The notes beneath the pieces are model-generated. The model saw nothing but the letters and a program-made list of their open reading frames with translations. It did no database searches and was not told the DNA's origin. A DNA stretch of 64,000 nucleotides from Acidobacteriota bacterium. GTDB lineage: Bacteria; Acidobacteriota; Terriglobia; Terriglobales; SCQP01. Where the stretch lies: positions 62,001-126,000 of the forward strand of contig DAIDIE010000031.1 in NCBI GenBank assembly GCA_027459505.1, read 5' to 3'. Below, in pieces: positions 1 through 64,000 of the stretch (positions within the stretch are counted from its first letter, which is position 1; each line of letters starts with the position of its first letter). The position numbers and the translations under genes are program-made.

Positions 1-2
1 AC

Positions 3-1598
3 ACCGATCAGGTCGCAGTAGTGCAGCTCGACAACAGTGATCTGCCCTACCAAGCCGACAACGGGTTTGTGACTACCGGCCTGGAGCAGACCAGCACTAT
101 TTCGCATATCATGGGCGTGAACCCCGTGATTACCACGCTAACGTTCATTGGCTTCGTCCCCAACTACACCGTGGCCGACATTACCGACGGGATCGTTCTG
201 GTGGGTAGCTACACCTCCAGTACGGTGCATGAAATTCGAATCTCCGATCACACTGCCGATCCGGGGGGGGCGGCTTATCCCTACACCTTTACGGTCAGCG
301 GGTCCAGCACGTTCAGCGATGCGACCTGCAGTGGCATTTGCGGTATAGCGATCGACGGATCGGGAATTTCAGGCCGTACCGAGGCGATCGCCGCGACGCC
401 AACCGGTTACATCGAATTCACGCCATCAGCGCCGGGCACGAACTCGACGTTGACCAGTGCTGCCGCCGCGCCCTCGGAGGAGTTCGGCTACGATTCGACG
501 ACCTCCAATTGGATCATCACCAGCCCGTGGTATACCGGCAGCAGCGGAGGATTGCAGTACATCAACATGCTGAAGTCGTCCACGACGCTTGTGACGACGG
601 CAAACTACGTGGGAACCAAGCCCGATTCCGGTGTCATTGACGACACGACCGCGTTGTCGGTGATCCCGGATGAGGGTACGGGTACGAACTACCTGCTGAA
701 TCTGGCGGGGATTACGTCCATTTCATCGCCGACCACTCTACCCTCGGCCAGCTTTACCATCCCGCAGGGAACGTACTGCGCCAACCGGGCGGATTGGACC
801 ATGACGTCGATCCACTTCAATACTCATATCCTGATGTCGGGTCAGGAGTTGACGCCGTGCATTGCGGTTACGCAGCTATCGACGTCGAATCCTGGGTCGG
901 GGGTGAATCCAACCGCGCCAAGCGGAACATCGGCGATCCACTTTGGCCAACTCTCGGCGCCGCAGCCCAGCTATACCACCGGAGCACCGTACGGTACATT
1001 GAGCACCACCGGACTCGATCCGGACGGAAATGCCTTCAAGAACAGCGGCGATCCGCATCTGTTGGCAACGTTCACCAGTGTGCTGAACGGTGACGCCATG
1101 GGTATTGTGGTTGAAGACTCCGGGAGCTGGATTGCCGAAGTCAACCTGAGTACTCTGATGAACTTCAGTAGTGGGGTCAGCGCCCTATCGTCACAGGGCG
1201 AGATCAGCCCCTCGGACATGGCCTCGAATACGGCCTACCTGCGCATCTTCAACCCGGCGCCGGATCTGTTGAGCGCCAGCCCCACGACCATCACGCATGG
1301 GGCGAGTAACACAACAGTAACGTTAACGGGCGTAAAAGACACCACTGGCAGTTACGGTCATGGATTTGAGACCACCTCGACGGTCACGATCCAATACCCG
1401 ACTTCCACGGGTGGGGCCACCACCGCCACGACCACCCTGACTTCGTCGTCTCCGTACTTCTCATTTGTCAGCGCAACCGACATTCAGGTCACGCTGACAG
1501 CAGCCGAGTTGCAGTACACCGGTACGATAACGATAACGGTAACCAATCCGTCGCCTGGCGGAGGAACCAGCAGCTCCGCGACGATCACGATCAACTAA
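3..1598 (+). CDS. C-terminal part of a large secreted/surface protein with IPT/TIG-like end (5' partial)
   Basis: The reading frame is open to the left edge of the window, so the true start lies upstream; GTG at 21 is only the first start-like codon. The visible part of about 530 residues is rich in Thr, Ser, Gly and Asn, poor in charge and almost free of Cys, as in exported bacterial beta-sandwich proteins. The last ~90 residues, beginning 'PDLLSASPTTITHG', read like one IPT/TIG immunoglobulin-like domain ending in an alternating beta pattern with 'TITITVTNPSPGG'. I recognise no catalytic motif. A strong terminator follows directly, so this is the end of its transcript. Export is inferred from composition because the N-terminus is not visible. 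Confidence 0.7.
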   Translation, partial: TDQVAVVQLDNSDLPYQADNGFVTTGLEQTSTISHIMGVNPVITTLTFIGFVPNYTVADITDGIVLVGSYTSSTVHEIRISDHTADPGGAAYPYTFTVSGSSTFSDATCSGICGIAIDGSGISGRTEAIAATPTGYIEFTPSAPGTNSTLTSAAAAPSEEFGYDSTTSNWIITSPWYTGSSGGLQYINMLKSSTTLVTTANYVGTKPDSGVIDDTTALSVIPDEGTGTNYLLNLAGITSISSPTTLPSASFTIPQGTYCANRADWTMTSIHFNTHILMSGQELTPCIAVTQLSTSNPGSGVNPTAPSGTSAIHFGQLSAPQPSYTTGAPYGTLSTTGLDPDGNAFKNSGDPHLLATFTSVLNGDAMGIVVEDSGSWIAEVNLSTLMNFSSGVSALSSQGEISPSDMASNTAYLRIFNPAPDLLSASPTTITHGASNTTVTLTGVKDTTGSYGHGFETTSTVTIQYPTSTGGATTATTTLTSSSPYFSFVSATDIQVTLTAAELQYTGTITITVTNPSPGGGTSSSATITIN

Positions 1599-1619
1599 GG
1601 CAGCAAGGCATTTGCCTAA

Positions 1620-1664
1620 GCCGGGCCTCCGCGGGAATTCTGACCGCGGAGGCCCGGCCTTTTT
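1620..1664 (+). terminator. Rho-independent terminator after the surface protein gene
   Basis: A perfect 15-bp stem (arms 1620-1634 and 1644-1658, GC-rich) is followed by a run of T at 1660-1664. It lies 22 bases after the stop codon of the upstream gene. Confidence 0.93.
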
Positions 1665-1719
1665 GAGAGCTTACGCAGGCCGCCGGCGCCCGTAAAACAG
1701 AAACGATTAAAATGGAACT

Positions 1720-2784
1720 ATGAACTACCCCCGCAGGTTGCGGCAGTTGCGGCAGCGATTAAGGCGCTCGAATGCCGTCGCGCTGCTGGTCACACATTTG
1801 CCCAACGTGCGCTACCTGTGCGGTTTCAGCGGTTCGGCGGGGGTACTGCTGGTCACGCCGGAGCGCAGTCTGCTGTTCACCGACAATCGCTATCGCGAGC
1901 AGTCGGCTCAGGAGGTGCGCGAGGCGGAAGTGGTGATTCCGGAAACTGGCGGGGTGCGGCCCCTGCTGCTGGCTGAAATGGCCAGGCTCAAAGGCGTGAT
2001 TGCCTTTGAGGCGGAACATCTGAGCGTTGCCCTGCAGGAGGAGTTGTTTGCCCGCCGCCGCGGACTGGCGGTGCGGGGCTGGGTGGAGCGCCTGCGCGAG
2101 CGCAAGGAGCCGGAGGAGGTCGCCGCCATACGGCGAGCGGTGCGGCTGGCTTCCCGCGCCTTTCCACGCGCGGTAGCGCACCTGCGTCCAGGGATGAGCG
2201 AGCGTGGGTTCGCCGCGCGCCTGGAATATGAGCTGCGCGCTTCCGGGGCGGAAGGGTTGTCGTTTGAGACGATCGTCGCCTCCGGATGGCATGGGGCGCA
2301 TGTGCACGGGCGGGCCAGCCAAAAAGCGATTGAGAAGGGGGAGTTGGTCGTAATAGACTATGGCGTACTGCTGTCAGGCTACGTCAGCGACATGACCCGC
2401 ACCCTGCATGTGGGAACGCCTGACCGGCGGACGCGCGCGGTTTATCGCGCCGTGTTGGAGGCACAATTGGCGGCCATTGCCGCTGTGCGTCCTGGGGTGC
2501 GTTGCGGCGAGGTGGATGCCGCGGCTCGCAATGTGCTGGCCAAGGCGGGCTTGGGGCAATATTTTCAACATTCCACCGGGCATGGTGTTGGCCTGGAGAT
2601 TCATGAGGCGCCCCGCATTGCGGCCCAGGCTAAAGAAAAGCTGCAGGCCGGCCAGGTGATCACCATCGAACCCGGTGTGTACATCCCCGGCTGGGGCGGC
2701 GTGCGGATTGAAGATGTTGTTGCGGTGACCGAGCGAGGAGCCGAGGTACTCACCCCTACTCCCAAGCGGCTGCTCCATATTTAG
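1720..2784 (+). CDS. pepP: Xaa-Pro aminopeptidase (M24 family)
   Basis: Cytosolic dimetal aminopeptidase that removes an N-terminal residue preceding proline. An N-terminal creatinase-like domain covers about residues 1-125, followed by the pita-bread M24 domain. All five metal ligands are present: D213 (VVIDYG), D224 (YVSDMTRT), H288 (STGHGVG), E317 (TIEPGVY) and E331 (VRIEDV). At 354 residues it has the length of the short PepQ/YqhT-type enzymes. It is first in a run with accB, accC and thiE on the same strand, six bases before accB, so co-transcription is likely. The ATG at 1720 has only a weak upstream purine stretch. Whether it is a true prolidase for dipeptides or an aminopeptidase cannot be told from sequence. 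Confidence 0.93.
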
Positions 2785-2790
2785 GAATGC

Positions 2791-3270
2791 ATGGACTTTG
2801 ATGCCATTCGCAAACTGATCGATCCCCTGATCGACACGCTGATTCAGAAGCAAATCGACGAGTTCGAGTTCGAGCAGGGCGACCTCAGGATTCGGATCCG
2901 GCGCGGCGTGCCTGTCATGACCGTACCAGCGGTGAGCGCCGTTCCAGCGCCTGTGGCCAGCATGCCCGGCGCGGCGGCCTCGGCGCCAAGCGCCGGCCTC
3001 GCTCAGGCCGAAGCGCCACCGGAGGATCTTTTTATAGTGCACTCGCCGATTGTGGGGACCTTCTACGGGGCGCCCGCTCCGGGCAGCTCTGACTTCGTCA
3101 AACCAGGCGACCAGATTGAACCCGGGCAAGTGCTGTGCATCGTGGAAGCGATGAAGCTGATGAACGAGATCGAAAGTGAAGTGAGCGGCGAGCTGGTGAA
3201 GAAGCTGGTGACCAACGGGCAACCGGTGGAGTATGGCGAGCCGCTGTTCGCCATTCGTCTCAAAAAGTAG
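2791..3270 (+). CDS. accB: Acetyl-CoA carboxylase biotin carboxyl carrier protein
   Basis: BCCP carries biotin between the biotin carboxylase and carboxyltransferase parts of acetyl-CoA carboxylase, the first committed step of fatty acid synthesis. The C-terminal biotinyl domain has the signature EAMKLMNEI with the biotinylated lysine at K122. A Pro/Ala-rich flexible linker occupies about residues 45-75 and the N-terminal helix region is typical of the family. At 159 residues the length is normal. It starts six bases after pepP and is followed by accC, the usual bacterial order. Confidence 0.97.
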
Positions 3271-3338
3271 TTTTCCCGCCCGGCGCGTTGAGCGCGCTGA
3301 TGCGTCCGCCGCGCCGCTGCGGGAAAGAATCTGATCCC

Positions 3339-4733
<1,395 letters not shown>

Positions 4734-4823
4734 CCCGGCTTCCGGCGCTTGTAAGCGGCAACGGCAGGATGATCGTTTGCCCGATGAGCCGTCCGTGGCA
4801 GGGCGGCGAGGAGAGGTCGTTTA

Positions 4824-5504
4824 GTGAATGCCACGCGATTAGGCGGCCGCTTTCCGTTGCCTTCCGTCTACGCGGTTATCGATGTGGAAGTGGCGCGAAA
4901 GGCTGGTCTGCACGCTGTAGAAGCAAGCGTCAGGGTTCTAGCCGCGTATCCCCCGGGCGCCGATCCATTGATTCAACTGCGCGCCAAGTCCATGGACGAT
5001 GGCTCCTTTCTGCAACTGGCGCGCGACTGGGTGCGGCAATTGCAGCGGCGCTTTCCCAACGCTCAAACGATCATCAATGACCGGGCGGATATCGCTATGC
5101 TGAGTGGCGCGGACGGCGTGCACCTCGGGCAGGATGACCTGCCACCAGCAGCGGCAAGGAGGCTTTTGGGCGCTGACAAGGTCATTGGGTATTCCACTCA
5201 TAATGAGGCGCAATTGCGGGCGGCAATCGGACAGCCCTGCGATTACCTGGCGATTGGCCCGGTGTACGCAACCTCGACCAAGGAGAATCCCGACCCAGTC
5301 GTGGGCCTGGATGGCGTGCGCCGCGCCCGGGAGCTTTATCAGGGAGCGCTTGTTGCCATTGGTGGAATTTCTCTGGAGAACTGCGCCCCGGTTTGGCAGG
5401 CGGGTGCGGATTCGGTGGCTCTGATCGGCGATCTGTTCAAAGAAGATCCCGCGGCCAGGGTGCGTAAATTGCTGAGCCGCTATGCCCCCCTTACTCCGGG
5501 CTGA
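4824..5504 (+). CDS. thiE: Thiamine phosphate synthase
   Basis: TIM-barrel enzyme joining HMP-pyrophosphate and thiazole phosphate to give thiamine monophosphate. Family motifs appear in order: QLRAK at 51-55, NDRADIA at 85-91, GVHLGQDDLP at 98-107, GPVYATSTK at 145-153 and AIGGI at 178-182. The start is GTG 4824, chosen for the strong Shine-Dalgarno GAGGAGAGG at 4808-4816 seven bases upstream. No TPP riboswitch is visible in front of it, so it probably depends on transcription from the pepP-accBC side. Its 3' end overlaps the convergent neighbour by 14 bases. Confidence 0.95.
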   Translation: MNATRLGGRFPLPSVYAVIDVEVARKAGLHAVEASVRVLAAYPPGADPLIQLRAKSMDDGSFLQLARDWVRQLQRRFPNAQTIINDRADIAMLSGADGVHLGQDDLPPAAARRLLGADKVIGYSTHNEAQLRAAIGQPCDYLAIGPVYATSTKENPDPVVGLDGVRRARELYQGALVAIGGISLENCAPVWQAGADSVALIGDLFKEDPAARVRKLLSRYAPLTPG

Positions 5505-6660
5505 TGGGTGTATGCGGTTGCTTCCCAATGGCGCGCCGCAGGCGGTCGCAGGCGCGCGCCACGGCGTCCGCGAGTGGTCCACGGGTGAAGCCGCCATGGC
5601 TTTGTTCGCTATCGGCCCAGACGATCCGCCCGCTTGAAGCGACAAGGTGCATTTCGAAGCTCAAATCGCGTTCCGTCCATGAATGGCTGAGGTGATGAGA
5701 GATGGAGAGGCCGTGGGCGGAGGTCGCATCGGCGGAATCCAGGTAGCGGCTTTGGCGCAATTCGGTTGCGAAACCACGGAGGGCCGCCTGTGCCCGGTTG
5801 CAATCGGATAGAACTTGCAGCCCCGGGATCGAGAGCAGGCGGGTGATCACCATTTCGCGGGCGCTGTTGCCTAAATCCGAATCGCCGAAGCTGGAGACGC
5901 AGACCCGTTGCAGGCCTGCCAGGGTAAGGGGTCTACGCGCATCTGGCGTGGCCGGGGCAGGGGTGAGCCTTGGCGCGGCGGCGCTGCCCTGAATGGGCAA
6001 GGTGCCGCGCGGGTTCAGGAAGAGTTTGATCCAGAGGGCGGGAATGATGACGGTGTGGACGGCGCCGCTCAGCTCAACGGTGTCCTCCAGACCGGCAAAA
6101 ACAGGTTCGCTGTTGGCGGAAAAGACCAGCGCCCCGCGGGTTTCCGGTGAAGAGCGTAAAAGGCTGGCTACGGGGGCGCCATTCCAGATGTACCGTTGGC
6201 CGGCGCTCTGCGCCGCGGCGGTCAGCTCCTCATTGTGCAGCACGCCTTCCGTGCAGAGTGGCGCTCCTGGATCGGGTGGATCGTTTGAAAACGGCGGCGC
6301 CAAGGGTTCCGAGCGCCGGCGCCGCAGTTGCAGCAGGCAAAGGTCGCGAGCCTGATCACAACGCAGGGGCGTGGCCGCGGTGGATCGCCCCGCCTGCGCC
6401 AGGCGCACAAAAACGGCGTTGCGCAGCAGGCTGGCGGGTGCAATTACCTGATGTGCGGAGACGGCCACCGCCGTGCCAGTTGCCAATGGGTGGCCCTGTC
6501 CGTCGCTGATGCGCAGAATGAAGATGGACGGCGCCGTGCGCAGCAACAGGGAAGCGCACGGATTCTGCGCCGCCAGAGCCCGGAAGGAAAGCAGGGCGAG
6601 GAGGGCGGGCATGCACAAGCCGCACCAAGGGGAGTGATTCCTCGCGCGGATTCGGGTCAT
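5491..6660 (-). CDS. Secreted protein with degenerate trypsin-like N-domain and an acidobacterial C-domain
   Basis: A signal peptide spans about residues 14-31. Residues 40-215 follow the trypsin/DegP chymotrypsin-fold pattern: 'GTAVAVSAHQVIAPASLL' sits where the catalytic His segment would be, 'ARDLCLLQL' matches the Asp segment (D106), and 'TRGALVFSANSEPVFAG' replaces the GNSGGP serine motif. The nucleophile and histidine positions are A177 and S77, so it should not be a protease. Residues ~245-385 (CVSSFGDSDLGNSAREMVI...LLSIPGLQVLSDCNRAQAALRG) look like a periplasmic low-copy family that builds on a 'FGD..GN..RE' strand-helix unit. It is third in a minus-strand operon, 21 bases after its neighbour's stop. 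The fold assignment is my inference. Confidence 0.72.
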   Translation of the reverse strand: MTRIRARNHSPWCGLCMPALLALLSFRALAAQNPCASLLLRTAPSIFILRISDGQGHPLATGTAVAVSAHQVIAPASLLRNAVFVRLAQAGRSTAATPLRCDQARDLCLLQLRRRRSEPLAPPFSNDPPDPGAPLCTEGVLHNEELTAAAQSAGQRYIWNGAPVASLLRSSPETRGALVFSANSEPVFAGLEDTVELSGAVHTVIIPALWIKLFLNPRGTLPIQGSAAAPRLTPAPATPDARRPLTLAGLQRVCVSSFGDSDLGNSAREMVITRLLSIPGLQVLSDCNRAQAALRGFATELRQSRYLDSADATSAHGLSISHHLSHSWTERDLSFEMHLVASSGRIVWADSEQSHGGFTRGPLADAVARACDRLRRAIGKQPHTPISPE

Positions 6661-6681
6661 GCTCTTGCCTGCACAGGAGGC

Positions 6682-7161
6682 TTAGCCATGCACGTGTGCC
6701 TCGGCTTCGGCAGATTGGTACTCCACGCGACGCCCGGTGCGCGCCTGCAGAATGACCAGTGTCGTGTCGACCTCACCTTTGGACAGTTCAAAGATAGCGC
6801 CCTCGGAGTGTCCGTGCCGGTCAGTGAATCCCAGCGTGAGAAAATGCCGGCGCTTCTTGGACAGCAGAGCCAGCGGGGTGAGAGAAATCGCAGCCGCCAG
6901 GCGCCGCCCCACCTTTTGTCCGTACTCAATGGTTTCAATGCGGTCGTAGGCAATGGAGAAGCTCAGCTGCTTCGCGTGGAAAATCAAGTGCCGCGTATGG
7001 CTCAGGTCGAGACTGCCCATGGTGTGTTGTTTGAGTCCGGCAATGGTGCCCCCGAGGTAAAGGCAATGCGAGCCGCGTACCCCGGCTCCGGCTGGCGTGG
7101 AGAGCAGAACGAGTAAACCCACAAACCCCAAGCGGAGGGCGGTCTGGCTAAAAATGCGCAT
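6682..7161 (-). CDS. Secreted small protein, second of two tandem paralogues
   Basis: The start is ATG 7161, preceded by GGAGG nine bases upstream. The N-terminal hydrophobic segment ending TPAGAG is a signal peptide. The body (FHAKQLSFSIAYDRIETIEYGQK...SKKRRHFLTLGFTDRHG) alternates short strands with a basic KKRRHFLTL block and ends in HVHG. It aligns along its whole length with the gene just upstream, including IxYGxKxGRR, LLSxKRRHFLTL, SEGAxFExSKGxV and a final A-H-x-H. The start overlaps the upstream stop by 14 bases, which suggests translational coupling. The I-x-x-I-x-Y-G pattern recalls bacterial PH-like domains, but I cannot confirm a fold or function. Confidence 0.78.
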   Translation of the reverse strand: MRIFSQTALRLGFVGLLVLLSTPAGAGVRGSHCLYLGGTIAGLKQHTMGSLDLSHTRHLIFHAKQLSFSIAYDRIETIEYGQKVGRRLAAAISLTPLALLSKKRRHFLTLGFTDRHGHSEGAIFELSKGEVDTTLVILQARTGRRVEYQSAEAEAHVHG

Positions 7162-7618
7162 GGATTTCAGCCTCCTTGGTTTCAAACTTCACCGCCAGAT
7201 GGGTAGCGGCACTGAGCGCCTTGAGCAGGGAGTGGACCTGCCCTTTGGATACTTCGAAAAGCGCGCCTTCGCTGCGTCCCGCTTGGTCGACATAGAAGAG
7301 GGTGAGGAAGTGCCGGCGCTTGTGGGACAGCAGGAACGCAGGACTGATCCCGATGGCGAGACCAACCCGCCTGCCGCTTTTCTCGCCATAGCGAATTGAG
7401 CGGATGGCGGAGAGAGGTATACGAAGCCCGCAAAGGCAGTTCTTGCCCTTGAAGGTCAGAGCAGTCGAGCCGAGGTGGAAGGTGCCGCAGGCATGAGCCG
7501 GCAGAGGGGCGGTGCCGCCCAGAAAGGCCACTGCGTTGCCCCTCACGGCAACGGCAACGGTGACCGCCGAAAGCAGAGAAGCAAACAGCAGAGCTAGCCG
7601 GAGCGGATAGCGGGACAT
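7148..7618 (-). CDS. Secreted small protein, first of two tandem paralogues
   Basis: The start is ATG 7618 because AAAGGAG lies at the right distance upstream; a longer reading frame extends to 7714 without such a site. A signal peptide of about 23 residues is followed by a ~130-residue body with LTFKGKNCLCGLRIPLSAIR, RYGEKSGRRVG, LLSHKRRHFLTLFYVD and SEGALFEVSKGQV. The same blocks recur in the downstream paralogue, so the pair arose by tandem duplication. It heads the three-gene minus-strand operon that ends with the protease-like protein. The function is unknown; the strand pattern suggests a small beta domain facing the periplasm. Confidence 0.8.
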   Translation of the reverse strand: MSRYPLRLALLFASLLSAVTVAVAVRGNAVAFLGGTAPLPAHACGTFHLGSTALTFKGKNCLCGLRIPLSAIRSIRYGEKSGRRVGLAIGISPAFLLSHKRRHFLTLFYVDQAGRSEGALFEVSKGQVHSLLKALSAATHLAVKFETKEAEIHAHF

Positions 7619-7710
7619 AAAGAGCTCTCCTTTGAGAGAGCATAGGCAGGCGTTACGAAAAAAAGAATTCCCGCAAAAGGAGGGACACAAATGGGGGGAT
7701 ATCCCAGAAA

Positions 7711-7739
7711 ACAAAAAGCGGACCCGGGCAGGTCCGCTC
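7711..7739 (-). terminator. Terminator of the YfgM-like gene
   Basis: Read on the minus strand, a stem AGCGGACC/GGTCCGCT (7731-7738 and 7717-7724) is followed by T-rich sequence. It sits 25 bases after the TPR gene stop. Confidence 0.85.
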
Positions 7740-7763
7740 GTGGCGCCAAGTTTGGATGGCGGG

Positions 7764-8462
7764 CTACTGTTGTGCCGGCGTCTGATTGAGCTGCTGCAAC
7801 TTTTCCGAAGCGAGGTCGGCGATTTGGGTGTTGGGGTATTCGGTCTTGACCTGCTGATAGAGCTTGGCGGCCGCAGCCCGGTCTTGCTGGCCTTCCAATT
7901 GCGCCAGCAGCATCAGGGACTCGGCTTTAGGGGTCAGCGGCGTGGGATGAGCTACCGCGTCCTGAAGCTCCTTCCTGGCCAAGTCAAGGTGGTTCTGACC
8001 CTGGTAAAGGTTGGCGAGTGCGATACGCGCCAGGCCCGCCGCCGCGCCGCCTTTGTTGACTACCTGCTTCAGGGTGCTTTCCGCTCCGGCTTCATCTCCG
8101 GTTTGCAGTTGCGTAAGAGCGTAGTCATAGCGGGCAAGCTTGCCCGCGGGCGTGCCGCCATAGCTCTGGAAGACGGCTTGTAGCTGCTTTTGCGCCTTGG
8201 TGGCGTTTTCCTTTTCCAAGGCGGGTGTTTGTGGACTGCCGAGCTGGCCGGACTGGGTTTGCAGCGCCTGGCTCAGGCCGTTGCTGGCTTGCTGTTCGCG
8301 ATGCTGGTGGACGTAATAGACTCCGCCGATCAGGAGGGCGGCGGCAACGATCACCGAGCCATAGGTGAGCACCTCGTGCTGGCGGTTGAGGTACCACTCA
8401 TAGATCTCATCAAGAAAGCTGACGAACTCGTCGGACTTCAGTTCCTGGCGCTTAATGGCCAC
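7764..8462 (-). CDS. Membrane-anchored TPR protein, YfgM/TPR_21-like
   Basis: The N-terminal part (SDEFVSFLDEIYEWYLNRQHEV) precedes one membrane helix (YGSVIVAAALLIGGVYYV), and the rest is a run of TPR-type helices with Ala/Leu/Gln periodicity. This order matches the YfgM-like ancillary translocon/outer-membrane assembly TPR proteins. The start is GTG 8462, placed five bases behind AGGAG; the longer frame begins with TTG 8486 without a ribosome site. A clean terminator follows, so the gene is probably monocistronic. The role in secretion or envelope assembly is inferred from the family. Confidence 0.82.
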   Translation of the reverse strand: MAIKRQELKSDEFVSFLDEIYEWYLNRQHEVLTYGSVIVAAALLIGGVYYVHQHREQQASNGLSQALQTQSGQLGSPQTPALEKENATKAQKQLQAVFQSYGGTPAGKLARYDYALTQLQTGDEAGAESTLKQVVNKGGAAAGLARIALANLYQGQNHLDLARKELQDAVAHPTPLTPKAESLMLLAQLEGQQDRAAAAKLYQQVKTEYPNTQIADLASEKLQQLNQTPAQQ

Positions 8463-8546
8463 AATAGCTCCTGCCGCCGGATGCAACCGCCGGCGAACTC
8501 CTTCGCAATATCAATCCACCATGCTAACGGTTCCGTCGCCAGGCTG

Positions 8547-8574
8547 TCAAACTGAGGTGATCAAGCTGAGGTGA
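8547..8574. repeat. 14-bp tandem duplication
   Basis: TCAAACTGAGGTGA is followed directly by TCAAGCTGAGGTGA, 13 of 14 bases identical. It lies between the start of the YfgM-like gene and the DksA-type gene. Confidence 0.85.
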
Positions 8575-9069
8575 CCAAGACGGGAGGCTAGGGCGGTTGC
8601 AAGCCGCGAGGGGGCACTGGCCGGCGTGCAACCCCGGAACCGGCCGCAGCGTAATCGGCTTTGGCGCACCGTCCCGGATCACTCTAAAGGGCACAGCGCT
8701 TCGAGGGTGGGCGTGGGAAAACAGCCGGATGCTTTGTTTCCCGCCGCGGCAGGGAAGGCCTGACTCCAGGACCGCGGCGGCTCGGGCCACTTCCAACCCA
8801 ACGCGTTATTGGAAGCGAGCCGCACGTGCCCGGCCGCAACCTGACAGGAATCGTTCGCATCCTATGGAGGCCGGATCGCAAGGGCCTCAAGCGGGCCGCT
8901 GCTGCGAGCGGCGGGTTACGGATACGACTCCGGAGTTGGTGGGAGGGGACAAGGGGGTTCGGCGCTAAGGTTGTGAAACCAAGCCGGCCATTGCGACATC
9001 GAAACCCTACCCGCGTCCGTGGGCTTTGCTTTGTGGCGGTTGGCCGGGATGCGGCTTGAAGGAATGACT

Positions 9070-9099
9070 TTGACATGGAAAGCAGTCGAAGGGTAGTAT
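9070..9099 (+). promoter_or_regulatory. Probable sigma-70 promoter of the DksA/TraR gene
   Basis: A perfect -35 TTGACA at 9070-9075 is followed after 18 bases by TAGTAT at 9094-9099 (4 of 6 matches to TATAAT). It predicts a 5' leader of about 60 bases that contains the duplicated Shine-Dalgarno. Confidence 0.6.
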
Positions 9100-9133
9100 T
9101 GCTAATTTTCCGGCGCAGCCGGCCGATTGAACG

Positions 9134-9167
9134 TTTGAGGTGAACGGACCTTTGAGGTGAACAGACC
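9134..9167 (+). repeat. 17-bp tandem duplication carrying two Shine-Dalgarno sites
   Basis: Two copies of TTTGAGGTGAACRGACC abut each other (9134-9150 and 9151-9167, 16 of 17 identical), and the second ends exactly at the ATG of the DksA/TraR gene. Each copy has GAGGTG. The second, eight bases before the start codon, is the functional site; the first is 17 bases further upstream. Confidence 0.9.
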
Positions 9168-9524
9168 ATGGACAAGAAACGGCTCGATCAGTTCAAGAAA
9201 AAACTCCAACAAAAACAGAGCGACCTGCTGCGCGCCGTTTCCCGCAACGAACAGGACGGGCGTTCCGCCGACGAAGACGCGACGCAGGACATTGCCGACA
9301 AGGCGATCAACTCTTACACCAAGGAATTTCTGTTTCACCAGAGCAACTCCGAGCGCAGCCTGCTGCAGATGGTCGATGAGGCGCTGCTGCGGATTCGTGA
9401 GGGTAGCTACGGCCTGTGCCTGACCTGTGGCACCGAAGTAAACTCCAAGCGGCTGGAAGCCGTTCCGTGGACCCGTCACTGCATTGAATGTCAGGAGAAG
9501 ATCGAGCAAGGGGTTTTGAGCTAA
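9168..9524 (+). CDS. DksA/TraR-family C4 zinc-finger regulator
   Basis: Members bind RNA polymerase through its secondary channel and modulate initiation, often together with ppGpp. The protein has an N-terminal coiled coil (residues ~1-75) with an acidic tip region (DEDATQDIADKA, 36-45) and a C-terminal four-cysteine zinc finger, C84/C87 and C105/C108. At 118 residues it is shorter than E. coli DksA (151) and fits the compact acidobacterial type. ATG 9168 is fixed by the adjacent GAGGTG. A promoter lies upstream and a terminator downstream, so the gene stands alone. Confidence 0.9.
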   Translation: MDKKRLDQFKKKLQQKQSDLLRAVSRNEQDGRSADEDATQDIADKAINSYTKEFLFHQSNSERSLLQMVDEALLRIREGSYGLCLTCGTEVNSKRLEAVPWTRHCIECQEKIEQGVLS

Positions 9525-9548
9525 GGCCGTTTGCAAATACGGAAAGAG

Positions 9549-9581
9549 AAACGGGGGCGCACGGTCGTGTGCCCCCGTTTT
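9549..9581 (+). terminator. Terminator of the DksA/TraR gene
   Basis: Stem AAACGGGGGCGCAC / GTGTGCCCCCGTTT (9549-9562 and 9567-9580) with a GGTC loop, running into TTTTA. Confidence 0.9.
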
Positions 9582-9723
9582 ATTCCCGGTTTTCTCCATC
9601 CGCGCTTGACGCCGGTGCTATGATGGGCCTGATCAGGCCTGTATGCTGTCACCGGCCTGAACCGGGTGGGTGCGGAGGTTCATCTTCAGCTGGCCTTCGA
9701 ACGAATTCAAGCCGGGCGCCTGG

Positions 9724-10518
9724 ATGCGCGAAGTCTCGCGGCGGGGATTTTGTGCGCTCTTTCCCGCCCCTTGCCGGCTCTGCTCCCTCCCGCTGCGGCA
9801 CGCCTCGCGCATTCCCGTCTGCTTCCAATGTCTTGATTCTGTTTCGGCGCTGCCGCAAGCCCATCGTTGCCGGCAATGCGGAGAGTCTCTCCTCGCGGAC
9901 ACCGTTCTGTGCGGCGCATGCCTGATGAAGCCGCCGGCTTTCGATAGCGTCCGGAGCTGGGCCAGCTATGAGGGAGCGGCGCGCGAGCTGATCCACCTTT
10001 TCAAATATGAGCGTGTGCGTCCGTTGGGCGGCTGGTTTGCCCGGCGTATGAGCGGGCTGGGTGACCTGCGGGCCGATGTCGTCATTCCAGTGCCGCTGGC
10101 GCGCGTCCGGGAAAGAGAGCGTGGGTTTAATCAGTCGCTGGAAGTGGCGCGAATCCTTGCCCGCCGCAACGAACTGCCCCTGGCGACGAAATGCCTCAGC
10201 AGGCTTAAGGAAACTTCATCGCAGGCGGGATTGACGGGTGCGGAGCGGCGGCAGAATCTGCAAGGGGCATTCCGAGCGAAAAACGTTAAGGGCAGTGCCG
10301 TACTTCTGGTGGACGACGTTTTCACCACTGGCGCTACAGCCGCCGCCTGCGCAGGAGCGTTGAAACGCGGGGGAGCAAATGCGGTTCACGTTTTGACGGT
10401 GGCCAGAGCCGAGCTGCGCGCTCATGCGGCCCTCAGCGCCACAGTTTGTAGCCCAACAGCCTCCCTGGCACATCTAAACCAAGTAGCAGCGTTGCCTGCC
10501 AACGGAGGATGGGCGTGA
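9724..10518 (+). CDS. comF: ComF-family phosphoribosyltransferase-like protein
   Basis: ComF proteins couple zinc-finger and PRTase-type domains and are linked to DNA uptake in competent bacteria. Eight cysteines form four CxxC pairs (C17/C20, C33/C36, C49/C52, C63/C66). The PRPP loop [10 protein letters not shown] lies at 196-205, with [17 protein letters not shown] before it. A ~55-residue tail after the PRTase domain is unusual. ATG 9724 is favoured because it gives the usual short N-terminus before the first CxxC; GTG 9670 would add 18 residues and neither site has a clear Shine-Dalgarno. The HNH gene follows 25 bases downstream, suggesting co-transcription. Confidence 0.88.
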
Positions 10519-10543
10519 AGGACGGGGCGGAGGAGTGAAGCCG

Positions 10544-11077
10544 ATGAGTGCAGCGGCACAAAACTGGCTATTCCATCCAGTACTGGTACTGAATGCCAGT
10601 TACGAACCGATTAACATCTGTGCGGCGCGGCGCGCCCTGGTGTTGGTGCTAAAGGGAGTGGCCCATGCCGAGGAGAGCCATGCCTTGCACTTTCATGCCT
10701 CGCGGGCGCATTTTCCCGTGCCTTCGGTGATCCGTTTGGTCGATTACCGGCGCATTCCGCATCGCACGCGCGCTTTATCGCGCAAGAATATTCTGCTGCG
10801 TGACCGCAACACCTGCCAGTACTGTGGCCTGGTGTCGACGGCGGCGGAAATGACTCTTGATCACGTTGTGCCCCGCTCGCGTGGCGGCAAGAGCTCCTGG
10901 GAGAATCTGGTGGCGTGTTGTCAGCGCTGCAATCACCGCAAAGGGGATCGCTTGCCGGCGGAGGCGGGGATGAAGCTGATGCGTGAGCCGCGACCCTTTA
11001 ATCTGCACACGAGCCGTCACTTGATGCGAATGATCGGACGCGGCGACGAGAAGTGGCGTAAATACCTGTTCTTTTAG
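10544..11077 (+). CDS. HNH endonuclease family protein
   Basis: The C-terminal HNH fold has zinc-binding C91/C94 (CQYCG), the catalytic D106-H107 ([11 protein letters not shown]), N121 (WENLV) and C126/C129 followed by NHRKGD. The N-terminal ~80 residues ([22 protein letters not shown]) are characteristic of the chromosomal HNH proteins common in Acidobacteriota and cyanobacteria. ATG 10544 is chosen for GGAGGAG eight bases upstream over GTG 10535. The physiological substrate is unknown. The position behind comF could hint at DNA processing, but that is only a suggestion. Confidence 0.9.
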
Positions 11078-11087
11078 AGCGGCAATA

Positions 11088-11621
11088 TCAGGACTGCCGG
11101 GTTTGCGCGGGCGCCACCTGTTCGGGCGGCAACGCCTGCCGGGGCGGGAAATAAGGCCGCAGCCGCTCATATGTCCGGCTGATCTCTTCCGGCAGTACGC
11201 GCGTCTCTCCCACTACCGTCATGAAATTGGCGTCGGCCTGCCAGCGGGGCACCAGATGAAGGTGCAAATGGCCGGCAATGCCCGCGCCGGCGGCGGCGCC
11301 GAGGTTGATGCCCACATTGAGCCCGTCGGGTTCATACTCCTTTTGCAAAACCTCTTCGCAGTAGGTGGCCAGCTCCATGATCTCGGTCCGCGCCGCTGGG
11401 CCGCAATCGTTGAGCCGCGCGACGTGCTCCAAGGGCAGGATCATCAAATGCCCACTGGTGTAAGGAAACAGGTTCAGGAGAATGAAGCTGTGCTGGCCGC
11501 GAAACAGGATCCAATGGGCCGCGTCGTTGCCGGCATTGAGGGCGTTGCAAAGCGGGCAGCCGGGTTCTTTGCGCCCCTGGTGCACGTACTGGTAGCGCCA
11601 GGGAGAGAAGAGGTAATCCAT
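11088..11621 (-). CDS. HIT-family nucleotide hydrolase/phosphorylase (Ap4A phosphorylase-like)
   Basis: Histidine-triad protein. The triad GHLHLHLVPRW gives H118, H120 and H122, the nucleotide-binding and catalytic residues. An N-terminal pair C22/C25 (CPLC) and the strand ILLNLFPYTSGHLMILP match the actinobacterial/acidobacterial HIT enzymes related to AP-4-A phosphorylase. At 177 residues it is a complete single-domain enzyme. It runs convergent to the HNH gene with ten bases between the stops. The exact substrate (Ap4A, AMP-lysine or other) is not decidable from sequence. Confidence 0.92.
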   Translation of the reverse strand: MDYLFSPWRYQYVHQGRKEPGCPLCNALNAGNDAAHWILFRGQHSFILLNLFPYTSGHLMILPLEHVARLNDCGPAARTEIMELATYCEEVLQKEYEPDGLNVGINLGAAAGAGIAGHLHLHLVPRWQADANFMTVVGETRVLPEEISRTYERLRPYFPPRQALPPEQVAPAQTRQS

Positions 11622-11660
11622 GCTCCTAGCCTACGTCGAAGCGGTGGGGTAGAGGACAAG

Positions 11661-11687
11661 AAAAAAGCAGGCCTGGAGGCCTGCTTT
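11661..11687 (-). terminator. Terminator of the acpP-fabF operon
   Basis: On the minus strand AAAGCAGGCC, a short loop and GGCCTGCTTT are followed by a T run, 23 bases after the fabF stop. Confidence 0.9.
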
Positions 11688-11709
11688 CGGCGGGCGGAAT
11701 GGCTTGGGC

Positions 11710-12954
11710 TCAGGCGTTGTCCCAACGCTTGAACAACAGGCTGGCGTTGGTGCCACCAAAGCCAAAGGAGTTGGAGAGGGCATAGCGCATTGCCCGCTTC
11801 CTGGGGGCGTTGGGCGTGTAATCCAGATCGCAGTCGGGATCCGGCACGGAATAGTTTGCGGTGGGGGGAACGATTTGTTCCCGCAGCGCCAAGCTGGTGA
11901 TGCCCGCTTCCAGGCCGCCGGCGCCGCCTAGGAGATGTCCGGTCATGGACTTGGTCGAACTGACGGCCAATTTGTAGGCATGCTCCCCAAACAGGCGGCG
12001 GATGGCCATGGTTTCGAACTTGTCGTTGTACGGCGTGGAGGTGCCGTGAGCGTTGATGTAGTCGACCTCTCCGGGCGCGACGTGCGCGTCCTTAAGGGTG
12101 TTTTCCATGGAACGGAAGGCGCCCGAGCCGTCTTCCGAGGGCATGGTGATATGGAAGGCGTCGCCGCTCATGCCGTAGCCCACGATCTCGGCCAGGATTG
12201 GCGCCTGGCGCTGCAGGGCATGCTGGAGCTCTTCGAGGATCAGGATGCCGGCGCCCTCGCCAACGACGAAGCCGTCGCGTGTCTTGTCAAATGGACGGCT
12301 GGCATGTTCGGGATCGTCATTGCGCGTGGACAGGGCGCGCATGGAGGCAAACCCGCCAATGCCCATGGGAGTAATGGCGGCCTCGGCGCCGCCGCAGATC
12401 ATGGCATCGGCGTCGCCGCGCTGGATGATCTTGAAGGCGTCGCCCACCGCGTGCGCACTGGAGGTACAGGCGGTGCAGGTGGCGAGGTTGGGTCCCTTGG
12501 CGTTGTGCCGGATCGAGACGTGGCCCGCCGCCAGGTTGACGATGCTGGCCGGAATAAAAAACGGCGAAATGCGGCGCGGACCGCCTTCGAGCAGAGCGCT
12601 GTGCTCGCGCTCGATGACGTCAAAGCCGCCAATACCGCTGCCGATGTGCACGCCCACGCGTGGGGCGATATCGTCGCTGACGCGCAGTCCGGATGAGCGC
12701 ACCGCCTCTTCGGCGGCGGCCAGGGCGAACTGGATAAAGAGGCCCATTTTTTTGACCTCTTTTTTCTCGATAAAACGTAATGGATCGAAGCCCTTCACCT
12801 CGGCGGCGAAACGGCAACTGAACTGGGTGGCGTCAAAATGGGTGATCGGCCCAAGGCCGCTCTTACCCGCAAGCAAGGCCTGCCAGTTTTCCGCAGCCGT
12901 TAAGCCGATGGCCGAAACCAGGCCGACCCCGGTAACCACAACACGCTGGGGCAC
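11710..12954 (-). CDS. fabF: Beta-ketoacyl-ACP synthase II
   Basis: Condensing enzyme of fatty acid elongation that uses malonyl-ACP. Starting at GTG 12954 the catalytic residues fall at C163 (TACTSS), H303 (NAHGTST) and H340 (MTGHLLGGAGG), the same numbers as in E. coli FabF, which supports this start strongly. AAGGAG overlapping the acpP stop codon is its ribosome site. The frame runs on to 13026 but that would overlap acpP. It follows acpP after seven bases, the normal acpP-fabF pair. At 414 residues it is full length. Confidence 0.97.
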   Translation of the reverse strand: MPQRVVVTGVGLVSAIGLTAAENWQALLAGKSGLGPITHFDATQFSCRFAAEVKGFDPLRFIEKKEVKKMGLFIQFALAAAEEAVRSSGLRVSDDIAPRVGVHIGSGIGGFDVIEREHSALLEGGPRRISPFFIPASIVNLAAGHVSIRHNAKGPNLATCTACTSSAHAVGDAFKIIQRGDADAMICGGAEAAITPMGIGGFASMRALSTRNDDPEHASRPFDKTRDGFVVGEGAGILILEELQHALQRQAPILAEIVGYGMSGDAFHITMPSEDGSGAFRSMENTLKDAHVAPGEVDYINAHGTSTPYNDKFETMAIRRLFGEHAYKLAVSSTKSMTGHLLGGAGGLEAGITSLALREQIVPPTANYSVPDPDCDLDYTPNAPRKRAMRYALSNSFGFGGTNASLLFKRWDNA

Positions 12955-12961
12955 GAAAAGG

Positions 12962-13204
12962 CTACTCCTTCTTGTGGGCGGTGATGTAATCCACTGCTTC
13001 TTGAACGCGGCGAATCTTCTCCGCATCCTCGTCGGGGATCTCGATCTTGAAGGCTTCCTCGAACTCCATCACGAGTTCCACCAGGTCGAGTGAGTCGGCG
13101 CCCAGGTCCTCGACGAAAGAGGCGTTGGGGGTGACTTCGCTTTCTTCCACACCCAGCTTTTCAACCACGATCTGTTTGACTTTTTCCGCGATATCAGCGG
13201 CCAT
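12962..13204 (-). CDS. acpP: Acyl carrier protein
   Basis: Small acidic carrier of growing acyl chains. The phosphopantetheine attachment serine is S38 in [16 protein letters not shown], the classic ACP signature. ATG 13204 gives an 80-residue protein starting [13 protein letters not shown] and has GGAGGA upstream; the open frame continuing to 13375 is not conserved in kind. It is co-transcribed with fabF. Confidence 0.97.
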
Positions 13205-13350
13205 GCTTCCATCCTCCGTTACGACGGTCGGTACGGCGAAATTGCAACAGCGTAAACGTCCATCATACAGGGTGGCGGGCGGGCCGACAACCGGAACGGC
13301 TGGCGGGGTTGTTGACGGGTAAATCCGGGGCGGCTGGTCCGCGCCGGGGT

Positions 13351-13932
13351 TTAGACCTGGAAGCCGAGTTTCCACAGGATGTAGGAGAGCATCTGCCGCA
13401 GTGTCATCACGAATTCGGTGGCCGCCGGGGTCGGGCCAGGAACGGGCGAAGTGTAGACCGTAATGTGCTGCGCGCGGAAGAGCTGGCGCGCCCGGAAAAG
13501 GTGGTAACCGTCGCTGACGACCAGACAGGACCGGAGTTGGTGGCTGCGCATCAGCGCCGCAACGCGGCGGACTGAATCGGCGGTGGAAAAGCCTAACGGC
13601 TCAACCAGCACGGCCTGGGCTGGCACCCCGTTGTGCTGGAGAAAGCCGGCGCCCACCCCGGCCTCGGTAAAGCGCCAGTCGCCTCCCCCACCGCCGGTAG
13701 TAATCATCCACGGCGCCAGGTGCAGCCGGTAGAGATCAAGGGCATGCAGGAGACGGCGGCGCAGTACCGGGGATGGCCTGCCATTGTACTCGGCGGCGCC
13801 CAAAACCACGATGGCATCGGCGCGATGACGCTGATCCAGATGAGCGGTCCCTTGGATTTCCCAATATAAATAGGCGCAACAAAGCAACAGAATCAGCAGT
13901 ACCCCGGCCGGAATCATCAGGATCCGCTTCAT
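13351..13932 (-). CDS. YdcF/SanA-like DUF218 membrane protein
   Basis: One N-terminal membrane helix (residues ~5-23) anchors a DUF218 domain with ADAIVVLGA at 38-46, GGGGG near 80 and [11 protein letters not shown] further on, the conserved fold motifs of the YdcF/ElyC/SanA group linked to envelope integrity. ATG 13932 overlaps the tsaC stop as ATGA, so the two genes are translationally coupled; a longer frame to 14085 would lie inside tsaC. The molecular function of the family is not firmly known. Confidence 0.88.
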
Positions 13933-14570
13933 GGCAGGTAAGGCGACAACTGGTCTGGCGCCAGCACGCCCCAGCGGACGACCTGCGCAGGAGTGCGTGT
14001 GAGGTCCACAATCGTGGAAGGTTGCAACTGCCGCGTGGCGCCGCCATCGAGGATCAGCAAAGGTAAGTGAAAGCCGCCCTCCCACTGCCGCAGGATTTCG
14101 GAAACACTGCCACAGGGGCTCAATCCGCTACGGTTGGCGCTGGTGGCGGTGAGCGGCCCCCCCACCAGCGTCAGCAATTGTCGCAGCAGCGGCAAAGGAG
14201 AGTGGCGGACCGCAATACTGGCGGTTCCAGCGCTGACAGCGGGCGCCAAGTTGCCAGCGTCGGGAACGATCATGGTGAGGGGGCCCGGCCAGAACTGTTC
14301 GGCGAGGCGATAGAACAGCGGCGGTGGTTCCAATGCGTACTGCTCCGCTTCCAGCACCCCGCTGACCAGAACCGGCAGTGGCTTGGTCTCGGGGCGCCCT
14401 TTGAGAGCAAAGACCTTTTCGACCGCGGCGGCTTGGCGGGCGTCGACGGCCAGCCCGTAGACCGTCTCCGTGGGCAACGCCACCACCCCTCCCCGGCGAA
14501 CCCACTCGGCCGCGGTTTGGAGCACCTGGGGATCAGGCTGTTGTGCATCGATATCGAGCGCGGTGTACAT
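13929..14570 (-). CDS. tsaC: L-threonylcarbamoyladenylate synthase (Sua5/YciO/YrdC family)
   Basis: Makes threonylcarbamoyl-AMP from threonine, bicarbonate and ATP for the t6A37 modification of tRNAs reading ANN codons. Conserved segments are GGVVALPTETVYGLA, KGRPETKPLPVLV, FWPGPLTMIVP, IAVRHSPLP and TATSANRSG. At 213 residues it lacks the Sua5 C-terminal domain, so it is the TsaC type. ATG 14570 is preferred over an upstream TTG at 14615. It overlaps the downstream DUF218 gene by four bases. One of the two structured-RNA-like elements lies about 150-350 bases upstream on this strand. Confidence 0.93.
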   Translation of the reverse strand: MYTALDIDAQQPDPQVLQTAAEWVRRGGVVALPTETVYGLAVDARQAAAVEKVFALKGRPETKPLPVLVSGVLEAEQYALEPPPLFYRLAEQFWPGPLTMIVPDAGNLAPAVSAGTASIAVRHSPLPLLRQLLTLVGGPLTATSANRSGLSPCGSVSEILRQWEGGFHLPLLILDGGATRQLQPSTIVDLTRTPAQVVRWGVLAPDQLSPYLP

Positions 14571-14720
14571 GATGATTTTTTCGGTACGCGATGGCTGCCG
14601 CCGGGTAGCGAGCAAAGCTCATTATGAAACGAAAAGGGACTGCGGAAGTCCATGGATCGGGGCTCCAGGAACTGGCCCACCGGGTTCACCCGTGGAGCGA
14701 GCCGTCGAGGCCTCACTGTG

Positions 14721-14930
14721 GGAGCTACGGCCGGGGGAGATCGCCAGCGGAGGGCCGCGAAATTCTCCCGGGGTCCAAGCGCAGTGTTTGCTTTGTTGGG
14801 TGGGAAGGGCAGCTGCCTCGCCGGGGAGAGGAGCCCGGCATCGGCAGCTTCACGTTCTCACTGGAGAACGCGCCAGCGGCCCGCCAGGAAGCAATGCCGG
14901 CGGGGCGGCTCAGGAGACGAGGCCGTGCCT
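14721..14930. ncRNA. Structured-RNA-like element, copy A (class not recognised, strand uncertain)
   Basis: Two blocks here match an element at 17.4 kb. Block 1 (14741-14764) is TCGCCAGCGGAGGGCCGCG plus AAATT, 23 of 24 bases identical to copy B. It is enclosed by a stem GGGAGA/TCTCCC (14735-14740 with 14764-14769). Block 2 (14882-14916) has the loop AGCAATG closed by GG/CC and CGCC/GGCG, followed by GCGGCTCAGGAG. In copy B the same loop is closed by a different stem, GCTGG/CCAGC, so pairing is kept while the sequence changes. I do not recognise the class and cannot assign the strand. Confidence 0.55.
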
Positions 14931-14980
14931 GATTGCCGGTAAGAACGGAGAGAGCACGGGGACCGTGCTGATCGCCTCCA

Positions 14981-15015
14981 AAAGCAAAAAGGGGAACGGT
15001 TGCCCGTTCCCCTTT
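14981..15015 (-). terminator. Terminator of the 24-residue peptide gene
   Basis: On the minus strand GGGGAACGG, a four-base loop and CCGTTCCCC are followed by TTTTTGCTTTT, 17 bases after the peptide stop. Confidence 0.92.
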
Positions 15016-15031
15016 GACGAATGCGAAGAAG

Positions 15032-15106
15032 CTACTTCTTTTTGGCAGTCTTCTTCTTCGTGGTGGTCGCAGCCTTCTTCGCAGGTTTCTTCGTGGCTTT
15101 TGCCAT
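15032..15106 (-). CDS. 24-residue Lys/Ala/Thr-rich peptide, histone H1-tail-like
   Basis: Translation gives MAKATKKPAKKAATTTKK followed by KTAKKK and a stop: 12 lysines, no acidic residue and two KKPAKKA/KKKTAKK-type blocks like the tails of histone H1-like bacterial proteins. GGAG lies nine bases before the ATG, a near-consensus sigma-70 promoter (15166-15194) lies upstream and a strong terminator follows the stop, so it has a complete small transcription unit. Binding to DNA or RNA as a nucleoid or ribosome-associated peptide is an inference from charge alone. It could also be a decoy frame in a small RNA. Confidence 0.75.
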   Translation of the reverse strand: MAKATKKPAKKAATTTKKKTAKKK

Positions 15107-15493
15107 GAGCTTTTCTCCAAGTATTTAAAATCTGCGCCAGTCAAAACTCGCGCAGCGTTAGTGCATGTATAGAATCTGCGCGCGCAAGTGTCAAGAAAAA
15201 AATGCAAATCGCATCCTCTCCCGAACTCGCCGGTCAGGATTCATACCTCAGAGTGAGATGCAGCCCGGCACCTATTGGCATGCATCCGCAGTTGTGGATT
15301 TGTGCCGAGCACTGCTCGCGAATGGCTAAAATCGCGGTGATCAGACCTGGAGTGAAGCGCGGAGAGTGGTTTAGGACTGTTGCACTCTGAGGGATTTGGG
15401 CAGGAATGATTGTCGCGGGGCGCATCTGGCGCGTGCCAGTGAGGAAGGCGCTTGTAACCGGAAAACAAGGCGCGGAATCGAAACAGAGTGTTT
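15107..15493. other. 387-base divergent intergenic stretch
   Basis: Apart from the peptide promoter I see a 10-bp inverted repeat CCTCAGAGTG (15247-15256) / CACTCTGAGG (15383-15392) set 126 bases apart, upstream of the VWFA gene. No coding sequence is convincing. Confidence 0.55.
15166..15194 (-). promoter_or_regulatory. Near-consensus sigma-70 promoter of the small peptide gene
   Basis: On the minus strand TTGACA (15189-15194) and TATACA (15166-15171) are separated by exactly 17 bases. It is the best promoter match I noticed in the window. It predicts a start near 15159 and a leader of about 53 bases. Confidence 0.85.
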
Positions 15494-16621
15494 ATGAAGC
15501 AATGGAATCAGAGCCTGGGGATGGACAAGGCGCCGTGGCGCTCAGTGCGCCCCGCAACGACTGGCCGGAATCGCGCCCTGGGCTTTTGCGCCGGGCTTGT
15601 GCTGCTGGCCGTGATCAGCGCACCCCTTTGCGGGTTGGGGCAAGCCATTACGCCTGGAGCGCTGCCTCCCAATCCGCAGGTTGAGGTACCGCCGGCGCCT
15701 GCCGCGCAGCCGGCCCCGGTTCGTATTCAACGGCAGGTGAACCTGGTCAACATCTCTTTTAGCGTCGTCGACCCGCATCATCAGCCCGTGACCGGTGTTC
15801 GTGCCAGCGATCTTGAGGTGTTGGACGACAAGCGGCCGCAGCGGATAAGTTTTTTTTCTGTGGGGCACGATGTGCCGCTGACGGTCGGACTGTTGCTCGA
15901 TACCAGCCCGAGCCAGATCAACGTGCTCCCAGCGGAGCAGCAAGCCAGCGAGCGTTTCTTCGATGAGGTCATTACGCCCAAGGACCTGGCGTTTATCGTC
16001 GGTTTCGATGTGGACACCAACCTCCTGCAGGATTTGACCTCTTCGCTACCGGCTTTGCGGGCGGCGATCGAGCAGGTCCATGTCGGCGGGGGAGGTATCG
16101 CTTCGCCAGTGATCAGCTCCGGGCCTTTCCCGTCCAGCGTCACACATCCGGGCTCTACCCACCTGTGGGACTCGATTGTGATGGCGTGCAATGACCGGCT
16201 GGCGGCGCAGGTGGGGCGCAAGGCGATCATTGTGATGACCGACGGAGAAGACCAGGGCAGCCGCTACACGCCGCAGGACGCTCTGCGGGCGCTCCTGGAC
16301 ACCAATACCAGCCTGTACGCTTTTATCATCGCCGATCCACGTTTCTATAACGGCACGTACACCGGGGCTGGGGCTCTAACGCGGCTGGCCAAAGAGAGCG
16401 GAGGGCTGAGCTATGGAAGCCGGCATTTGCGGCGATCTTTCGACGAGCTGAGCCAGCGCCTGCGAACACAATATTCGTTGGGGTATATTCCCGAGCGTGG
16501 GGCGCTGGACGGGAAGTTTCATCACATCCTCATCCGTCTGAAGGGAAATCGCTTCAAGAAAGACAAAGTACAGGCGCGTAGTGGCTACTTTGCAGTGCCG
16601 CCTCCTCACGGGCAGGAATAG
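15494..16621 (+). CDS. Acidobacterial VWFA-related domain protein
   Basis: Exported or membrane-anchored protein with a hydrophobic N-terminal segment (~28-50), a Pro-rich linker (56-76) and a von Willebrand A-like domain. The MIDAS motif is DTSPS at 136-140 and the second metal strand is IVMTDGED with D250. The strand VNISFSVVDPHHQPVTGV before it and 'YSLGYIPE' near the end are standard for the acidobacterial VWFA family (TIGR03436 type). ATG 15494 is chosen over GTG 15488, six bases upstream in frame. Ligand and partners are unknown. It ends at a bidirectional terminator shared with the convergent Cys-rich gene. Confidence 0.9.
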   Translation: MKQWNQSLGMDKAPWRSVRPATTGRNRALGFCAGLVLLAVISAPLCGLGQAITPGALPPNPQVEVPPAPAAQPAPVRIQRQVNLVNISFSVVDPHHQPVTGVRASDLEVLDDKRPQRISFFSVGHDVPLTVGLLLDTSPSQINVLPAEQQASERFFDEVITPKDLAFIVGFDVDTNLLQDLTSSLPALRAAIEQVHVGGGGIASPVISSGPFPSSVTHPGSTHLWDSIVMACNDRLAAQVGRKAIIVMTDGEDQGSRYTPQDALRALLDTNTSLYAFIIADPRFYNGTYTGAGALTRLAKESGGLSYGSRHLRRSFDELSQRLRTQYSLGYIPERGALDGKFHHILIRLKGNRFKKDKVQARSGYFAVPPPHGQE

Positions 16622-16696
16622 AACAAGCGGCATCGCGAGCCAGTGGAATCAAAGCGGCCGTGCCGCTTCAGCTGGTTTGCGCGTGGGGTAGAGACG

Positions 16697-16730
16697 CAAA
16701 AGGCCTGGAGCGCCAGCCCCAGGCCTTTTG
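16697..16730. terminator. Bidirectional terminator between convergent genes
   Basis: Perfect 12-bp inverted repeat CAAAAGGCCTGG / CCAGGCCTTTTG (16697-16708 and 16719-16730). Each side ends in an A or T run, so it can serve both the VWFA gene (+) and the Cys-rich gene (-). Confidence 0.88.
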
Positions 16731-16748
16731 CATATTCCGGCAGAGAAC

Positions 16749-17018
16749 TCAGTTGGGCATGTCGTCGTCGAGCAAAGCCTGCTCATCAAGGTTGAGCAGG
16801 TGCGCCGGGCAGTCACACGCGCCGCAGGAGATAACGCCATCGTCGGAGAGCTGTTCCTCAGTCATGACGACGAGGCGGGCACAAAAGGGGCAGTGGAGAA
16901 GGGCGCAAAGGCCATTGCCCTGCTGCCGTCCGTCGCTGCAGGTGCTCATGAGCAGCATGCTGCCGGGTTCGATCAGGTTGGGGATCCAGGCATCGACCAG
17001 CTTGACTGCGCTTACCAT
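16749..17018 (-). CDS. Small Cys-rich protein, probable zinc-binding
   Basis: An 89-residue protein with C27, C38, C43/C46 (CPFC), C65/C68/C70 (CGACDC) and H73, an arrangement that suggests one or two zinc-ribbon-like knuckles. The C-terminus is acidic (LLDDDMPN). The start ATG 17018 has GGGAG eight bases upstream. It is flanked by a terminator downstream and structured element B further upstream. I do not recognise a named family. A role as a regulatory or rubredoxin-like protein would be a guess. Confidence 0.72.
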   Translation of the reverse strand: MVSAVKLVDAWIPNLIEPGSMLLMSTCSDGRQQGNGLCALLHCPFCARLVVMTEEQLSDDGVISCGACDCPAHLLNLDEQALLDDDMPN

Positions 17019-17724
17019 GGCGATTCTCCCTCGTTTCTGCCCTGCAAAGGGCGTTCATGCCTCTGTCACCATCTCCTGCAATTCAATAGCCGTCCTCCGG
17101 TCTATTGGATGCCGGGATGGCTCGATCAGATGCGATTCCTCAAACGCCCTCAATCTACCGTCGTTAAGGACTCCCGGCAAGCGCTTCAGCGTGGCGGCTG
17201 TTTACTTTTGGGGCTCAATTGGGCAGCGAACCAGCGCGAATTTGCCGTCGTGCTGGCAAAAACGACGCGCAAGCCATTGCGTGGCCGTGGGGCTAGAAGC
17301 AACCTTTCCAGGGTAAACAGGCGACTGCGCTAGAGCGAAAGGTGCTAGGCCGACTGGCCTCAACAACCTGCACGGCAGCTGCGAGCCTCCCCGTCGCTCT
17401 TTGGAAGGAGTCGTCCGAGGAAATCGCCAGCAGAGGGCCGCGAAATTCCAAAGGACGGCGCCCTCGCGCCGGAGGGGATTGCGGCATGGGGCGGCCTATA
17501 CCGTTTCGCGAAAAACGAGCCAGCAACCCGAAGCTGGAGCAATGCCAGCGAGCGGCTCAAGAGGACGCGTCTCTTCGCTTTCCGCGTGTCCCGGTGAGAG
17601 CAAGTTGCCTAGTGGCCTGGGCGCTTGGCCGAAAATCGCAGACTCCGGTTAAAAACTCGTGGAAATGCGTCCTGAAAAAAAACTGAGCCGGCGACTCCGG
17701 AGAGGCAACGCCCACCTCTGGATT
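17019..17724. other. 706-base intergenic stretch containing element B
   Basis: Lies between the Cys-rich gene start and the rnhB stop. It holds structured element B (17400-17580). A plus-strand frame across 17050-17330 could be translated but shows no family I recognise and lacks a start with a ribosome site, so it is left uncalled. Confidence 0.6.
17400..17580. ncRNA. Structured-RNA-like element, copy B (class not recognised, strand uncertain)
   Basis: Related to element A. Block 1 (17424-17447) differs from copy A at one of 24 positions and is enclosed by GGAA/TTCC (17419-17422, 17446-17449) and GTCC/GGAC (17413-17416, 17453-17456). Block 2 has the loop AGCAATG (17538-17544) closed by GCTGG/CCAGC (17533-17537, 17545-17549), then GAGCGGCTCAAGAG. 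Sequence between the blocks is unrelated to copy A and shorter. Conserved loops on changed stems point to selected RNA structure, but two copies are too few to prove it. Confidence 0.55.
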
Positions 17725-18420
17725 TCAGTCTTCCGGATCCTCCGGGGGAAGTTCCGGTCCCGCATTTTCCTCAAATGCAAACAGTTGATTTTCCCCGGAG
17801 AGCGGGTAGAAGCTGCGACGGTGCTGCGGAGTGGGGCCGAAGCGTTGGAGCGCACGCATGTGGGTGGGGGTGCCGTAACCCTTGTTGCTGCCGAGCCGAA
17901 AGGCGGGGAAAAGAGCGTCCCATTGCTCGATCAGGCTGTCTCGATAGACCTTGGCGATGATGGAAGCGGCCGCGATCGAGGCGCAACGCGCATCGCCATG
18001 GATGACCGCTTCCTGAAGGCCGGGCCAGTCCAGGTGCAGTGCGTCGACCAGAAGAAAGTCCGGGGCAATGTTCAATTGCCCAATCGCCTGCAACATAGCC
18101 AGGCGGGAGGCCTGGTAAATATTCAATGAGTCGATGCGCCCGGCGTCAACGACCCCGATTCCGATGGCGCAGGCGCGCTCGCGAATGCGGGCGTCCAGTT
18201 TGCGCCGCTCAACAGCCGAGAGTTGTTTAGAGTCGTTGAGTCCGCGAATCGGCTTCTCGGCGGAAAGAATGACGGCGGCGGCAACCACCGGACCAAAGAG
18301 CGCACCCCGTCCGACTTCATCGACACCCGCGATGGCTCGCGCGCCGCCGAGGGCGGCCCTCTTTTCGAAGGCCCACCCGCAACGGTAGTTCGGCCGGGCC
18401 GTTTTTTTGGGCTGGGCCAT
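17725..18420 (-). CDS. rnhB: Ribonuclease HII
   Basis: Cleaves RNA in RNA-DNA hybrids, including single ribonucleotides in DNA. The catalytic DEDD set is visible: D34 and E35 (AGVDEVGRGALFGPVV), D126 (LLVDALHL) and D143 (HGDARCASIAAASIIAK). ATG 18420 gives 231 residues beginning MAQPKKTARP; a longer frame runs upstream through the rplS terminator and is unlikely. The acidic Pro-rich tail (ELPPEDPED) is not part of the core fold. It follows rplS on the minus strand as in many bacteria, though separated from it by a terminator. Confidence 0.95.
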   Translation of the reverse strand: MAQPKKTARPNYRCGWAFEKRAALGGARAIAGVDEVGRGALFGPVVAAAVILSAEKPIRGLNDSKQLSAVERRKLDARIRERACAIGIGVVDAGRIDSLNIYQASRLAMLQAIGQLNIAPDFLLVDALHLDWPGLQEAVIHGDARCASIAAASIIAKVYRDSLIEQWDALFPAFRLGSNKGYGTPTHMRALQRFGPTPQHRRSFYPLSGENQLFAFEENAGPELPPEDPED

Positions 18421-18464
18421 GGCTGAGCCAGGAAGCGGCAGCAACTCAACGAACACGAACAAAG

Positions 18465-18494
18465 AAAAAGACCCAGGCGAGGAGCGCCTGGGTC
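18465..18494 (-). terminator. Terminator of rplS
   Basis: On the minus strand GACCCAGGCG (18485-18494) pairs with CGCCTGGGTC (18470-18479) and runs into TTTTTC, 22 bases after the rplS stop. Confidence 0.9.
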
Positions 18495-18515
18495 TCACGA
18501 TACTCTTGCGAGGGG

Positions 18516-18902
18516 CTAGCCGGCAGCGCTAACGCGCTTGGTCGGCTTGGGCGCCTCATGCTCACGAATACGGGCCGCCTTGCCCCGCAGGCCGCGCAGG
18601 TAGTACAGCTTGGCGCGCCGAACCCGTCCCTGGCGGACCAGTTCGATCCGCTCGATGACATGCGAGCGGACCGGAAAAATACGCTCGACACCCTGGCCAA
18701 ACGACATCTTCCGGACCGTGAAAGAGGCACGGCCGCCCTTGCCGGCGCGGGCGATGCAGACTCCTTCAAAAGCCTGGATACGCTCCTTGTCGCCTTCTTT
18801 AATCCGCACATGCACCCGTACCGTGTCGCCGGGGTGGAATTGCGGCAGTTCGGCGCCGCCCTGTTTCTCCATGAATCGCTGAATTGCTGGTTTAATGCTC
18901 AT
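18516..18902 (-). CDS. rplS: 50S ribosomal protein L19
   Basis: Ribosomal protein at the 30S-50S interface. The sequence contains [47 protein letters not shown] and [17 protein letters not shown], the family core, followed by a short [13 protein letters not shown] extension. GGAG precedes ATG 18902. It normally follows trmD directly; here a CHAD gene on the other strand separates them. Confidence 0.98.
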
Positions 18903-19308
18903 GATCCGCTCCGGGTTTATCCCTGGGCCTTACGGCACTTTCGGCACTACCCCGCCGGGGCACAGCACAGGCTGCACCGGAGACCTGGTAAGGGGCGTAG
19001 CTCGTACGGGAAGCTCTCTTCGACGGCTGGTTGGGCCGTGGATTGCTCAGTTTAGCAGATAAGCGGCTCCAACGTCACGCAGAGTATGGCCACGACCGGT
19101 CTTTGATCGGGGAAGCCCCTTCTTTCCAGGGGTTTAGCGGCCATGACGGAAATGAAGTGCTGCGGGGCTCCCGCAGCACACAGCTTCCCGCAGCACACAG
19201 CTTCCTGCAGCACACAAACGTTGCGAGACCAAGCCACGTCTAAACAATGATCGCCCCCGGCAGTAGCGGCAGTGACGGCAGCGGGTTGCGAGGGGGCGAT
19301 GCTTCGTT
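18903..19308. other. 406-base intergenic stretch upstream of rplS
   Basis: Divergent space between rplS (-) and the CHAD gene (+). It must hold promoters for both, since rplS is cut off from trmD. I see a 17-bp tandem repeat (19171-19221) but no promoter that I would call with confidence. Confidence 0.6.
19171..19221. repeat. 17-bp tandem repeat, three copies
   Basis: CCGCAGCACACAGCTTC occurs twice perfectly (19171-19187, 19188-19204), followed by a degenerate third copy (19205-19221). It lies between the divergent rplS and CHAD genes. Confidence 0.88.
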
Positions 19309-20160
19309 GTGGCGGCTTTGAGTCGCCCGGAAGGGTGTTCCTTGCACAGCCTGCGTCCGCCGTATTCACTGGTCCGGGTCACGGGAGTGGTCGAGCGAGC
19401 TGCACGCCGCCCCAGTTCCAAGAACGTGCACCGTTTGCGCGGAGTGGTGCGCCGGATCGAGACCTGGCTGCACGGGCTGCCTGTGGACGCGAACGCGCCG
19501 ATGTTGAAGGCCTTGGCCCGCGTCCGTCACCGCGCGGGTAAAGTCAGGGATCTGGACGTGGCGCGGGATCTTCTGAAGCAACTTGGCTCGGAATTAGGGC
19601 GGAGCGAACGGCGGTTGATTCGTGTCCTCGACAGGAATCTGCGCCGGACGAGAGGCCAACAGGCGCAAAAACTCTTGCGCGCGATGGGAAGGCGGCGCTT
19701 CCGCGCAAGCCTGCAAGAGATGGTTAACGTCTACGGCAAGCCCAGCACCTACCAAGCCCTCCCGCTTGACGAGGGTTGGGCCCGCCGCCGTTGGATCAAA
19801 CTGCTCGTTGTGCATGCCGCTATTGCCGACGACGAACTGCATGCGCGTCGCAAGGAGCTACGGCAGCTTCGTTATGAGATTGAGATGCGAGCGCAGCTGG
19901 CGCCAGCAAGGGATCCGCGATCAGACGAGTTGAGACACATCCGGGACAAGATCAAAGCCTGCCAGGATGCACTGGGCGAATGGCATGACTGGTTGGATTT
20001 AAGTATCCGTGCGGAGCGTTTGCTGGCTCCGGGGAATGTGATCTCTCTGGAGGCGCGGGCACATGCGCGCCGGCTTCGTTCTGCCGCGTTGGTGCTATTC
20101 GAGGCCAACCGGTTAGGGGAGCGGGGCAAGGTGGAAGGCGAGAATCGGACAGCGGCTTGA
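19309..20160 (+). CDS. CHAD domain protein
   Basis: CHAD is an all-helical domain with conserved basic residues that binds polyphosphate and is often found with CYTH enzymes or on polyphosphate granules. Visible CHAD features are KNVHRLRGVVRRIETWL (residues ~38-54), RAGKVRDLDVARDLL (~73-88), LHARRKELRQLRYEIE (~176-191) and KACQDALGEWHDWLDL (~214-229), in that order. No CYTH domain is present. The start (GTG 19309) is uncertain; the core starts near residue 35. The gene runs opposite to its neighbours, converges on trmD with 17 bases between stops, and interrupts the usual trmD-rplS order. Confidence 0.86.
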   Translation: MAALSRPEGCSLHSLRPPYSLVRVTGVVERAARRPSSKNVHRLRGVVRRIETWLHGLPVDANAPMLKALARVRHRAGKVRDLDVARDLLKQLGSELGRSERRLIRVLDRNLRRTRGQQAQKLLRAMGRRRFRASLQEMVNVYGKPSTYQALPLDEGWARRRWIKLLVVHAAIADDELHARRKELRQLRYEIEMRAQLAPARDPRSDELRHIRDKIKACQDALGEWHDWLDLSIRAERLLAPGNVISLEARAHARRLRSAALVLFEANRLGERGKVEGENRTAA

Positions 20161-20177
20161 GCGCAGTGGTACAGACG

Positions 20178-21011
20178 TCAGGCGCCCTCGGAAGGGCGTT
20201 CAGAAGTAACAGCGGAAGAGCCCTCTTCCGCTTCGGCCTCCAGTTCGCGCAGCAGCTTTTGGTCCGTTTTGGCGAGCTTGAGGTCGTGTAGCAGGTCAGG
20301 GCGATGGCGCAGCGTCTTGCGGAGCGCCTGCTTGCGGCGCCAGCGGCCGATTTCCGCATGGTTGCCCCCGCGCAATACCTCCGGTACGGTCCAGCCCTGA
20401 AAATCCACCGGGCGGGTGTAATGGGGACAGTCGAGAATTCCGGTGTTGTCCGTGCCGGAATAGGCGGAGAACGACTCGTTTTCCGCCGACAGTTCATGGC
20501 CCAGCACTCCGGGAAGCAGGCGCGCCACGCTGTCCATAACGACGCACGCGGGCAGTTCCCCGCCGCTCAAGATAAAATCTCCGATCGAGAGCTCTTCATC
20601 CACCAGGTAATCGACTACGCGCTCGTCGACACCCTCGTAGCGGCCGCAGATGAGTATCACGCGCTCGTAGCTGCCCAGGCGGCGCGCGTCCCGCTGCTGG
20701 AATACTGGCCCTTGCGCTGACATGAGGCAGACGCGCAGACGTTGGCTGAGGCCGCTCTTCTGGCGCTGCCCGCGGGTGGGCTCGCCGGTGAGCGCAAGGA
20801 GGCACTCGTAGATGGGCCCCAGCTTCATCACCATGCCTTCACCGCCCCCGAACGGCCGGTCATCGGTGGTGCGGTGGAGGTCATGCGTAAAGGCGCGCAA
20901 ATCGTGCGCCTCGATTTGCAGCAAGCCGGCGGTCCGAGCGCGTGGAACCACGCCGTATTCCAGGGGCGTGTCGAAAAAGCGCGGGAAGATCGTGATCAGG
21001 TCAAAGCGCAT
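20178..21011 (-). CDS. trmD: tRNA (guanine-N1-)-methyltransferase
   Basis: SAM-dependent enzyme that makes m1G37 in tRNAs and prevents frameshifting. The trefoil-knot SAM site is seen in CGRYEGVDERV and SIGDFILSGGE, and the N-terminal MRFDLITIFPRFFD and RPFGGGEGMVMK are typical. The C-terminal tail from ~255 is acidic and not conserved in the core family. It overlaps rimM by 11 bases, indicating translational coupling in the rpsP-khpA-rimM-trmD operon. Confidence 0.97.
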   Translation of the reverse strand: MRFDLITIFPRFFDTPLEYGVVPRARTAGLLQIEAHDLRAFTHDLHRTTDDRPFGGGEGMVMKLGPIYECLLALTGEPTRGQRQKSGLSQRLRVCLMSAQGPVFQQRDARRLGSYERVILICGRYEGVDERVVDYLVDEELSIGDFILSGGELPACVVMDSVARLLPGVLGHELSAENESFSAYSGTDNTGILDCPHYTRPVDFQGWTVPEVLRGGNHAEIGRWRRKQALRKTLRHRPDLLHDLKLAKTDQKLLRELEAEAEEGSSAVTSERPSEGA

Positions 21012-21582
21012 CGGAGCCTTCGTTCTCGTCTCCGGAGCTTGTGCGGGGTTCGTTGATCTCCAATAGCCCCTCCGGGAGTTGCATCACAATCCGTCGGCTC
21101 GGCAGATCGACCTCACGGAGATAGGCCTGCACAAAAGGAACCAGTACCTCCGCGTCGTCCGGGGTGCGAACGTGCAAAAGGTCGGGGGCGCCTGCCACCG
21201 GTTCAATCAGTTCCACAGTGCCGACCGCCTGTTCACCGTTCAGCAGCATACAGCCCAGCAAATCGCTGGAAAAGAACATGCCCGGCGGGAGCGAGACGCG
21301 CTCGCTGCTGGGCACTTGCACCTCAGCCCCGATCCAGGCTTCGGCCGCATTCAGGTCATCAACGCCTTCCAGGGAAATGATGACCAGGCCCTTATGGAAC
21401 CAATGGGAGCGGAATGCAAAAGGGCGGGGAGGTGAGTGCGGCGTCAGTTCAGGGCGCCAAAGATAAACCCGTTGCAGCGTCTGAAAGCGTTCCGGGAAGT
21501 CGGTGAGCAGTTCACAGCCCAGTTCTCCGCGCCGGCCCTGCGTTTTTACGACGCGCGCGATGCTGGTGAACGGGGAGACCAC
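21001..21582 (-). CDS. rimM: Ribosome maturation factor RimM
   Basis: Assists assembly of the 30S head by binding S19 and pre-16S rRNA. The N-terminal RimM barrel begins TSIARVVKTQGRRGEL, and the C-terminal PRC-barrel-like part contains DLLGCMLLNGEQAVGTVELIEP and VPFVQAYLREVDLPSRRIVMQ. The start is GTG 21582, 18 bases after the khpA stop, with only a weak ribosome site. The 3' end overlaps trmD by 11 bases. Confidence 0.94.
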   Translation of the reverse strand: MVSPFTSIARVVKTQGRRGELGCELLTDFPERFQTLQRVYLWRPELTPHSPPRPFAFRSHWFHKGLVIISLEGVDDLNAAEAWIGAEVQVPSSERVSLPPGMFFSSDLLGCMLLNGEQAVGTVELIEPVAGAPDLLHVRTPDDAEVLVPFVQAYLREVDLPSRRIVMQLPEGLLEINEPRTSSGDENEGSDAL

Positions 21583-21600
21583 GGAAAAAGAAGAGACGGG

Positions 21601-21849
21601 CTATTCGAGCAATTCCAGCAAGTAGCGCCGGTTTTGCAGCTGTCCCGCGGCGCTAAGCAGCTTGCGTATGGCTCGTATGGTACGGCCCTGCCGGCCGATC
21701 ACCCGGCCAACGTCCTCTGGCGCGAGGGATACTTCCAGAACTACTGCCTGGCCGTCCGCAGCACTTTCCCCGGCGCTGCCGGTGCGCACCTGAACGGCTT
21801 CCGGATGGCGCACCAGCCCGCGGACGAGATAGAGAACCAGGCTTTCCAT
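21601..21849 (-). CDS. khpA: KH-domain RNA-binding protein KhpA
   Basis: Small single-KH protein of 82 residues that acts with KhpB in RNA binding and cell-envelope control in other bacteria. The KH loop GxxG is GRQG in VGRVIGRQGRTIRAIRKLL. It lies between rpsP and rimM, the standard place. The partner gene khpB is also in this window, at 33160-33675 behind yidC. Confidence 0.94.
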   Translation of the reverse strand: MESLVLYLVRGLVRHPEAVQVRTGSAGESAADGQAVVLEVSLAPEDVGRVIGRQGRTIRAIRKLLSAAGQLQNRRYLLELLE

Positions 21850-21860
21850 AAGACGGCTCT

Positions 21861-22118
21861 TTAGGCAGCGGGAGCGGCGGCTTTGGCCTTGGCTTTTTTC
21901 ACCAGGTTGGCCACCGTCTCCGACAATTGAGCACCCTTGCTGACCCAGTAATCCACGCGGTCAACGGCAAGCTCCAGTTGAACGGGATTCGACTGCGGGT
22001 TATAGGTGCCGAGGATTTCCAGTGAGCGGCCGTCGCGGGCAGCGCTTTTCTCGATCACGACCACACGGTAAAACGGCTTCTTTTTGGTTCCCAAACGGGA
22101 TAGTCGAATTGCGAGCAC
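21861..22118 (-). CDS. rpsP: 30S ribosomal protein S16
   Basis: The sequence LAIRLSRLGTKKKPFYRVVVIEK, DGRSLEILGTYNPQ and DRVDYWVSKGAQLSETVANLVKK defines S16. GTG 22118 is chosen as start because AGGAG lies about ten bases upstream and the protein then has the normal length of 85 residues; the open frame to 22184 adds 22 unrelated residues. It heads the rpsP-khpA-rimM-trmD operon. Confidence 0.96.
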   Translation of the reverse strand: MLAIRLSRLGTKKKPFYRVVVIEKSAARDGRSLEILGTYNPQSNPVQLELAVDRVDYWVSKGAQLSETVANLVKKAKAKAAAPAA

Positions 22119-22269
22119 TCTGTTCAGTCTCCTGTCTATGGCGCCTTCAACTCCAGAGCGTGCGTTGTGTCGCCGACGCGACATCTCCCCGCGGCTGGTT
22201 TATGGCAAAGGCGGCAAACGTTTATTCTATCGCAGGACGAGGCTGAGCGGACAACCCGCCCCGAAATGC

Positions 22270-23655
22270 TTACTGCTGACCTGGAAGACGCATGTTCATC
22301 AGGCGGCGGCTCATAAACGAGGATGAGCTGACCGACTTGAACATTTTGCGCATTTGCACGTATTGCTTGAGCACCTGGTTCACTTCCTGAACGCTGGTGC
22401 CGCTGCCTTGGGCGATGCGCTTGCGGCGGCTGCCGTTAATCACCTGGTGGTGCTGCCGCTCCTCGGCGGTCATGGAATTAATAATCGCTTCCACGCGGCC
22501 TATTTGTTTCTCATCCACCTGGCCGGACATTTTCTGCATGTCCTGGAACGGGCCAATGCGAGGCAGCATTTTAAGCACGTTTTCCAGCGGTCCGAGCTTG
22601 CGGATCTGGCGTAGCTGGTCACGAAAATCGTCAAGGGTGAAGCCGTCCGTGCGGAGCTTCTTCTCGAGTTCGGCGGCCTTTTTCTTGTCGACCACCTCCT
22701 CGGCGCGCTCAATCAGGCCCAGGATGTCACCCATGCCCAGAATGCGGCCGACGATACGGTCGGGGTGAAAAACGTCCAGTCCGTCAGGGCGTTCGCTGAT
22801 GCCGATGAACTTGATCGGCTGGCCGGTAATGCGGCGGATGGACAGGGCGGCGCCGCCACGGCTGTCGCCATCCATCTTGGTCAACACGACGCCCGTGATG
22901 CTGAGTTGCTGGTGGAAGGCCTGCGCCGAGTGCACCGCATCCTGCCCAATCATGGCGTCCGCCACAAACAGGATTTCGCCGGGATTGAGCGTCTGTTTTA
23001 ATTGCCGCATTTCGCTCATCAGCGACTCGTCAACGTGCAGGCGTCCCGCGGTGTCGACGATCAGCACGTCGCAGCCATTGCTGAAGGCTTCGCGGCGGGC
23101 AGTTTTGGCGAGTTCCAGCACGGTGGCAGTACCGGCCGCTTCGCCGGCCTTCTCCATAATCTGTTCGCCCACAAAGATGGGGGTCGATGTTTCCTTCGCG
23201 AGCACCGCGAGTTGATCACGGGCGGCGGGCCGGTAGACGTCCACCGAAACCAGCATGGGACGATGGCCGCGTTTGCGCAGCCAGACTGCCAGCTTTGTGC
23301 TGGTGGTGGTTTTACCGGAGCCCTGCAACCCGGCCATAAGGATGACTGCGGGCGGTTGAGAGGCTTTCACGTTGAGGCGGGCCGCATCACCGCCGCCCAA
23401 AAGCCCCAAAAGTTCGTCACGCAGGATTTTAACGACTTGCTCGGCCGGGGAGAGCGAGGTCATGACCTCGGTACCCAGCGCCCGCTGGCGAATGTGGCCC
23501 AGGAGATCGTCGACGATCTGGTGGTTCACGTCGGCTTCCAGCAAGGCTAGCCGGATTTCCTCCAGCGTCGGCCCCATGTTCTCTTCAGTGAGCCGGCCTT
23601 CACCGCGCAGGTTCTTAAAAACGCGCTGTAGCTTATCGGAAAGTGTCTCAAACAT
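22270..23655 (-). CDS. ffh: Signal recognition particle protein
   Basis: GTPase that binds SRP RNA and signal sequences and targets ribosomes to FtsY and SecYEG. An N domain (1-~95) precedes the G domain with P-loop GLQGSGKTT at 109-117, DVYRPAA and DTAGRLH. The Met-rich M domain follows from about residue 305 and contains MSRRLMNMRLPG at the end. At 461 residues it is complete. It lies upstream of rpsP with about 150 bases between, the common ffh-rpsP arrangement. No SRP RNA gene was seen in the window. Confidence 0.97.
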   Translation of the reverse strand: MFETLSDKLQRVFKNLRGEGRLTEENMGPTLEEIRLALLEADVNHQIVDDLLGHIRQRALGTEVMTSLSPAEQVVKILRDELLGLLGGGDAARLNVKASQPPAVILMAGLQGSGKTTTSTKLAVWLRKRGHRPMLVSVDVYRPAARDQLAVLAKETSTPIFVGEQIMEKAGEAAGTATVLELAKTARREAFSNGCDVLIVDTAGRLHVDESLMSEMRQLKQTLNPGEILFVADAMIGQDAVHSAQAFHQQLSITGVVLTKMDGDSRGGAALSIRRITGQPIKFIGISERPDGLDVFHPDRIVGRILGMGDILGLIERAEEVVDKKKAAELEKKLRTDGFTLDDFRDQLRQIRKLGPLENVLKMLPRIGPFQDMQKMSGQVDEKQIGRVEAIINSMTAEERQHHQVINGSRRKRIAQGSGTSVQEVNQVLKQYVQMRKMFKSVSSSSFMSRRLMNMRLPGQQ

Positions 23656-23861
23656 AGGCCAAAATTCTCTGTAAATTGTAGCAGCCCAAAGCCGACCGCC
23701 TGTGCGCTGGGGCTCTGGCAGCGCGCTCTCGCCTTTCCGGCCAGAACCGCAGGCCGGAGTCCCCGGCCTTAGATGCGGACGGCCCGCTCAACGCGCTGCG
23801 GTCGAATCGAAACGGGTTTCACTGCCGATGGAGCGCGGCGCGGTTGAAAACAGGCCAGCCC

Positions 23862-24716
23862 TTAATGAGCTGTTGCTCCAGGAATGTTGATCTGCGGATA
23901 CCAAGCTTCGATACCAGCGGCTTTGAGGCAGTTCTTGGCTGTGCGGCGCAGTTCCCGCATAACGTCGTACTGGGCGCCCGGCAGTGTCTGAAGCTGGACA
24001 ACGTAATCCACTTCATCTCCCTGGACGCGCTCAATGCCGGGCACTACTGGATCAGAGACAATACGATCTTTCAGGTCCGGATGGTTGCGTACCTCGGTTG
24101 CGGCCTCGCGCAGCACCTGAAGAACTTTGTCACTGTTTTCCCGGTAGTGTACGGCAATATAAATTTGGGCCATGCTCCAGTCGCGAGTGAGATTGCTGAC
24201 CACTCCGAGCAGGCTGTTGGGGATGAAATGGATAGTGCCATCAAAGTCGCGCAGGACTGTACGGCGCAGGGTGAGCTTTTCCACTTTGCCCGCCACGGAA
24301 GCGGCCCTAATGGTGTCGCCGACGCGGTACTGATCATCGAGCAGGACGAAAAACCCGGTCAGGATATCTTTCACCAGGGTTTGCGCACCAAAGCCGATGG
24401 CCAATCCGGCGACGCCGGCGCCGGCAATCAGCGGCTCGACCGAGATGCCGAGTTGCTGCAGGATATCGAGGCCGCCAAATACGAGAATAATAGTGGTAGC
24501 GGCGCTGTTAAAAACCGCGACCAGGGTGCGAAGTTGCTGATCGCGGCCCGCGTCACGGCGGTCACCGCTGAAGGCCAGGAGCCGTTTCCCCGCTATACGT
24601 AGGATCCAGATCAGGAGAACGACAACCACGAGGATGCCCGCTACTCGCAGGCCGTGGCGGTGAACCCAGGCGAGTACCTGACTTGAGCTTCCAAAGATGG
24701 AGCGGAGGACGCGCAT
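23862..24716 (-). CDS. MscS-family mechanosensitive channel
   Basis: Small-conductance channel that releases solutes on hypo-osmotic shock. Hydrophobic segments lie at about residues 22-43, 66-85 and 95-115, the last carrying the pore-lining motif (VEPLIAGAGVAGLAIGFGAQTLVKD). The beta domain then contains DQYRVGDTI, FIPNSLL and a mixed C-terminal domain ending in WYPQINIPGATAH. ATG 24716 is used because GGAG lies five bases upstream; the open frame to 24902 adds 62 non-hydrophobic residues overlapping the divergent gene. At 284 residues it is the minimal MscS type. Confidence 0.93.
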   Translation of the reverse strand: MRVLRSIFGSSSQVLAWVHRHGLRVAGILVVVVLLIWILRIAGKRLLAFSGDRRDAGRDQQLRTLVAVFNSAATTIILVFGGLDILQQLGISVEPLIAGAGVAGLAIGFGAQTLVKDILTGFFVLLDDQYRVGDTIRAASVAGKVEKLTLRRTVLRDFDGTIHFIPNSLLGVVSNLTRDWSMAQIYIAVHYRENSDKVLQVLREAATEVRNHPDLKDRIVSDPVVPGIERVQGDEVDYVVQLQTLPGAQYDVMRELRRTAKNCLKAAGIEAWYPQINIPGATAH

Positions 24717-24786
24717 GCTGCTCCATCTTAAACCAGAGCTGGTGGGAGCCCGGTTGGTGGGGTGGGAGAAGGCGTTCGAGGCGAAT

Positions 24787-25143
24787 ATGAAAGTGCGAAC
24801 CGGGATTTTCTGCCTGATGCTGAGCGGCGCGTTATTGGCCGGACAGGCGAATTCCCCGCTTGGCCTGCCACAAGGAAACATTCCTTCGCCGCCAGATGCC
24901 ACTGTGCGCCGGATGTTACGTCACCAGCGGCGCGAGCGCGAGGAGCTGGCGCAAAAGAAGATGCGTGCGAGTGCCGCCCAACTGGTGCAGCTTAGTGCGA
25001 AGCTCCAACAGGAGGCGGAGCAGCTCCAGAGCGCGACCAAGCGCAGAGAACGTCAAGCGCTGTTGCTCGTGATGCGGAAAGACGCGAAGAAAGCGCAAAA
25101 ACTGGCTCATCAGATCGCGGAGGCGGAGGCGGATGAACGCTAA
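24787..25143 (+). CDS. Small secreted helical protein, first of a tandem pair
   Basis: Starts at ATG 24787 with GAGG upstream; a signal peptide (IFCLMLSGALLAGQA) is followed by a Gly/Pro segment and a long basic helix. The last ~50 residues (LVQLSAKLQQEAEQLQ...RKDAKKAQKLAHQIAEA) match the tail of the next gene and a pattern frequent in small acidobacterial exported proteins (L-A-x-x-L-x-x-E ... D-x-x-K-x-A-x-x-x-x-x-L-A-x-x-I). The function is unknown. Its 3' end overlaps the next gene by 11 bases. Confidence 0.78.
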   Translation: MKVRTGIFCLMLSGALLAGQANSPLGLPQGNIPSPPDATVRRMLRHQRREREELAQKKMRASAAQLVQLSAKLQQEAEQLQSATKRRERQALLLVMRKDAKKAQKLAHQIAEAEADER

Positions 25144-25510
25144 GCGGCCAAGGCAGTTCGCTCCGCACGCCGCCCGCGGAGGACGGCTAAGCCGTGGGCT
25201 AAGTGTGGGTTGCATCCTGCTGTGTTTCTCCGTTCTTGGTGGCCAACAGCCCGGGGCGAAACCAGGGCGGCTAAGTCCCTCGAGTCTCCAAAAAAATAGA
25301 TCCACCGCCGCACCGGCGGACAACAATCTAAGTCCTCAGGTGGCCAGCTTGACGAGTTTGGCGGACGCATTGCACCAGCGGGCGTTGCGTCTGCAGAAAG
25401 AGGTCAATGCGGGGAATCGGCGCGTTTTATCGCTGCAGCTGCTCCGGGATGCCAGAGAGGCGGAGGAGCTGGCCAAGCAAATAAAGTCCGCCGCGAAGAA
25501 GGCGCAGTAG
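25133..25510 (+). CDS. Small secreted helical protein, second of a tandem pair
   Basis: A hydrophobic segment SVGCILLCFSVLGG follows a basic start, consistent with export. The C-terminal helix LTSLADALHQRALRLQKEV, then LLRDAREAEELAKQIKSA, aligns with that of the preceding gene, indicating duplication. The overlap of 11 bases with that gene suggests coupled translation. It is convergent to the yifB gene, with 24 bases between stops. No function can be assigned. Confidence 0.75.
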   Translation: MNAKRPRQFAPHAARGGRLSRGLSVGCILLCFSVLGGQQPGAKPGRLSPSSLQKNRSTAAPADNNLSPQVASLTSLADALHQRALRLQKEVNAGNRRVLSLQLLRDAREAEELAKQIKSAAKKAQ

Positions 25511-25534
25511 AGGCTCCGCGTCCAGCGCGTACGC

Positions 25535-27130
25535 TCATGCCCAGTAATCGCGATCCAGGGTGCGGTACTGGATGGCCTCCGAAAGGTGATCAGGCTGGAT
25601 GTTCTCGCTGGCCGCCAGGTCGGCGATGGTGCGTGAAACCTTCAGGATGCGGTCATGGGCGCGGGCGCTCAAGCCCATGCGCAGCACGGCTTTTTCCAGC
25701 AGGCGGCTGCATTCAGGGCTGAGATCGCAGTAGCGCGCCACATGGCGCGTGCTCATTTGTGCGTTGCAGAAGAGTTTCTGATTGCGGAAGCGCTCCAACT
25801 GGCGTTGCCGCGCGGCGGTTACCCGCTCGCGAATCGTTTGCGAGGTTTCTTCTCCGGCGCTGGATTTACGCAGATCCTGGTATTTCACCGCCGGAACATC
25901 AATGTGGATGTCGATGCGGTCGAGCAGCGGGCCGGAGATGCGGGATACATAGCGCTGAATCACCGGAGGCGTGCACTGACACTCCCGGCTGGGGTCATTG
26001 AAATATCCGCATGGACAGGGGTTCATGGCGGCGGCCAGCATGAAGCGCGCCGGGAAGGTCACTGAAGTGGCGGCGCGCACGATGGTGACGTGGCCGTCTT
26101 CCAGGGGTTGCCGCATCACTTCCAGCACGGTTCGCGGGAATTCGGGCAACTCATCGAGAAAGAGCAACCCATGGTGGGCCAGGCTGACCTCGCCGGGACG
26201 AGGCACGGTGCCTCCTCCGATCAGGCCGGCGTCGGAGATGGTGTGGTGCGGGGCGCGAAAGGGGCGGCAGCCAAGCAAGCCACGACCCTCCAGAACCCCG
26301 GCGACGCTGTGAATCTTGGTGGCCTCCAGAGCCTCTTCGAAGGTGAGGCCAGGGAGGATAGAGGGAATCCGGCGCGCCAGCATGGTCTTGCCCGATCCTG
26401 GGGGTCCGATCATCAGAATGTTGTGCCCGCCGGCGCAGGCCACCTCCAGGGCGCGCTTGGTAGTTTGTTGCCCCTTCACGTCGCTGAAATCATCAACGTA
26501 GTTGCGATTGTTCTCCAGCAATTCCTCGGGGTTGACTTTGACGGGCCGGGGTTCCGAGCGGCCATTTACCCAGTCGAGCACTTCGGGCAGATTGCGCGCG
26601 CCGTAGACGTTGACCCCTTGGACGACAGCGGCCTCGCAGGCATTAGCCTCGGGAACCACAAGGTTCTGGATCTGCAGGTTGCGCGCCAGCACGGCCATTG
26701 GCAAAGCGCCGCGCACCGGACGCACGGCGCCGTCCAGGGCAAGTTCGCCCACAAACAGGTAATCGGCAATGCCGTAAAGGCCGGCGCCCTCACTGCCTTC
26801 GGCACCGGCAGCGGCGCCACGCGGGCGCTGAATGGCGCCCCAGGCGCCCAGCAGGGCCACGACCATCGGGAGATCGAATCCCGAGCCTTCCTTTCGAACA
26901 CTGGCCGGTGCGAGGTTGATGATCACGTTGGCCGAGGGTGTCTCGTAGCCGCAGTTGCGCATGGCCGCCTTGAGGCGCTCGCGGCTTTCGCGCACCGCGG
27001 CGTCTGGAAGGCCGACAGTGGCGAACATGGCGTCCTCGCGATCTCGCGAGGTGGGTGATGTGTCGACTTCGACTTCTACCAGGGTGGAGTCAATGCCAAT
27101 TACGGAGGCGCTCAAAGTTTTGAAGAGCAT
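25535..27130 (-). CDS. comM: YifB/ComM-family Mg-chelatase-like AAA+ ATPase
   Basis: AAA+ protein of the Mg-chelatase-like group; the Vibrio and Haemophilus relative ComM is a branch-migration helicase used in natural transformation. An N-terminal ChlI-like (Lon-fold) domain (1-~170) is followed by Walker A GPPGSGKT at 242-249, Walker [11 protein letters not shown] and the paired-cysteine insert [15 protein letters not shown]. The C-terminal YifB tail ends in [18 protein letters not shown] 27130 gives the canonical start [13 protein letters not shown]. Together with comF in this window it fits DNA uptake, but the gene is widespread in non-competent bacteria. Confidence 0.94.
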
Positions 27131-27220
27131 GAGACCGCGGTCCGCATGGGACCTCAATCGAGTACAACGCGGAGGCGGGGACACGGTCAATTCCCCCAGT
27201 CGGGGGGGATGGCGCCTAAA

Positions 27221-28327
27221 TTAGTGTTTTGAGGAAGCTGTTGCGTCGACAACGGCAGCTTCAGGACTGGAGGATGAGCCTGCAAAACGGTGTTGAACCC
27301 AGTACTGGCAGTAGTCAAGTACGCGGTTTTCCGCCCAGTAGGTGTCGTCACCCGGGACGGTGGAGCCCATGAAACCGCAATGGCCGCCATGGGGGGTGGG
27401 GTGAAAGTCAATGGCGGCATTGGCCCGCAGAAGCTGGCGGCTCTCGGCAGTGATGACGATAAAGGGATCGTCTTCGGCATGCAGGACCAGGGTGGGAATG
27501 CGAATACGGGAGACAAAGCGTGCCGCGCTGGCGCGGTGATAGTAGTCGACTGCATCCCGATATTCCGTAAGCGGTGCGGTGATGCGGTCGTCCCACTCGC
27601 GAATGGAGCTGATGGAGTTCAGCTCAGCGAGCATACGCGGTGGAATCAAGCCTGGCGCTTGTTCGGCTTTGCGGCGGATGCGGGCACGCAATCCACGCAG
27701 AAAGCGGCGTTCATACAGTAAATTGGCTCGCCGATGCAGGGCATCGGCGGAGGGCGCCAGATCCAGACAGGCGGAGATCACAGTGGCCGAGCGCACCCCC
27801 AGTTGGTGAAAGTTGTCGCCGGTTTCGCCGGCGTACTTCAGAACGATGTTGCCGCCCATGGAGAAGCCGCAGAGATGAATTTCCGTGACGCCAGGCCGTG
27901 CGCCCACCCACTCGACCACCCGCGCCAGATCACGGCTTAGGCCGGAATTGTAGAGAGTGCGGCAGTGCGCCTCAGAGCGGCCGCAACTGCGGACATTGGT
28001 GCGGATGACGTGGAAGCCCCGGCGGAAAGCCTTGGCCGCCGTGGTCAGCATGTAACCAGCTTCGCTGTGGCCCTCCAGGCCGTGCACCAGGATAAGAACA
28101 GGAGCGGGCAATGGCTGCCAATGGCAGCAGAGCAGCAAATCAACACCGCTCTCCACGTTCAAAAGGACGTCTTCGGAGCTCAACGGCAGAAGCGGCCGCG
28201 GCTTCAGGTAGGAGTAGATGGTATTGACGTGCCCCTGCCGCAGCCACCGTGGTGGCTCGTAAGGCTTGAGCTGAAAGCGGTCCACCCTTTCAGCATAGCG
28301 CGGGGTCCCGGTTCGCACAGCGACCAA
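27221..28327 (-). CDS. YheT-like alpha/beta hydrolase
   Basis: Alpha/beta-hydrolase of the YheT/ABHD group. The N-terminal signature PPRWLRQGHVNTIYSYL is followed by VLILVHGLEGHSEAGYM, the nucleophile elbow GFSMGGN, the acid in HAEDDPF and the base in HGGHCGF. Residues after about 345 are a non-conserved Ser/Ala-rich tail. The start is uncertain: TTG 28327 opens the frame, and GTG 28285 would begin directly at VDRFQLKPYEPP. It lies 16 bases after dnaA on the same strand. The natural ester substrate is unknown. Confidence 0.88.
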   Translation of the reverse strand: MVAVRTGTPRYAERVDRFQLKPYEPPRWLRQGHVNTIYSYLKPRPLLPLSSEDVLLNVESGVDLLLCCHWQPLPAPVLILVHGLEGHSEAGYMLTTAAKAFRRGFHVIRTNVRSCGRSEAHCRTLYNSGLSRDLARVVEWVGARPGVTEIHLCGFSMGGNIVLKYAGETGDNFHQLGVRSATVISACLDLAPSADALHRRANLLYERRFLRGLRARIRRKAEQAPGLIPPRMLAELNSISSIREWDDRITAPLTEYRDAVDYYHRASAARFVSRIRIPTLVLHAEDDPFIVITAESRQLLRANAAIDFHPTPHGGHCGFMGSTVPGDDTYWAENRVLDYCQYWVQHRFAGSSSSPEAAVVDATASSKH

Positions 28328-28343
28328 AGTCGTTGAAGATTGG

Positions 28344-29759
28344 TTAGTTGCTGAGCTTGTCGGCGAGCTGGATCAGCAGGCGCTGCAACTCCTTGTTGTC
28401 CTGCCGCTCCTGCTCGATCTTGCGGATCGAGTGCAATACAGTGGAGTGGTGCTTGCCGCCGTAAAAGCGGGCAATTTCAGGCAAGGAAGCCTCGGTGAGC
28501 TGTTTAGCCAGATACATGGCGATCTGCCGGGGAAAGACGATGTTTTTGGAGTTGTTGCGCGCCTTCAGGTCGGCAATCCGCATATTGAAATACTCGGCAA
28601 CTACCTTGCCAATGCCTTCAATATCTACCTTATGCTGCTGCTGGTCGAGAACGTGCCGCAGCGCCTCCTGGGCGACCTTGACGCTCACCGGCAAAGCCTT
28701 AACCGAACAGTAGGCCAGCAGCCGCACCAGCGCGCCCTCCAGCTCACGGATGTTGCTCTTGATATGGCGGGCAATGAATTCGGCAACTTCGGGCGGCAAC
28801 TCTGGAGTGGAGGCTTGGTTGACGCGCTCCGATTGCGCCTTCTGCATGAGAATGGCGATCTTGGTTTCCAGATCGGGAGGCTGAATATCGGCGATCAAAC
28901 CCCACTCAAAGCGCGACAGCATGCGCTCTTCCAGCTGCGAAAGTTCACGTGGCGGGCGATCGCTGGAAATGACGATCTGCTTCTCGGCGCCGTGAAGAGC
29001 GTTGAACGTATGAAAAAACTCTTCCTGAGTACGTTCCTTGTTGGCGATGAACTGAATATCGTCGATCAATAGAACGTCGACCAGACGATAACGGTCGCGA
29101 AAAGCGATCATCTGATCGTTGCGCAGAGCGCTGATCATTTCGTTGGTGAATTTCTCGCCGGTAACGTACTCGACCCGCAGCTGCGGATTGCGCAGTTTGG
29201 AGCGGTGGCCAATGGCCTGCATCAAATGGGTCTTGCCCATTCCTACTCCGCCATACAGGAACAGCGGGTTGTAGGCCTTGCCGGGCCGGTCGGCGCAGGC
29301 CTGTGCGGCGGCATGGGCGAACTGATTGGAGCCGCCAACCACGAACGTTTCGAAGGTGTAGCGGGAGTTGAGCGTGTTCACGACCGAATCGAAGTCGAGC
29401 CGGGTTTGCAGCGGCGATGAGGCGGCAGGCGCCGCTGGCCCAGCCGCGGACGGCGCGGCTGGTGACGGTAAGGCCGGACCGGCGCCGGTCTGCGATGTGC
29501 CGGCGCTGACGAAACAAATGTCGCTGATTTGGGTGTCGAGGTGGAGGGAGAGGATGGCTCGCTCCAGTTGCGGGCCGAACTTTTCCTTAACGCGCTGGAA
29601 ATCCGGGTTGGGGACCGCCACGAAGAGCGTGCCTTCATCGAGCCGTTCTTGCCGCGTCGGACGCAGCCAGGTGTTGAAACTGTGCGGATTCACCTGTTTT
29701 TGCACTTCGCCCAGGATCTGTTCCCAGGTGGTGCGACTCTTAGCCGTTGATTGCGCCAT
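28344..29759 (-). CDS. dnaA: Chromosomal replication initiator protein DnaA
   Basis: AAA+ initiator that binds DnaA boxes and opens the origin. Domain I (WEQILGEVQKQVNPHSFNTWL) is followed by a ~45-residue Ala/Pro-rich domain II linker, Walker A GGVGMGKT at 170-177, Walker B LLIDDIQFI, and the domain IV signature with HHSTVLHSIRKIEQ near the end. ATG 29759 with GAAAGAAC upstream gives 471 residues; 19 extra residues from an upstream ATG are Arg/Ser-rich and not DnaA-like. It faces away from rpmH across a region with a perfect DnaA box. Confidence 0.97.
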   Translation of the reverse strand: MAQSTAKSRTTWEQILGEVQKQVNPHSFNTWLRPTRQERLDEGTLFVAVPNPDFQRVKEKFGPQLERAILSLHLDTQISDICFVSAGTSQTGAGPALPSPAAPSAAGPAAPAASSPLQTRLDFDSVVNTLNSRYTFETFVVGGSNQFAHAAAQACADRPGKAYNPLFLYGGVGMGKTHLMQAIGHRSKLRNPQLRVEYVTGEKFTNEMISALRNDQMIAFRDRYRLVDVLLIDDIQFIANKERTQEEFFHTFNALHGAEKQIVISSDRPPRELSQLEERMLSRFEWGLIADIQPPDLETKIAILMQKAQSERVNQASTPELPPEVAEFIARHIKSNIRELEGALVRLLAYCSVKALPVSVKVAQEALRHVLDQQQHKVDIEGIGKVVAEYFNMRIADLKARNNSKNIVFPRQIAMYLAKQLTEASLPEIARFYGGKHHSTVLHSIRKIEQERQDNKELQRLLIQLADKLSN

Positions 29760-29937
29760 GTTCTTTCGACTACGCCGGCGAGGCCGGACGCTTTTCGTAC
29801 TCTCACTGCCCATCACGGGGGCCGCCGGGGGGCCGCCCCAAACGACTCCAACGAGACCACAAACAAAACGACGCGGCCAAGTCGTGCTTCGCAGTCTAGC
29901 AGTGACTTTCGGTGGCGCGCCAGCGGCTCAGGTGAAT

Positions 29938-29946
29938 TTATCCACA
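29938..29946 (+). promoter_or_regulatory. DnaA box
   Basis: Perfect 9-base consensus TTATCCACA, about 180 bases upstream of the dnaA start; it may act in origin function, dnaA autoregulation or both. Confidence 0.7.
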
Positions 29947-30238
29947 CACCTGTATGCCGTTTCTCACGGGTGCGGCCGCTGGGCACCGTCAGCCGGACTG
30001 AGACTTGGCGACGTTTGGGAGATGCTGGCCGTCTACGGCGACCGTCCCCGCGTCACCCAAAGGAACAAACCTGTGAGGGATGTTGTTTTACGACTTCGTT
30101 CATCGATTTGCAACCAAAAAAAAATGGCCGCGATTTTCGCGTGTTTGCGGCAGGCCGGGGGAACGCTTTCAGCCCTTGCGCGCGGTAGCGTTTTGGGCTA
30201 TAGCGAGTTCGGGCCGGAGATCCCGCCGGCGGGCTGGC

Positions 30239-30268
30239 TTGCCGGAGAGGGCGGCTCGGCGATATAAT
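30239..30268 (+). promoter_or_regulatory. Sigma-70 promoter of the rpmH operon
   Basis: TTGCCG (30239-30244), an 18-base spacer and a perfect TATAAT (30263-30268). It predicts a leader of ~160 bases before rpmH. Confidence 0.7.
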
Positions 30269-30437
30269 CGGGGTCTGAATCTACGGCCGGCTTTGCGACG
30301 TGTGGCGCGCCCTGCGAAGGGCCGCTCGCGGTAGATTCGCCCCCCTCACAATGGAGGATTTTCGGTGGGTGCCGTCCTCGGCGATCCAAGCCGGGGCGGA
30401 GCGCGCAAGCGGCTCTCTGTTTGTTTTAGGAAACATC

Positions 30438-30593
30438 ATGCCCAAGCGTACGTTTCAACCCAATCGCCGTCGCCGCTCGAAAACCCACGGATTCCGCGTC
30501 CGTATGCAGACCAAGAATGGCCGTGCCGTGCTGGCGCGCCGCCGCGCCAAAGGGCGCAAGCGCGTTGCGGTAAGCGCCGGGTATCGCGACTAG
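30438..30593 (+). CDS. rpmH: 50S ribosomal protein L34
   Basis: The 51-residue protein begins [20 protein letters not shown] and ends [14 protein letters not shown], the full L34 sequence pattern. ATG 30438 has AGGA seven bases upstream; the frame is open further left but those residues are unrelated. First gene of the conserved rpmH-rnpA-yidD-yidC-khpB order. Confidence 0.98.
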
Positions 30594-30730
30594 AGTCGCA
30601 ACCGCACCAGACCGGCGGCCCGGCAAGTGCGCCTTGGCTGCCGGCTGCGCCTTGCCCGGCCCGGGATGGCCAGCTGTTCACTGTTTCGCCGCCGCTGCGA
30701 GGGGCCGCTCTGGCAGTGGGAGTTCCACTG

Positions 30731-31117
30731 ATGGCCGCCTCTGACATTAACGCGGTAACTGCCGGCTGGCGTGCCAGCCGCCTTCGCCGCCCGGCTGAGT
30801 ACCGCGCTGTCTACCAGGACGGGCGGCGGTATTTCAGCCCTCATTTCATCTGGTTTGCGCGCCCCCTGCCCACGCAACAGTCCAGCCGGTTTGGAATGAC
30901 AACACCGCGCAAGCTGGGCACCGCGGTGGAGCGCAACCGCATCCGCCGCCGCTTGCGTGAAGCACTGTTGTGCTCCTGGACGACGGTTCCTCCAGGATGG
31001 GAGTTGGTTTTTAATCCGCGGCGTTCCGTGCTGAACGCGCCTTTCGCGGAGTTGCAGTCCGAGGTGCTCCAGGCGGTGCGCCGGCTGGTGCTGCCGACAG
31101 CGGGAGAGCGGTCATGA
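30731..31117 (+). CDS. rnpA: Ribonuclease P protein component
   Basis: Basic protein cofactor of RNase P for tRNA 5' processing. The RNR signature is [12 protein letters not shown], preceded by [20 protein letters not shown] and [18 protein letters not shown] 30731 has GGGAG eight bases upstream and gives 128 residues. The intervening 137 bases after rpmH are GC-rich without a gene. It overlaps yidD by four bases (ATGA). Confidence 0.95.
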
Positions 31118-31323
31118 AAGCCGTTCTGCTGGCGGTTTTGCGTTTTTACAAGAACGCAATCAGTCCATGGTTGCCGGCCGCCTGCCGGTTTTATCCGACT
31201 TGCAGCGAGTACGCCATGGAAGCCGTCGAGCGCTACGGAGCGCTGCATGGTTTATGGCTGGCGGCGCGGCGGCTGGCCCGCTGCCATCCGTTTCATCCCG
31301 GAGGATTCGATCCGGTACGCTAA
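31114..31323 (+). CDS. yidD: Membrane protein insertion efficiency factor YidD
   Basis: A 69-residue protein with the family core [29 protein letters not shown] and [11 protein letters not shown], including the two conserved cysteines. It overlaps rnpA by four bases and precedes yidC, its functional partner in inner-membrane protein insertion. Confidence 0.97.
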
Positions 31324-31413
31324 TGGAAGCGTCCCTTGGCCAGGAACTGCCGCCTCCGCGGACGCGGAAAGCGGCTGAAAAATCAGCGCTTGCAAGTTGT
31401 GCGAGTCCGCCAT

Positions 31414-31421
31414 GGAGAAGG
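31414..31421 (+). promoter_or_regulatory. Shine-Dalgarno deciding the TTG start of yidC
   Basis: GGAGAAGG lies 5-8 bases before TTG 31426 and has no other start in range, which is why yidC is not begun further upstream. Confidence 0.6.
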
Positions 31422-31425
31422 CGAT

Positions 31426-33138
31426 TTGAACGAGGACACAAGTTTTAATAAGCGATTGCTGTTGGCGTTTCTTTTATCCGGCGCGGTCTTTCTGTTGGCG
31501 CTGCCCTGGATCACGCCTAAGCCCGCGAAAAAGCAGGTCGCCGCGCCCAAACAGCGGCAGCAGCAATTAGCCACCCAGCCGGGTGCGGCCAGCGCGCCGC
31601 AAACCGCGGCCAAAGCGACTCCACTTCCCGTTACCCCGCCGGCCACCGCCAACATTCAGGACAGCGCGCAGAAGGCGATCACCGTGGAAACGCCAACCTT
31701 TCGCGTCGTCTTCACCAATCGCGGCGGGAGTGTTCTCTCCTGGGTACTTCGCGATTACAAGGACGCGGCGGGGCGGCCACTGGATCTGGTCAGCCAAAAA
31801 TTCGGCAATACCTTTGGCCGGCCGCTGGACCTGCACCTCTCCGACGGCAACCTGCAAGAGCAGGTCAACAATGCACTCTACCGGGTGACTGTAACGCCCG
31901 GCGCGGATGGCGCTCAGACGGTCTTGCTGCAATGGGCACAGGGCGGCAGCGCGGTCGAGAAGCGAATCGTGTTCGGGAAGGGGTACATCGTAAAAGTGCA
32001 TGCCGCCGTAACACGGAACGGCGAAGGCGTCCCCGCGAGCTTGTTCTGGCCCGGCGATTTCGGCGATCGCGCCAGCCCCAACAACTACGAGAAGGAGCAG
32101 GTGGTCGAGGCGGCTGGTCAGGACGTGAATACCACCCTGGGCGCCAAAACCCAGGGCGGCAAGATCACCACCCAGGAATTTAACTTCGTGGGCATCGAAG
32201 ACACCTACTTCGCGTCGATTTTCCTGCCGGCGCATGGCGGCGCCTTTTCGCTGACCATTCAGAAGAACTGGTTCATTCCCAACGCCGCGAATCCAGTGCC
32301 CAACGACCCATCCAACAAGGGCAAAAAATCGGTTCCCACGGCGGGGGTAGCGGTGGGTGGCGGGAGCACCGTCGACTTCCACCTGTTTGTTGGACCCAAG
32401 CGGCTCGACCTGCTGCGCTCCATTGATCCGCAAATGGGCAAGCTCGTCGATTTCGGCTGGTTCGGCTTTGTGGCCGAGCCCATCTTCCTGTGGATGCACT
32501 GGACTTATATCCACTGGATCCACAACTATGGCTGGGCGATCGTCTTTCTCACTTTCGTGATCACCATCGCCATCTTTCCGTTCCGCCTCAAAGCGCAACG
32601 CAGCCAGGTGCGCATGGCCGAACTGCAGCCCAAGGTTCAGCCGATCAACGACAAGATCAAGCGCCTGCCCATGCGCGATCCCCGCCGTCAGCAACTGCAG
32701 GCCGAGATCATGAAGGTCTACCAGGACGAGGGTGTAAATCCATTGGGAGGCTGCTTGCCCATGCTGCTCCCGTGGCCCATCCTGTTTGGGTTCTGGAAGG
32801 TACTGGACAACGCCATTGAGCTGCGGCAGGCGCCCTGGATCGGCTACCTGCACGATCTGTCGGCCCGGGATCCCTATTACATTCTGCCGATCCTCATGGT
32901 GATCATCCAGTTCTGGACCATGCAGCTGATGCCAATGCCTCCAGGGCAGGACGCTATGCAGATGAAGATGATGCGTTACATCATGCCACTTGCCATGGCT
33001 TACATTTTCTTCTTTCTGCCGGCGGGTGTGAACCTCTATTATCTGACCAGCACGGCGCTGGGCGCGGCGCAGCAGATTCTGCTCAACAAGAAACTGGCCC
33101 CCATGCCGGCGGTGGCCAAAGCCGCACGCAAGCGGTGA
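31426..33138 (+). CDS. yidC: Membrane protein insertase YidC
   Basis: Inner-membrane insertase acting alone or with SecYEG. A first membrane helix lies at ~9-27 (KRLLLAFLLSGAVFLLALPW), followed by a large periplasmic beta domain (~80-340) and the C-terminal five-helix core, with the cytoplasmic hairpin rich in Lys/Arg/Gln (RLKAQRSQVRMAELQPKVQ). The tail is basic. TTG 31426 is proposed as the start because GGAGAAGG (31414-31421) sits at the right distance and the membrane helix then begins nine residues in; the frame is open to 31336. At 570 residues it is the long Gram-negative form. Confidence 0.95.
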   Translation: MNEDTSFNKRLLLAFLLSGAVFLLALPWITPKPAKKQVAAPKQRQQQLATQPGAASAPQTAAKATPLPVTPPATANIQDSAQKAITVETPTFRVVFTNRGGSVLSWVLRDYKDAAGRPLDLVSQKFGNTFGRPLDLHLSDGNLQEQVNNALYRVTVTPGADGAQTVLLQWAQGGSAVEKRIVFGKGYIVKVHAAVTRNGEGVPASLFWPGDFGDRASPNNYEKEQVVEAAGQDVNTTLGAKTQGGKITTQEFNFVGIEDTYFASIFLPAHGGAFSLTIQKNWFIPNAANPVPNDPSNKGKKSVPTAGVAVGGGSTVDFHLFVGPKRLDLLRSIDPQMGKLVDFGWFGFVAEPIFLWMHWTYIHWIHNYGWAIVFLTFVITIAIFPFRLKAQRSQVRMAELQPKVQPINDKIKRLPMRDPRRQQLQAEIMKVYQDEGVNPLGGCLPMLLPWPILFGFWKVLDNAIELRQAPWIGYLHDLSARDPYYILPILMVIIQFWTMQLMPMPPGQDAMQMKMMRYIMPLAMAYIFFFLPAGVNLYYLTSTALGAAQQILLNKKLAPMPAVAKAARKR

Positions 33139-33159
33139 TCAGAGTTCAGGAGACCATCC

Positions 33160-33675
33160 ATGCCCGCTGAGACAACGACGAACACGCCATCGCTGGAGGC
33201 GAGGCTGCGCGAGTTCCTGGACACCGTACTGCGCGAGAGCGGCCTCAGGCTCGCCTATCAGGTCCGCTCAGCTCCCGCCGAGGCTGACGTGCAGGGTCTG
33301 ATTGTCGATTTTGAGGGGCCCGATGCCGGGCAGTTGCTCGGTGAGGATGGCGAGTTGCTGCGCGGTCTGGAGCACCTGGCGTTTGAAATTCTGCAGCTCG
33401 GCAGCGAGGAGCACGAACGCGTTCTCTTTGATTGCCAGCATCGCCGCATGCTGCGCATGAGCGAATTGCGGATGGCCGCCACGATGGCTGCGGAACGCGT
33501 CCAGAAGACGGGCTTACCCTACGAGTTCGGCCCCATGAGCTCTCGCGAGCGCCGTATTGTGCATCTGGCGCTGCGCGGGGTTGCCGGCGTGATCAGTGAA
33601 AGCGAGGGAGTAGGCTCGCAACGCCACATTGTGCTGCGTTCCAGCGCACCGCAACGGCCCAAAGCGCGGCGCTGA
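33160..33675 (+). CDS. khpB: KhpB/Jag-like KH-R3H RNA-binding protein
   Basis: A KH-II domain at about 30-105 is followed by an R3H domain (MSSRERRIVHLAL...GVISESEG) to ~155. The Jag-N domain found in Firmicutes is absent, leaving 171 residues. GGAG lies before ATG 33160. It closes the rpmH-rnpA-yidD-yidC-khpB operon; KhpA, its usual partner, is encoded at 21601-21849. Confidence 0.92.
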   Translation: MPAETTTNTPSLEARLREFLDTVLRESGLRLAYQVRSAPAEADVQGLIVDFEGPDAGQLLGEDGELLRGLEHLAFEILQLGSEEHERVLFDCQHRRMLRMSELRMAATMAAERVQKTGLPYEFGPMSSRERRIVHLALRGVAGVISESEGVGSQRHIVLRSSAPQRPKARR

Positions 33676-33844
33676 GGCGACCATACGAGCTATGGCCGGG
33701 TCGAACTGGGTTTCGGGTTCGAGACCGCAGGCCGACTGTATTCCCTTGCTCACGCACCGCTGGCGCTTGGGGAACCCGGGCCCCCATCCGTGAGCTTCGG
33801 CCAGAATAAAGGCGTCCGTGCCGTCTGGCCTAAACGCTGACCGC

Positions 33845-34195
33845 TCACTCGATTTCCACGTCGATATCTTCACTGGCGCTGGCGCCCTCGGTACAGCGAT
33901 CAGGCACATCGTCGGCATCCTGCCCAGCCACCGCGACCTTTTGCACCGGTTCCAATTGCTGCACTGAACGCTCGACAACCTCATCGCGCGGCAGTTCTCC
34001 CGCGCCCGGGCCCGGTTCATTCTGCCAGGAATCGGCATCCCCTGGCGTGTAGGTGGCGGTCACCACCGCCTCTCCGGAGATTGGCGGGGCTACGGTGAAC
34101 GGATCGTGGGCCACGCCGTCCACACCCTTGCGGTCCTGGGGAAATGCCACCTTGTAGGGCTGCGCCTGCGGGGGATGAACCGTCCTCTCTTCCAT
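33845..34195 (-). CDS. Small acidic protein of unknown function
   Basis: A 116-residue soluble protein rich in Asp, Glu, Pro and Val, with no cysteine-metal motif apart from a single Cys and no membrane segment. A strong GGAGG six bases before ATG 34195 argues that it is translated. It lies downstream of the redoxin gene on the same strand but behind a terminator. I do not recognise the family; the low complexity of the second half suggests a partly disordered protein. Confidence 0.6.
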   Translation of the reverse strand: MEERTVHPPQAQPYKVAFPQDRKGVDGVAHDPFTVAPPISGEAVVTATYTPGDADSWQNEPGPGAGELPRDEVVERSVQQLEPVQKVAVAGQDADDVPDRCTEGASASEDIDVEIE

Positions 34196-34240
34196 CGCAC
34201 ACCTCCAGAAAGAGTGGGATGCACCGCTGATGGGTGGAGG

Positions 34241-34263
34241 AAAAAAAGGCCGCGCCGCGGCCT
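34241..34263 (-). terminator. Terminator of the redoxin gene
   Basis: On the minus strand AGGCCGCG and CGCGGCCT pair around a very short loop and are followed by TTTTTTT. Confidence 0.78.
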
Positions 34264-34276
34264 AATTCTTGCTCTC

Positions 34277-34783
34277 TCAACCTGGGCGCATGGCCGGAAC
34301 GCCACTCTCGCCAGCGAAAAGATCCGCTGGAATGTCCTGAGCGCCCTGCGCCGCCGCAAGGGCCATCGCGTTGAATTCGGCTTTATGGAAGCCGCTGACT
34401 GTCCTTTCAATATTGCCCGTGCTGTCAATCCAGAAGAGCGTGGGAACGTGCGTCAGGCCGTAGGCATTCGACACCGGGTAAGTGCCGGCGCTGTCCAACA
34501 AAATAGGGAAGGTGATTCCGTAGCGGCGCACGAACTCCCGCGTTTCCCGCTCTCCGTCCTGAGAAATGCCCACCACGCGAACGGATCCCCGGGAGGCATA
34601 TTCTTGCGCCAGCCGCTCCAAATAGGGAAAGCTGAACTGGCAGACGGGGCAGGAAACCTTAAAGAACGCCAGTAGAACCGGACCGGTCCGCAGCAATGTC
34701 TGCAAGGAGACGCGTTCCTGCTCGTTGATGAGGTAGGGAAGGCTGAAGTTCGGGGCCGCTTGGCCAGGCTGCAAGGCGGACAT
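34277..34783 (-). CDS. Thioredoxin-fold redoxin (AhpC/TSA/TlpA-like)
   Basis: Thioredoxin-fold protein with the active-site motif CPVC (FFKVSCPVCQFSFPYL, near residue 45), GISQDGERETREFVRRY and the cis-proline loop THVPTLFWID. It has no signal peptide, so it probably acts in the cytosol as a peroxiredoxin-like or disulfide reductase. It starts four bases downstream of the DHH gene stop, so the two are co-transcribed. The exact substrate is not determinable. Confidence 0.88.
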   Translation of the reverse strand: MSALQPGQAAPNFSLPYLINEQERVSLQTLLRTGPVLLAFFKVSCPVCQFSFPYLERLAQEYASRGSVRVVGISQDGERETREFVRRYGITFPILLDSAGTYPVSNAYGLTHVPTLFWIDSTGNIERTVSGFHKAEFNAMALAAAQGAQDIPADLFAGESGVPAMRPG

Positions 34784-34787
34784 GGCC

Positions 34788-35774
34788 TTATTCTAACGCC
34801 GCGACGCTGTGGCGATAGGAGGCCTGCAGAGTGGTGGCAATCTCGCGCGCGGCGGCGCGTGCGGTTTCGGCCGCATCCGGCGGAAACGAAATGGCGCCTA
34901 CCTTGGCGTGGCCGCCACCACCATAACGCTCGCACAGCACGGCCAGGTTTTTCATATCCGGAACGACGTGCCAGGGATTAGAGCCGACGGAAATTTTCAT
35001 GCGGAACGTGCTTCTGCTTACCCCAACGCTGTAGACGCCTTCCGGGTGCAGGTAATAGGGGATGAACTTGTTATAGCCTTCGAGATCGTCGTTGCTGACG
35101 TCGAAGAAAATCACCCCGTCGCGGCATTCCATGCGCCGCCGCATGACGTCAATGGATTTCCGGTGACGTTCCAGGAGAGGCCGCAACTCCGCTTGCACGT
35201 AATCTTGCTGAAGAATTTCGGCCAACGAACGCCGGGTGAAGTCGGGAATCAACTTCTGCAGCAGGGACGGATCACGCGAGCCCTCAATCGCCAGCGTCAA
35301 TTGCATGGCGGGTTCGCGCAGTTCCACGGCCGCTTGCGCGCTCTCAAAAAGAGCGCCGTCGACAATGTCGGCCCAGTGAATCAGCTCCTGATGGGGCGCC
35401 GTGTCGAAATCAAAGCGGGTGCGGGCAATCTCGGCGATGAAGGCGGTGCAGGAGCGGTAATTCGGATCGTAGAACTTATGGGGATGCCGCTCATTTTGGA
35501 AGTGTTCGGCGTCTGCAGCGGAAAGAAACGCGCTCTGGTGGTGATCAAACCACCAGGTGACTTTGGGGTCGGGGCTGTACTTGAAGTCAACAATCGCGTT
35601 CTCATCGCCGCTAAATTGACCGGGTTCGAAGAGCGCGGTGGCTTTGTGCGCCAATCCACTGTAGACGAACGGCGCTTCGCGATCGAAGCGGGCGCGGTAA
35701 AAGGCGGAAAACAAAGCCGCCGACGCGGAACCGTCGAAACACTTGTCGTGAAAAAAAACGTGGACCAAGCCCAA
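34788..35774 (-). CDS. DHH-family phosphoesterase
   Basis: Manganese phosphoesterase related to NrnA-type nanoRNases and other DHH enzymes. Motif I HDKCFDGSASAALF at 9-22, motif II IVDFKY at 61-66, motif III FDHHQS with D77-H78-H79, a downstream HWADIVDG and the C-terminal DHHA1 loop RYGGGGHAKVGA. The start is TTG 35774, supported by GGGAGG just upstream; an out-of-frame ATG lies at 35779. Substrate (short oligoribonucleotides, cyclic dinucleotide products or other) is open. Confidence 0.88.
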   Translation of the reverse strand: MGLVHVFFHDKCFDGSASAALFSAFYRARFDREAPFVYSGLAHKATALFEPGQFSGDENAIVDFKYSPDPKVTWWFDHHQSAFLSAADAEHFQNERHPHKFYDPNYRSCTAFIAEIARTRFDFDTAPHQELIHWADIVDGALFESAQAAVELREPAMQLTLAIEGSRDPSLLQKLIPDFTRRSLAEILQQDYVQAELRPLLERHRKSIDVMRRRMECRDGVIFFDVSNDDLEGYNKFIPYYLHPEGVYSVGVSRSTFRMKISVGSNPWHVVPDMKNLAVLCERYGGGGHAKVGAISFPPDAAETARAAAREIATTLQASYRHSVAALE

Positions 35775-35926
35775 ACCATCCTCCCAGCCCTTGATCGATC
35801 ATGAAGTGCGCTGCGCGAAAGACTTTCCAGCATGGCGGTGGGCAGCCAGTTTGTCAAGCCGAGCGGGTGCGACGAGCGGGGGCGATGGATATGTGGCCCT
35901 CGCCGGGTGTGAACCGCCCAAAGCCA

Positions 35927-35960
35927 AAAGAAAAAGGGCGGCCTGCGCAAGGCCGCCCTT
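35927..35960 (-). terminator. Terminator of the BON-domain gene
   Basis: On the minus strand AAGGGCGGCC-TTGCGC-AGGCCGCCCTT runs into TTTCTTTT, about 27 bases after the stop. Confidence 0.88.
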
Positions 35961-35986
35961 GAAACATCGATCAATAGAGAGCTGCG

Positions 35987-36979
35987 TCAGCGGAGCACCG
36001 CGCCCGCTGGACGCACCTGCACGTTGCTGCTTAGGGTGAAATCAACCACCGCTTCCGCTGGCAGTTTGATCTGGGCCGGCTTGGTCAGCACCTGAGTTGC
36101 GGTGCCAGCCCCCGCGCCCACCGCGCTTCCAATGGCCGCGCCTTTACCCTTGCCGGCAATCGCGCCGATCAGAGCGCCAAGACCAGCGCCGCCGCCAATA
36201 ACTTCGGCGCTCCGTTTCCCACGCGACGGACCCAGACGCGACCAGGTGGCCGTGCGTACCGGATAGGTCTGTCCGTTGTAGGAGATGCTGTTAAGCCGCA
36301 GCGCGAGTTCGGAGCGCCCCTTGATGTGTCCCGAAGAGAGCGCGGTGACCACCGTGCCCTGAACGGTTGCGCCCGCGGGGATGGCGATTTGATTGTTCAT
36401 CGCCACCGGACGGGCCAGACGGCCGGTGAAACCTTGTCCGGCGCTACTCAAATTGGAGCTCAGCGGCTGGCTGACCCGCACCGCCAGCACCGTCGAGGCT
36501 GGGATCGTGATCAGCGATGGCGTCATTGGACGGTAGGTCGCCACGTTATTCATCGAGCGGCTGGGTGCGGCCTGACCCGAGGGCGCCGGGAAGCCATGCG
36601 CGCGCTCCGCGCCACGTGAGTACCGCCGCGCTGGCGCGGCCGCTGGCGCGGGCTGATTAGCTGCCGTTGTGCCGTTCGCTGGAACCGAACTGGTTGCGAT
36701 CTGGTCGACAACACGCGTAACGCCTGCTACATTCGCATCCGCCTCCGCCTGCGTGCGCTGGTCGGGGGTGGACGCCGTTCCCGTCAAGGTCACAACCCCA
36801 TTACTCGCACTGGCATGGATGTCCTGACCCTGCAATTGCGGGTCGGAGGCAATCTTGCCTTGTACCGTGTTCGTGAGTTGCGTGTCCTGTGGGTTGCTGC
36901 GTGAGCAGGCGGCCCCGGCTCCTAACAGCGATGCCAGCAAAACCACCAGCCCTAAATCCGTGCTGAACTTGCGGTCCAT
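35987..36979 (-). CDS. BON-domain lipoprotein with glycine-rich module
   Basis: A lipobox-like LGAGAACS at the signal peptide end predicts lipidation of C25. A BON domain covers about 32-97 ([20 protein letters not shown]...[15 protein letters not shown]), then an Ala/Pro-rich linker. A C-terminal beta region ([53 protein letters not shown]) resembles VirB10/TrbI-like barrel strands. It is followed by a glycine-zipper-like [41 protein letters not shown] precedes ATG 36979. It is likely a periplasmic envelope-stress protein. Confidence 0.82.
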
Positions 36980-37263
36980 ATTCTCCTCCGTTTACGGGCT
37001 CACCAGTTCTATAGCAAGTCGATCACCACTGGAAAAGCCCCGTCGATTCAGTGACTTGCGCCAGGATGGCGGTCTTCCGGGCGGAAACCTTTACACTCAT
37101 GCACTACAATCTTCTCGCCCCATAGCCTTAAGACGCTGGGGGTTCCAATACTGGATACAGCGTTATGATGGCAGCATTTGGCACTCAGTTGCCTGCGCAT
37201 TCCTAAACTCCCCTGCGGAAGGGCTCTGAGCCTGGTCCAGGGAGGTTGGTTAAACTATTGACC

Positions 37264-37812
37264 ATGAGCGAGCAGCGAACAGGGGGACACTCCACGCGCG
37301 ACGGTTACACCGTGACCGGACTTCTGCGCGATGTGGTGATCGCCGTCGCTTTCGCATTTTTCTTTGTGTTGTTCCTCTATCAACCGGTTCGCGTCGACGG
37401 TTTCAGTATGCAGCCGGACCTGGGCAACAACGAACGTCTGTTTATTAACAAGATCGTTTACCGTATCGCCCCCATACACCGTGGCGATGTGGTGGTGTTC
37501 TGGTATCCGCTGGATACGCACAAGAGTTTTATTAAGCGGGTGATTGGATTGCCCGGTGATCGCGTGCGTATCAGCAATGGGCGCGTTTATATCAACGGGG
37601 AGCGGCTGCACGAGCCTTATCTGCAGCGTTCCTACCGCGATCACAGCAATATGCCACCCTTGCGGGTTCCACCCCACGAATACTTTGTGCTCGGCGATCA
37701 CCGCAATTCGTCCAGCGATAGCCGCATCTGGGGCTGTGTGGACCGGAAGCTGATCTACGGCAAAGCGGTTTTTGCCTATTGGCCGCCAGCGCGGATTGGG
37801 GTGGTGCACTAG
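37264..37812 (+). CDS. lepB: Signal peptidase I
   Basis: Membrane-bound serine protease that removes signal peptides. One N-terminal membrane helix (~22-40) leads to the catalytic S48 in VDGFSMQPDL and the general base K91 in SFIKRVIGLPGDRV; box E is FVLGDHRNSSSDSR. ATG 37264 gives 182 residues; TTG codons at 37246 and 37258 are alternatives. It stands alone with divergent or convergent neighbours. Confidence 0.95.
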   Translation: MSEQRTGGHSTRDGYTVTGLLRDVVIAVAFAFFFVLFLYQPVRVDGFSMQPDLGNNERLFINKIVYRIAPIHRGDVVVFWYPLDTHKSFIKRVIGLPGDRVRISNGRVYINGERLHEPYLQRSYRDHSNMPPLRVPPHEYFVLGDHRNSSSDSRIWGCVDRKLIYGKAVFAYWPPARIGVVH

Positions 37813-37838
37813 CGGCGCGACCCGTTGAAGGCTTGCCG

Positions 37839-38435
37839 TTAGAGCAGCAGATGCCCCATCTTCTCTTTTTTAACGCGCAAGTATGAGCGAGCGTGCTCGG
37901 AAATGGCTTCAGGCTGGCAGGGGATGCGCTCGGTAACTTCGATACCGGCGTCAGTGAGAGCCTGAATCTTCTCGGGGTTGTTGGAGAGCAGCCGTACTTT
38001 CCCGACGCCCAAATGGCGCAGAATGGCTACCGGCAAGCGATAGTCCCGGTGATCCGCCTGGAAGCCCAGGCGCAGGTTGGCTTCGACGGTATCGGCGCCT
38101 TGATCCTGCAACTGGTAAGCCCGCAGCTTGTTCATCAAGCCGATGCCGCGCCCCTCTTTGTCCTCGTAGATCAGCAAGCCCGCGCCCTCTACGGAAATGA
38201 GCTCCAACGCCAGTTCCAATTGCAGGCGGCAATCGCAACGCAATGACCCAAACACGTCGCCGGTGAGGCACTGCGAATGAATGCGAAGCAGCGGAGCTTC
38301 GGACTGCCCCATACTGAGCAGAACCGCGGATTCGTCGCCCAACTCGTAGCCGCGTATGGTGAAGTGCCCCCAACGCGTGGGAAAATCGGCCTCGGCCCGC
38401 AAATTTGCGCTGGAGTCTTGGACAGGGGGATTCAT
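37839..38435 (-). CDS. ribA: GTP cyclohydrolase II
   Basis: First enzyme of riboflavin synthesis, opening the GTP ring with loss of formate and pyrophosphate. Zinc ligands C56, C67 and C69 lie in RIHSQCLTGDVFGSLRCDC, the catalytic loop is YEDKEGRGIGL at 90-100, and LRLGFQADHRDYRL follows. At 198 residues it is the stand-alone RibA without an RibB fusion. No riboflavin cluster is nearby. Confidence 0.95.
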   Translation of the reverse strand: MNPPVQDSSANLRAEADFPTRWGHFTIRGYELGDESAVLLSMGQSEAPLLRIHSQCLTGDVFGSLRCDCRLQLELALELISVEGAGLLIYEDKEGRGIGLMNKLRAYQLQDQGADTVEANLRLGFQADHRDYRLPVAILRHLGVGKVRLLSNNPEKIQALTDAGIEVTERIPCQPEAISEHARSYLRVKKEKMGHLLL

Positions 38436-38504
38436 GCGGTGCTTCCATTATAAGCGGCCCGGGCTGATGGCAGATGTGGTCGAAACCTGTCGCGAGTGCC
38501 GGAT

Positions 38505-39827
38505 ATGACTGATGAACGCCGCCTCTTGCTGATTCAGTTCCTGGTGCAGTTGGGCGTAATCGCCTCCGTCGCCAGTGTTCTGGTGCGCTCCATGCTGTTT
38601 CAGCGATACCTGTATCGCGAAACACGCAAGCTCAAAGAAAAGCTGATTTTCGCCAGCTTCATTGCGCTGCCCTTGGCGGGCGGCATAGCCATGCGGAAAC
38701 TGGTTCACTTTGCCGCCGCCGACCTGATCCTGCCGGGTTCGGTGCTGGTGGGGCTGATGGCTGGGCAGGTGGCGGGGGTGGTTGCCGGCGGCGTCATGGG
38801 ACTGCCGGCGCTGTTGTTGGGTCACGAACTGCTGGCGGTCCCCTTTGGGGTATTTGCCGGCTGGATCGGCGGTATCTGCCGCATCACCGCGCCAAATTAC
38901 GAGGAGGTGTGGGCGTTCTCGCCCTTTATCGATCTCGAACTCTGGCGTTGGCTGCGCAACCGGCTGGACCGTCCCTTTCGTGACTGGCAAGCGCTGCTGT
39001 TCGCGGTCATGACGGGCCTGACGCTTTTGCATTGGTATGTGGCTCGCGTCGTTCCGCACTGGCTTTATGCCCTGCCCATGAGCGGGACCGGCGATCTGGT
39101 GCTTGGCACATTCGTGAATGTGCTGGCGCTGGCGATTCCCATCAAAATCTGGAACAACACCCGGATTGAGCGCAAACTGCAGGAGCAGCAGCGTCTATTG
39201 GTGCAGGCGCGGCTCGACGCCCTCACCAGCCAGATCAACCCGCACTTTCTCTTCAATACTCTCAATTCGGTGGCCTCGCTGGTGCGCGTCAACCCCGACC
39301 TGGCGCGGCACATGATTGTGAAGTTGGCCAGCATTCTACGGCGCCTGCTGAGTCAACATGAGACGATGGTGCCGTTGCGTGAGGAACTGACCTTTATTGA
39401 TGATTACCTGGGCATTGAGATTATCCGCTTCGGAGCCGAAAAGCTGCGTTTCCGGCCCCAAATCGAGGCGGGCGTTCTGGAGACGCCGGTGCCCAGCATG
39501 TTATTGCAGCCGTTTGTGGAGAATTCGATTCGCCATGGCCTGTCTCCGAAACGGGACGGAGGCGAAGTGCGGCTGCGGGCTTATCGCGCCGAGCACAACA
39601 TCGTGATCGAAATTGAAGATGACGGGGTAGGTATACCGCCCCAGCGGCAAGCGCAAGTGCGCCGATCCGGCATTGGCGTTTCCAACGTGCAGCAACGGTT
39701 GCAAGTGCTCTATGGGGATGCCTATGAGTTGGACATTCAAAGCGAGCCCGGGTCCGGCACCACGGTTCGAATCGCCCTCCCTGTGGCCGCCCCTCTGGGC
39801 AAAGGACTGAATCAAACGGTTCGATGA
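38505..39827 (+). CDS. LytS/YehU-type sensor histidine kinase
   Basis: An N-terminal membrane region with about six helices of the 5TM-LYT type (containing NPHFL-family sensor features such as LPLAGGIAMRKLVHF, and GVMGLPALLLGH) is followed by a short coiled coil and the His_kinase domain. The phosphoacceptor is in SQINPHFLFNTLNSVASLV and the ATP-binding region has QPFVENSIRHGL, EDDGVGIPP and RSGIGVSNVQQRL. No LytTR-type regulator is adjacent, so it is an orphan here. ATG 38505 is used; GTG 38496 is three codons upstream. Confidence 0.92.
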   Translation: MTDERRLLLIQFLVQLGVIASVASVLVRSMLFQRYLYRETRKLKEKLIFASFIALPLAGGIAMRKLVHFAAADLILPGSVLVGLMAGQVAGVVAGGVMGLPALLLGHELLAVPFGVFAGWIGGICRITAPNYEEVWAFSPFIDLELWRWLRNRLDRPFRDWQALLFAVMTGLTLLHWYVARVVPHWLYALPMSGTGDLVLGTFVNVLALAIPIKIWNNTRIERKLQEQQRLLVQARLDALTSQINPHFLFNTLNSVASLVRVNPDLARHMIVKLASILRRLLSQHETMVPLREELTFIDDYLGIEIIRFGAEKLRFRPQIEAGVLETPVPSMLLQPFVENSIRHGLSPKRDGGEVRLRAYRAEHNIVIEIEDDGVGIPPQRQAQVRRSGIGVSNVQQRLQVLYGDAYELDIQSEPGSGTTVRIALPVAAPLGKGLNQTVR

Positions 39828-39980
39828 CCGGGATTGACTGGGGGCTTTCCCGCAGCAAGCGCCGTGCAGCGCCGATGCAGGGCGCTGTCCAAGAGAGAGC
39901 AGTGGCGGGCTTCGCCCCTCTGCCCCGTCGGACGGCTGGAACTCCTCTGGCAGTAGTGAAAATTTATATCCCAACGGATG

Positions 39981-39989
39981 TGCTATACT
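39981..39989 (+). promoter_or_regulatory. Possible extended -10 promoter
   Basis: TGCTATACT fits an extended -10 element (TGnTATAAT, 5 of 6 in the hexamer) 57 bases before the small gene at 40046. No recognisable -35 is present. Confidence 0.45.
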
Positions 39990-40045
39990 GCTTGGTTAGA
40001 CATCCCACCTGAAAGCGGCCGGGGCACAGGCCGTTGGCAGATTAC

Positions 40046-40300
40046 ATGAACAAACAGCGTTTGACAAAGTATTCGTTGATCCCGCAGGGAACTCGCGCGA
40101 TCGTCTGTGAAGGGACCATCCGCCTGGGCTTGGTGGACACCACGAAGCTGGATCAGTATGTGCGTGATAACGGGCGTAAATCGCCCCACGATGAGGACAT
40201 CCAGTGGGCATTGAAGAATGCCATGCTGTCGCGCTACCGTGTTTTCACTAAACCAATGTCATCCCGCGAACTGGAATCAGCGGCGGCGCTGGACGATTAA
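40046..40300 (+). CDS. Small conserved-looking protein of unknown function
   Basis: An 84-residue soluble protein beginning MNKQRLTKYSLIPQGTRAIV with a mixed alpha/beta pattern, no cysteine motif or membrane segment, and a C-terminal ELESAAALDD. It sits between the LytS-type kinase and tRNA-Pro behind a possible extended -10 promoter. Balanced composition and codon usage like its neighbours favour a real gene. I do not recognise the family. Confidence 0.65.
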   Translation: MNKQRLTKYSLIPQGTRAIVCEGTIRLGLVDTTKLDQYVRDNGRKSPHDEDIQWALKNAMLSRYRVFTKPMSSRELESAAALDD

Positions 40301-40320
40301 GCCAATATGCGGGCAGGAAT

Positions 40321-40397
40321 TGGTCGGGGCGGCCGGATTTGAACCGGCGACCACCTGCGCCCAAGGCAGGTGCGCTACCAGGCTGCGCTACGCCCCG
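40321..40397 (-). tRNA. tRNA-Pro (anticodon TGG)
   Basis: The minus strand folds as a complete cloverleaf: acceptor CGGGGCG/CGCCCCG, D arm with AGCGCAGCCTGGTAGCGC, anticodon stem CCTGC/GCAGG with loop CTTGGGC (anticodon TGG), T arm CCGGTTCAAATCCGG and an encoded CCA end at 40321-40323. It reads CCA and wobble Pro codons. Confidence 0.97.
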
Positions 40398-40434
40398 AAC
40401 TCCCAGCGCTTATTGTAGCCCGAAAGAACGCTAG

Positions 40435-40480
40435 CAAAAGAAAACAGGCTCCGGTTCGTTCCGGAGCCTGTTTTCTTTTG
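40435..40480. terminator. Terminator with a 20-bp perfect inverted repeat
   Basis: CAAAAGAAAACAGGCTCCGG (40435-40454) and its exact complement (40461-40480) enclose a TTCGTT loop, with A and T tracts inside both arms so it can work in either direction. It follows the FliA-type sigma gene and separates it from tRNA-Pro. Confidence 0.93.
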
Positions 40481-40496
40481 CGAACGCCCGCAAGGT

Positions 40497-41387
40497 TTAG
40501 GCATGTGCGGCGAAACTGCGCGCTCTTGGAAGCGCGGGAGGGACGAAGCGTGTGGGAATGGGAGCCGCCGCGCGGACGGTGGCGCCGCGCTCCGGCATGA
40601 ACTCGCGTAACCGGGCCCGGATGTGAACCAGGGCGGCGGAGTGAATCTGAGAAACACGGCTCTCACCGACCCCTAAGGCGGCCCCGACTTCCTTCATGGT
40701 GGCCTCTTCAAAGTAGTAGAGCGACAGGACCTGACGTTCCTTTTCGGGCAGCTCACTGATGGCCTGCGCCAGCAGTTGCTTCATCTCGCCTCGCAGGCAT
40801 TGATGAAACGGATCGTCATCCGGGTCGGTGGGAACGAGGTTGGCGATGTCTTCTTCGCGGCCATCCTCATTAAGGTCGTTGCGCAGACTACCCAAATCCA
40901 AGCCGCGCAGGCTGGCCAGCAGGTGCTGGAAGTCAAGCAATTCCATGCCAAGCTCGCGCGCCAGTTCGTCCTCACTGGGAGTACGTCCCAGCAAGGTACG
41001 CAATTTGTTTTGTGCCTCCTCCAGGCGGCGCCCTTTGCGGCGCAGTTCGCGAGGGCTCCAGTCGAGCTCGCGCAGGCTGTCCAGGATCGCGCCGCGGATA
41101 CGGAACTTGGCGTAGGACTTCAGTTGGACATTTTTTGCCACGTCGTACTTACGAACTGCGTCCATCAGACCCAAAACCCCAGCGTGGACCAGGTCTTCCA
41201 AGGCGACGTGCTGCGGGAGCTTCTCCCGGATCCGGCGTGCAATAAAGTACACCTGCGGCAGCTGTTCCAAAAGCAGGCGTTCCTGTTCGGCGGCCAAGGC
41301 GGCAGCTTGGGCGGCCTGGGCGCGGCTGGGAATACGTTTTCTGGACGTGGAAACCCGAACCGAAGAGATTTTGCGTGCCGTTTTCAT
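40497..41387 (-). CDS. RNA polymerase sigma factor, FliA/WhiG (sigma-28) family
   Basis: Region 2 (YFIARRIREKLPQHVALEDLVHAG...KSYAKFRIRGAILDSLRELDW) contains the FliA-typical SPRELRRKGR that follows it. Region 3 (LGRTPSEDELARELG) precedes an acidic linker (NEDGREEDIANLVPTDPDDDP), and region 4 is ELPEKERQVLSLYYFEEATMKEVGAALGVGESRVSQIHSAA split as helix-turn-helix. ATG 41387 has AGGAG eight bases upstream. The last 35 residues are Pro/Ala-rich. It is downstream of the sigma-54 activator on the same strand. No flagellar genes are in the window, so its regulon is open. Confidence 0.92.
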   Translation of the reverse strand: MKTARKISSVRVSTSRKRIPSRAQAAQAAALAAEQERLLLEQLPQVYFIARRIREKLPQHVALEDLVHAGVLGLMDAVRKYDVAKNVQLKSYAKFRIRGAILDSLRELDWSPRELRRKGRRLEEAQNKLRTLLGRTPSEDELARELGMELLDFQHLLASLRGLDLGSLRNDLNEDGREEDIANLVPTDPDDDPFHQCLRGEMKQLLAQAISELPEKERQVLSLYYFEEATMKEVGAALGVGESRVSQIHSAALVHIRARLREFMPERGATVRAAAPIPTRFVPPALPRARSFAAHA

Positions 41388-41480
41388 TGCGGTAGCTCCT
41401 GGCGAGCGGTGTTCGCGAGCTGACAGCGAATTTATTATTCTTTTCACAGGCAGCCTCGAAACTGAAGTTCGCATCGCGGG

Positions 41481-42755
41481 CTACGAAAAAGCACGATCAG
41501 GGCCAAACTCGGCCCCTTCCGCTAAAATTTCTTTTAGCTGAAATTGCTGCAGCAGAAAGGGAAAATGCTCGGGCGTCAGTTCGGGGGCGGCTTCGGCAAG
41601 AATATAGGCGCGCTCGATGGTGTGCTGCAACTCGCGCACGTTGCCGGGCCAGTTATAGCTCTGCAGCAGGCGGCCCATGGTCGGATGCAAGGCCGGCGGG
41701 GTCTGCCCGGCCGCCGCCGCCAACTGCTCCAGAAAGGCTTGCGCCAGGAGCAGGATGTCGTCACGGCGCTGGCGCAGCGGAGGCAGGTCAATGGGAAAGG
41801 TGCACAGGCGGTAGTACAGGTCCTGGCGGAATTGCCCTTCGGCGGCGCGTTGCAGCAGGTTCACATTCGTGGCCGCAATGACCCGGACATCGACCTGGAA
41901 CACGTCTGTACTGCCCAGCCGTTGTACCTCCCCATTTTGCAGGAAGCGCAAAAGTTTGGATTGCATGCTCAGGGGCAGTTCGCCAATCTCGTCAAGAAAA
42001 AGCGTGCCGCGGTGGGCGGCATGAATGCGTCCGATGCGCGCTTGCATGGCGCCCGTGAAGGCGCCCCGTACGTAGCCGAACAACTCTGCTTCCAGTAGGG
42101 ATTCGGGTATCGCGGCACAATTCACAATGACCAGCGGCTGACTGGCGCGGCGGCTCAGTTGATGAACTGACTGGGCCAGCAATTCCTTGCCGGTGCCGCT
42201 CTCCCCGGTAAGCAGCACGGCCGTATCACGCGCCGCAACTAGCCGTACCAGGCGATAGATACGCTGCATGGCCTCACTTTGACCGGACATGCCAGGCAGC
42301 GGACGGCACAGTGCCTCGTTTTGTGCCGGAGCGGGCAGCGGCGAGATCGCGCCGGCATCTGCTGCCAAAGGCGCCAATCTGGCTGGGCCGCGCTGCAATT
42401 TTTCCGCGACACTGCGCGCCAGTTCAATGTTGACCCCCGGCTGATCGGCGGCAGGCTCCAGAAGCTCGCGCGTCTGGGAGTCCAGTTCGAACAGCTGCAG
42501 TTCCGCGTAGCGCTGCCGCAAAAGAAGCACCAGCTCTTCGGAATCTAAATCGGGAAGCCAGCGGTCCAGCAGAAGGACATCAACTTCGACTTGCTGTAGC
42601 AACGATAGCGCGGCGGCGCCGCTGGCGGCCTCATGTACCGTCCAGTCGCGATTCAGGCGCTCACGCACGTCCCGCCCGTAGTCCGCATTAGGAGTCACTA
42701 CGAGCAGTATCCGATCCGGTGAGCCTTCTCTTCGTTCCACGCCGGCCACATTCAT
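41481..42755 (-). CDS. Sigma-54-dependent activator with degenerate receiver and no DNA-binding domain
   Basis: The N-terminal ~95 residues have a CheY-like pattern but lack the acidic pair after beta-1 (ILLVVTPNADYG); the phosphoacceptor-like aspartate remains at D64 (LLLDRWLPD). The AAA+ domain is intact: Walker A GESGTGKE at 184-191, the sigma-54 contact loop GAFTGA at 231-236, Walker B GTLFLDEIGELP and WPGNVRELQHTIERA. The protein ends ~30 residues after the AAA+ lid, so the Fis-type helix-turn-helix of NtrC relatives is missing. Only 93 bases separate it from the sigma gene, so no truncated domain is hidden downstream. It could act from solution, like other HTH-less bEBPs. Confidence 0.88.
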   Translation of the reverse strand: MNVAGVERREGSPDRILLVVTPNADYGRDVRERLNRDWTVHEAASGAAALSLLQQVEVDVLLLDRWLPDLDSEELVLLLRQRYAELQLFELDSQTRELLEPAADQPGVNIELARSVAEKLQRGPARLAPLAADAGAISPLPAPAQNEALCRPLPGMSGQSEAMQRIYRLVRLVAARDTAVLLTGESGTGKELLAQSVHQLSRRASQPLVIVNCAAIPESLLEAELFGYVRGAFTGAMQARIGRIHAAHRGTLFLDEIGELPLSMQSKLLRFLQNGEVQRLGSTDVFQVDVRVIAATNVNLLQRAAEGQFRQDLYYRLCTFPIDLPPLRQRRDDILLLAQAFLEQLAAAAGQTPPALHPTMGRLLQSYNWPGNVRELQHTIERAYILAEAAPELTPEHFPFLLQQFQLKEILAEGAEFGPDRAFS

Positions 42756-43078
42756 AGTTGCTTACCCGAAGTTTAGCCAGCTTAGCATTTCTTTGCTTCC
42801 CCGTCTCGGGGATTAACAGTTCCCTTAGGAGCCACTGAGATTGAGAATGCTCCTAAGATACGCGAGTCTCCCCCAAGCAGGTCAATCATTGTTTTATCTT
42901 AGCGGGGCTAGGGAGGGGTCGGCCAGCAGGTAGGGCGAAAGCCCTAGGCGCCGCCCGCCGCTGCGCGTTGCTCCCGAGGTGACTCAAAAGATACTGCCGT
43001 CTTCCCGCCCCTAGCGGGCGAGGAAGAGCGCACTGGTGAGTCGAAAGGGAGGACACATTCTGGCGACAGTTGGCTGGG
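42756..43078. other. 323-base intergenic stretch with hairpins
   Basis: Between the soluble kinase and the sigma-54 activator. It holds an inverted repeat (42824-42857) close to the activator start and GC-rich hairpin-forming sequence (about 42890-43060). No coding sequence is convincing. Confidence 0.6.
42824..42857. promoter_or_regulatory. Inverted repeat upstream of the sigma-54 activator
   Basis: CTTAGGAGC (42824-42832) and GCTCCTAAG (42849-42857) are perfect inverted copies with 16 bases between, centred about 85 bases upstream of the activator start codon. It could be an operator or a leader hairpin. Confidence 0.5.
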
Positions 43079-43759
43079 CTAGCGAGCGGCCGGAAATTGA
43101 AAAACCAGGCAGGCGGACTCTCCGGCGCCGATCCAGTCCAGCCCACCTCCTACTCCCTGCAGTGTCAGGTTGAGCGCCACCAGGGCTCCGCCGCTGATGC
43201 TCTGACGAAAAGCGGTGAAAGGCTGCAGCAACGCGTCGCAGCTGACCGAGGATGGCGCAGGCAGCGGCGTGTGCAGGCGCAGTTCGCCGTTACCGGAGCC
43301 CTCCCATCTGGCCGTGGTCCCGGCGGGGGCACTTTCAATGATGAATTGCAGAGCGCTGACCAGCCCATCCCGGAAGCGGGCAGGGTGAACCCACACCTGC
43401 CGGTCCAGCGCCGGACTGAGCTCGGGCAAGGAAAACTCGCGATCCCGGGCCAGGACGTCGAGGGTGGCCTGGACGTCTGCCACCACGGGGAACAAGTCAA
43501 TCGTTTGCGCCTTTTCAGCGCTCTGCAGAGCTTCCAGGTATTCGCGAAGCTGGCCGGTCAGAGCGATAACGGTCTGCGTTTCTTCCAGGGCCTGCTGCAG
43601 GCTGGTGCGTGCCTTTTCCGGGGTAAGCTGGCGCATCAGCGCAAATTCCAGCCCTCCCTGTAAAAGCGTCAGCGGTTGCCCCCAGGCGTGCGCGGCGGCG
43701 CGGACGAGAAGGTAGGGGGTCCAGCGCTTGGGCTGATTCGCCTGTGCCTCCACCCCCAC
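43079..43759 (-). CDS. Soluble histidine kinase-like protein with degenerate ATPase domain
   Basis: No membrane segment. An H-box-like helix places H24 in RAAAHAWGQPLTLLQGGLEF, followed by a second helix (LTPEKARTSLQQALEETQTV), i.e. a DHp-like hairpin. The C-terminal part resembles a GHKL fold (ISGGALVALNLTLQGVGGGLDW...ACLVFQFP) but the N-box Asn is not visible (RFRDGLVSALQFIIESAP). It starts three bases after the OmpR-type regulator gene, presumably as GTG 43759. It may be a phosphotransfer protein rather than an ATP-using kinase. Confidence 0.75.
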   Translation of the reverse strand: MGVEAQANQPKRWTPYLLVRAAAHAWGQPLTLLQGGLEFALMRQLTPEKARTSLQQALEETQTVIALTGQLREYLEALQSAEKAQTIDLFPVVADVQATLDVLARDREFSLPELSPALDRQVWVHPARFRDGLVSALQFIIESAPAGTTARWEGSGNGELRLHTPLPAPSSVSCDALLQPFTAFRQSISGGALVALNLTLQGVGGGLDWIGAGESACLVFQFPAAR

Positions 43760-43762
43760 CGT

Positions 43763-44446
43763 TTAAGCCTTGTCCTGGTCGGAGGCGAAGTGATAGCCCA
43801 CACCGCGAATGGTGTGGATCAGCTTGCGGTCGTACCCCTCGTCGATCTTCTTGCGCAGGTAATTGATGTAAACGTCGACCACATTGGTCATCGTGTCAGA
43901 GGAAAGATTCCAGACGTGCTCGATGATCATGGCGCGCGTAACGTGCTTGGGCGCGTTCAGCATCAAGTATTCCAGCAGGGAGAACTCTTTGGGCGTGAGT
44001 TCGATTTTTTTACCGGCCCGGCGCACGGAGTGCTCGACCCGGTTCACTTCCAGGTCGGCACAACGCAAAACACTTTCCGAGCCGCGAGGGCCGCGGCGCA
44101 ACAAGGCGCGTACGCGAGCCGATAACTCGGAAAAAGAGAAGGGCTTGGTGAGGTAATCGTCCGCCCCCAAGTCCAGCACTTTCACGCGGTCTTCCACGCG
44201 GCTGCGTGCGGTCAGCACCAGGATCGGCAGTTGCGGTTTAATGGTGCGCAAATGCTGTAGCACCTCGACGCCACTGCTTTGGGGCAGGTTCAGGTCGAGA
44301 ATGAGCAGGTCGAAATCCTGCTCCTCGGCCAGCGTGCGGGCAAGCACGCCGTCTCCAGCGATCTCGACTTCGTAATGTTCCGCCTCTAAACCCTGACGCA
44401 GAAAGTTGGCCAGGGGGGAATCATCTTCGGCAACAAGTATGCGCAT
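43763..44446 (-). CDS. OmpR/PhoB-family response regulator
   Basis: Receiver domain with D8/D9-type acidic pair (ILVAEDDS), phosphoacceptor D51 (LLILDLNLP), Thr in VLTAR and Lys in TKPFSFSEL, then a winged-helix DNA-binding domain (ELTPKEFSLLEYLMLNAPKH, RGVGYHFA). ATG 44446 lies eight bases behind GAGG; GTG 44452 is the alternative. It leads the minus-strand run into the soluble kinase-like gene, three bases apart, so they probably form a cognate pair. Confidence 0.94.
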   Translation of the reverse strand: MRILVAEDDSPLANFLRQGLEAEHYEVEIAGDGVLARTLAEEQDFDLLILDLNLPQSSGVEVLQHLRTIKPQLPILVLTARSRVEDRVKVLDLGADDYLTKPFSFSELSARVRALLRRGPRGSESVLRCADLEVNRVEHSVRRAGKKIELTPKEFSLLEYLMLNAPKHVTRAMIIEHVWNLSSDTMTNVVDVYINYLRKKIDEGYDRKLIHTIRGVGYHFASDQDKA

Positions 44447-44573
44447 CCACACGTCCTCGAAATCGTAGTGGCTCCAGCGCTGAGATTCTACTTCATTTCC
44501 GCGGGCAAATGGAAATCAATGCGAAGCGAAAGCGCGGGGGTGCTCAGAACGGCAACCGTCTTTTGCGGCTGCA

Positions 44574-45842
44574 TTATGCCGGCCCAGCCTCCAGGCCGCC
44601 GGCACTTGCCGGGGCGGGTAGCAGCATGATCCCGATTGCGGCAACAGCGGCCAGCACGGAAGCTGTTCCAAAGACCAGTGTTGGGCTCGTGCGAGCCCAG
44701 AACATCCCAGCCAAAATGCTGGAGACCAGAGCGGTTGTGCCCGTCAATGCCGACACCAAGCCGAAAGTGCGCCCTCGCATCTCGCGCGGCGTGAGGTCGG
44801 CCACCAAGGCGCTGCGCGCCCCTTGCGTCATCGCGTGGTAAATCCCATAGCCGGCGAACAGCGGCCACACCATTACGCTGGAATGGACCAAAGCAAAGCC
44901 AAGGTGCACGGCGGCGAACACCAGTAGGCCGAGGCCCAGCACCCACTTGCGCGCGATGCGATCGGAAATACGCCCCATGGGGAAGGATAGGCCCGCAAAC
45001 ACCACATTGAAGAGCAGTCCCAGAAGAGGCGCATCACGGGCCGGCGTACCCACCGTGTGCGCCCGCAATACCAAAAACATGTCGCTGAAGTTGGCCAGCC
45101 CGAAAAGCCCCAGGCTGAGCAGCAGTAGCGGTATGCCCGTGAGCTGTAGCACCGGCCGCCAGCCGGTTTGGCTCAACGGCGACCGGGGGAGCGCAGTCGT
45201 GGACGGCTTGGCTTTCGGCTGGCCCGTTCCCGTTTCACGAACCCCCAGGAGCACCACCGCCACCGTAAGCGCCCCGGGAATCGCCGCCATCCAGAACACT
45301 TGGCGAACGTTGTGATGGCCGCCCCAGAGAATAGCAAAGGCCAACGCCGGCCCGAGAATAGCGCCCACCGAGTCCATGGCTTGCCGCAAGCCGTAGGCGG
45401 CTCCCAGCTTGCCCGGATCGGCGGATTCGGAGATCATCACGTCGCGAGGAGCGCCGCGGATTCCTTTGCCGGTGCGGTCCAGGGCGCGCAATCCCAGCAC
45501 CTGAGACCAGTGCTGAGCAAACCCAAGCAGGGGTTTCACCGCATTGGCGAGAACGTAGCCGATAACAATGAGCGGCTTGCGGCGGCCGAAGCGATCCGCC
45601 AGGTACCCGCTGCCCAGCCGCACCAGGTTGGCCGCGCTTTCGGCAACTCCCTCAATCACGCCCAGCGCGCGCGGACCGGCGCCAATACTAGTCAGGAAAA
45701 ATGGCAGAACCCAATAGGCCATTTCGCTGGCAGTGTCGTTGAGCAACGAGGAAAGCCCCAGCAGTGGTACATTGCGCCGCAAGGGATTTGTCGCGCGTTG
45801 CTCCGGTCCGGAGTCTGCGGAGGTCACTTCGGATTCCTGCAT
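44574..45842 (-). CDS. MFS transporter
   Basis: A 422-residue protein with about twelve membrane helices in two halves. The loop GYLADRFGRRKPLIVIGY between helices 2 and 3 is the MFS signature, echoed by MGRISDRIARKWVLGLG in the second half. The substrate is not predictable; the RTGKGIRGAPRDVMI motif is common in a group of MFS proteins annotated as drug or tetracycline-resistance-like. It is not obviously linked to its neighbours. Confidence 0.9.
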   Translation of the reverse strand: MQESEVTSADSGPEQRATNPLRRNVPLLGLSSLLNDTASEMAYWVLPFFLTSIGAGPRALGVIEGVAESAANLVRLGSGYLADRFGRRKPLIVIGYVLANAVKPLLGFAQHWSQVLGLRALDRTGKGIRGAPRDVMISESADPGKLGAAYGLRQAMDSVGAILGPALAFAILWGGHHNVRQVFWMAAIPGALTVAVVLLGVRETGTGQPKAKPSTTALPRSPLSQTGWRPVLQLTGIPLLLLSLGLFGLANFSDMFLVLRAHTVGTPARDAPLLGLLFNVVFAGLSFPMGRISDRIARKWVLGLGLLVFAAVHLGFALVHSSVMVWPLFAGYGIYHAMTQGARSALVADLTPREMRGRTFGLVSALTGTTALVSSILAGMFWARTSPTLVFGTASVLAAVAAIGIMLLPAPASAGGLEAGPA

Positions 45843-45970
45843 CGGGTTTGCGAATACATTGCGGCGCGCCTGTCGCTATCCCGAGTTCCTCGCAAGAATA
45901 GGCTGCCGCACCGGTGAAGTTGGGCAGCCGCGCGAGACGACTCCTTGCCGGCAGGGACGGCGCCTGCAGC

Positions 45971-46813
45971 TTAGTCCAGGTAATCCAGTTTCGGCCGGTT
46001 GGGAATGATGCCTTGCTCAAAGCCCAACGTCAGCAAGCGCTCAATCGCCTGCTTATCGTCAGCCCCGTACTGCAACGTACGCTGGTTGACGTACATGCCG
46101 ACAAATTTGTCCGCCAGGGCCGGGTCCATGTCGCGGGCAAATTGGTGAGCGTAGGCCAGCGCCTCTTCCCGCTGCTCCAGGCCGTATTGAATGGAGGCGC
46201 GCAACAAACTGGAGAGGCGCTCCGCTAACGGCAGAGGCAGATCGCGCCGTACAACGTTGCCGCCTAACGGCAGCGGAAGCCCGGTTTCATCAAGCCACCA
46301 TTTTCCCAGATCGGCTACCTTGTGCAAGCCGGCGGCGGCGTAGGTGAGCTGGCCTTCATGGATCAGCAGTCCCGCGTCGACAGCGCCGTCGGCAACGGCG
46401 GCAATGATTTGATCAAAGGGCACAATGGTCGTCTTGGCCGATGGGGCATAAAGCCGTAGTACCAGCGCGGACGTGGTGCGCTCGCCCGCAATCGCAATGG
46501 TCTTGCCTTCCAGGGCTTCCGGAGTGACCGGCGCACGCGAGACGATGATCGGTCCGTAACCGTAGCCAACGCTTCCGCCATGATTGAGCAGGCGGTATTT
46601 GTCCTGCAAGTAGGGGTAGGCGTGGAAGCTCACCGCCGAGATCTCGAACTCGCCGTTCAGTGCACGGCGGTTTAGATCTTCAATATCCGACAGTACATGA
46701 ACGAATTTCAGCCCCTCGGTGTTGAGCTTATTGGTTGCGAGGGCATAAAACATGAACGCATCGTCCGAATCGGGACTGTGCGCCACTTTGATTTCTTGAA
46801 TACCGGATTGCAT
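45971..46813 (-). CDS. mqnD: Menaquinone biosynthesis enzyme of the futalosine route, MqnD-like
   Basis: Periplasmic-binding-protein fold enzyme with the family opening VAHSPDSDDAFMFYAL, then FEISAVSFHAYPYL, GYGYGPIIVSR and DAGLLIHEGQLTYA. This matches the MqnA/MqnD group; the pattern SPDSDDAFMFYAL and the length of 280 fit 1,4-dihydroxy-6-naphthoate synthase (MqnD) better than MqnA. ATG 46813 is preferred to GTG 46819. Presence of this route means the classical MenC step is probably not used for menaquinone here. The MqnA/MqnD assignment should be confirmed by phylogeny. Confidence 0.82.
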   Translation of the reverse strand: MQSGIQEIKVAHSPDSDDAFMFYALATNKLNTEGLKFVHVLSDIEDLNRRALNGEFEISAVSFHAYPYLQDKYRLLNHGGSVGYGYGPIIVSRAPVTPEALEGKTIAIAGERTTSALVLRLYAPSAKTTIVPFDQIIAAVADGAVDAGLLIHEGQLTYAAAGLHKVADLGKWWLDETGLPLPLGGNVVRRDLPLPLAERLSSLLRASIQYGLEQREEALAYAHQFARDMDPALADKFVGMYVNQRTLQYGADDKQAIERLLTLGFEQGIIPNRPKLDYLD

Positions 46814-46969
46814 AAACACGGGGCACGATGGCCGGCTGGCGGCGGGGTGTGCGGTCCACGGCGGCTAGTGAGAAGCGCGCGGTGGAGATGAATTACTAAG
46901 TTAGCACGGCGCATTTGAGGTGACAAGGTGACCGCGTTGTAGCGACGCACGGTGCGCCTCGCCGCACAG

Positions 46970-47002
46970 AAAAACGGCCGCGACTTGTGGTAGTCGCGGC
47001 CG
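46970..47002 (-). terminator. Terminator of the FecR-family gene
   Basis: On the minus strand CGGCCGCGAC and GTCGCGGCCG (46993-47002, 46975-46984) pair and are followed by TTTTT. Confidence 0.88.
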
Positions 47003-47033
47003 CCTGCGAAAGCAACGCGGTCAGTGCTTGGTC

Positions 47034-49463
47034 TCAGCGCCTCCCGTGACCCCAGTTGCCGTTGGGCGCTTGGCCACCTCCGCTATTAGAAGGCGGGGGC
47101 GAGTAGGAACGCTCTGGCGGCGAACTGGACGGGTGATAGCTGGGGGCTGGTGTGTAGCTGGAACTGGGCGTAGAGCTGTGGGCCGGCGGTGGCGAATAGC
47201 TCGGCCGCGAGTAATTGTGGTAGCTGGGGGCGCTCTGCCCTCCTGTGGTGCTCCCGGGCGCCCGGTAAACGGGAGCGTTATAGCCGCCTTGCTGGCCGCT
47301 TGGCGCTCGGCGGTAGACTGGGCCGCTTTCGTTCGCTCCGTTGTGCGCTTGTGCGCCGCTCGTCACGGGGTGATTTTCAAAGACCGGGTGATTTTGATAT
47401 ACCGGCGCCGTTGGCTGGTTGTGCCCGCTCGTAGTACGCGGCCAAGGGGCTGTCGCACTATTGGCGGCTTGACTGGCGCTGCTCAGCGGGTGGTTCTCCA
47501 TTTCAGAGCCGCTTGCGTTCACAAGTCCCCGGGCCCGCGAGAACGAGGAATGCCGGCTGTAGCTTGAAGTAGCCGGCGCTCCATAGACGGCGGCGCCCCC
47601 GCGTTCTCCACGGCCCGCTCCTGAAAAGTGGCGCCAACTACTGCTGCCAGAGTTTGCATGCGAACTGGAAGGCGCGTTGGTCCAGCTTCTCACGCCATTG
47701 CTTCGGATGTTTGTGCCGGGAACTCCGGCTGGAATTGCGCCGCCGGAAACCCGCTGATGCGCCCTTGGCCGCACTGCCTGCCCAAGCCCAGCCTGGCGAC
47801 GGGCCTGGGCGGCCGCCGCCGCAAGCGATTCACCGGTGCGCGATGAACTGCGGAAGCTCGTCCAGCCATTGTTGGTGCGCGCACGTGGGTTTGTGGATAT
47901 GCTCCGGATGCCGCGGCCAGCGGCAGCTATTGCAGGTCCGCTTCCGCGAGCGGCGATATGCTCCGGAGGAAGTCCCGATCGCAGTGCGCCCGAATTGCCG
48001 GCCACGCGGGTACGTAGCGGAGCAGTGGGCGTCAACGGAATATGGTGCGCGACCGTTGCGCGCGTGAGCGCCGCCTGCGCGGTCCGCAGGTTTGCTGGAG
48101 TGGCAATCCGGGCGGGCATGCGGTGTGTGAAGACCGGCACGCGCCCAAATCTCGGGTGTGGCGCCGCACCGTGCCCAGGCAGAGCGCTTAAACTGCGTGC
48201 CGTGGGAACGACCGGAGCGGTGCCGCGAATGAGATGCAGTGTTCCAGAGGGGCGTATGCGGCGTCCAAAGCGGTCCACGCGTCCATTCGCAAATTCGTTC
48301 GCGGAGACCGTTACAAAGCCCCGCCGCTGGCGGCCGACAATGACTGCGGAACCATGGCGCGGAACCATGTTTAGAGGCGTGACGTTGTTCACGTAGTTGA
48401 CGTAGGTTGTGTTGTAGGTGATGTAATTGTATTGCGAGTAGCCGTAGTAGGTGGCCCACGGCGATACCGGACACCAACTGATCCAGCCGCCCGGATTGAC
48501 AAAAATGGAAACGTAGGCTGGCGCCCAGACCGGAGATGCGCCCGGCCACCACACCCATCCGTAGCCTCCGGTGTAGAACCAGCGCCCGTAATGGTAGGGC
48601 GCCCACCCCCAGGGTTCATAGCTGACCCAGGTCCAGCCGTAGTAGGGCGTCCAGACCCAACGGCCAAAGTAATAAGGCGTCCAGTCGTCCACCACCACGG
48701 ACGGAGTCCAGCAGCGGCCGTAGTTGGGCACGTAAACCCAATGACCGTAGGCGTCCAGATCATCGCCGCCATCAATCCTTGGGCTGATATAACGATAAGC
48801 GCGCGCGTCTTCAATGCGATGCTCGCGTTGATTCACCCAAGCATCCCAATCGTCCCGGCGAGGCGCTTCGACAATGCGGAAAAGCGGGTGAGTGGAACCT
48901 TGCACCTGAATCTGGTGCCCCGACTTCACCTGGGTGTGCCCGTCAGGCGTAAACACTTCGGCCCGGCCCTTCCAGACAATGGCGCTAGTCGCGTCCGCTT
49001 TAACCACGTCGATACGAATGATGCCGCTATGCACCGGACGCACGCTCATGTTGGGAGTGTCAAACTCCATGTCAAGGAAATGCTTGCCACGGGTAGTCAC
49101 GCTCAGGGTGCCACTGATCATTTGGGCTTGAAACTCACGTCCTTCATAGGACTCGATTTTCAGGTCCGTGCCAGAGGCTAGGCGCAGCACGTCAACAGCA
49201 TCTAGTTCCAGCTCAGCCCGGCCCTGCCCGGCGACGTAGACCTCATCTCCGGGAACCAAAGAGGTGTTGAGTGAGGCATTGGCCCATGTTCCCGCTCGTT
49301 TCAGACTGAGGGTGCCCTCGATGAGGCTGACGCGCACTACACCAGGACCGTCGCTGGCGTGAGCCAAACCCGTCAATGCTAGCAGCGCGCTCACAATGAA
49401 CGCGGCTTTGACGCGAAACCCGCCTGCGAATGCCCGTTTGATGTTGATGAAAATCGAGTTCAT
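47034..49463 (-). CDS. Large FecR-domain surface protein with Trp/Tyr-rich (DUF6600-like) repeats and low-complexity tail
   Basis: A signal peptide (~16-37) is followed by a FecR-type beta domain (~40-190). A Trp/Tyr/Pro-rich region of about 245-350 with repeats of the form YGxxWxPxxxxxWxPYxxGxWxWxPYYGWTWV and EPWGWAPYHYGRW recalls the DUF6600 motif. The remaining ~450 residues are low complexity (Ser, Gly, Pro, Asn, His) with blocks such as NHPVFENHPV and a Pro/Ser tail. GAGGAGG precedes ATG 49463. No sigma/anti-sigma partner is nearby, so FecR here probably serves structure rather than signalling. Confidence 0.9.
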   Translation of the reverse strand: MNSIFINIKRAFAGGFRVKAAFIVSALLALTGLAHASDGPGVVRVSLIEGTLSLKRAGTWANASLNTSLVPGDEVYVAGQGRAELELDAVDVLRLASGTDLKIESYEGREFQAQMISGTLSVTTRGKHFLDMEFDTPNMSVRPVHSGIIRIDVVKADATSAIVWKGRAEVFTPDGHTQVKSGHQIQVQGSTHPLFRIVEAPRRDDWDAWVNQREHRIEDARAYRYISPRIDGGDDLDAYGHWVYVPNYGRCWTPSVVVDDWTPYYFGRWVWTPYYGWTWVSYEPWGWAPYHYGRWFYTGGYGWVWWPGASPVWAPAYVSIFVNPGGWISWCPVSPWATYYGYSQYNYITYNTTYVNYVNNVTPLNMVPRHGSAVIVGRQRRGFVTVSANEFANGRVDRFGRRIRPSGTLHLIRGTAPVVPTARSLSALPGHGAAPHPRFGRVPVFTHRMPARIATPANLRTAQAALTRATVAHHIPLTPTAPLRTRVAGNSGALRSGLPPEHIAARGSGPAIAAAGRGIRSISTNPRARTNNGWTSFRSSSRTGESLAAAAAQARRQAGLGQAVRPRAHQRVSGGAIPAGVPGTNIRSNGVRSWTNAPSSSHANSGSSSWRHFSGAGRGERGGAAVYGAPATSSYSRHSSFSRARGLVNASGSEMENHPLSSASQAANSATAPWPRTTSGHNQPTAPVYQNHPVFENHPVTSGAQAHNGANESGPVYRRAPSGQQGGYNAPVYRAPGSTTGGQSAPSYHNYSRPSYSPPPAHSSTPSSSYTPAPSYHPSSSPPERSYSPPPSNSGGGQAPNGNWGHGRR

Positions 49464-49563
49464 GGCCGCCCTCCTCTGGGCCGGGAAGAAAAACTTGCCC
49501 CGTAGGGATGGATTGGTCCCCCGCCTTGCGGGTTACATACCTCAACGTTTTTCCCCAATAAAA

Positions 49564-49596
49564 GCGAAAAGGAGGGGCCAGCGGCGCCCCTCCTTC
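49564..49596 (-). terminator. Terminator of the GSLPPGL-repeat gene
   Basis: On the minus strand GAAGGAGGGGC and GCCCCTCCTT pair around GCCGCTG, followed by TTCGCTTTTATT, 25 bases after the stop. Confidence 0.8.
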
Positions 49597-49621
49597 ATAA
49601 ACGGCTGATTTGACCACATGC

Positions 49622-50317
49622 TTAGTCGTCGTGATCGCGGCCACGGCCATGATGTTTTCCCCACGCGCGGCCTCGATTCCAACGGCCGCCATTTTCACGG
49701 CCATCATCGCCGGAACGCCAGCCGCCATGGTCATCGTCTTCACGCTCACGCCCCCAGCGGCCGCGGTTATCCTCACCCCGGCCGTTCCACACCGGGTATT
49801 GGCCGTTTGGACTGCCGATCACCGGATACTGTCCGCCAGGCAAGGGAAGACGGTTGATGATGGGACCGATTTCATAAGGCGACCCGTAGCCGGGCCGACC
49901 TGATCGAGGCCCACGGCCGCCCCAATCGTATCCTCCTTCGCGTCGCGCTAGCCCCGGAGGCAAGCTGCCGCGCTCACGCAGTTGTTTTTCCAGCCCAGGA
50001 GGTAACGAGCCACGCTCCATAAGTTGCCGTTGCAGCCCTGGGGGGAGATTGCCTCCAGGGATCCAACTGGATGGTGAAATCCACCCGCCGAGTATGTTCC
50101 CAATCGTGGAGAGTATCGGGCCACGTCGGGAAACCGTGCTGGCCACCGGAAAACCGTTGCCGCTCGGGTACGGAAGTCCTGGCAGCGCATATCCAGAGCG
50201 AGTGTTGGCCTGAGGCACCATGGGCCGGATAGGGTTCAACAGCGCTGGGTCGCGAAAAGCAGCCAAGCCTCCTACCAGCCCAACCAGTCCCAAAGCGATC
50301 ATAAGTTTCTGCAGCAT
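49622..50317 (-). CDS. Secreted GSLPPGL-repeat protein with charged Gly/Arg/Asp tail
   Basis: A signal peptide is followed by a Pro/Gly-rich body with three short tandem units of the form (G)(N/S)LPPGL-x-(R/K)-QL-x-ERG (residues ~93-131) and a tail rich in Arg, Gly, Asp and His (GRWGREREDDDHGGWRSGD). GGAGGTTGCC places the start at ATG 50317. It precedes the FecR-family gene on the same strand, separated by a terminator. No enzyme motif is present; a structural or metal/ion-binding extracellular role is plausible but unproven. Confidence 0.78.
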   Translation of the reverse strand: MLQKLMIALGLVGLVGGLAAFRDPALLNPIRPMVPQANTRSGYALPGLPYPSGNGFPVASTVSRRGPILSTIGNILGGWISPSSWIPGGNLPPGLQRQLMERGSLPPGLEKQLRERGSLPPGLARREGGYDWGGRGPRSGRPGYGSPYEIGPIINRLPLPGGQYPVIGSPNGQYPVWNGRGEDNRGRWGREREDDDHGGWRSGDDGRENGGRWNRGRAWGKHHGRGRDHDD

Positions 50318-50427
50318 GGCAACCTCCTGCACAAGTGCTGCTTGCAGGTAGCCTGCCGAATCCGTATCTATAGGAAAACACGGAACTTCCCTGACGAAGG
50401 GAATGCCCGTACACGGCAATTATTTCG

Positions 50428-50757
50428 TTATTGCGGCAGGTTTGAGGAGGAGGACTGATTCAAAAGATATTGCTGCACCACTGCAATAAGCTGGTCCACT
50501 CGTTCCACCAGAACCCCGAGCCGTTGCTCCGCATTGGCTTGAATCCCGGCGGCGGCGCGCTGTTCGGCGCTTACCGAGCGGATTTCTTCTGAAAGCGCGG
50601 TCTGAACATCACTGATGGCCCGCGATGTGGTTACCAATGCCAGCACTGCTTCACGCAGGTTTGCAATTGTGCCTTGTGCCTGCTGCAGTTCGGCGGCAAA
50701 TTGCGACTGTTGTTCCAGTAAAAACTGAAGTGTTTTGGCCATCTCTTCCGGTGTCAT
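50428..50757 (-). CDS. Coiled-coil protein of unknown function
   Basis: A 109-residue protein starting MTPEEMAKTLQFLLEQQSQF with heptad-like Leu/Ala/Gln spacing throughout, so it is probably one long helix or coiled coil. ATG 50757 has AAAGGGAAAAG upstream; the frame runs further left but those residues are not helical. Its start overlaps the galE stop by four bases (ATGA), so the two are translated together. This N-terminal pattern is one I associate with acidobacterial genomes; function unknown. Confidence 0.78.
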   Translation of the reverse strand: MTPEEMAKTLQFLLEQQSQFAAELQQAQGTIANLREAVLALVTTSRAISDVQTALSEEIRSVSAEQRAAAGIQANAEQRLGVLVERVDQLIAVVQQYLLNQSSSSNLPQ

Positions 50758-51770
50758 GGCTTTTCCCTTTGGGTGAGCTCTGAATGCCGTACTTTCCACG
50801 CCCAGGCCGAGGCGATGATCGCCTCCAGATCGGCATCACGGGGGCGCCATCCCGCCTGGAGCATTTTCTCGGCGCTGGCCACCAGGCGGGCGGGATCACC
50901 GGGGCGCCGGGGCGCCTGCTGGACGGGGATGCGTCTGCCGCACACCCGCTCCGCCGTCTCAATCACTTCTCGCACCGAAAAGCCACGTCCATTGCCCAGA
51001 TTGAACGCACGGCTCGCTAGGGAAGGAATGTGTCCGGGCTCGGCGGCGCCTTCCTTGCCGAGCAGGTCGAGCGCCAGTACGTGCGCCTCGGCCAGGTCCC
51101 GAACATGAATATAGTCGCGCACGCAGGTGCCGTCCGGTGTGTCGTAGTCGCTGCCGAAAACCGAAATGTGCGGGCGCTCGCCGCTGGCGGCCTGCAGCAC
51201 CAGTGGGATCAGGTGACTCTCTGGCTGGTGGCGTTCGCCACAACGCTCGGTGGCGCCGGCGGCATTGAAGTAACGAAGAGCGAAGTAACGCAGTCCGCGG
51301 CTGCTGTACCAGGCCAACGCCTGTTCCAACATGAGCTTGCTCAATCCGTAGGGATTGACAGGCACCGTGCGGGCCGTTTCTGTGAGCGGAACACTTTCCG
51401 GAGCGCCATACACCGCCGCGGTGGAGGAGAGGACAAATCGTTGCACTCCCACTTCATCCATGACCTGCAATAACGTCAGCGGCCGGGAAAAATTGTTTTC
51501 CAAATACTTCAGAGGGTCCTGCATGGACTCGCCCACTTCAATGTAGGCGGCCATGTGGATCACTCCGTCGATTTGCATTTCGGGGAGGATGCGATGCAGC
51601 AGCGTGGCATCGCCAACGTCTCCCTCGACAAATGCGGCTTCAGGATGAACGCTGTCCCGGTAGCCATGGCAGAGGTTGTCGAGCACCACCACGCGATGAC
51701 CATGCGCTAATAGCGTTTCGGTCATCACACTGCCAATATAACCGGCCCCTCCCGTGACGAGGATAGACAT
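50754..51770 (-). CDS. galE: UDP-glucose 4-epimerase
   Basis: SDR-family NAD-dependent epimerase interconverting UDP-glucose and UDP-galactose for polysaccharides. The NAD-binding GGAGYIGS is at 7-14, VLDNLCHG follows, the catalytic Y141xxxK145 is in NPYGLSK, and SSTAAVYG and RDYIHVRDLA are conserved. ATG 51770 gives the canonical MSILVTGGAGY start; ATG 51800 with an adjacent AAGGAGG would add ten residues and is a real alternative. It overlaps the coiled-coil gene by four bases. Confidence 0.95.
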   Translation of the reverse strand: MSILVTGGAGYIGSVMTETLLAHGHRVVVLDNLCHGYRDSVHPEAAFVEGDVGDATLLHRILPEMQIDGVIHMAAYIEVGESMQDPLKYLENNFSRPLTLLQVMDEVGVQRFVLSSTAAVYGAPESVPLTETARTVPVNPYGLSKLMLEQALAWYSSRGLRYFALRYFNAAGATERCGERHQPESHLIPLVLQAASGERPHISVFGSDYDTPDGTCVRDYIHVRDLAEAHVLALDLLGKEGAAEPGHIPSLASRAFNLGNGRGFSVREVIETAERVCGRRIPVQQAPRRPGDPARLVASAEKMLQAGWRPRDADLEAIIASAWAWKVRHSELTQREKP

Positions 51771-51849
51771 GCCTTTAAGCATAGCGTGGACGGCGGTCAT
51801 TCCTCCTTGCTGCGAAAAGGGGAGAATTGTGGGCCGCCAGCGCGGTTTC

Positions 51850-52485
51850 TCATGCGCCCGTCGTCGCGGGAGGCTGAGGCAATATCAGCATGGCAAGAAA
51901 GCCGAACAACATGAGGAACAGGGCAATTTCCGGTCTCAAGGCCATGTCCTCGCTCATGGAAGAGGCGAGTTGCGCCAGCCCATGAAAGCTGAAGTGCGAT
52001 TGCGCCTGCTGCACGACCTGCGCGATTTCCTGGTGGACCACCCGCGTCAGCCACCAGCTGGCCAGAATGGCGTAGGCGGAGCAGACCGTTCCTCCAATAG
52101 CAAACGCCGTGACAAGCCTGAATTTGCGAAACAGTTCAAGCAAGAGCACGGCAAAACTGAACGCGGCACTGAGCATGACTGCCGCGGGAATCAGAAGCGC
52201 CAGCACAAACGCCGCCGGAACATGGCCGCCCTGTCCGGTATGCGTGCTCAACTCCCGGCGGATCCGCACAATCCTGTGCAGGGTGTGCGCGAGCGACGGC
52301 TGAGTGTGCGCTGATCCGTGCTGAAATGCGGTCAGCAGGCTGGCGTGTACCAGCCGTTCCGGAGTCCAGGTTTGCTGCGTCATCATGGGAGCCATTAACG
52401 TCAAAGCGGGCAGGAATACCGCAATTACCCCCAGCCATGGCGCCAGCAAGCGTAACCAGCCTTCGATCGTTCTTCCCGTTGACAT
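51850..52485 (-). CDS. Membrane protein of unknown function
   Basis: About 211 residues with four hydrophobic segments (near 12-32, 90-115, 125-150 and 185-205) and basic inter-helix loops; a soluble loop (HTQPSLAHTLHRIVRIRREL) lies between the first two. No family signature is recognisable. ATG 52485 or 52497 could start it; neither has a strong ribosome site. It is the last gene before the galE block and is followed upstream by a terminator. Confidence 0.65.
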   Translation of the reverse strand: MSTGRTIEGWLRLLAPWLGVIAVFLPALTLMAPMMTQQTWTPERLVHASLLTAFQHGSAHTQPSLAHTLHRIVRIRRELSTHTGQGGHVPAAFVLALLIPAAVMLSAAFSFAVLLLELFRKFRLVTAFAIGGTVCSAYAILASWWLTRVVHQEIAQVVQQAQSHFSFHGLAQLASSMSEDMALRPEIALFLMLFGFLAMLILPQPPATTGA

Positions 52486-52567
52486 GGCGTTAATCATCGC
52501 ATGAGAGCTCGATCGGGGCGTAGCAACGCGCACGGTCAGCAAGCGGCCAGATTCGCACCGGCAAAAC

Positions 52568-52603
52568 AAAAAAACCCCAAAGCAAGTCGCTTTGGGGTTT
52601 TTT
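52568..52603. terminator. Bidirectional terminator
   Basis: AAAAACCCCAAAGC / GCTTTGGGGTTTTT (52570-52583 and 52589-52602) with flanking A and T runs. It ends the small coiled-coil gene on the minus strand. Confidence 0.88.
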
Positions 52604-52652
52604 AGGGCGAGGCGCCCGCCGGAATTCCGGCACTGATCCCGCTAGACGGCGC

Positions 52653-52850
52653 TCATGCCGCTTGTTTTTGCAAATTGCGGATCTTCAATAGTTCGCGGCG
52701 CGCTTCGTCGAGCGTCTTCATGGCCTGTTCCAGTTTTCTTTCCGCCTCCTGCCGCCGCTGGATCGAGTACACGTGGCGGGCGAGTTCGATCTGCAGTGCT
52801 TCCACCTTGCGAAAGGCGGAGCGGTAAGCTCGTTCTTGCTGTGTTTCCAT
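52653..52850 (-). CDS. Small coiled-coil protein
   Basis: A 65-residue, highly charged helix (METQQERAYRSAFRKVEAL ... AMKTLDEARRELLKIRN) with Lys/Arg/Glu/Gln heptads. ATG 52850 is chosen because the frame further left is Cys/Arg-rich and unlike the rest; AAGAAGCGAG lies upstream. A terminator follows. Function unknown. Confidence 0.65.
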   Translation of the reverse strand: METQQERAYRSAFRKVEALQIELARHVYSIQRRQEAERKLEQAMKTLDEARRELLKIRNLQKQAA

Positions 52851-53130
52851 AAGATCTCGCTTCTTGTTTGATTCCGAATGAAACGCAGGGCGGCCCAATA
52901 AAAGAAGGGCAAGAAATCGGTCTGTTCCCATTGTAACCGCATTCTCGTTGAAAAGGCGGCGCCGCTTCCATCCACTCAGGGCAGCTCGCAACGTTGGCCA
53001 ACACTGCGGCAAAAGTCTGCACAGCAGAGCCGCGAAAGGTGCAAACCGCTGCGGCACATCTGCAGGAGTTCGGGCACGACAGGCGCGAGGTGGACGGTGC
53101 GCAACCGGCTCTATACTGTACGTTAGAGTC

Positions 53131-53715
53131 ATGGATCGTGTTTTTCTTAGTATTTGGCTGCCCCCGCATAATCCTGAGACTGCCGTGAACGGCTTTGCCG
53201 AAAGCTTGCAGGCTTTGCCGCAGTCGAAGAGCCGTCCTGGCGTTCAGAGTGTGCGCGCCCTGCCGCTGGATTGGGCGGAAAGCGCCGCCTTCGAGGAGTT
53301 TTTCCCCAATGGCGCCGAGATCGATCATGCCGTGGAAATACTGCGTGAATTCTGGAAAGAGGACTATGCGCTGGAGGCGGAGCTGCACTGGGATCTTTGG
53401 CAGCATACCGGCTCGGAATGGCAATTGAGACCGTCACCGGTGACCTTTAGCTTACTGGCGACGGGCTTTGCCGAAGGACAGCAGGCAGACCAGGGCGATA
53501 TTCTGGTGGCGCTGGGCTTTGATTACTTGTTCCTTGCGGACGAACAGCCGTGGAACGAAGAGACCCGCAAGCGCGTCCAGTACAACATTGGAATGCTGAT
53601 TCAGCTCTCCAATGCGGCGCCGCAGCGGGCGCACGCGGCTCGGCGCCGCCTTTGGACGGAGGACGAGGTGGACTTGGCCCAAAAGTTAGCGCTCCGCTTA
53701 CAACCAGTGCAATGA
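53131..53715 (+). CDS. Hypothetical protein, soluble, acidic
   Basis: A 194-residue protein with Trp-rich segments (IWLPPHNPETAVNGFAESL, HWDLWQHTGSEWQLRPSPV, LVALGFDYLFLADEQPWNE) and no signal peptide or membrane helix. ATG 53131 is preceded by a TATACT-like -10 at about 53112, so the leader would be very short; the frame further left is Arg/Gly-rich. Its stop overlaps the next start (ATGA), so the two genes are translationally coupled. I do not recognise the family. Confidence 0.7.
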   Translation: MDRVFLSIWLPPHNPETAVNGFAESLQALPQSKSRPGVQSVRALPLDWAESAAFEEFFPNGAEIDHAVEILREFWKEDYALEAELHWDLWQHTGSEWQLRPSPVTFSLLATGFAEGQQADQGDILVALGFDYLFLADEQPWNEETRKRVQYNIGMLIQLSNAAPQRAHAARRRLWTEDEVDLAQKLALRLQPVQ

Positions 53716-54329
53716 ACCGATTCCTTTGCTCTATCCTCAGGCCCGTGGCTGTCGCTTTGGCCTCCTGTGCGGTGCTGGCGCTTGCCCAGGGGCCCCCTAG
53801 CAATCCCGATCACCCACCCGGAAACGTGAACGAATTGACCCTGGCTGGAATTCGCCCAGGGCGCGTACGGATTGCCGCCGAAGTACGCCGCTTCGGCACG
53901 CAGTGGTTTCATCCCTCGCCTGATGAGCCCGACATCTATATCTGGCAGGACTTAAAAAACGGGCTGCGGTTAACCCTGGAGGTCGACGACAAGGGCGTGG
54001 TGCGGGCAGTGACCGTGCTTCGCGCAGACGCACTTCCCAACGACGGGCTCCCGCCCACATTGCGCCGCACTAATTTACCCCGCGCTCACTTGCCATTGTC
54101 GATCGCTTCTACCGGGCGAGGAATGCGGCTGGGCGATTCGCCAATCCGTTTGCTACACATTTATGGGAAGCCGTTTTTTCGGGGCAGTGCGCAGTTGGAC
54201 CGGCAGCAGGTCGAGATGATCGTTTTCAACTTTTCCTGGGCCGGACGGCAGTACCCGCAGATCCTGGAGAGTAGCTTCGATTCCCACCATCACCTGATCA
54301 AGATGACGCTTTCGGCTGATTACTACTGA
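53712..54329 (+). CDS. Secreted protein of unknown function
   Basis: A signal peptide (ILRPVAVALASCAVLALAQG) is followed by a ~180-residue globular part with a conserved-looking core IYIWQDLKNGLRLTLEVDDKG and GRGMRLGDSPIRLLHIYGKP, which resembles secreted acidobacterial proteins of the type 'GxxxGDxxxxVxxxYGxP'. It starts inside the stop of the previous gene (ATGA) and its end overlaps the convergent GHKL-like gene by 32 bases. Confidence 0.7.
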   Translation: MNRFLCSILRPVAVALASCAVLALAQGPPSNPDHPPGNVNELTLAGIRPGRVRIAAEVRRFGTQWFHPSPDEPDIYIWQDLKNGLRLTLEVDDKGVVRAVTVLRADALPNDGLPPTLRRTNLPRAHLPLSIASTGRGMRLGDSPIRLLHIYGKPFFRGSAQLDRQQVEMIVFNFSWAGRQYPQILESSFDSHHHLIKMTLSADYY

Positions 54330-55509
54330 GAGGCGATCTTGTTTGCAGCACCGCTACGCGCTTGCGTGCCGGTCCCGTCGCTGTCCCCTTGGCGGGCTGG
54401 CCGCGCACCAGTACCGCCGGCTGGCTGCGGCGAGCTTCGTATTTCGGGAGCTCAACGGTAATCAGAGCGCGATGTTTGTCCCAGCGCAATCCCAGGTGCG
54501 CGCCATGCAGGCCGAGGATCGGTTGCAGGGCGCCGAAGCCGGTTTCATAATGCGTTCCGGCCATAGAAAGAGTGGCAAAAAGACTGGCTTGCTGCTGCGT
54601 TGAAAGCTCCATCGCGCCGAGACTGATTCCTACTATCCACTTGGTTCGAAGCGATGCCGCCCTGGGCTGTCCGATGCGGACGCGAACCGGGCCAGGAGCG
54701 AGTTGCAGGGCCTTTCGAAATAACAGCGTGAAGGCCAGGGTCAGGAGTGCGGTGTCCGCCAGGATTTGGCCGGTGTTGCCGCCTGACAGAAGCAACGGCT
54801 TGCGCTGCGGAGCGTCCACTCTTGCGCTTTTGATCGCCTCTTGAAGGATGTGCTTGAGCACCACTGGCTGGCGATTCAATTCCGTTGCGTTCAGGCTCTT
54901 GATCTTGGCGAGCTCCTGATTGAGCCTCTCGAAAGACTGAATGGCATGTTGGAGCGTGTCGCTGAGCTGCGAATCTGACCAATAGTCGTTCTGCTTCAGT
55001 AGAGACCAGACTGCCTTCTGAATACTGGTGCTATGATCCAGGGCTTGTTGCACCGTGCTGATGATATCCGACGACGCCTTTGCCCTTACTTCCCAGCATC
55101 TGATCTCGTTGGACGCTGTTTCGCCATACGCCAGCCGCCAGAGCCAGAGTCGCGCAATGAGTTGCAGTTCCTCGGGGCGGAGCGTTTTTACAGCATAGGC
55201 GACAAAGATGTACTCGGCGGCGCTATTGGCGAGCTTCAAATGAGCCATGCGCTCGCCGGCGCGCGCTGGCAGTTCGCCTAAGACGGAACTGATGAGCTCA
55301 TCCCCGGAGCGGACGCGCCAGCCGCGCTGGATTTCCCGGCCTCGTCCAGCTCCCTCCTTGGCTCGAAAGCAACCATCTTCGCCCTTTTCGAAAACAATCA
55401 GAGCGCCAGCCTGAAGGTATTTACAGCAGGCTTCCAGGACAGGGCTGGCGCCATCTGGTCCAGCCGCTGGTTCCAGACACGTGCGCAATAATTCATTGAG
55501 GCCAATCAT
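54298..55509 (-). CDS. Degenerate histidine-kinase-like (GHKL) protein with sensor domain
   Basis: A 403-residue protein without membrane helices. The N-terminal ~130 residues look like a GAF/sensor-type domain (LEACCKYLQAGALIVFEKGEDG), then a coiled-coil-like region. A C-terminal GHKL-like end has a G-rich block (GFGALQPILGLHGAHLGLRWD) and a final strand ITVELP. No clear phosphoacceptor histidine box or N-box is seen, so kinase activity is doubtful. A basic Pro/Arg tail follows. The gene overlaps the convergent neighbour by 32 bases. Confidence 0.6.
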   Translation of the reverse strand: MIGLNELLRTCLEPAAGPDGASPVLEACCKYLQAGALIVFEKGEDGCFRAKEGAGRGREIQRGWRVRSGDELISSVLGELPARAGERMAHLKLANSAAEYIFVAYAVKTLRPEELQLIARLWLWRLAYGETASNEIRCWEVRAKASSDIISTVQQALDHSTSIQKAVWSLLKQNDYWSDSQLSDTLQHAIQSFERLNQELAKIKSLNATELNRQPVVLKHILQEAIKSARVDAPQRKPLLLSGGNTGQILADTALLTLAFTLLFRKALQLAPGPVRVRIGQPRAASLRTKWIVGISLGAMELSTQQQASLFATLSMAGTHYETGFGALQPILGLHGAHLGLRWDKHRALITVELPKYEARRSQPAVLVRGQPAKGTATGPARKRVAVLQTRSPLSSNQPKASS

Positions 55510-55856
55510 AGGGCTCTCAGTCAGGACAGGTTCTTGATGATAAAGACTGACTTATGACACGCTGTCAGGCGCTGGTCAACATCTTTTTCTGCCAGGACGC
55601 CTCAATGTCCCCCTTTTTGGGTGGAGGGTTGCAATCGCAAGCTTAGTTCTTGTCACCCGTAGCCGCTGCGCAGAATAAGTTAGCAGCGTGAATATCCCAC
55701 TGCGGGACCGGAGTACTCCCAAAATCGGTGATCTCCCGCGCTTTGAAAGTGCGAAGGACAGCACCGCCGCTCATCGCGCGGTTGGGGCGTGAACTGCTCG
55801 TTGTAACCGGAAGCTGCCCTTCAGGACTGCAACGCGATGCTGGGTTAAGCTGGGCC
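55510..55856. other. 347-base divergent intergenic stretch
   Basis: Between the GHKL-like gene (-) and mazG (+). I see no gene, repeat or clear promoter here. Confidence 0.55.
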
Positions 55857-56666
55857 ATGCCCTCAAGCGGTGAACTTTTCGAGCGTCTGGTCGCGATCAT
55901 GGCCCAGTTGCGCGCGCCCGGCGGCTGTCCCTGGGATCGCAAACAGACTTTTGATTCCATTAAGCCCTATACGGTCGAAGAGACCTACGAGGTCTTGCAG
56001 GCCATTACCGATCGGGACTGGGCGGAACTAGCGGGAGAACTTGGCGATCTCCTGCTACAGATTCTTTTTTACGCGCAGATGGCTCAGGAGGAGCGGCTCT
56101 TCTCAATTGAAGATGTGCTTAGGCAATTGGCGGAGAAATTGATCCGGCGTCATCCGCATGTTTTTGCTGACGACAGTGGCCAGAAGATGAGCGCCGACGA
56201 GGCACTCGGCCGCTGGGATCAGGTCAAAGCGGAAGAGAAACGTACCCAGGGCCGCCCGCCAGCGGCATCGGATTCCCTGCTTAGTACGGTGCCACGCTCA
56301 ACCCCTGCCATGGTCGAAGCCTTCCAGTTGAGCCGCCGTGCCGCCACCGCGGGGTTCGAGTGGCCCGGAGTGCAGCAAGTATTAGAAAAGCTTGAGGAGG
56401 AGATTGCCGAACTGCGCGCCGAACTGCACGCTGGTAATGATCGAAAGCGCTTGGAAGAAGAGGCAGGGGACCTGCTGTTTACCGCCGTGAACGTGGCGCG
56501 ACGCCTTGAAATAGAGCCGGAATCGGCGCTCAAGTCCGCCAACCGCAAGTTCCGCGGGCGCTTCAGCAGGGTTGAAGCCTTGCTGGCGGAACAAAACACC
56601 AGTCTCGATGCGCAAAGTCCGGAGCGGTTGGAACAATTGTGGCAAGCGGCAAAAAAGGGGGAGTGA
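55857..56666 (+). CDS. mazG: Nucleoside triphosphate pyrophosphohydrolase
   Basis: House-cleaning enzyme that hydrolyses NTPs to NMPs. The N-terminal MazG domain has GGCPWDRKQTFDSIKPYTVEE with the EEtYE helix at 41-45 and E61/D64 in the second helix; the C-terminal domain repeats the pattern with EEEIAEL and EEEAGDLLF. At 269 residues it is the two-domain type. ATG 55857 is used; the frame is open for 43 codons upstream but with unrelated residues. Confidence 0.93.
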   Translation: MPSSGELFERLVAIMAQLRAPGGCPWDRKQTFDSIKPYTVEETYEVLQAITDRDWAELAGELGDLLLQILFYAQMAQEERLFSIEDVLRQLAEKLIRRHPHVFADDSGQKMSADEALGRWDQVKAEEKRTQGRPPAASDSLLSTVPRSTPAMVEAFQLSRRAATAGFEWPGVQQVLEKLEEEIAELRAELHAGNDRKRLEEEAGDLLFTAVNVARRLEIEPESALKSANRKFRGRFSRVEALLAEQNTSLDAQSPERLEQLWQAAKKGE

Positions 56667-56728
56667 TTTGCCGCCTCTTTGCCCGATACTGCTGAGAGCA
56701 ATTCCACTACGGCGTAATTTTTGTCGCT

Positions 56729-57535
56729 ATGAATACTGAGCAGGAATTCGGAATTCAAGTACGTTCGCTCACTCGCACCCCGGAGTTCGACGCCTGCGTG
56801 CAGTTGCAGCGGCACGTCTGGGGTTTCGACGACACGGATCTGGTCCCGGTGCGTATGTTTGTCGTCGCCAACAAGATCGGCGGATTGGTTCTTGGCGCCT
56901 ACGATGCGGACAATCTGGTCGGGTATGCCCTGGCGCTGCCAGGGGTGCGCAACAACCATGCTTACCTGCATTCGCACATGCTGGCGGTGGCCCCGGAGTT
57001 CCGGGACCGCGGCATCGGACGCATGTTGAAATTGCGCCAGCGCGAGTTGGCCTTGCGCCGGGGGATTGAGCTGATTGAATGGACCTTCGACCCGCTGGAG
57101 GCCAAAAACTGTTATTTCAATTTGGAAGTGCTGGGCGCCATTAGCCGCCGTTACCTCCCTAATCTGTACGGCGCGAATACCAGTGCCCTTCAGGCGGGGC
57201 TGCCCTCGGATCGCCTCGTGGCGGAATGGTGGCTGCGCTCCAACCGGGTGGAACGGGCGCTGCAGCCTCCCTCGGGCGCTGACAGCGCCGCTCCGGTCAG
57301 TTCCGGCGCGCCCCCAGTGACGCTGGCGCCGGGTATTCAGCAATGGAAGAGCGAGCGTAACCCGCGCGCCCTCCAAATGCAGGCTGCTTTGCGCACGCAA
57401 CTCGAAGCGGCCTTCGCACACGGCTGGTCGATCTTGGGCTTTGAACGTATAGCCACCGGAGGGGGACGCTTCCGCATGGGGCGTTTCGACGAACCCTGGA
57501 GCTATGGTTTCGCCGCCGAGGCGGAAGAACTCTAA
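56729..57535 (+). CDS. GNAT-family N-acyltransferase (COG3375-like), probable partner of the racemase-like enzyme
   Basis: A GNAT domain with the acyl-CoA loop APEFRDRGIGRMLKLRQREL (near 95-114) and a characteristic run ELIEWTFDPLEAKNCYFNLEVLGAISRRYLPNLYG. This is the COG3375 kind found next to N-succinylamino acid racemases, where the relative acts as an N-succinyltransferase. A Pro/Ser linker and a second small domain follow after ~190. It lies two bases upstream of the enolase-superfamily gene and shares its operon. The acyl donor is inferred from context. Confidence 0.86.
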   Translation: MNTEQEFGIQVRSLTRTPEFDACVQLQRHVWGFDDTDLVPVRMFVVANKIGGLVLGAYDADNLVGYALALPGVRNNHAYLHSHMLAVAPEFRDRGIGRMLKLRQRELALRRGIELIEWTFDPLEAKNCYFNLEVLGAISRRYLPNLYGANTSALQAGLPSDRLVAEWWLRSNRVERALQPPSGADSAAPVSSGAPPVTLAPGIQQWKSERNPRALQMQAALRTQLEAAFAHGWSILGFERIATGGGRFRMGRFDEPWSYGFAAEAEEL

Positions 57536-57537
57536 GC

Positions 57538-58650
57538 ATGAAAATCGAAGGCATTACGCTGCGGGAAATCCGCATGCCGCTGGTTTCGTTTTTCGAAACT
57601 AGTTTTGGCCGTACCGACGTGCGCCGGATCCTGCTGCTTGAGATGCTGGTCGACGGGCTGCGTGTCTGGAGCGAGGTGACTTGCGGCGAAACGCCTTTTT
57701 ACAGCCATGAGACCACCGATACGGCACGCCATATTCTGGCGGAATTTGCCATCCCCATGGTGCTTGGCAAAGAGGTGGCGCAGCCTGCTGACGTGCGCCC
57801 CTTAATGCGCCTGATCCGCGGCCATGAGATGGCGCGAGCTGCCATCGAGAACGCGCTCTGGGACGCTTGGGCGCGCCAGCTGGAACAACCCTTGTGGAAG
57901 CTGCTGGGTGGTACGCGCAATGAAATTCCCTGCGGTGTTTCCATCGGCATTAAGAACTCGGTTCCGGAACTGTTGGACACCATTGACCGGGAACTGGCAA
58001 GCGGCTATCTGCGCATCAAGGTGAAGGTGAAGCCGGGGTGGGATCTGAACGTGCTGGAGGCCATCCGCAAGAAGTTTCCGGAAGTGCCGCTGATGGCCGA
58101 CGCCAATTCCGCATACACGCTGGATGACACCGCTCATCTGGTCAAAATGGATGAGTTTCACCTCACCATGGTTGAACAGCCACTGTGGTACGACGACATT
58201 TGCCTGCATGCCCGCCTGCAGGCCCAAATGCAGACTCCCCTTTGCTTGGACGAGAGCATTCACCACGCCCGCGATGCCGCCCTGGCCATCGAGTGTAAAG
58301 CCTGCCGCGTCATCAACATCAAGCTGGGGCGCACCGGCGGGTTCAGTTCGGCGCGCGAGGTGCACGATGTGGCGCGGGCAGCCGGTATACCTGTCTGGTG
58401 CGGAGGAATGCTGGAATCTGGCGTGGGCCGTGTTCACAACATTGCTCTCTCCACCTTGCCGGGCTTCAGCCTCCCTGGAGATGTCTCCGCAAGCCGCCGG
58501 TATTGGCGGGAAGATATTGTGGAGCCCGAAGTGGAAGTGACTCCGCGCGGCACAATCGTTGTTCGAGATGAACCAGGAACCGGCTACCGGGTGAAAACAG
58601 AGCTGATCCGCCGGCTAACGGTCTGGGAACAGCACTTTGGCGTGGCATGA
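57538..58650 (+). CDS. Enolase-superfamily racemase/synthase (N-succinylamino acid racemase or MenC)
   Basis: Muconate-lactonizing-enzyme subgroup protein. Catalytic residues sit at K161/K163 (RIKVKVKPGW), D188 (MADANSAY), E213 (VEQPLWYDD), D238 (LCLDESIHH) and K262 (INIKLGRTGG), nearly the same numbers as in Amycolatopsis NSAR (K163, D189, E214, D239, K263). Automatic annotation would call MenC. Here an MqnD-like gene points to the futalosine route, and the neighbour is a COG3375 GNAT, so NSAR acting in D- to L-amino acid conversion is the better reading. Both activities can occur in one protein. It overlaps the EamA gene by four bases. Confidence 0.9.
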   Translation: MKIEGITLREIRMPLVSFFETSFGRTDVRRILLLEMLVDGLRVWSEVTCGETPFYSHETTDTARHILAEFAIPMVLGKEVAQPADVRPLMRLIRGHEMARAAIENALWDAWARQLEQPLWKLLGGTRNEIPCGVSIGIKNSVPELLDTIDRELASGYLRIKVKVKPGWDLNVLEAIRKKFPEVPLMADANSAYTLDDTAHLVKMDEFHLTMVEQPLWYDDICLHARLQAQMQTPLCLDESIHHARDAALAIECKACRVINIKLGRTGGFSSAREVHDVARAAGIPVWCGGMLESGVGRVHNIALSTLPGFSLPGDVSASRRYWREDIVEPEVEVTPRGTIVVRDEPGTGYRVKTELIRRLTVWEQHFGVA

Positions 58651-59621
58651 GCGCGCAGCACCGTCATGGCTTGCCGGGCGGGACAGTCAGGAATGCGCGA
58701 CCGCGTCTGCTGCTGTTGCTGGCCATACCGGTGCTGGCCTGGTCGTTCAACTACGTGGCGGGGAAATGGGCGGTGCAGGGTTTTCAGGGGGCTACCTCCA
58801 GGCCCGCATTTACGGTGGCCATCCTGCGCGTCTTGATCGCGACCGCACTGCTGGTGCTGCTGGCGCTGCTGCGCCGCACGCGCAGAGCAACCCGCTATAG
58901 CCGGCCTCTCTCCTGGCGTGATCACTGGCTGCTGTTTGCGCTCGGGTTCACGGGCGTCACCCTGAATCAATGCTTTTTCGTTACTGGACTGGCGGCAACA
59001 TCGGTTTCCCATTCCTCGCTGATCATTGCCCTCACTCCGGTTCTGGTGCTGCTCTTGGCGGCCGCTTGGGGACAGGAGCGACTACGCTGGCGGGAAGCGC
59101 TCGGCATGCTGTTGTCATTTGCCGGGGTGGCGGTTCTGGTTCTGCACGCGCGTGAAGGAGAGAGCAGCGTTCACGGGGACCTCATCGTTTTCCTCGCCGC
59201 CGCGGCTTTTGCCGTGTACACGGTGCTGGGCAAGGATCACACCCATCGCTACGCCGCGTTCGACCTGAATCTGTATACATTCTTGTGGGGCTCACTGCCC
59301 CTGCTGCCGTTTGCCTGGCTGGAGTGCCGGCATCTCGCCTGGAAATCGGTGTCGTTCCAGGGCTGGGCCGGGTTGCTCTTTATGGCCGCGGTGGGATCGG
59401 TGCTCGCCTACCTCGCTTATTTTGCCGCGCTGAAAATCCTGCCAGCCTCTGAGCTGTCATCGCTGACTTATTTGCAGCCGGTCTTGGCCACACTGTTTGG
59501 CATAGCTCTATTGCACGAGCATGCGGGCTTGCCGCTGCTCGGCGCCGCCGTGCTGATCTTTGCCGGCGTGAGCTTGACGACGGGAGGGAGCGGCTCGCGT
59601 CCGGCTGAGGGGAACGCTTGA
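58647..59621 (+). CDS. EamA-family (DMT) transporter
   Basis: A 324-residue protein with about ten membrane helices in two EamA repeats. Motifs such as PVLAWSFNYVAGKWAVQG in helix 1 and SELSSLTYLQPVLATLFG in helix 9 are typical. It overlaps the racemase-like gene as ATGA and is probably translated with it, which suggests export or uptake of an amino acid or related metabolite. The substrate is not assignable from sequence. Confidence 0.9.
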   Translation: MSAQHRHGLPGGTVRNARPRLLLLLAIPVLAWSFNYVAGKWAVQGFQGATSRPAFTVAILRVLIATALLVLLALLRRTRRATRYSRPLSWRDHWLLFALGFTGVTLNQCFFVTGLAATSVSHSSLIIALTPVLVLLLAAAWGQERLRWREALGMLLSFAGVAVLVLHAREGESSVHGDLIVFLAAAAFAVYTVLGKDHTHRYAAFDLNLYTFLWGSLPLLPFAWLECRHLAWKSVSFQGWAGLLFMAAVGSVLAYLAYFAALKILPASELSSLTYLQPVLATLFGIALLHEHAGLPLLGAAVLIFAGVSLTTGGSGSRPAEGNA

Positions 59622-59686
59622 ATCCCACCCAAAAATGGGGCTGAGGGATTGTCAGCGGGTGCCACTTCGCCCACACTGAAAGCTGC

Positions 59687-60829
59687 ATGAGCGACTTCAT
59701 TCCGCAGTTCTCGTTGGCGCGGCAGTTCGCGCCGCTGCGTTCAGCTATCGAAGCAGCGACTCAGCGCGTTTTCGCCTCGGGGCAGGTGGTGCTTGGGCCG
59801 GAAACGGCGGCGCTGGAGCGGGAACTGGCCCAGTACCTGGGCGTTCCCTATGCGATGGCTTGCGCGAGTGGCACGGACGCGCTCCATCTGGCGCTGCGAA
59901 GCCTGGGGCTTGGCCCAGGTGATGTGGTCCTGACCTCGGCCTTCACCTTTTTTGCGACCGCCGGAGCGGTGCTGCTCTCGGGGGCGGAACTCGCCTTGGC
60001 CGACATCGATCCCACTTCCATGCTGCTCGCGCCCGAGGCGGTGCAAGCGTTTTTGCGAGGCCCGCAAGGAAAACGCGTCCGCGCCATCATCCCCGTCCAC
60101 CTGTATGGGCGGGCTGTGGACGTTAGCGAATTGCGCCGCCACGCTCCAGGAATACCGATGATTGAGGACACGGCGCAAGCGTTCGGCGCATGCACGCCCG
60201 CTGGATTTGCGGGAACGCTTGCCGACATGGGTTGTTACAGCTTTTATCCCACTAAGAACCTGGGGGCATTGGGCGAGGGGGGACTGGTGGTGACCGGGAA
60301 TGCGGAGTTTGCAGAACAACTTCGTATGCGGCGCGTCCACGGTAGCCGGCAACGCTATGTGCATGAGCACATTGGCTGGAATGCGCGTCTGGACGAGGTA
60401 CAAGCAGCCATTCTGCGCTTGAAGTTGCCCCAGGTACAAAATTGGAACCAGCGCCGGCGGACGATTGCCGAGCGCTACCAGCAAGGATTGCTGCGGGGAT
60501 CGTTTGCCGCCATTGCCGGCCAGGGAGATGCGCCTGTGCTGCTGCCTGCAATCACCCCCGAGCATGTGTTCCATCAATACGTGCTGCGGACGCGGCGGCG
60601 CGACGCTTTGCGCGAGCACCTGAAGAGCGCTGGAATCGGCAGCGAAGTGTACTACCCCATTCCGGTGCACCTGCAGCCGGTGTTGGCCGATACGGCGCTG
60701 GCGCGGCAGACTTTCCCGCATGCGGAGCAGGCCGCAAACGAAGTGCTGGCGTTGCCCATGTTTCCCGAACTCGGCGACGATGAAGTGGAGCGGGTGGTTG
60801 CCGCGGTGCACTCATTTTTTGCTGGGTAG
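59687..60829 (+). CDS. DegT/DnrJ/EryC1/StrS-family PLP aminotransferase
   Basis: Sugar aminotransferase family acting on keto-nucleotide sugars for surface polysaccharide. PLP-binding K190 is in SFYPTKNLGALGEGG, the cofactor ring contacts are in ACASGTDALHLAL and IEDTAQAFGA, and YGRAVDVSELRR follows. The start ATG 59687 has GAAAG upstream. The product sugar is not predictable without neighbours of a full pathway; GalE is ~8 kb away. It ends at a bidirectional terminator. Confidence 0.92.
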   Translation: MSDFIPQFSLARQFAPLRSAIEAATQRVFASGQVVLGPETAALERELAQYLGVPYAMACASGTDALHLALRSLGLGPGDVVLTSAFTFFATAGAVLLSGAELALADIDPTSMLLAPEAVQAFLRGPQGKRVRAIIPVHLYGRAVDVSELRRHAPGIPMIEDTAQAFGACTPAGFAGTLADMGCYSFYPTKNLGALGEGGLVVTGNAEFAEQLRMRRVHGSRQRYVHEHIGWNARLDEVQAAILRLKLPQVQNWNQRRRTIAERYQQGLLRGSFAAIAGQGDAPVLLPAITPEHVFHQYVLRTRRRDALREHLKSAGIGSEVYYPIPVHLQPVLADTALARQTFPHAEQAANEVLALPMFPELGDDEVERVVAAVHSFFAG

Positions 60830-60848
60830 TGAGCGCAGCCAGGCAAAC

Positions 60849-60881
60849 AAAAAGCGCGGCCCATAGAGGGCCGCGCTTTTT
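60849..60881. terminator. Bidirectional terminator
   Basis: AAAAAGCGCGGCCC / GGGCCGCGCTTTTT (60849-60862 and 60868-60881), serving the aminotransferase (+) and the PpiC gene (-). Confidence 0.9.
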
Positions 60882-60903
60882 TATCAGCAGTCGACAACAG
60901 CTA

Positions 60904-61896
60904 CTAGTGAGCGGCCGGATGCGCCGGGGCAGCGCTGGCGGTGGTAGCCTGGGCGCCCGGAGCGGCGGCAGCCGCCGACGGTGCGGCACCGAAGTAGGTG
61001 GGATTCAACACGACCCCGGCGGCCGCCTTGATCTGCTGCAACTTCTCCTGAATGAGCTGGTTCTGCAACTGCTCCGCGATCTGGTCCTTGGCCTCGCTCA
61101 GCGGTGCGGTCTTACGCTCCTGCACCTGGATGATGTGGTAGCCGAAGCGTGTCTTTACCGGTGCGCTGATCTGATTGACCGGCAGACTCCAGACCGCCTT
61201 GTCAAATGATGGCACCATCTGGTGGTGGGTGACCCACCCCAGGTCGCCACCATGGGTTTTGGAGCCGGTGTCGTCGCTCACGCTTTTGGCGACGGTGGCG
61301 AAGTCTTCGCCTTTCTTGAGCCGCGCCTCAACCGCATTGGCTTTGGCGAGCGCCTGGGCCGGGGTGAGCTTGGAGCCGCCCGGTCCGCCGGCAGTGGCAA
61401 TGAGGATATGCCGGACCTTGGCCTCCTGAAACATATCCTGGTGGCCGTTGTAGAACGCGGTCACTTGGGCGTCGGTCGGCTTCAGGGTCTGGCGCAGACT
61501 CTGTAGCAGCGCCTGGGCCAGGGTCTGTTCCCGAAGCAGGTGCTCATGGAGCTTGAATTCCGGGGTTTGATCCAGGTGCTCGGCTTTGGCTTCCTGCGCC
61601 AGGGCCATATAGTTGGCCAGGTACTGGGCGAAATCGCGCTTGTGCGCTTCCACTTGAGGCCGCTGCTGCGGCGGGAAGGCGTCCAGCATCTGCTGAAACT
61701 GTTGCGCTGTGATTGCGGTGGTTCCCACTCTGATCACGACCGTGTTAGGCGGCACGCTGGCGGGTGCCGGAGCTGCCGCGTGTGCAGCGGCCGCAGCGGG
61801 AGCATGCGCCACCTGGGCGGAAAGCGCCTGGCCGGAAAGAAGGGCCAGCGAAAGCGCGGCCGGGAAATAGAGAAAACGAAACTTAGCCGGGGTCAT
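60904..61896 (-). CDS. Periplasmic PpiC-type peptidyl-prolyl isomerase
   Basis: A signal peptide (ALSLALLSGQALSAQ) and an Ala/Pro linker precede a SurA-like helical region (55-~155) and a parvulin domain with AKVRHILIAT, LKKGEDFATVAKSVSDD, GGDLGWVTHHQMV and FGYHIIQVQE. The tail is Ala/Pro-rich. It probably helps fold outer-membrane or periplasmic proteins. It is alone on the minus strand. Confidence 0.92.
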   Translation of the reverse strand: MTPAKFRFLYFPAALSLALLSGQALSAQVAHAPAAAAAHAAAPAPASVPPNTVVIRVGTTAITAQQFQQMLDAFPPQQRPQVEAHKRDFAQYLANYMALAQEAKAEHLDQTPEFKLHEHLLREQTLAQALLQSLRQTLKPTDAQVTAFYNGHQDMFQEAKVRHILIATAGGPGGSKLTPAQALAKANAVEARLKKGEDFATVAKSVSDDTGSKTHGGDLGWVTHHQMVPSFDKAVWSLPVNQISAPVKTRFGYHIIQVQERKTAPLSEAKDQIAEQLQNQLIQEKLQQIKAAAGVVLNPTYFGAAPSAAAAAPGAQATTASAAPAHPAAH

Positions 61897-62310
61897 GCCT
61901 GTATTGGAGCATGGAATCCAGGCCTAGTGACAGATTTTTGCGTAAGGGCAGCGCTGGATTGAAAAATCCCTGCGAATAAGGTAACGGGGCAGCGATCGAA
62001 ACTGTCCCGCTCCCGGAGAGAGCGGCGCTGGGGCGGAGGCGGTGACCGGAAACTGGCCACCGGTGCAAGCGGCGAGCCGGCGCTGGACGCTTTGCCCAAG
62101 CGTGGCTGTTTGCGCCCCGCCGTTCACGGCCCTGTCGTTCACTGAACCGACTTTTTCAATCCCGGCCTTACCAGCTCTGTCTTTGGACGCGACGCTTCCA
62201 CTCCGCAGGTGGGCCGGGCAGAGCTCTACCATCCGTGCTCTACCATCCGTTGGGCAGCCAATTGCCATCAGAGGTTAGCAGTTTCGACTCCTTGTACAGG
62301 AAGGGTTGTT
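61897..62310. other. 414-base divergent intergenic stretch
   Basis: Between the PpiC gene (-) and the DUF4142 gene (+). It carries a 14-bp tandem duplication (62223-62250); a minus-strand frame across it shows no family signature and is not called. Confidence 0.55.
62223..62250. repeat. 14-bp tandem duplication
   Basis: GCTCTACCATCCGT twice in direct succession (62223-62236, 62237-62250), in the leader region of the DUF4142 gene. Confidence 0.9.
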
Positions 62311-63261
62311 ATGAAGACAGCACGAGTACTTGCAATTGTTTCGCTCAGCGGATGCCTGAGTCTGGCGCTGCCGGCCCTGGCACAGGACACGGGCGCGGCG
62401 GCTTCTCAGAGCCAGGCGGGCACCAGCGCGCAAAGCCAGGGCGGTCAATACGGGCAAAACTCCAGCGCGGGGCAGAGCTCAAGCAGCGGACAAAGCGCAA
62501 ACCAGCCCGCGGCACAAACGGGCGCGGGCCAGAGCGCAGCGGCCTCTCCCGCCGGTTCCGCGGCGTCGAACGTGGACCAGCACGTGGCGAATCTGATCAA
62601 CACGATCAACCAGGGGGAAATCGACCTGGCTAATGATGTGAAGTCGCGCAGCCAGAATTCAACGGTGCAGGATCTGGCCAACAAACTCTCCAACGATCAC
62701 CAGCAGGCGCAATCGCAATTGCAGAGCGTGGCGCAGCAGGCGAATCTGACGCTGGGAAGCGTGAACCGCATGCAAAACAACGAACAGCGTTTCAAGTCGC
62801 GGCTTGACAACATGCAGGGCGCAAAATTGGACCGCGCCTATGTGCATCACGAAATTCAGGATCACCGGATGGCGATCCACCGGCTGCAAGCGCTGCAGAA
62901 CCGGGTGCAGAACCCGGCGCTGAAGTCATATGTGCAGCAGGTGATTCCGCAACTGCAATCGCATTTGCAGGCGGCGCGCAGCGCGGCCAAATCGTTGCGC
63001 TCGGGTCAGTCGTCGGCCACTCCGGGGGCGGCGAATCCGGCGGGACAAGCCACATCCTCGCAAACCGCGAATGCCGATCAGCCGGAGGCAGGAGGCAGCG
63101 CGGCCGATGAGAACGCCGGTCAGAGCGCGAACGCGGGTCAGGCGGGGACAACGCATCACCGGGCAGGCGCGATGCCAGCGACCGGAAGTCCGCTGGGGCT
63201 GCTGGTACTGCTGGGCGCCGGCCTGACCGGAACCGGACTGCTGCGGCGCAAGCGCAGCTAG
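62311..63261 (+). CDS. Exported DUF4142-type protein with LPXTG-like C-terminal anchor
   Basis: A signal peptide (VLAIVSLSGCLSLALPALAQD) is followed by a Ser/Gln/Gly-rich spacer and a helical DUF4142-like domain from about residue 88 (ANLINTINQGEIDLANDV ... NKLSNDHQQAQSQLQSVAQQ ... RAYVHHEIQDHRMAIHRLQ). The C-terminus has MPATGSPLGLLVLLGAGL then TGTGLLRRKRS: a short LPXTG-like pattern, one membrane helix and a basic tail. ATG 62311 with GGAAGGG upstream. Sortase-like anchoring in a diderm is unusual, and it could equally be a rhombosortase-type or simple membrane anchor. Confidence 0.82.
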   Translation: MKTARVLAIVSLSGCLSLALPALAQDTGAAASQSQAGTSAQSQGGQYGQNSSAGQSSSSGQSANQPAAQTGAGQSAAASPAGSAASNVDQHVANLINTINQGEIDLANDVKSRSQNSTVQDLANKLSNDHQQAQSQLQSVAQQANLTLGSVNRMQNNEQRFKSRLDNMQGAKLDRAYVHHEIQDHRMAIHRLQALQNRVQNPALKSYVQQVIPQLQSHLQAARSAAKSLRSGQSSATPGAANPAGQATSSQTANADQPEAGGSAADENAGQSANAGQAGTTHHRAGAMPATGSPLGLLVLLGAGLTGTGLLRRKRS

Positions 63262-63272
63262 AGGGCACAGCC

Positions 63273-63316
63273 GCGCCCAAGCTAGCCGCGCCTAAGCTAG
63301 CCGCGCCTAGGCTATA
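63273..63316. repeat. 15-bp tandem repeat, about three copies
   Basis: Units of the form GCGCCYAAGCTAGCC start at 63273, 63288 and 63303; the third is degenerate. Confidence 0.85.
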
Positions 63317-63435
63317 GCTCCGATTTTGTCTCCCGGCTGGGCCTCCAGATGGTCCTCAACAGCGGCGGACTCTGCGCGTGTGATGGAATCCTGCAGACGA
63401 ACGCGCGTTTCCCAGGAGCCCGCCTTCTGGCGCGC

Positions 63436-63471
63436 AGGCCCGCCGCGACGACCTCCGCGGTGGGCCTTTTT
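63436..63471 (+). terminator. Terminator of the DUF4142 gene
   Basis: AGGCCCGCCGCG (63436-63447) and CGCGGTGGGCCT (63456-63467) pair with one G-T pair and run into TTTTT. It is 175 bases after the stop, so the transcript would have a long 3' end. Confidence 0.7.
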
Positions 63472-63576
63472 CTTTGGGTCCAAGCCGCCGTTCGGGAAAC
63501 GGGAACGGTAGCCGAAGCCGGGGCGGGTCTGAGCGAGATTTTAGGCGGCGCAGAACGGCGGCTGTTAAGCTGGCTC

Positions 63577-64000
63577 ATGTCTTCCGTGGTTCGCGACGCC
63601 GTCCAGCAGTACCAAAGCGCGCTGCTGAGTTATGGCGCGGGCGGCATGTTTGTGGTCGGTTTCGTGGAGTCGTGCAGCATTCCGATCCCGCTTGAGCTGC
63701 TGCTGATTCCGCTGGCGCTCGCGCATCCCGAACACCTTTTGGCCTACGTTCTGGTGGCCACGGCGGCAAGCGTGCTGGGCAGCCTGGTGATCTTTACGCT
63801 GGCGCGGCGGCTGGGCAGCGGATGGGTGAAGCGCCGCCTGCCGGCGCGGGTCTACAACCGGGTACACCGCAACGTCGAGCTTTACGACGGGCTCGCCATC
63901 GGGGTGCCGGCGATGATGCCGCCGTTTTTTCCCTTCATGGCGTTTGTGATGGTGGCGGGGCTGTTTGAGATGACGCTGGCGGGTTTCACCGTGCCGATGT
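63577..64000 (+). CDS. DedA/YqaA-family membrane protein (3' partial)
   Basis: The frame opens at ATG 63577 (MSSVVRDAVQQYQSALLSYG) and runs to the window edge without a stop. Hydrophobic helices (GMFVVGFVESCSIPIPLELL, HLLAYVLVATAASVLGSLVI) and the loop GVPAMMPPFFPFMAFVMVAG resemble the SNARE-associated/YqaA relatives of DedA lipid-flippase-like proteins. Only the first ~141 residues are visible. The function in membrane homeostasis is inferred from family resemblance. Confidence 0.8.
   Translation, partial: MSSVVRDAVQQYQSALLSYGAGGMFVVGFVESCSIPIPLELLLIPLALAHPEHLLAYVLVATAASVLGSLVIFTLARRLGSGWVKRRLPARVYNRVHRNVELYDGLAIGVPAMMPPFFPFMAFVMVAGLFEMTLAGFTVPM

Follow-up and report, generated by a model that had tools for sequence, protein, structure and literature searches.

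A dispersed and almost certainly mobile family of folded elements with a one-base target rule in an acidobacterial genome

Palindrome-associated transposable elements (PATEs), non-autonomous elements of the IS605 type, have been described in Haloquadratum (PMC3119063). The cleavage geometry of IS200/IS605 elements is described in PMC6006769, which also reports approximately 600 structures associated with class 3 TnpA_Y1 in Solibacter usitatus, a member of the Acidobacteria. Here we compare with these systems a folded element that is found twice in a 64,000-nucleotide stretch of an acidobacterial genome (the window; contig DAIDIE010000031.1, positions 62,001 to 126,000), and of which no published account was found in a literature search.

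A sequence-only reading had pointed to two similar, structured-RNA-like elements in the window. These are real, as the block GARATCGCCAGCNGAGGGCCGCGAAATT is found at 14737-14764 and at 17420-17447, while shuffled versions of the window are expected to contain none. The loop word AGCAATG(CC), at positions 14890 and 17538, is by itself at chance level in the window (2 seen versus 1.0 expected). It occupies the same place of the aligned element in both copies, on stems that differ in sequence between them, as had been described. The originally suggested limits, 14721-14930 and 17400-17580, have to be moved outwards at the left: the ends of the family to which both copies belong (family A) give approximately 14693-14931 and 17377-17575. 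Family A and a sister family, B, are represented in the window by the following features:

14689..14692, plus strand: C-NNN target tetranucleotide (CCCG) at the left flank of copy 1 (C at -4 rule; window sequence)
14693..14931, plus strand: family A element, copy 1, a long-arm variant (nhmmer 150 bits; ends aligned with many copies)
14697..14701, plus strand: three-way junction of copy 1, 5' strand of P1, GCGAG (covariation)
14750..14764, plus strand: P3 5' strand and beginning of the conserved P3 loop (GAGGGCCGCGAAATT), copy 1
14817..14821, plus strand: P1 3' strand CTCGC of the three-way junction, copy 1 (covariation)
14890..14896, plus strand: AGCAATG loop, copy 1, without counterpart in 39 of 89 near-complete family members
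14919..14931, plus strand: hairpin GAGGC-CGT-GCCTG that closes copy 1 at its right (3') boundary
16638..16666, plus strand: right end only of a family B element (GTGGAATCAAAGCGGCCGTGCCGC), between the two family A copies (E 0.001)
17373..17376, plus strand: C-NNN target tetranucleotide (CGGC) at the left flank of copy 2 (family rule; window sequence)
17377..17575, plus strand: family A element, copy 2, old (nhmmer 73.7 bits; BLAST matches 71-82%)
17433..17447, plus strand: P3 5' strand and beginning of the P3 loop, copy 2
17538..17544, plus strand: AGCAATG loop, copy 2
33683..33823, plus strand: family B element, decayed, with the left rule and 3' hairpin type of A (nhmmer 63.3 bits)

Both window copies are old, decayed members of the dispersed family A, with identities of 88.8% to the family consensus (copy 1) and about 75% to relatives (copy 2), and they are probably no longer functional. 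Against shuffled sequences, the fold of copy 1 is favored only slightly (z -1.2) and that of copy 2 not at all (z 0.0). For a young family A copy, z was -2.0 as RNA and -2.7 as DNA.

In the source genome, for which approximately 1.99 Mb of sequence was read, taken as stretches, about 130 further copies of family A were found dispersed, at odds with the notion of a selected RNA at two places. The copies are 180-310 bp long, below transposase coding size, and contain no open reading frame. Their ends are sharp, with palindromes near both termini: on the left, at the 5' end, lies a three-way junction, and on the right, at the 3' end, a hairpin with the sequence GAGGC-CGT-GCCTC. Terminal inverted repeats were not found in the aligned family (left AGGAGCGAGCC versus right, as reverse complement, GAGGCACGGCC). 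The left end is immediately preceded by a tetranucleotide C-N-N-N, with C at position -4 in 87 of 91 copies of the source genome and, in other genera, in 25 of 25 insertions that belong to four subfamilies. The three following bases are free, and the first base alone of the four is thus fixed. The right end is GCCTC in 97 of 105 copies, with largely free sequence beyond. No general target duplication was found (at least 9 bases were common to both flanks in 5 of 99 copies, 1.5 expected), with one exception of 26 bp at C39:163918. The AGCAATG loop is dispensable, since 39 of the 89 near-complete copies do without the segment. In several copies 5' parts have been lost and the 3' hairpin is retained (C10:98487, C22:5677, C34:59890 and C9:59373 are examples), and copies without 3' parts are also present. 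Gene contexts of all kinds were found around the copies, so no cis-regulatory role is indicated, and this reading was rejected. Family A is nearly certainly a mobile element.

Covariation of the helices P1, P2 and P3 across genera was 0.409, versus 0.140 in shuffled controls (0/500) and no more than 0.094 in slid ones, and thus far above both controls. Inside the source genome alone it was marginal at best. A covarying, conserved structure is therefore present, with helices mostly other than those proposed initially, namely a 5' three-way junction of P1, P2 and P3. A first model of P1, GAGCC/GGCTC, was dropped in favor of GCGAG/CTCGC on the basis of the sequences of relatives. In the helices, G-T pairs were not in excess over A-C mismatches (50 to 44), so nothing favors RNA over single-stranded DNA, and the lack of asymmetry gave no indication of the strand of function. 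Comparison with Rfam yielded chance matches only, at the gathering cut-off and at E 10.

Conserved loops on covarying stems do not by themselves establish an RNA. The view from which the analysis started, a folded non-coding RNA that has a role in the cell and spread through chance duplication, draws on the covariation of the three-way junction across genera and on the lack of an Rfam match. It is extremely improbable in the light of about 130 copies spread over every kind of gene context, sharp ends, a target rule, a dispensable AGCAATG loop and no G-T excess, and with few or no copies in most genomes of the same family; the supposed selected RNA is a dispersed mobile element. A mobile element that also has a functional folded RNA, such as a guide-type RNA working with a nuclease encoded elsewhere, might explain the large folded left end and the strong conservation of the P3 loop, which is partly imposed by the search pattern. 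We consider it very unlikely, as Rfam gave no HEARO or omega RNA match even at E 10, TnpB (PF07282) was not found in the source genome, and a target rule of a single base hardly allows for guide matching.

Relatives of the element were found in 7 of 13 genomes of the same family and essentially nowhere else, and the majority of same-family genomes have few or no copies. The two-block pattern that had been proposed for searching other genomes had no match in a scan of 84,980 genomes, while a P3 pattern did retrieve 19 loci, in acidobacterial MAGs. No element was found in the viral contigs searched. Weak covariance-model matches in three genomes (G093, G129 and G254; L172-L174) were rejected as chance-like, being apparently within coding sequence. 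In related genera the structure and the landing rule are kept, and sequence and copy number vary.

Family B has the left rule, the 3' hairpin type and, largely, the orientation in common with A. C is found at -4 in 13 of 14 copies and the right end is GCCGC in about 65 of 68, again with largely free sequence beyond. One copy (C14:1459) consists of the left end of A and the right end of B, which suggests that the ends are interchangeable. In two cases where an A copy is joined to B sequence, the same stretch of B is missing, and insertion may therefore be imprecise at times. Together, A and B contribute well over 200 copies to a genome of 4 Mb, and the assembly is broken by them.

A and B together run in uniform orientation over long stretches: neighbors are oriented alike in 142 cases and unlike in 30, versus 75 unlike in shuffles (minimum 55). 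Orientation agrees with GC skew by 72 to 28 in family A and by 36 to 34 in family B. On contig C39 skew and element orientation flip together, but on contig C8, which carries dnaA, the skew changes and the orientation does not. The case for an orientation set by the replication fork is convincing on C39 and for A overall, but not for B or on C8, so these data do not demonstrate fork coupling. With regard to insertion into the lagging-strand template, a feature of IS200/IS605-type mobilization, the regional orientation bias is strong and its relation to GC skew mixed.

The copies that have lost 5' parts and kept the 3' hairpin would also be expected of a bacterial SINE-like retroelement, in which a reverse transcriptase would read the 3' hairpin of a transcript and the cDNA would enter a C-containing target. 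Under this reading, copies that are truncated but have an intact 3' end would be incomplete cDNAs, and the chimeras of A and B might have arisen by template switching. Such a retroelement is unlikely: copies without 3' parts occur too, and neither a poly-A-like tail nor regular target duplication is seen. The sole reverse transcriptase found in the genome is a single-copy UG19 of defence type, not one of a retroelement or a group II maturase, and was rejected as a partner; no group II maturase was found in the genome (group II model 82 bits versus a cut-off of 300).

The explanation that we prefer, and to which we give an even chance, is that A and B are non-autonomous PATE/REP-like elements moved in trans, most likely by a Y1 (HUH) transposase. 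A single-strand enzyme of the IS200/IS605, TnpA_REP or class 3 type would recognize the folded ends on single-stranded DNA. It would cut 3' of the target C-N-N-N at the left and, at the right, 3' of the last four bases of the element (CCTC or CCGC, likewise C-N-N-N), and the excised strand would be re-inserted without target duplication. The structure may be kept because only foldable copies move.

Y1 genes are present in 7 of 8 element-bearing versus 1 of 6 element-free genomes of the same family (Fisher p 0.026). Several observations nevertheless count against a Y1 enzyme. Of the 13 Y1 loci, spread over 8 genomes, not one has A or B at its flanks, and a REPtron arrangement was rejected since no element adjoins any of them. 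The two Y1 genes of the source genome (PF01797) are both incomplete and of types other than class 3: one is IS200-like and interrupted by a contig end, the other a REP-associated transposase (RAYT), apparently frameshifted and flanked by its own GCCCACTCAAC hairpins. Those of related genomes are of several different types. The IS200/IS605 target is fixed over four bases and that of family A over one, the orientation bias fits GC skew for A but not for B or contig C8, and insertion is perhaps inexact, as seen at the two A-B joints.

An autonomous parent was likewise rejected, as the surroundings of the copies have no recurrent protein family and TnpB is missing. With no mobilizer pinned down and TnpB absent, another enzyme acting in trans (a tyrosine or serine recombinase, or a new class of transposase) could read the folded single strand; this is possible, with the chances against it, because a tetranucleotide before the left end, a tetranucleotide at the right end and no duplication are the geometry of Y1 enzymes. 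Rather doubtful is a new mobile class confined to one uncultured acidobacterial family, with C-N-N-N insertion, an enzyme of unspecified type and possibly an RNA intermediate or functional RNA. If true, the large covarying three-way junction and the terminal hairpin would direct insertion beside one fixed base.

Since the target rule is identical in several genera that differ in sequence and copy number, the system is a clean test case. Questions that it could help to answer are by which enzyme transposase-free elements are moved, what shape of folded end is required, and why only one base is read.

HEARO elements have a conserved ATGA/GTGA-like sequence after the right end; no conserved sequence of this kind follows the right end here. 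Like HEARO / IscB omega RNA (RF02033), family A is structured, dispersed and without an open reading frame, as is often the case there, but it gave no covariance-model match to RF02033. With REP/REPIN elements and their RAYTs (PMC3116915, PMC6006769) it shares a dispersed, intergenic, folded element that is, as proposed here, moved in trans. It differs in length (180-310 bp versus 20-65), in not forming inverted doublets, and in its foot, which is CCGA in place of GTAG/GTRG; the RAYT of the source genome is flanked by a different hairpin, GCCCACTCAAC. PATEs are matched in the absence of terminal inverted repeats, the palindromes near both ends, the lack of target duplication, a length too short for a transposase, and many copies. 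Unlike in PATEs, the folded left end of A is much larger, being a three-way junction with covariation across genera; the target has a single fixed base, and no IS605-type parent with the same ends was found. As differences from class 3 TnpA_Y1 systems, no class 3 protein was identified among the PF01797 matches of the source genome, and no gene was found flanked by the structures. Compared by published description, the likeness to class 3 structures lies in the same phylum and the high copy number. Class 3 hairpins are preceded by C-n-G-A, and here a CCGA stands before the P2 hairpin of A, of B and of the majority of relatives, though not of the G002-type subfamily.

Two look-alike stretches of the window had been read from sequence alone as copies of a structured-RNA-like element of unknown class. 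The pair is real: the two share a long common block (14737-14764 and 17420-17447), where shuffles expect none, with AGCAATG at 14890 in copy 1 and 17538 in copy 2. Comparison with Rfam gave no match to a named RNA class, even at E 10. Both are members of a dispersed family of 180-310 bp, family A, and a sister family, B, is also present.

14693-14931: copy 1, family A
14992-15016 (approximate): strong hairpin after the 24-aa frame, in the stretch separating the element from its neighbouring gene
15032-15107, minus strand: apparent 24-aa Lys/Ala-rich, H1-like reading frame (MAKATKKPAKKAATTTKKKTAKKK)
16638-16666: family B right end alone
17377-17575, plus strand: copy 2, family A
28416-28622, minus strand: dnaA
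33683-33823: family B copy

A search of the source genome for more copies, as the sequence-only reading had proposed, found them to be abundant by BLAST, pattern counts and profile alike. Copy 1 had at least 55 BLAST matches in this genome (4.06 Mb, 45 contigs), counted among the 40 of 180 candidates that were scored. The P3 block pattern occurred at 130 sites and the 3' end pattern at 135, versus 10 and 2 for the reversed controls. A profile built from 50 full copies matched 135 times (116 at 50 bits or more) in the 1.99 Mb of the genome taken as stretches for profile counts. Copy 1 is 88.8% identical to the consensus, and the BLAST matches of copy 2 to its relatives show 71-82% identity. As 67 of 89 near-complete copies are at least 95% identical to the consensus, the family has been active in the recent past.

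The consensus starts with AGGAGCGAGCCACCGAGTCC... and ends with ...GGCTCAGGAGACGAGGCCGTGCCTC, and the sequence outside these ends differs from copy to copy without relationship. The arms are modular: some copies have an additional hairpin of about 40-60 bases in at least one of three places, and the AGCAATG segment is missing from 39 of the 89 near-complete copies. No inverted terminal repeats were found in family A copies, and direct flanking repeats of at least 9 bases accompany 5 of 99 copies (1.5 expected), the copy at C39:163918 among them. On the left flank, 87 of 91 copies have C at -4, the three bases between this C and the element being free; by eye, both window copies follow the rule (CCCG before copy 1, CGGC before copy 2). 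The right flank, after GCCTC, is nearly free.

Two individual copies differ from the others. One (C39:163918, L134) has a perfect 26-bp direct repeat on both sides and an altered 3' end; in the other (C24:268163, L163) the usual imperfect hairpin is replaced by a perfect one of 18 bp, as a template switch inside the palindrome would produce. Family A breaks the assembly, as many contigs (C6, C10, C18, C24, C25, C26, C42 and others) begin or end within one of its copies, at model positions that recur (about 43 or 143).

Blastn found no family A match in 59 relatives; divergent members turned up with a covariance model, in two genomes from the GTDB family to which the source genome belongs. With at most one mismatch allowed, the P3 pattern occurred at 71 sites in the source genome, at 1-14 sites each in 7 of the 13 other genomes from its GTDB family (G002, G005, G007, G009, G010, G012, G013), and once, apparently within coding sequence, in 136 genomes of the sister family. 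A 22-base version yielded 19 loci across 84,980 species genomes, only in acidobacterial MAGs, and a 20-base version none in viral contigs. The relatives split into subfamilies that differ in sequence and are identical in plan; in G013 the elements, too, finish with GAGGC-GA-GCCTC or something close to it. C stands at -4 in all 25 insertions among relatives with a placeable start, the start having been set once per subfamily by alignment.

The common core across subfamilies is a three-way junction.

P1: GCGAG/CTCGC in the source genome; GGCAG/CTGCC in G013; GGGGC/GCCCC in the G002 type
P2: CCACC/GGTGG; CGACC/GGTCG; CCCCC/GGGGG; GTCCC/GGGAC; CGCGC/GCGCG
P3: GGCCGC/GCGGCC; ACCCGC/GCGGGT; loop GAAATTCCGMAGG

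Among 28 distinct cores, found with a search pattern that overlaps part of P3 and neither P1 nor P2, 92.6% of cells are paired and 10 of 16 core pairs show two-sided changes. With helix positions chosen per subfamily and apical parts removed, their covariation score was 0.409; shuffles gave 0.140 (0/500) and slid versions no more than 0.094. Within the source genome alone the score was no higher than in shuffles. The earlier proposal of a selected RNA, with conserved loops on covarying stems, is partly supported: structure is conserved across subfamilies, but RNA is not singled out from single-stranded DNA, since G-T cells are not in excess over A-C cells (50 against 44).

In the 1.99 Mb, family B matched 116 times, with 85 matches reaching at least 50 bits. 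Its left end is (N)CGAGCCAGGGCCGAGTC..., it obeys the C-N-N-N left rule in 13 of 14 cases, its first hairpin retains the internal loop GAG/AATCGCA, and its 3' end is GCGGC-CGT-GCCGC. Composites also occur: family A inserted in B with six or seven B bases missing (C10:88320-88690, L110), a second A, from another subfamily, abutting B at that very position (C9:1616-2005, L135), and an A copy carrying B's 3' hairpin (C14:1459-1686, L146).

Both families are mostly co-oriented over long stretches (142 neighbours in the same orientation and 30 opposite; shuffles give 75 opposite). On C39 the orientation of both flips where GC skew flips. Coupling to replication is plausible at most: copies agree with the skew 72 to 28 in family A and 36 to 34 in family B, and on C8, the contig with dnaA, skew changes and element orientation does not. 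GC skew keeps its sign at the window dnaA and changes near C8:60000, just ahead of the window.

No recurrent protein family was found beside element copies, and TnpB is absent from the source genome. The sole reverse transcriptase found is a 701-aa UG19 defence-type enzyme (C39:90888-91292, L166). The genome has two genes for Y1 (HUH single-strand) transposases: an IS200-like one cut by a contig end (C40:8475, L167) and a REP-associated, apparently frameshifted one (C42:123703, L168) that lies at 1248-2090 of its locus between hairpins of its own, GCCCACTCAAC...GTTGAGTGGGC. Close to both genes are copies of one and the same reading frame, about 300-350 aa long. Within the GTDB family, Y1 genes of several types occur in 7 of 8 element-bearing versus 1 of 6 element-free genomes (p 0.026), and none is flanked by an element.

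Working on single-stranded DNA, Y1 enzymes bind hairpins close to each end and cut 3' of a tetranucleotide flanking the left end and 3' of one closing the right end (PMC6006769). The last four bases here, CCTC in A and CCGC in B, are both C-N-N-N, like the left tetranucleotide. Y1 geometry is the best match because C-N-N-N stands at both positions where such an enzyme would cut, the ends are folded and there is no general duplication; we infer that a Y1-type enzyme may mobilise both families, cutting 3' of the left C-N-N-N and 3' of the terminal CCTC or CCGC. In Acidobacteria, class 3 TnpA_Y1 proteins are linked to high-copy structures with a C-n-G-A foot (PMC6006769). They are the best lead to the mobiliser; in the present elements CCGA stands before the P2 hairpin. 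Family A is most likely a non-autonomous mobile element family resembling PATEs (palindrome-associated transposable elements); its conserved left end is unusually elaborate, and its target rule fixes one base.
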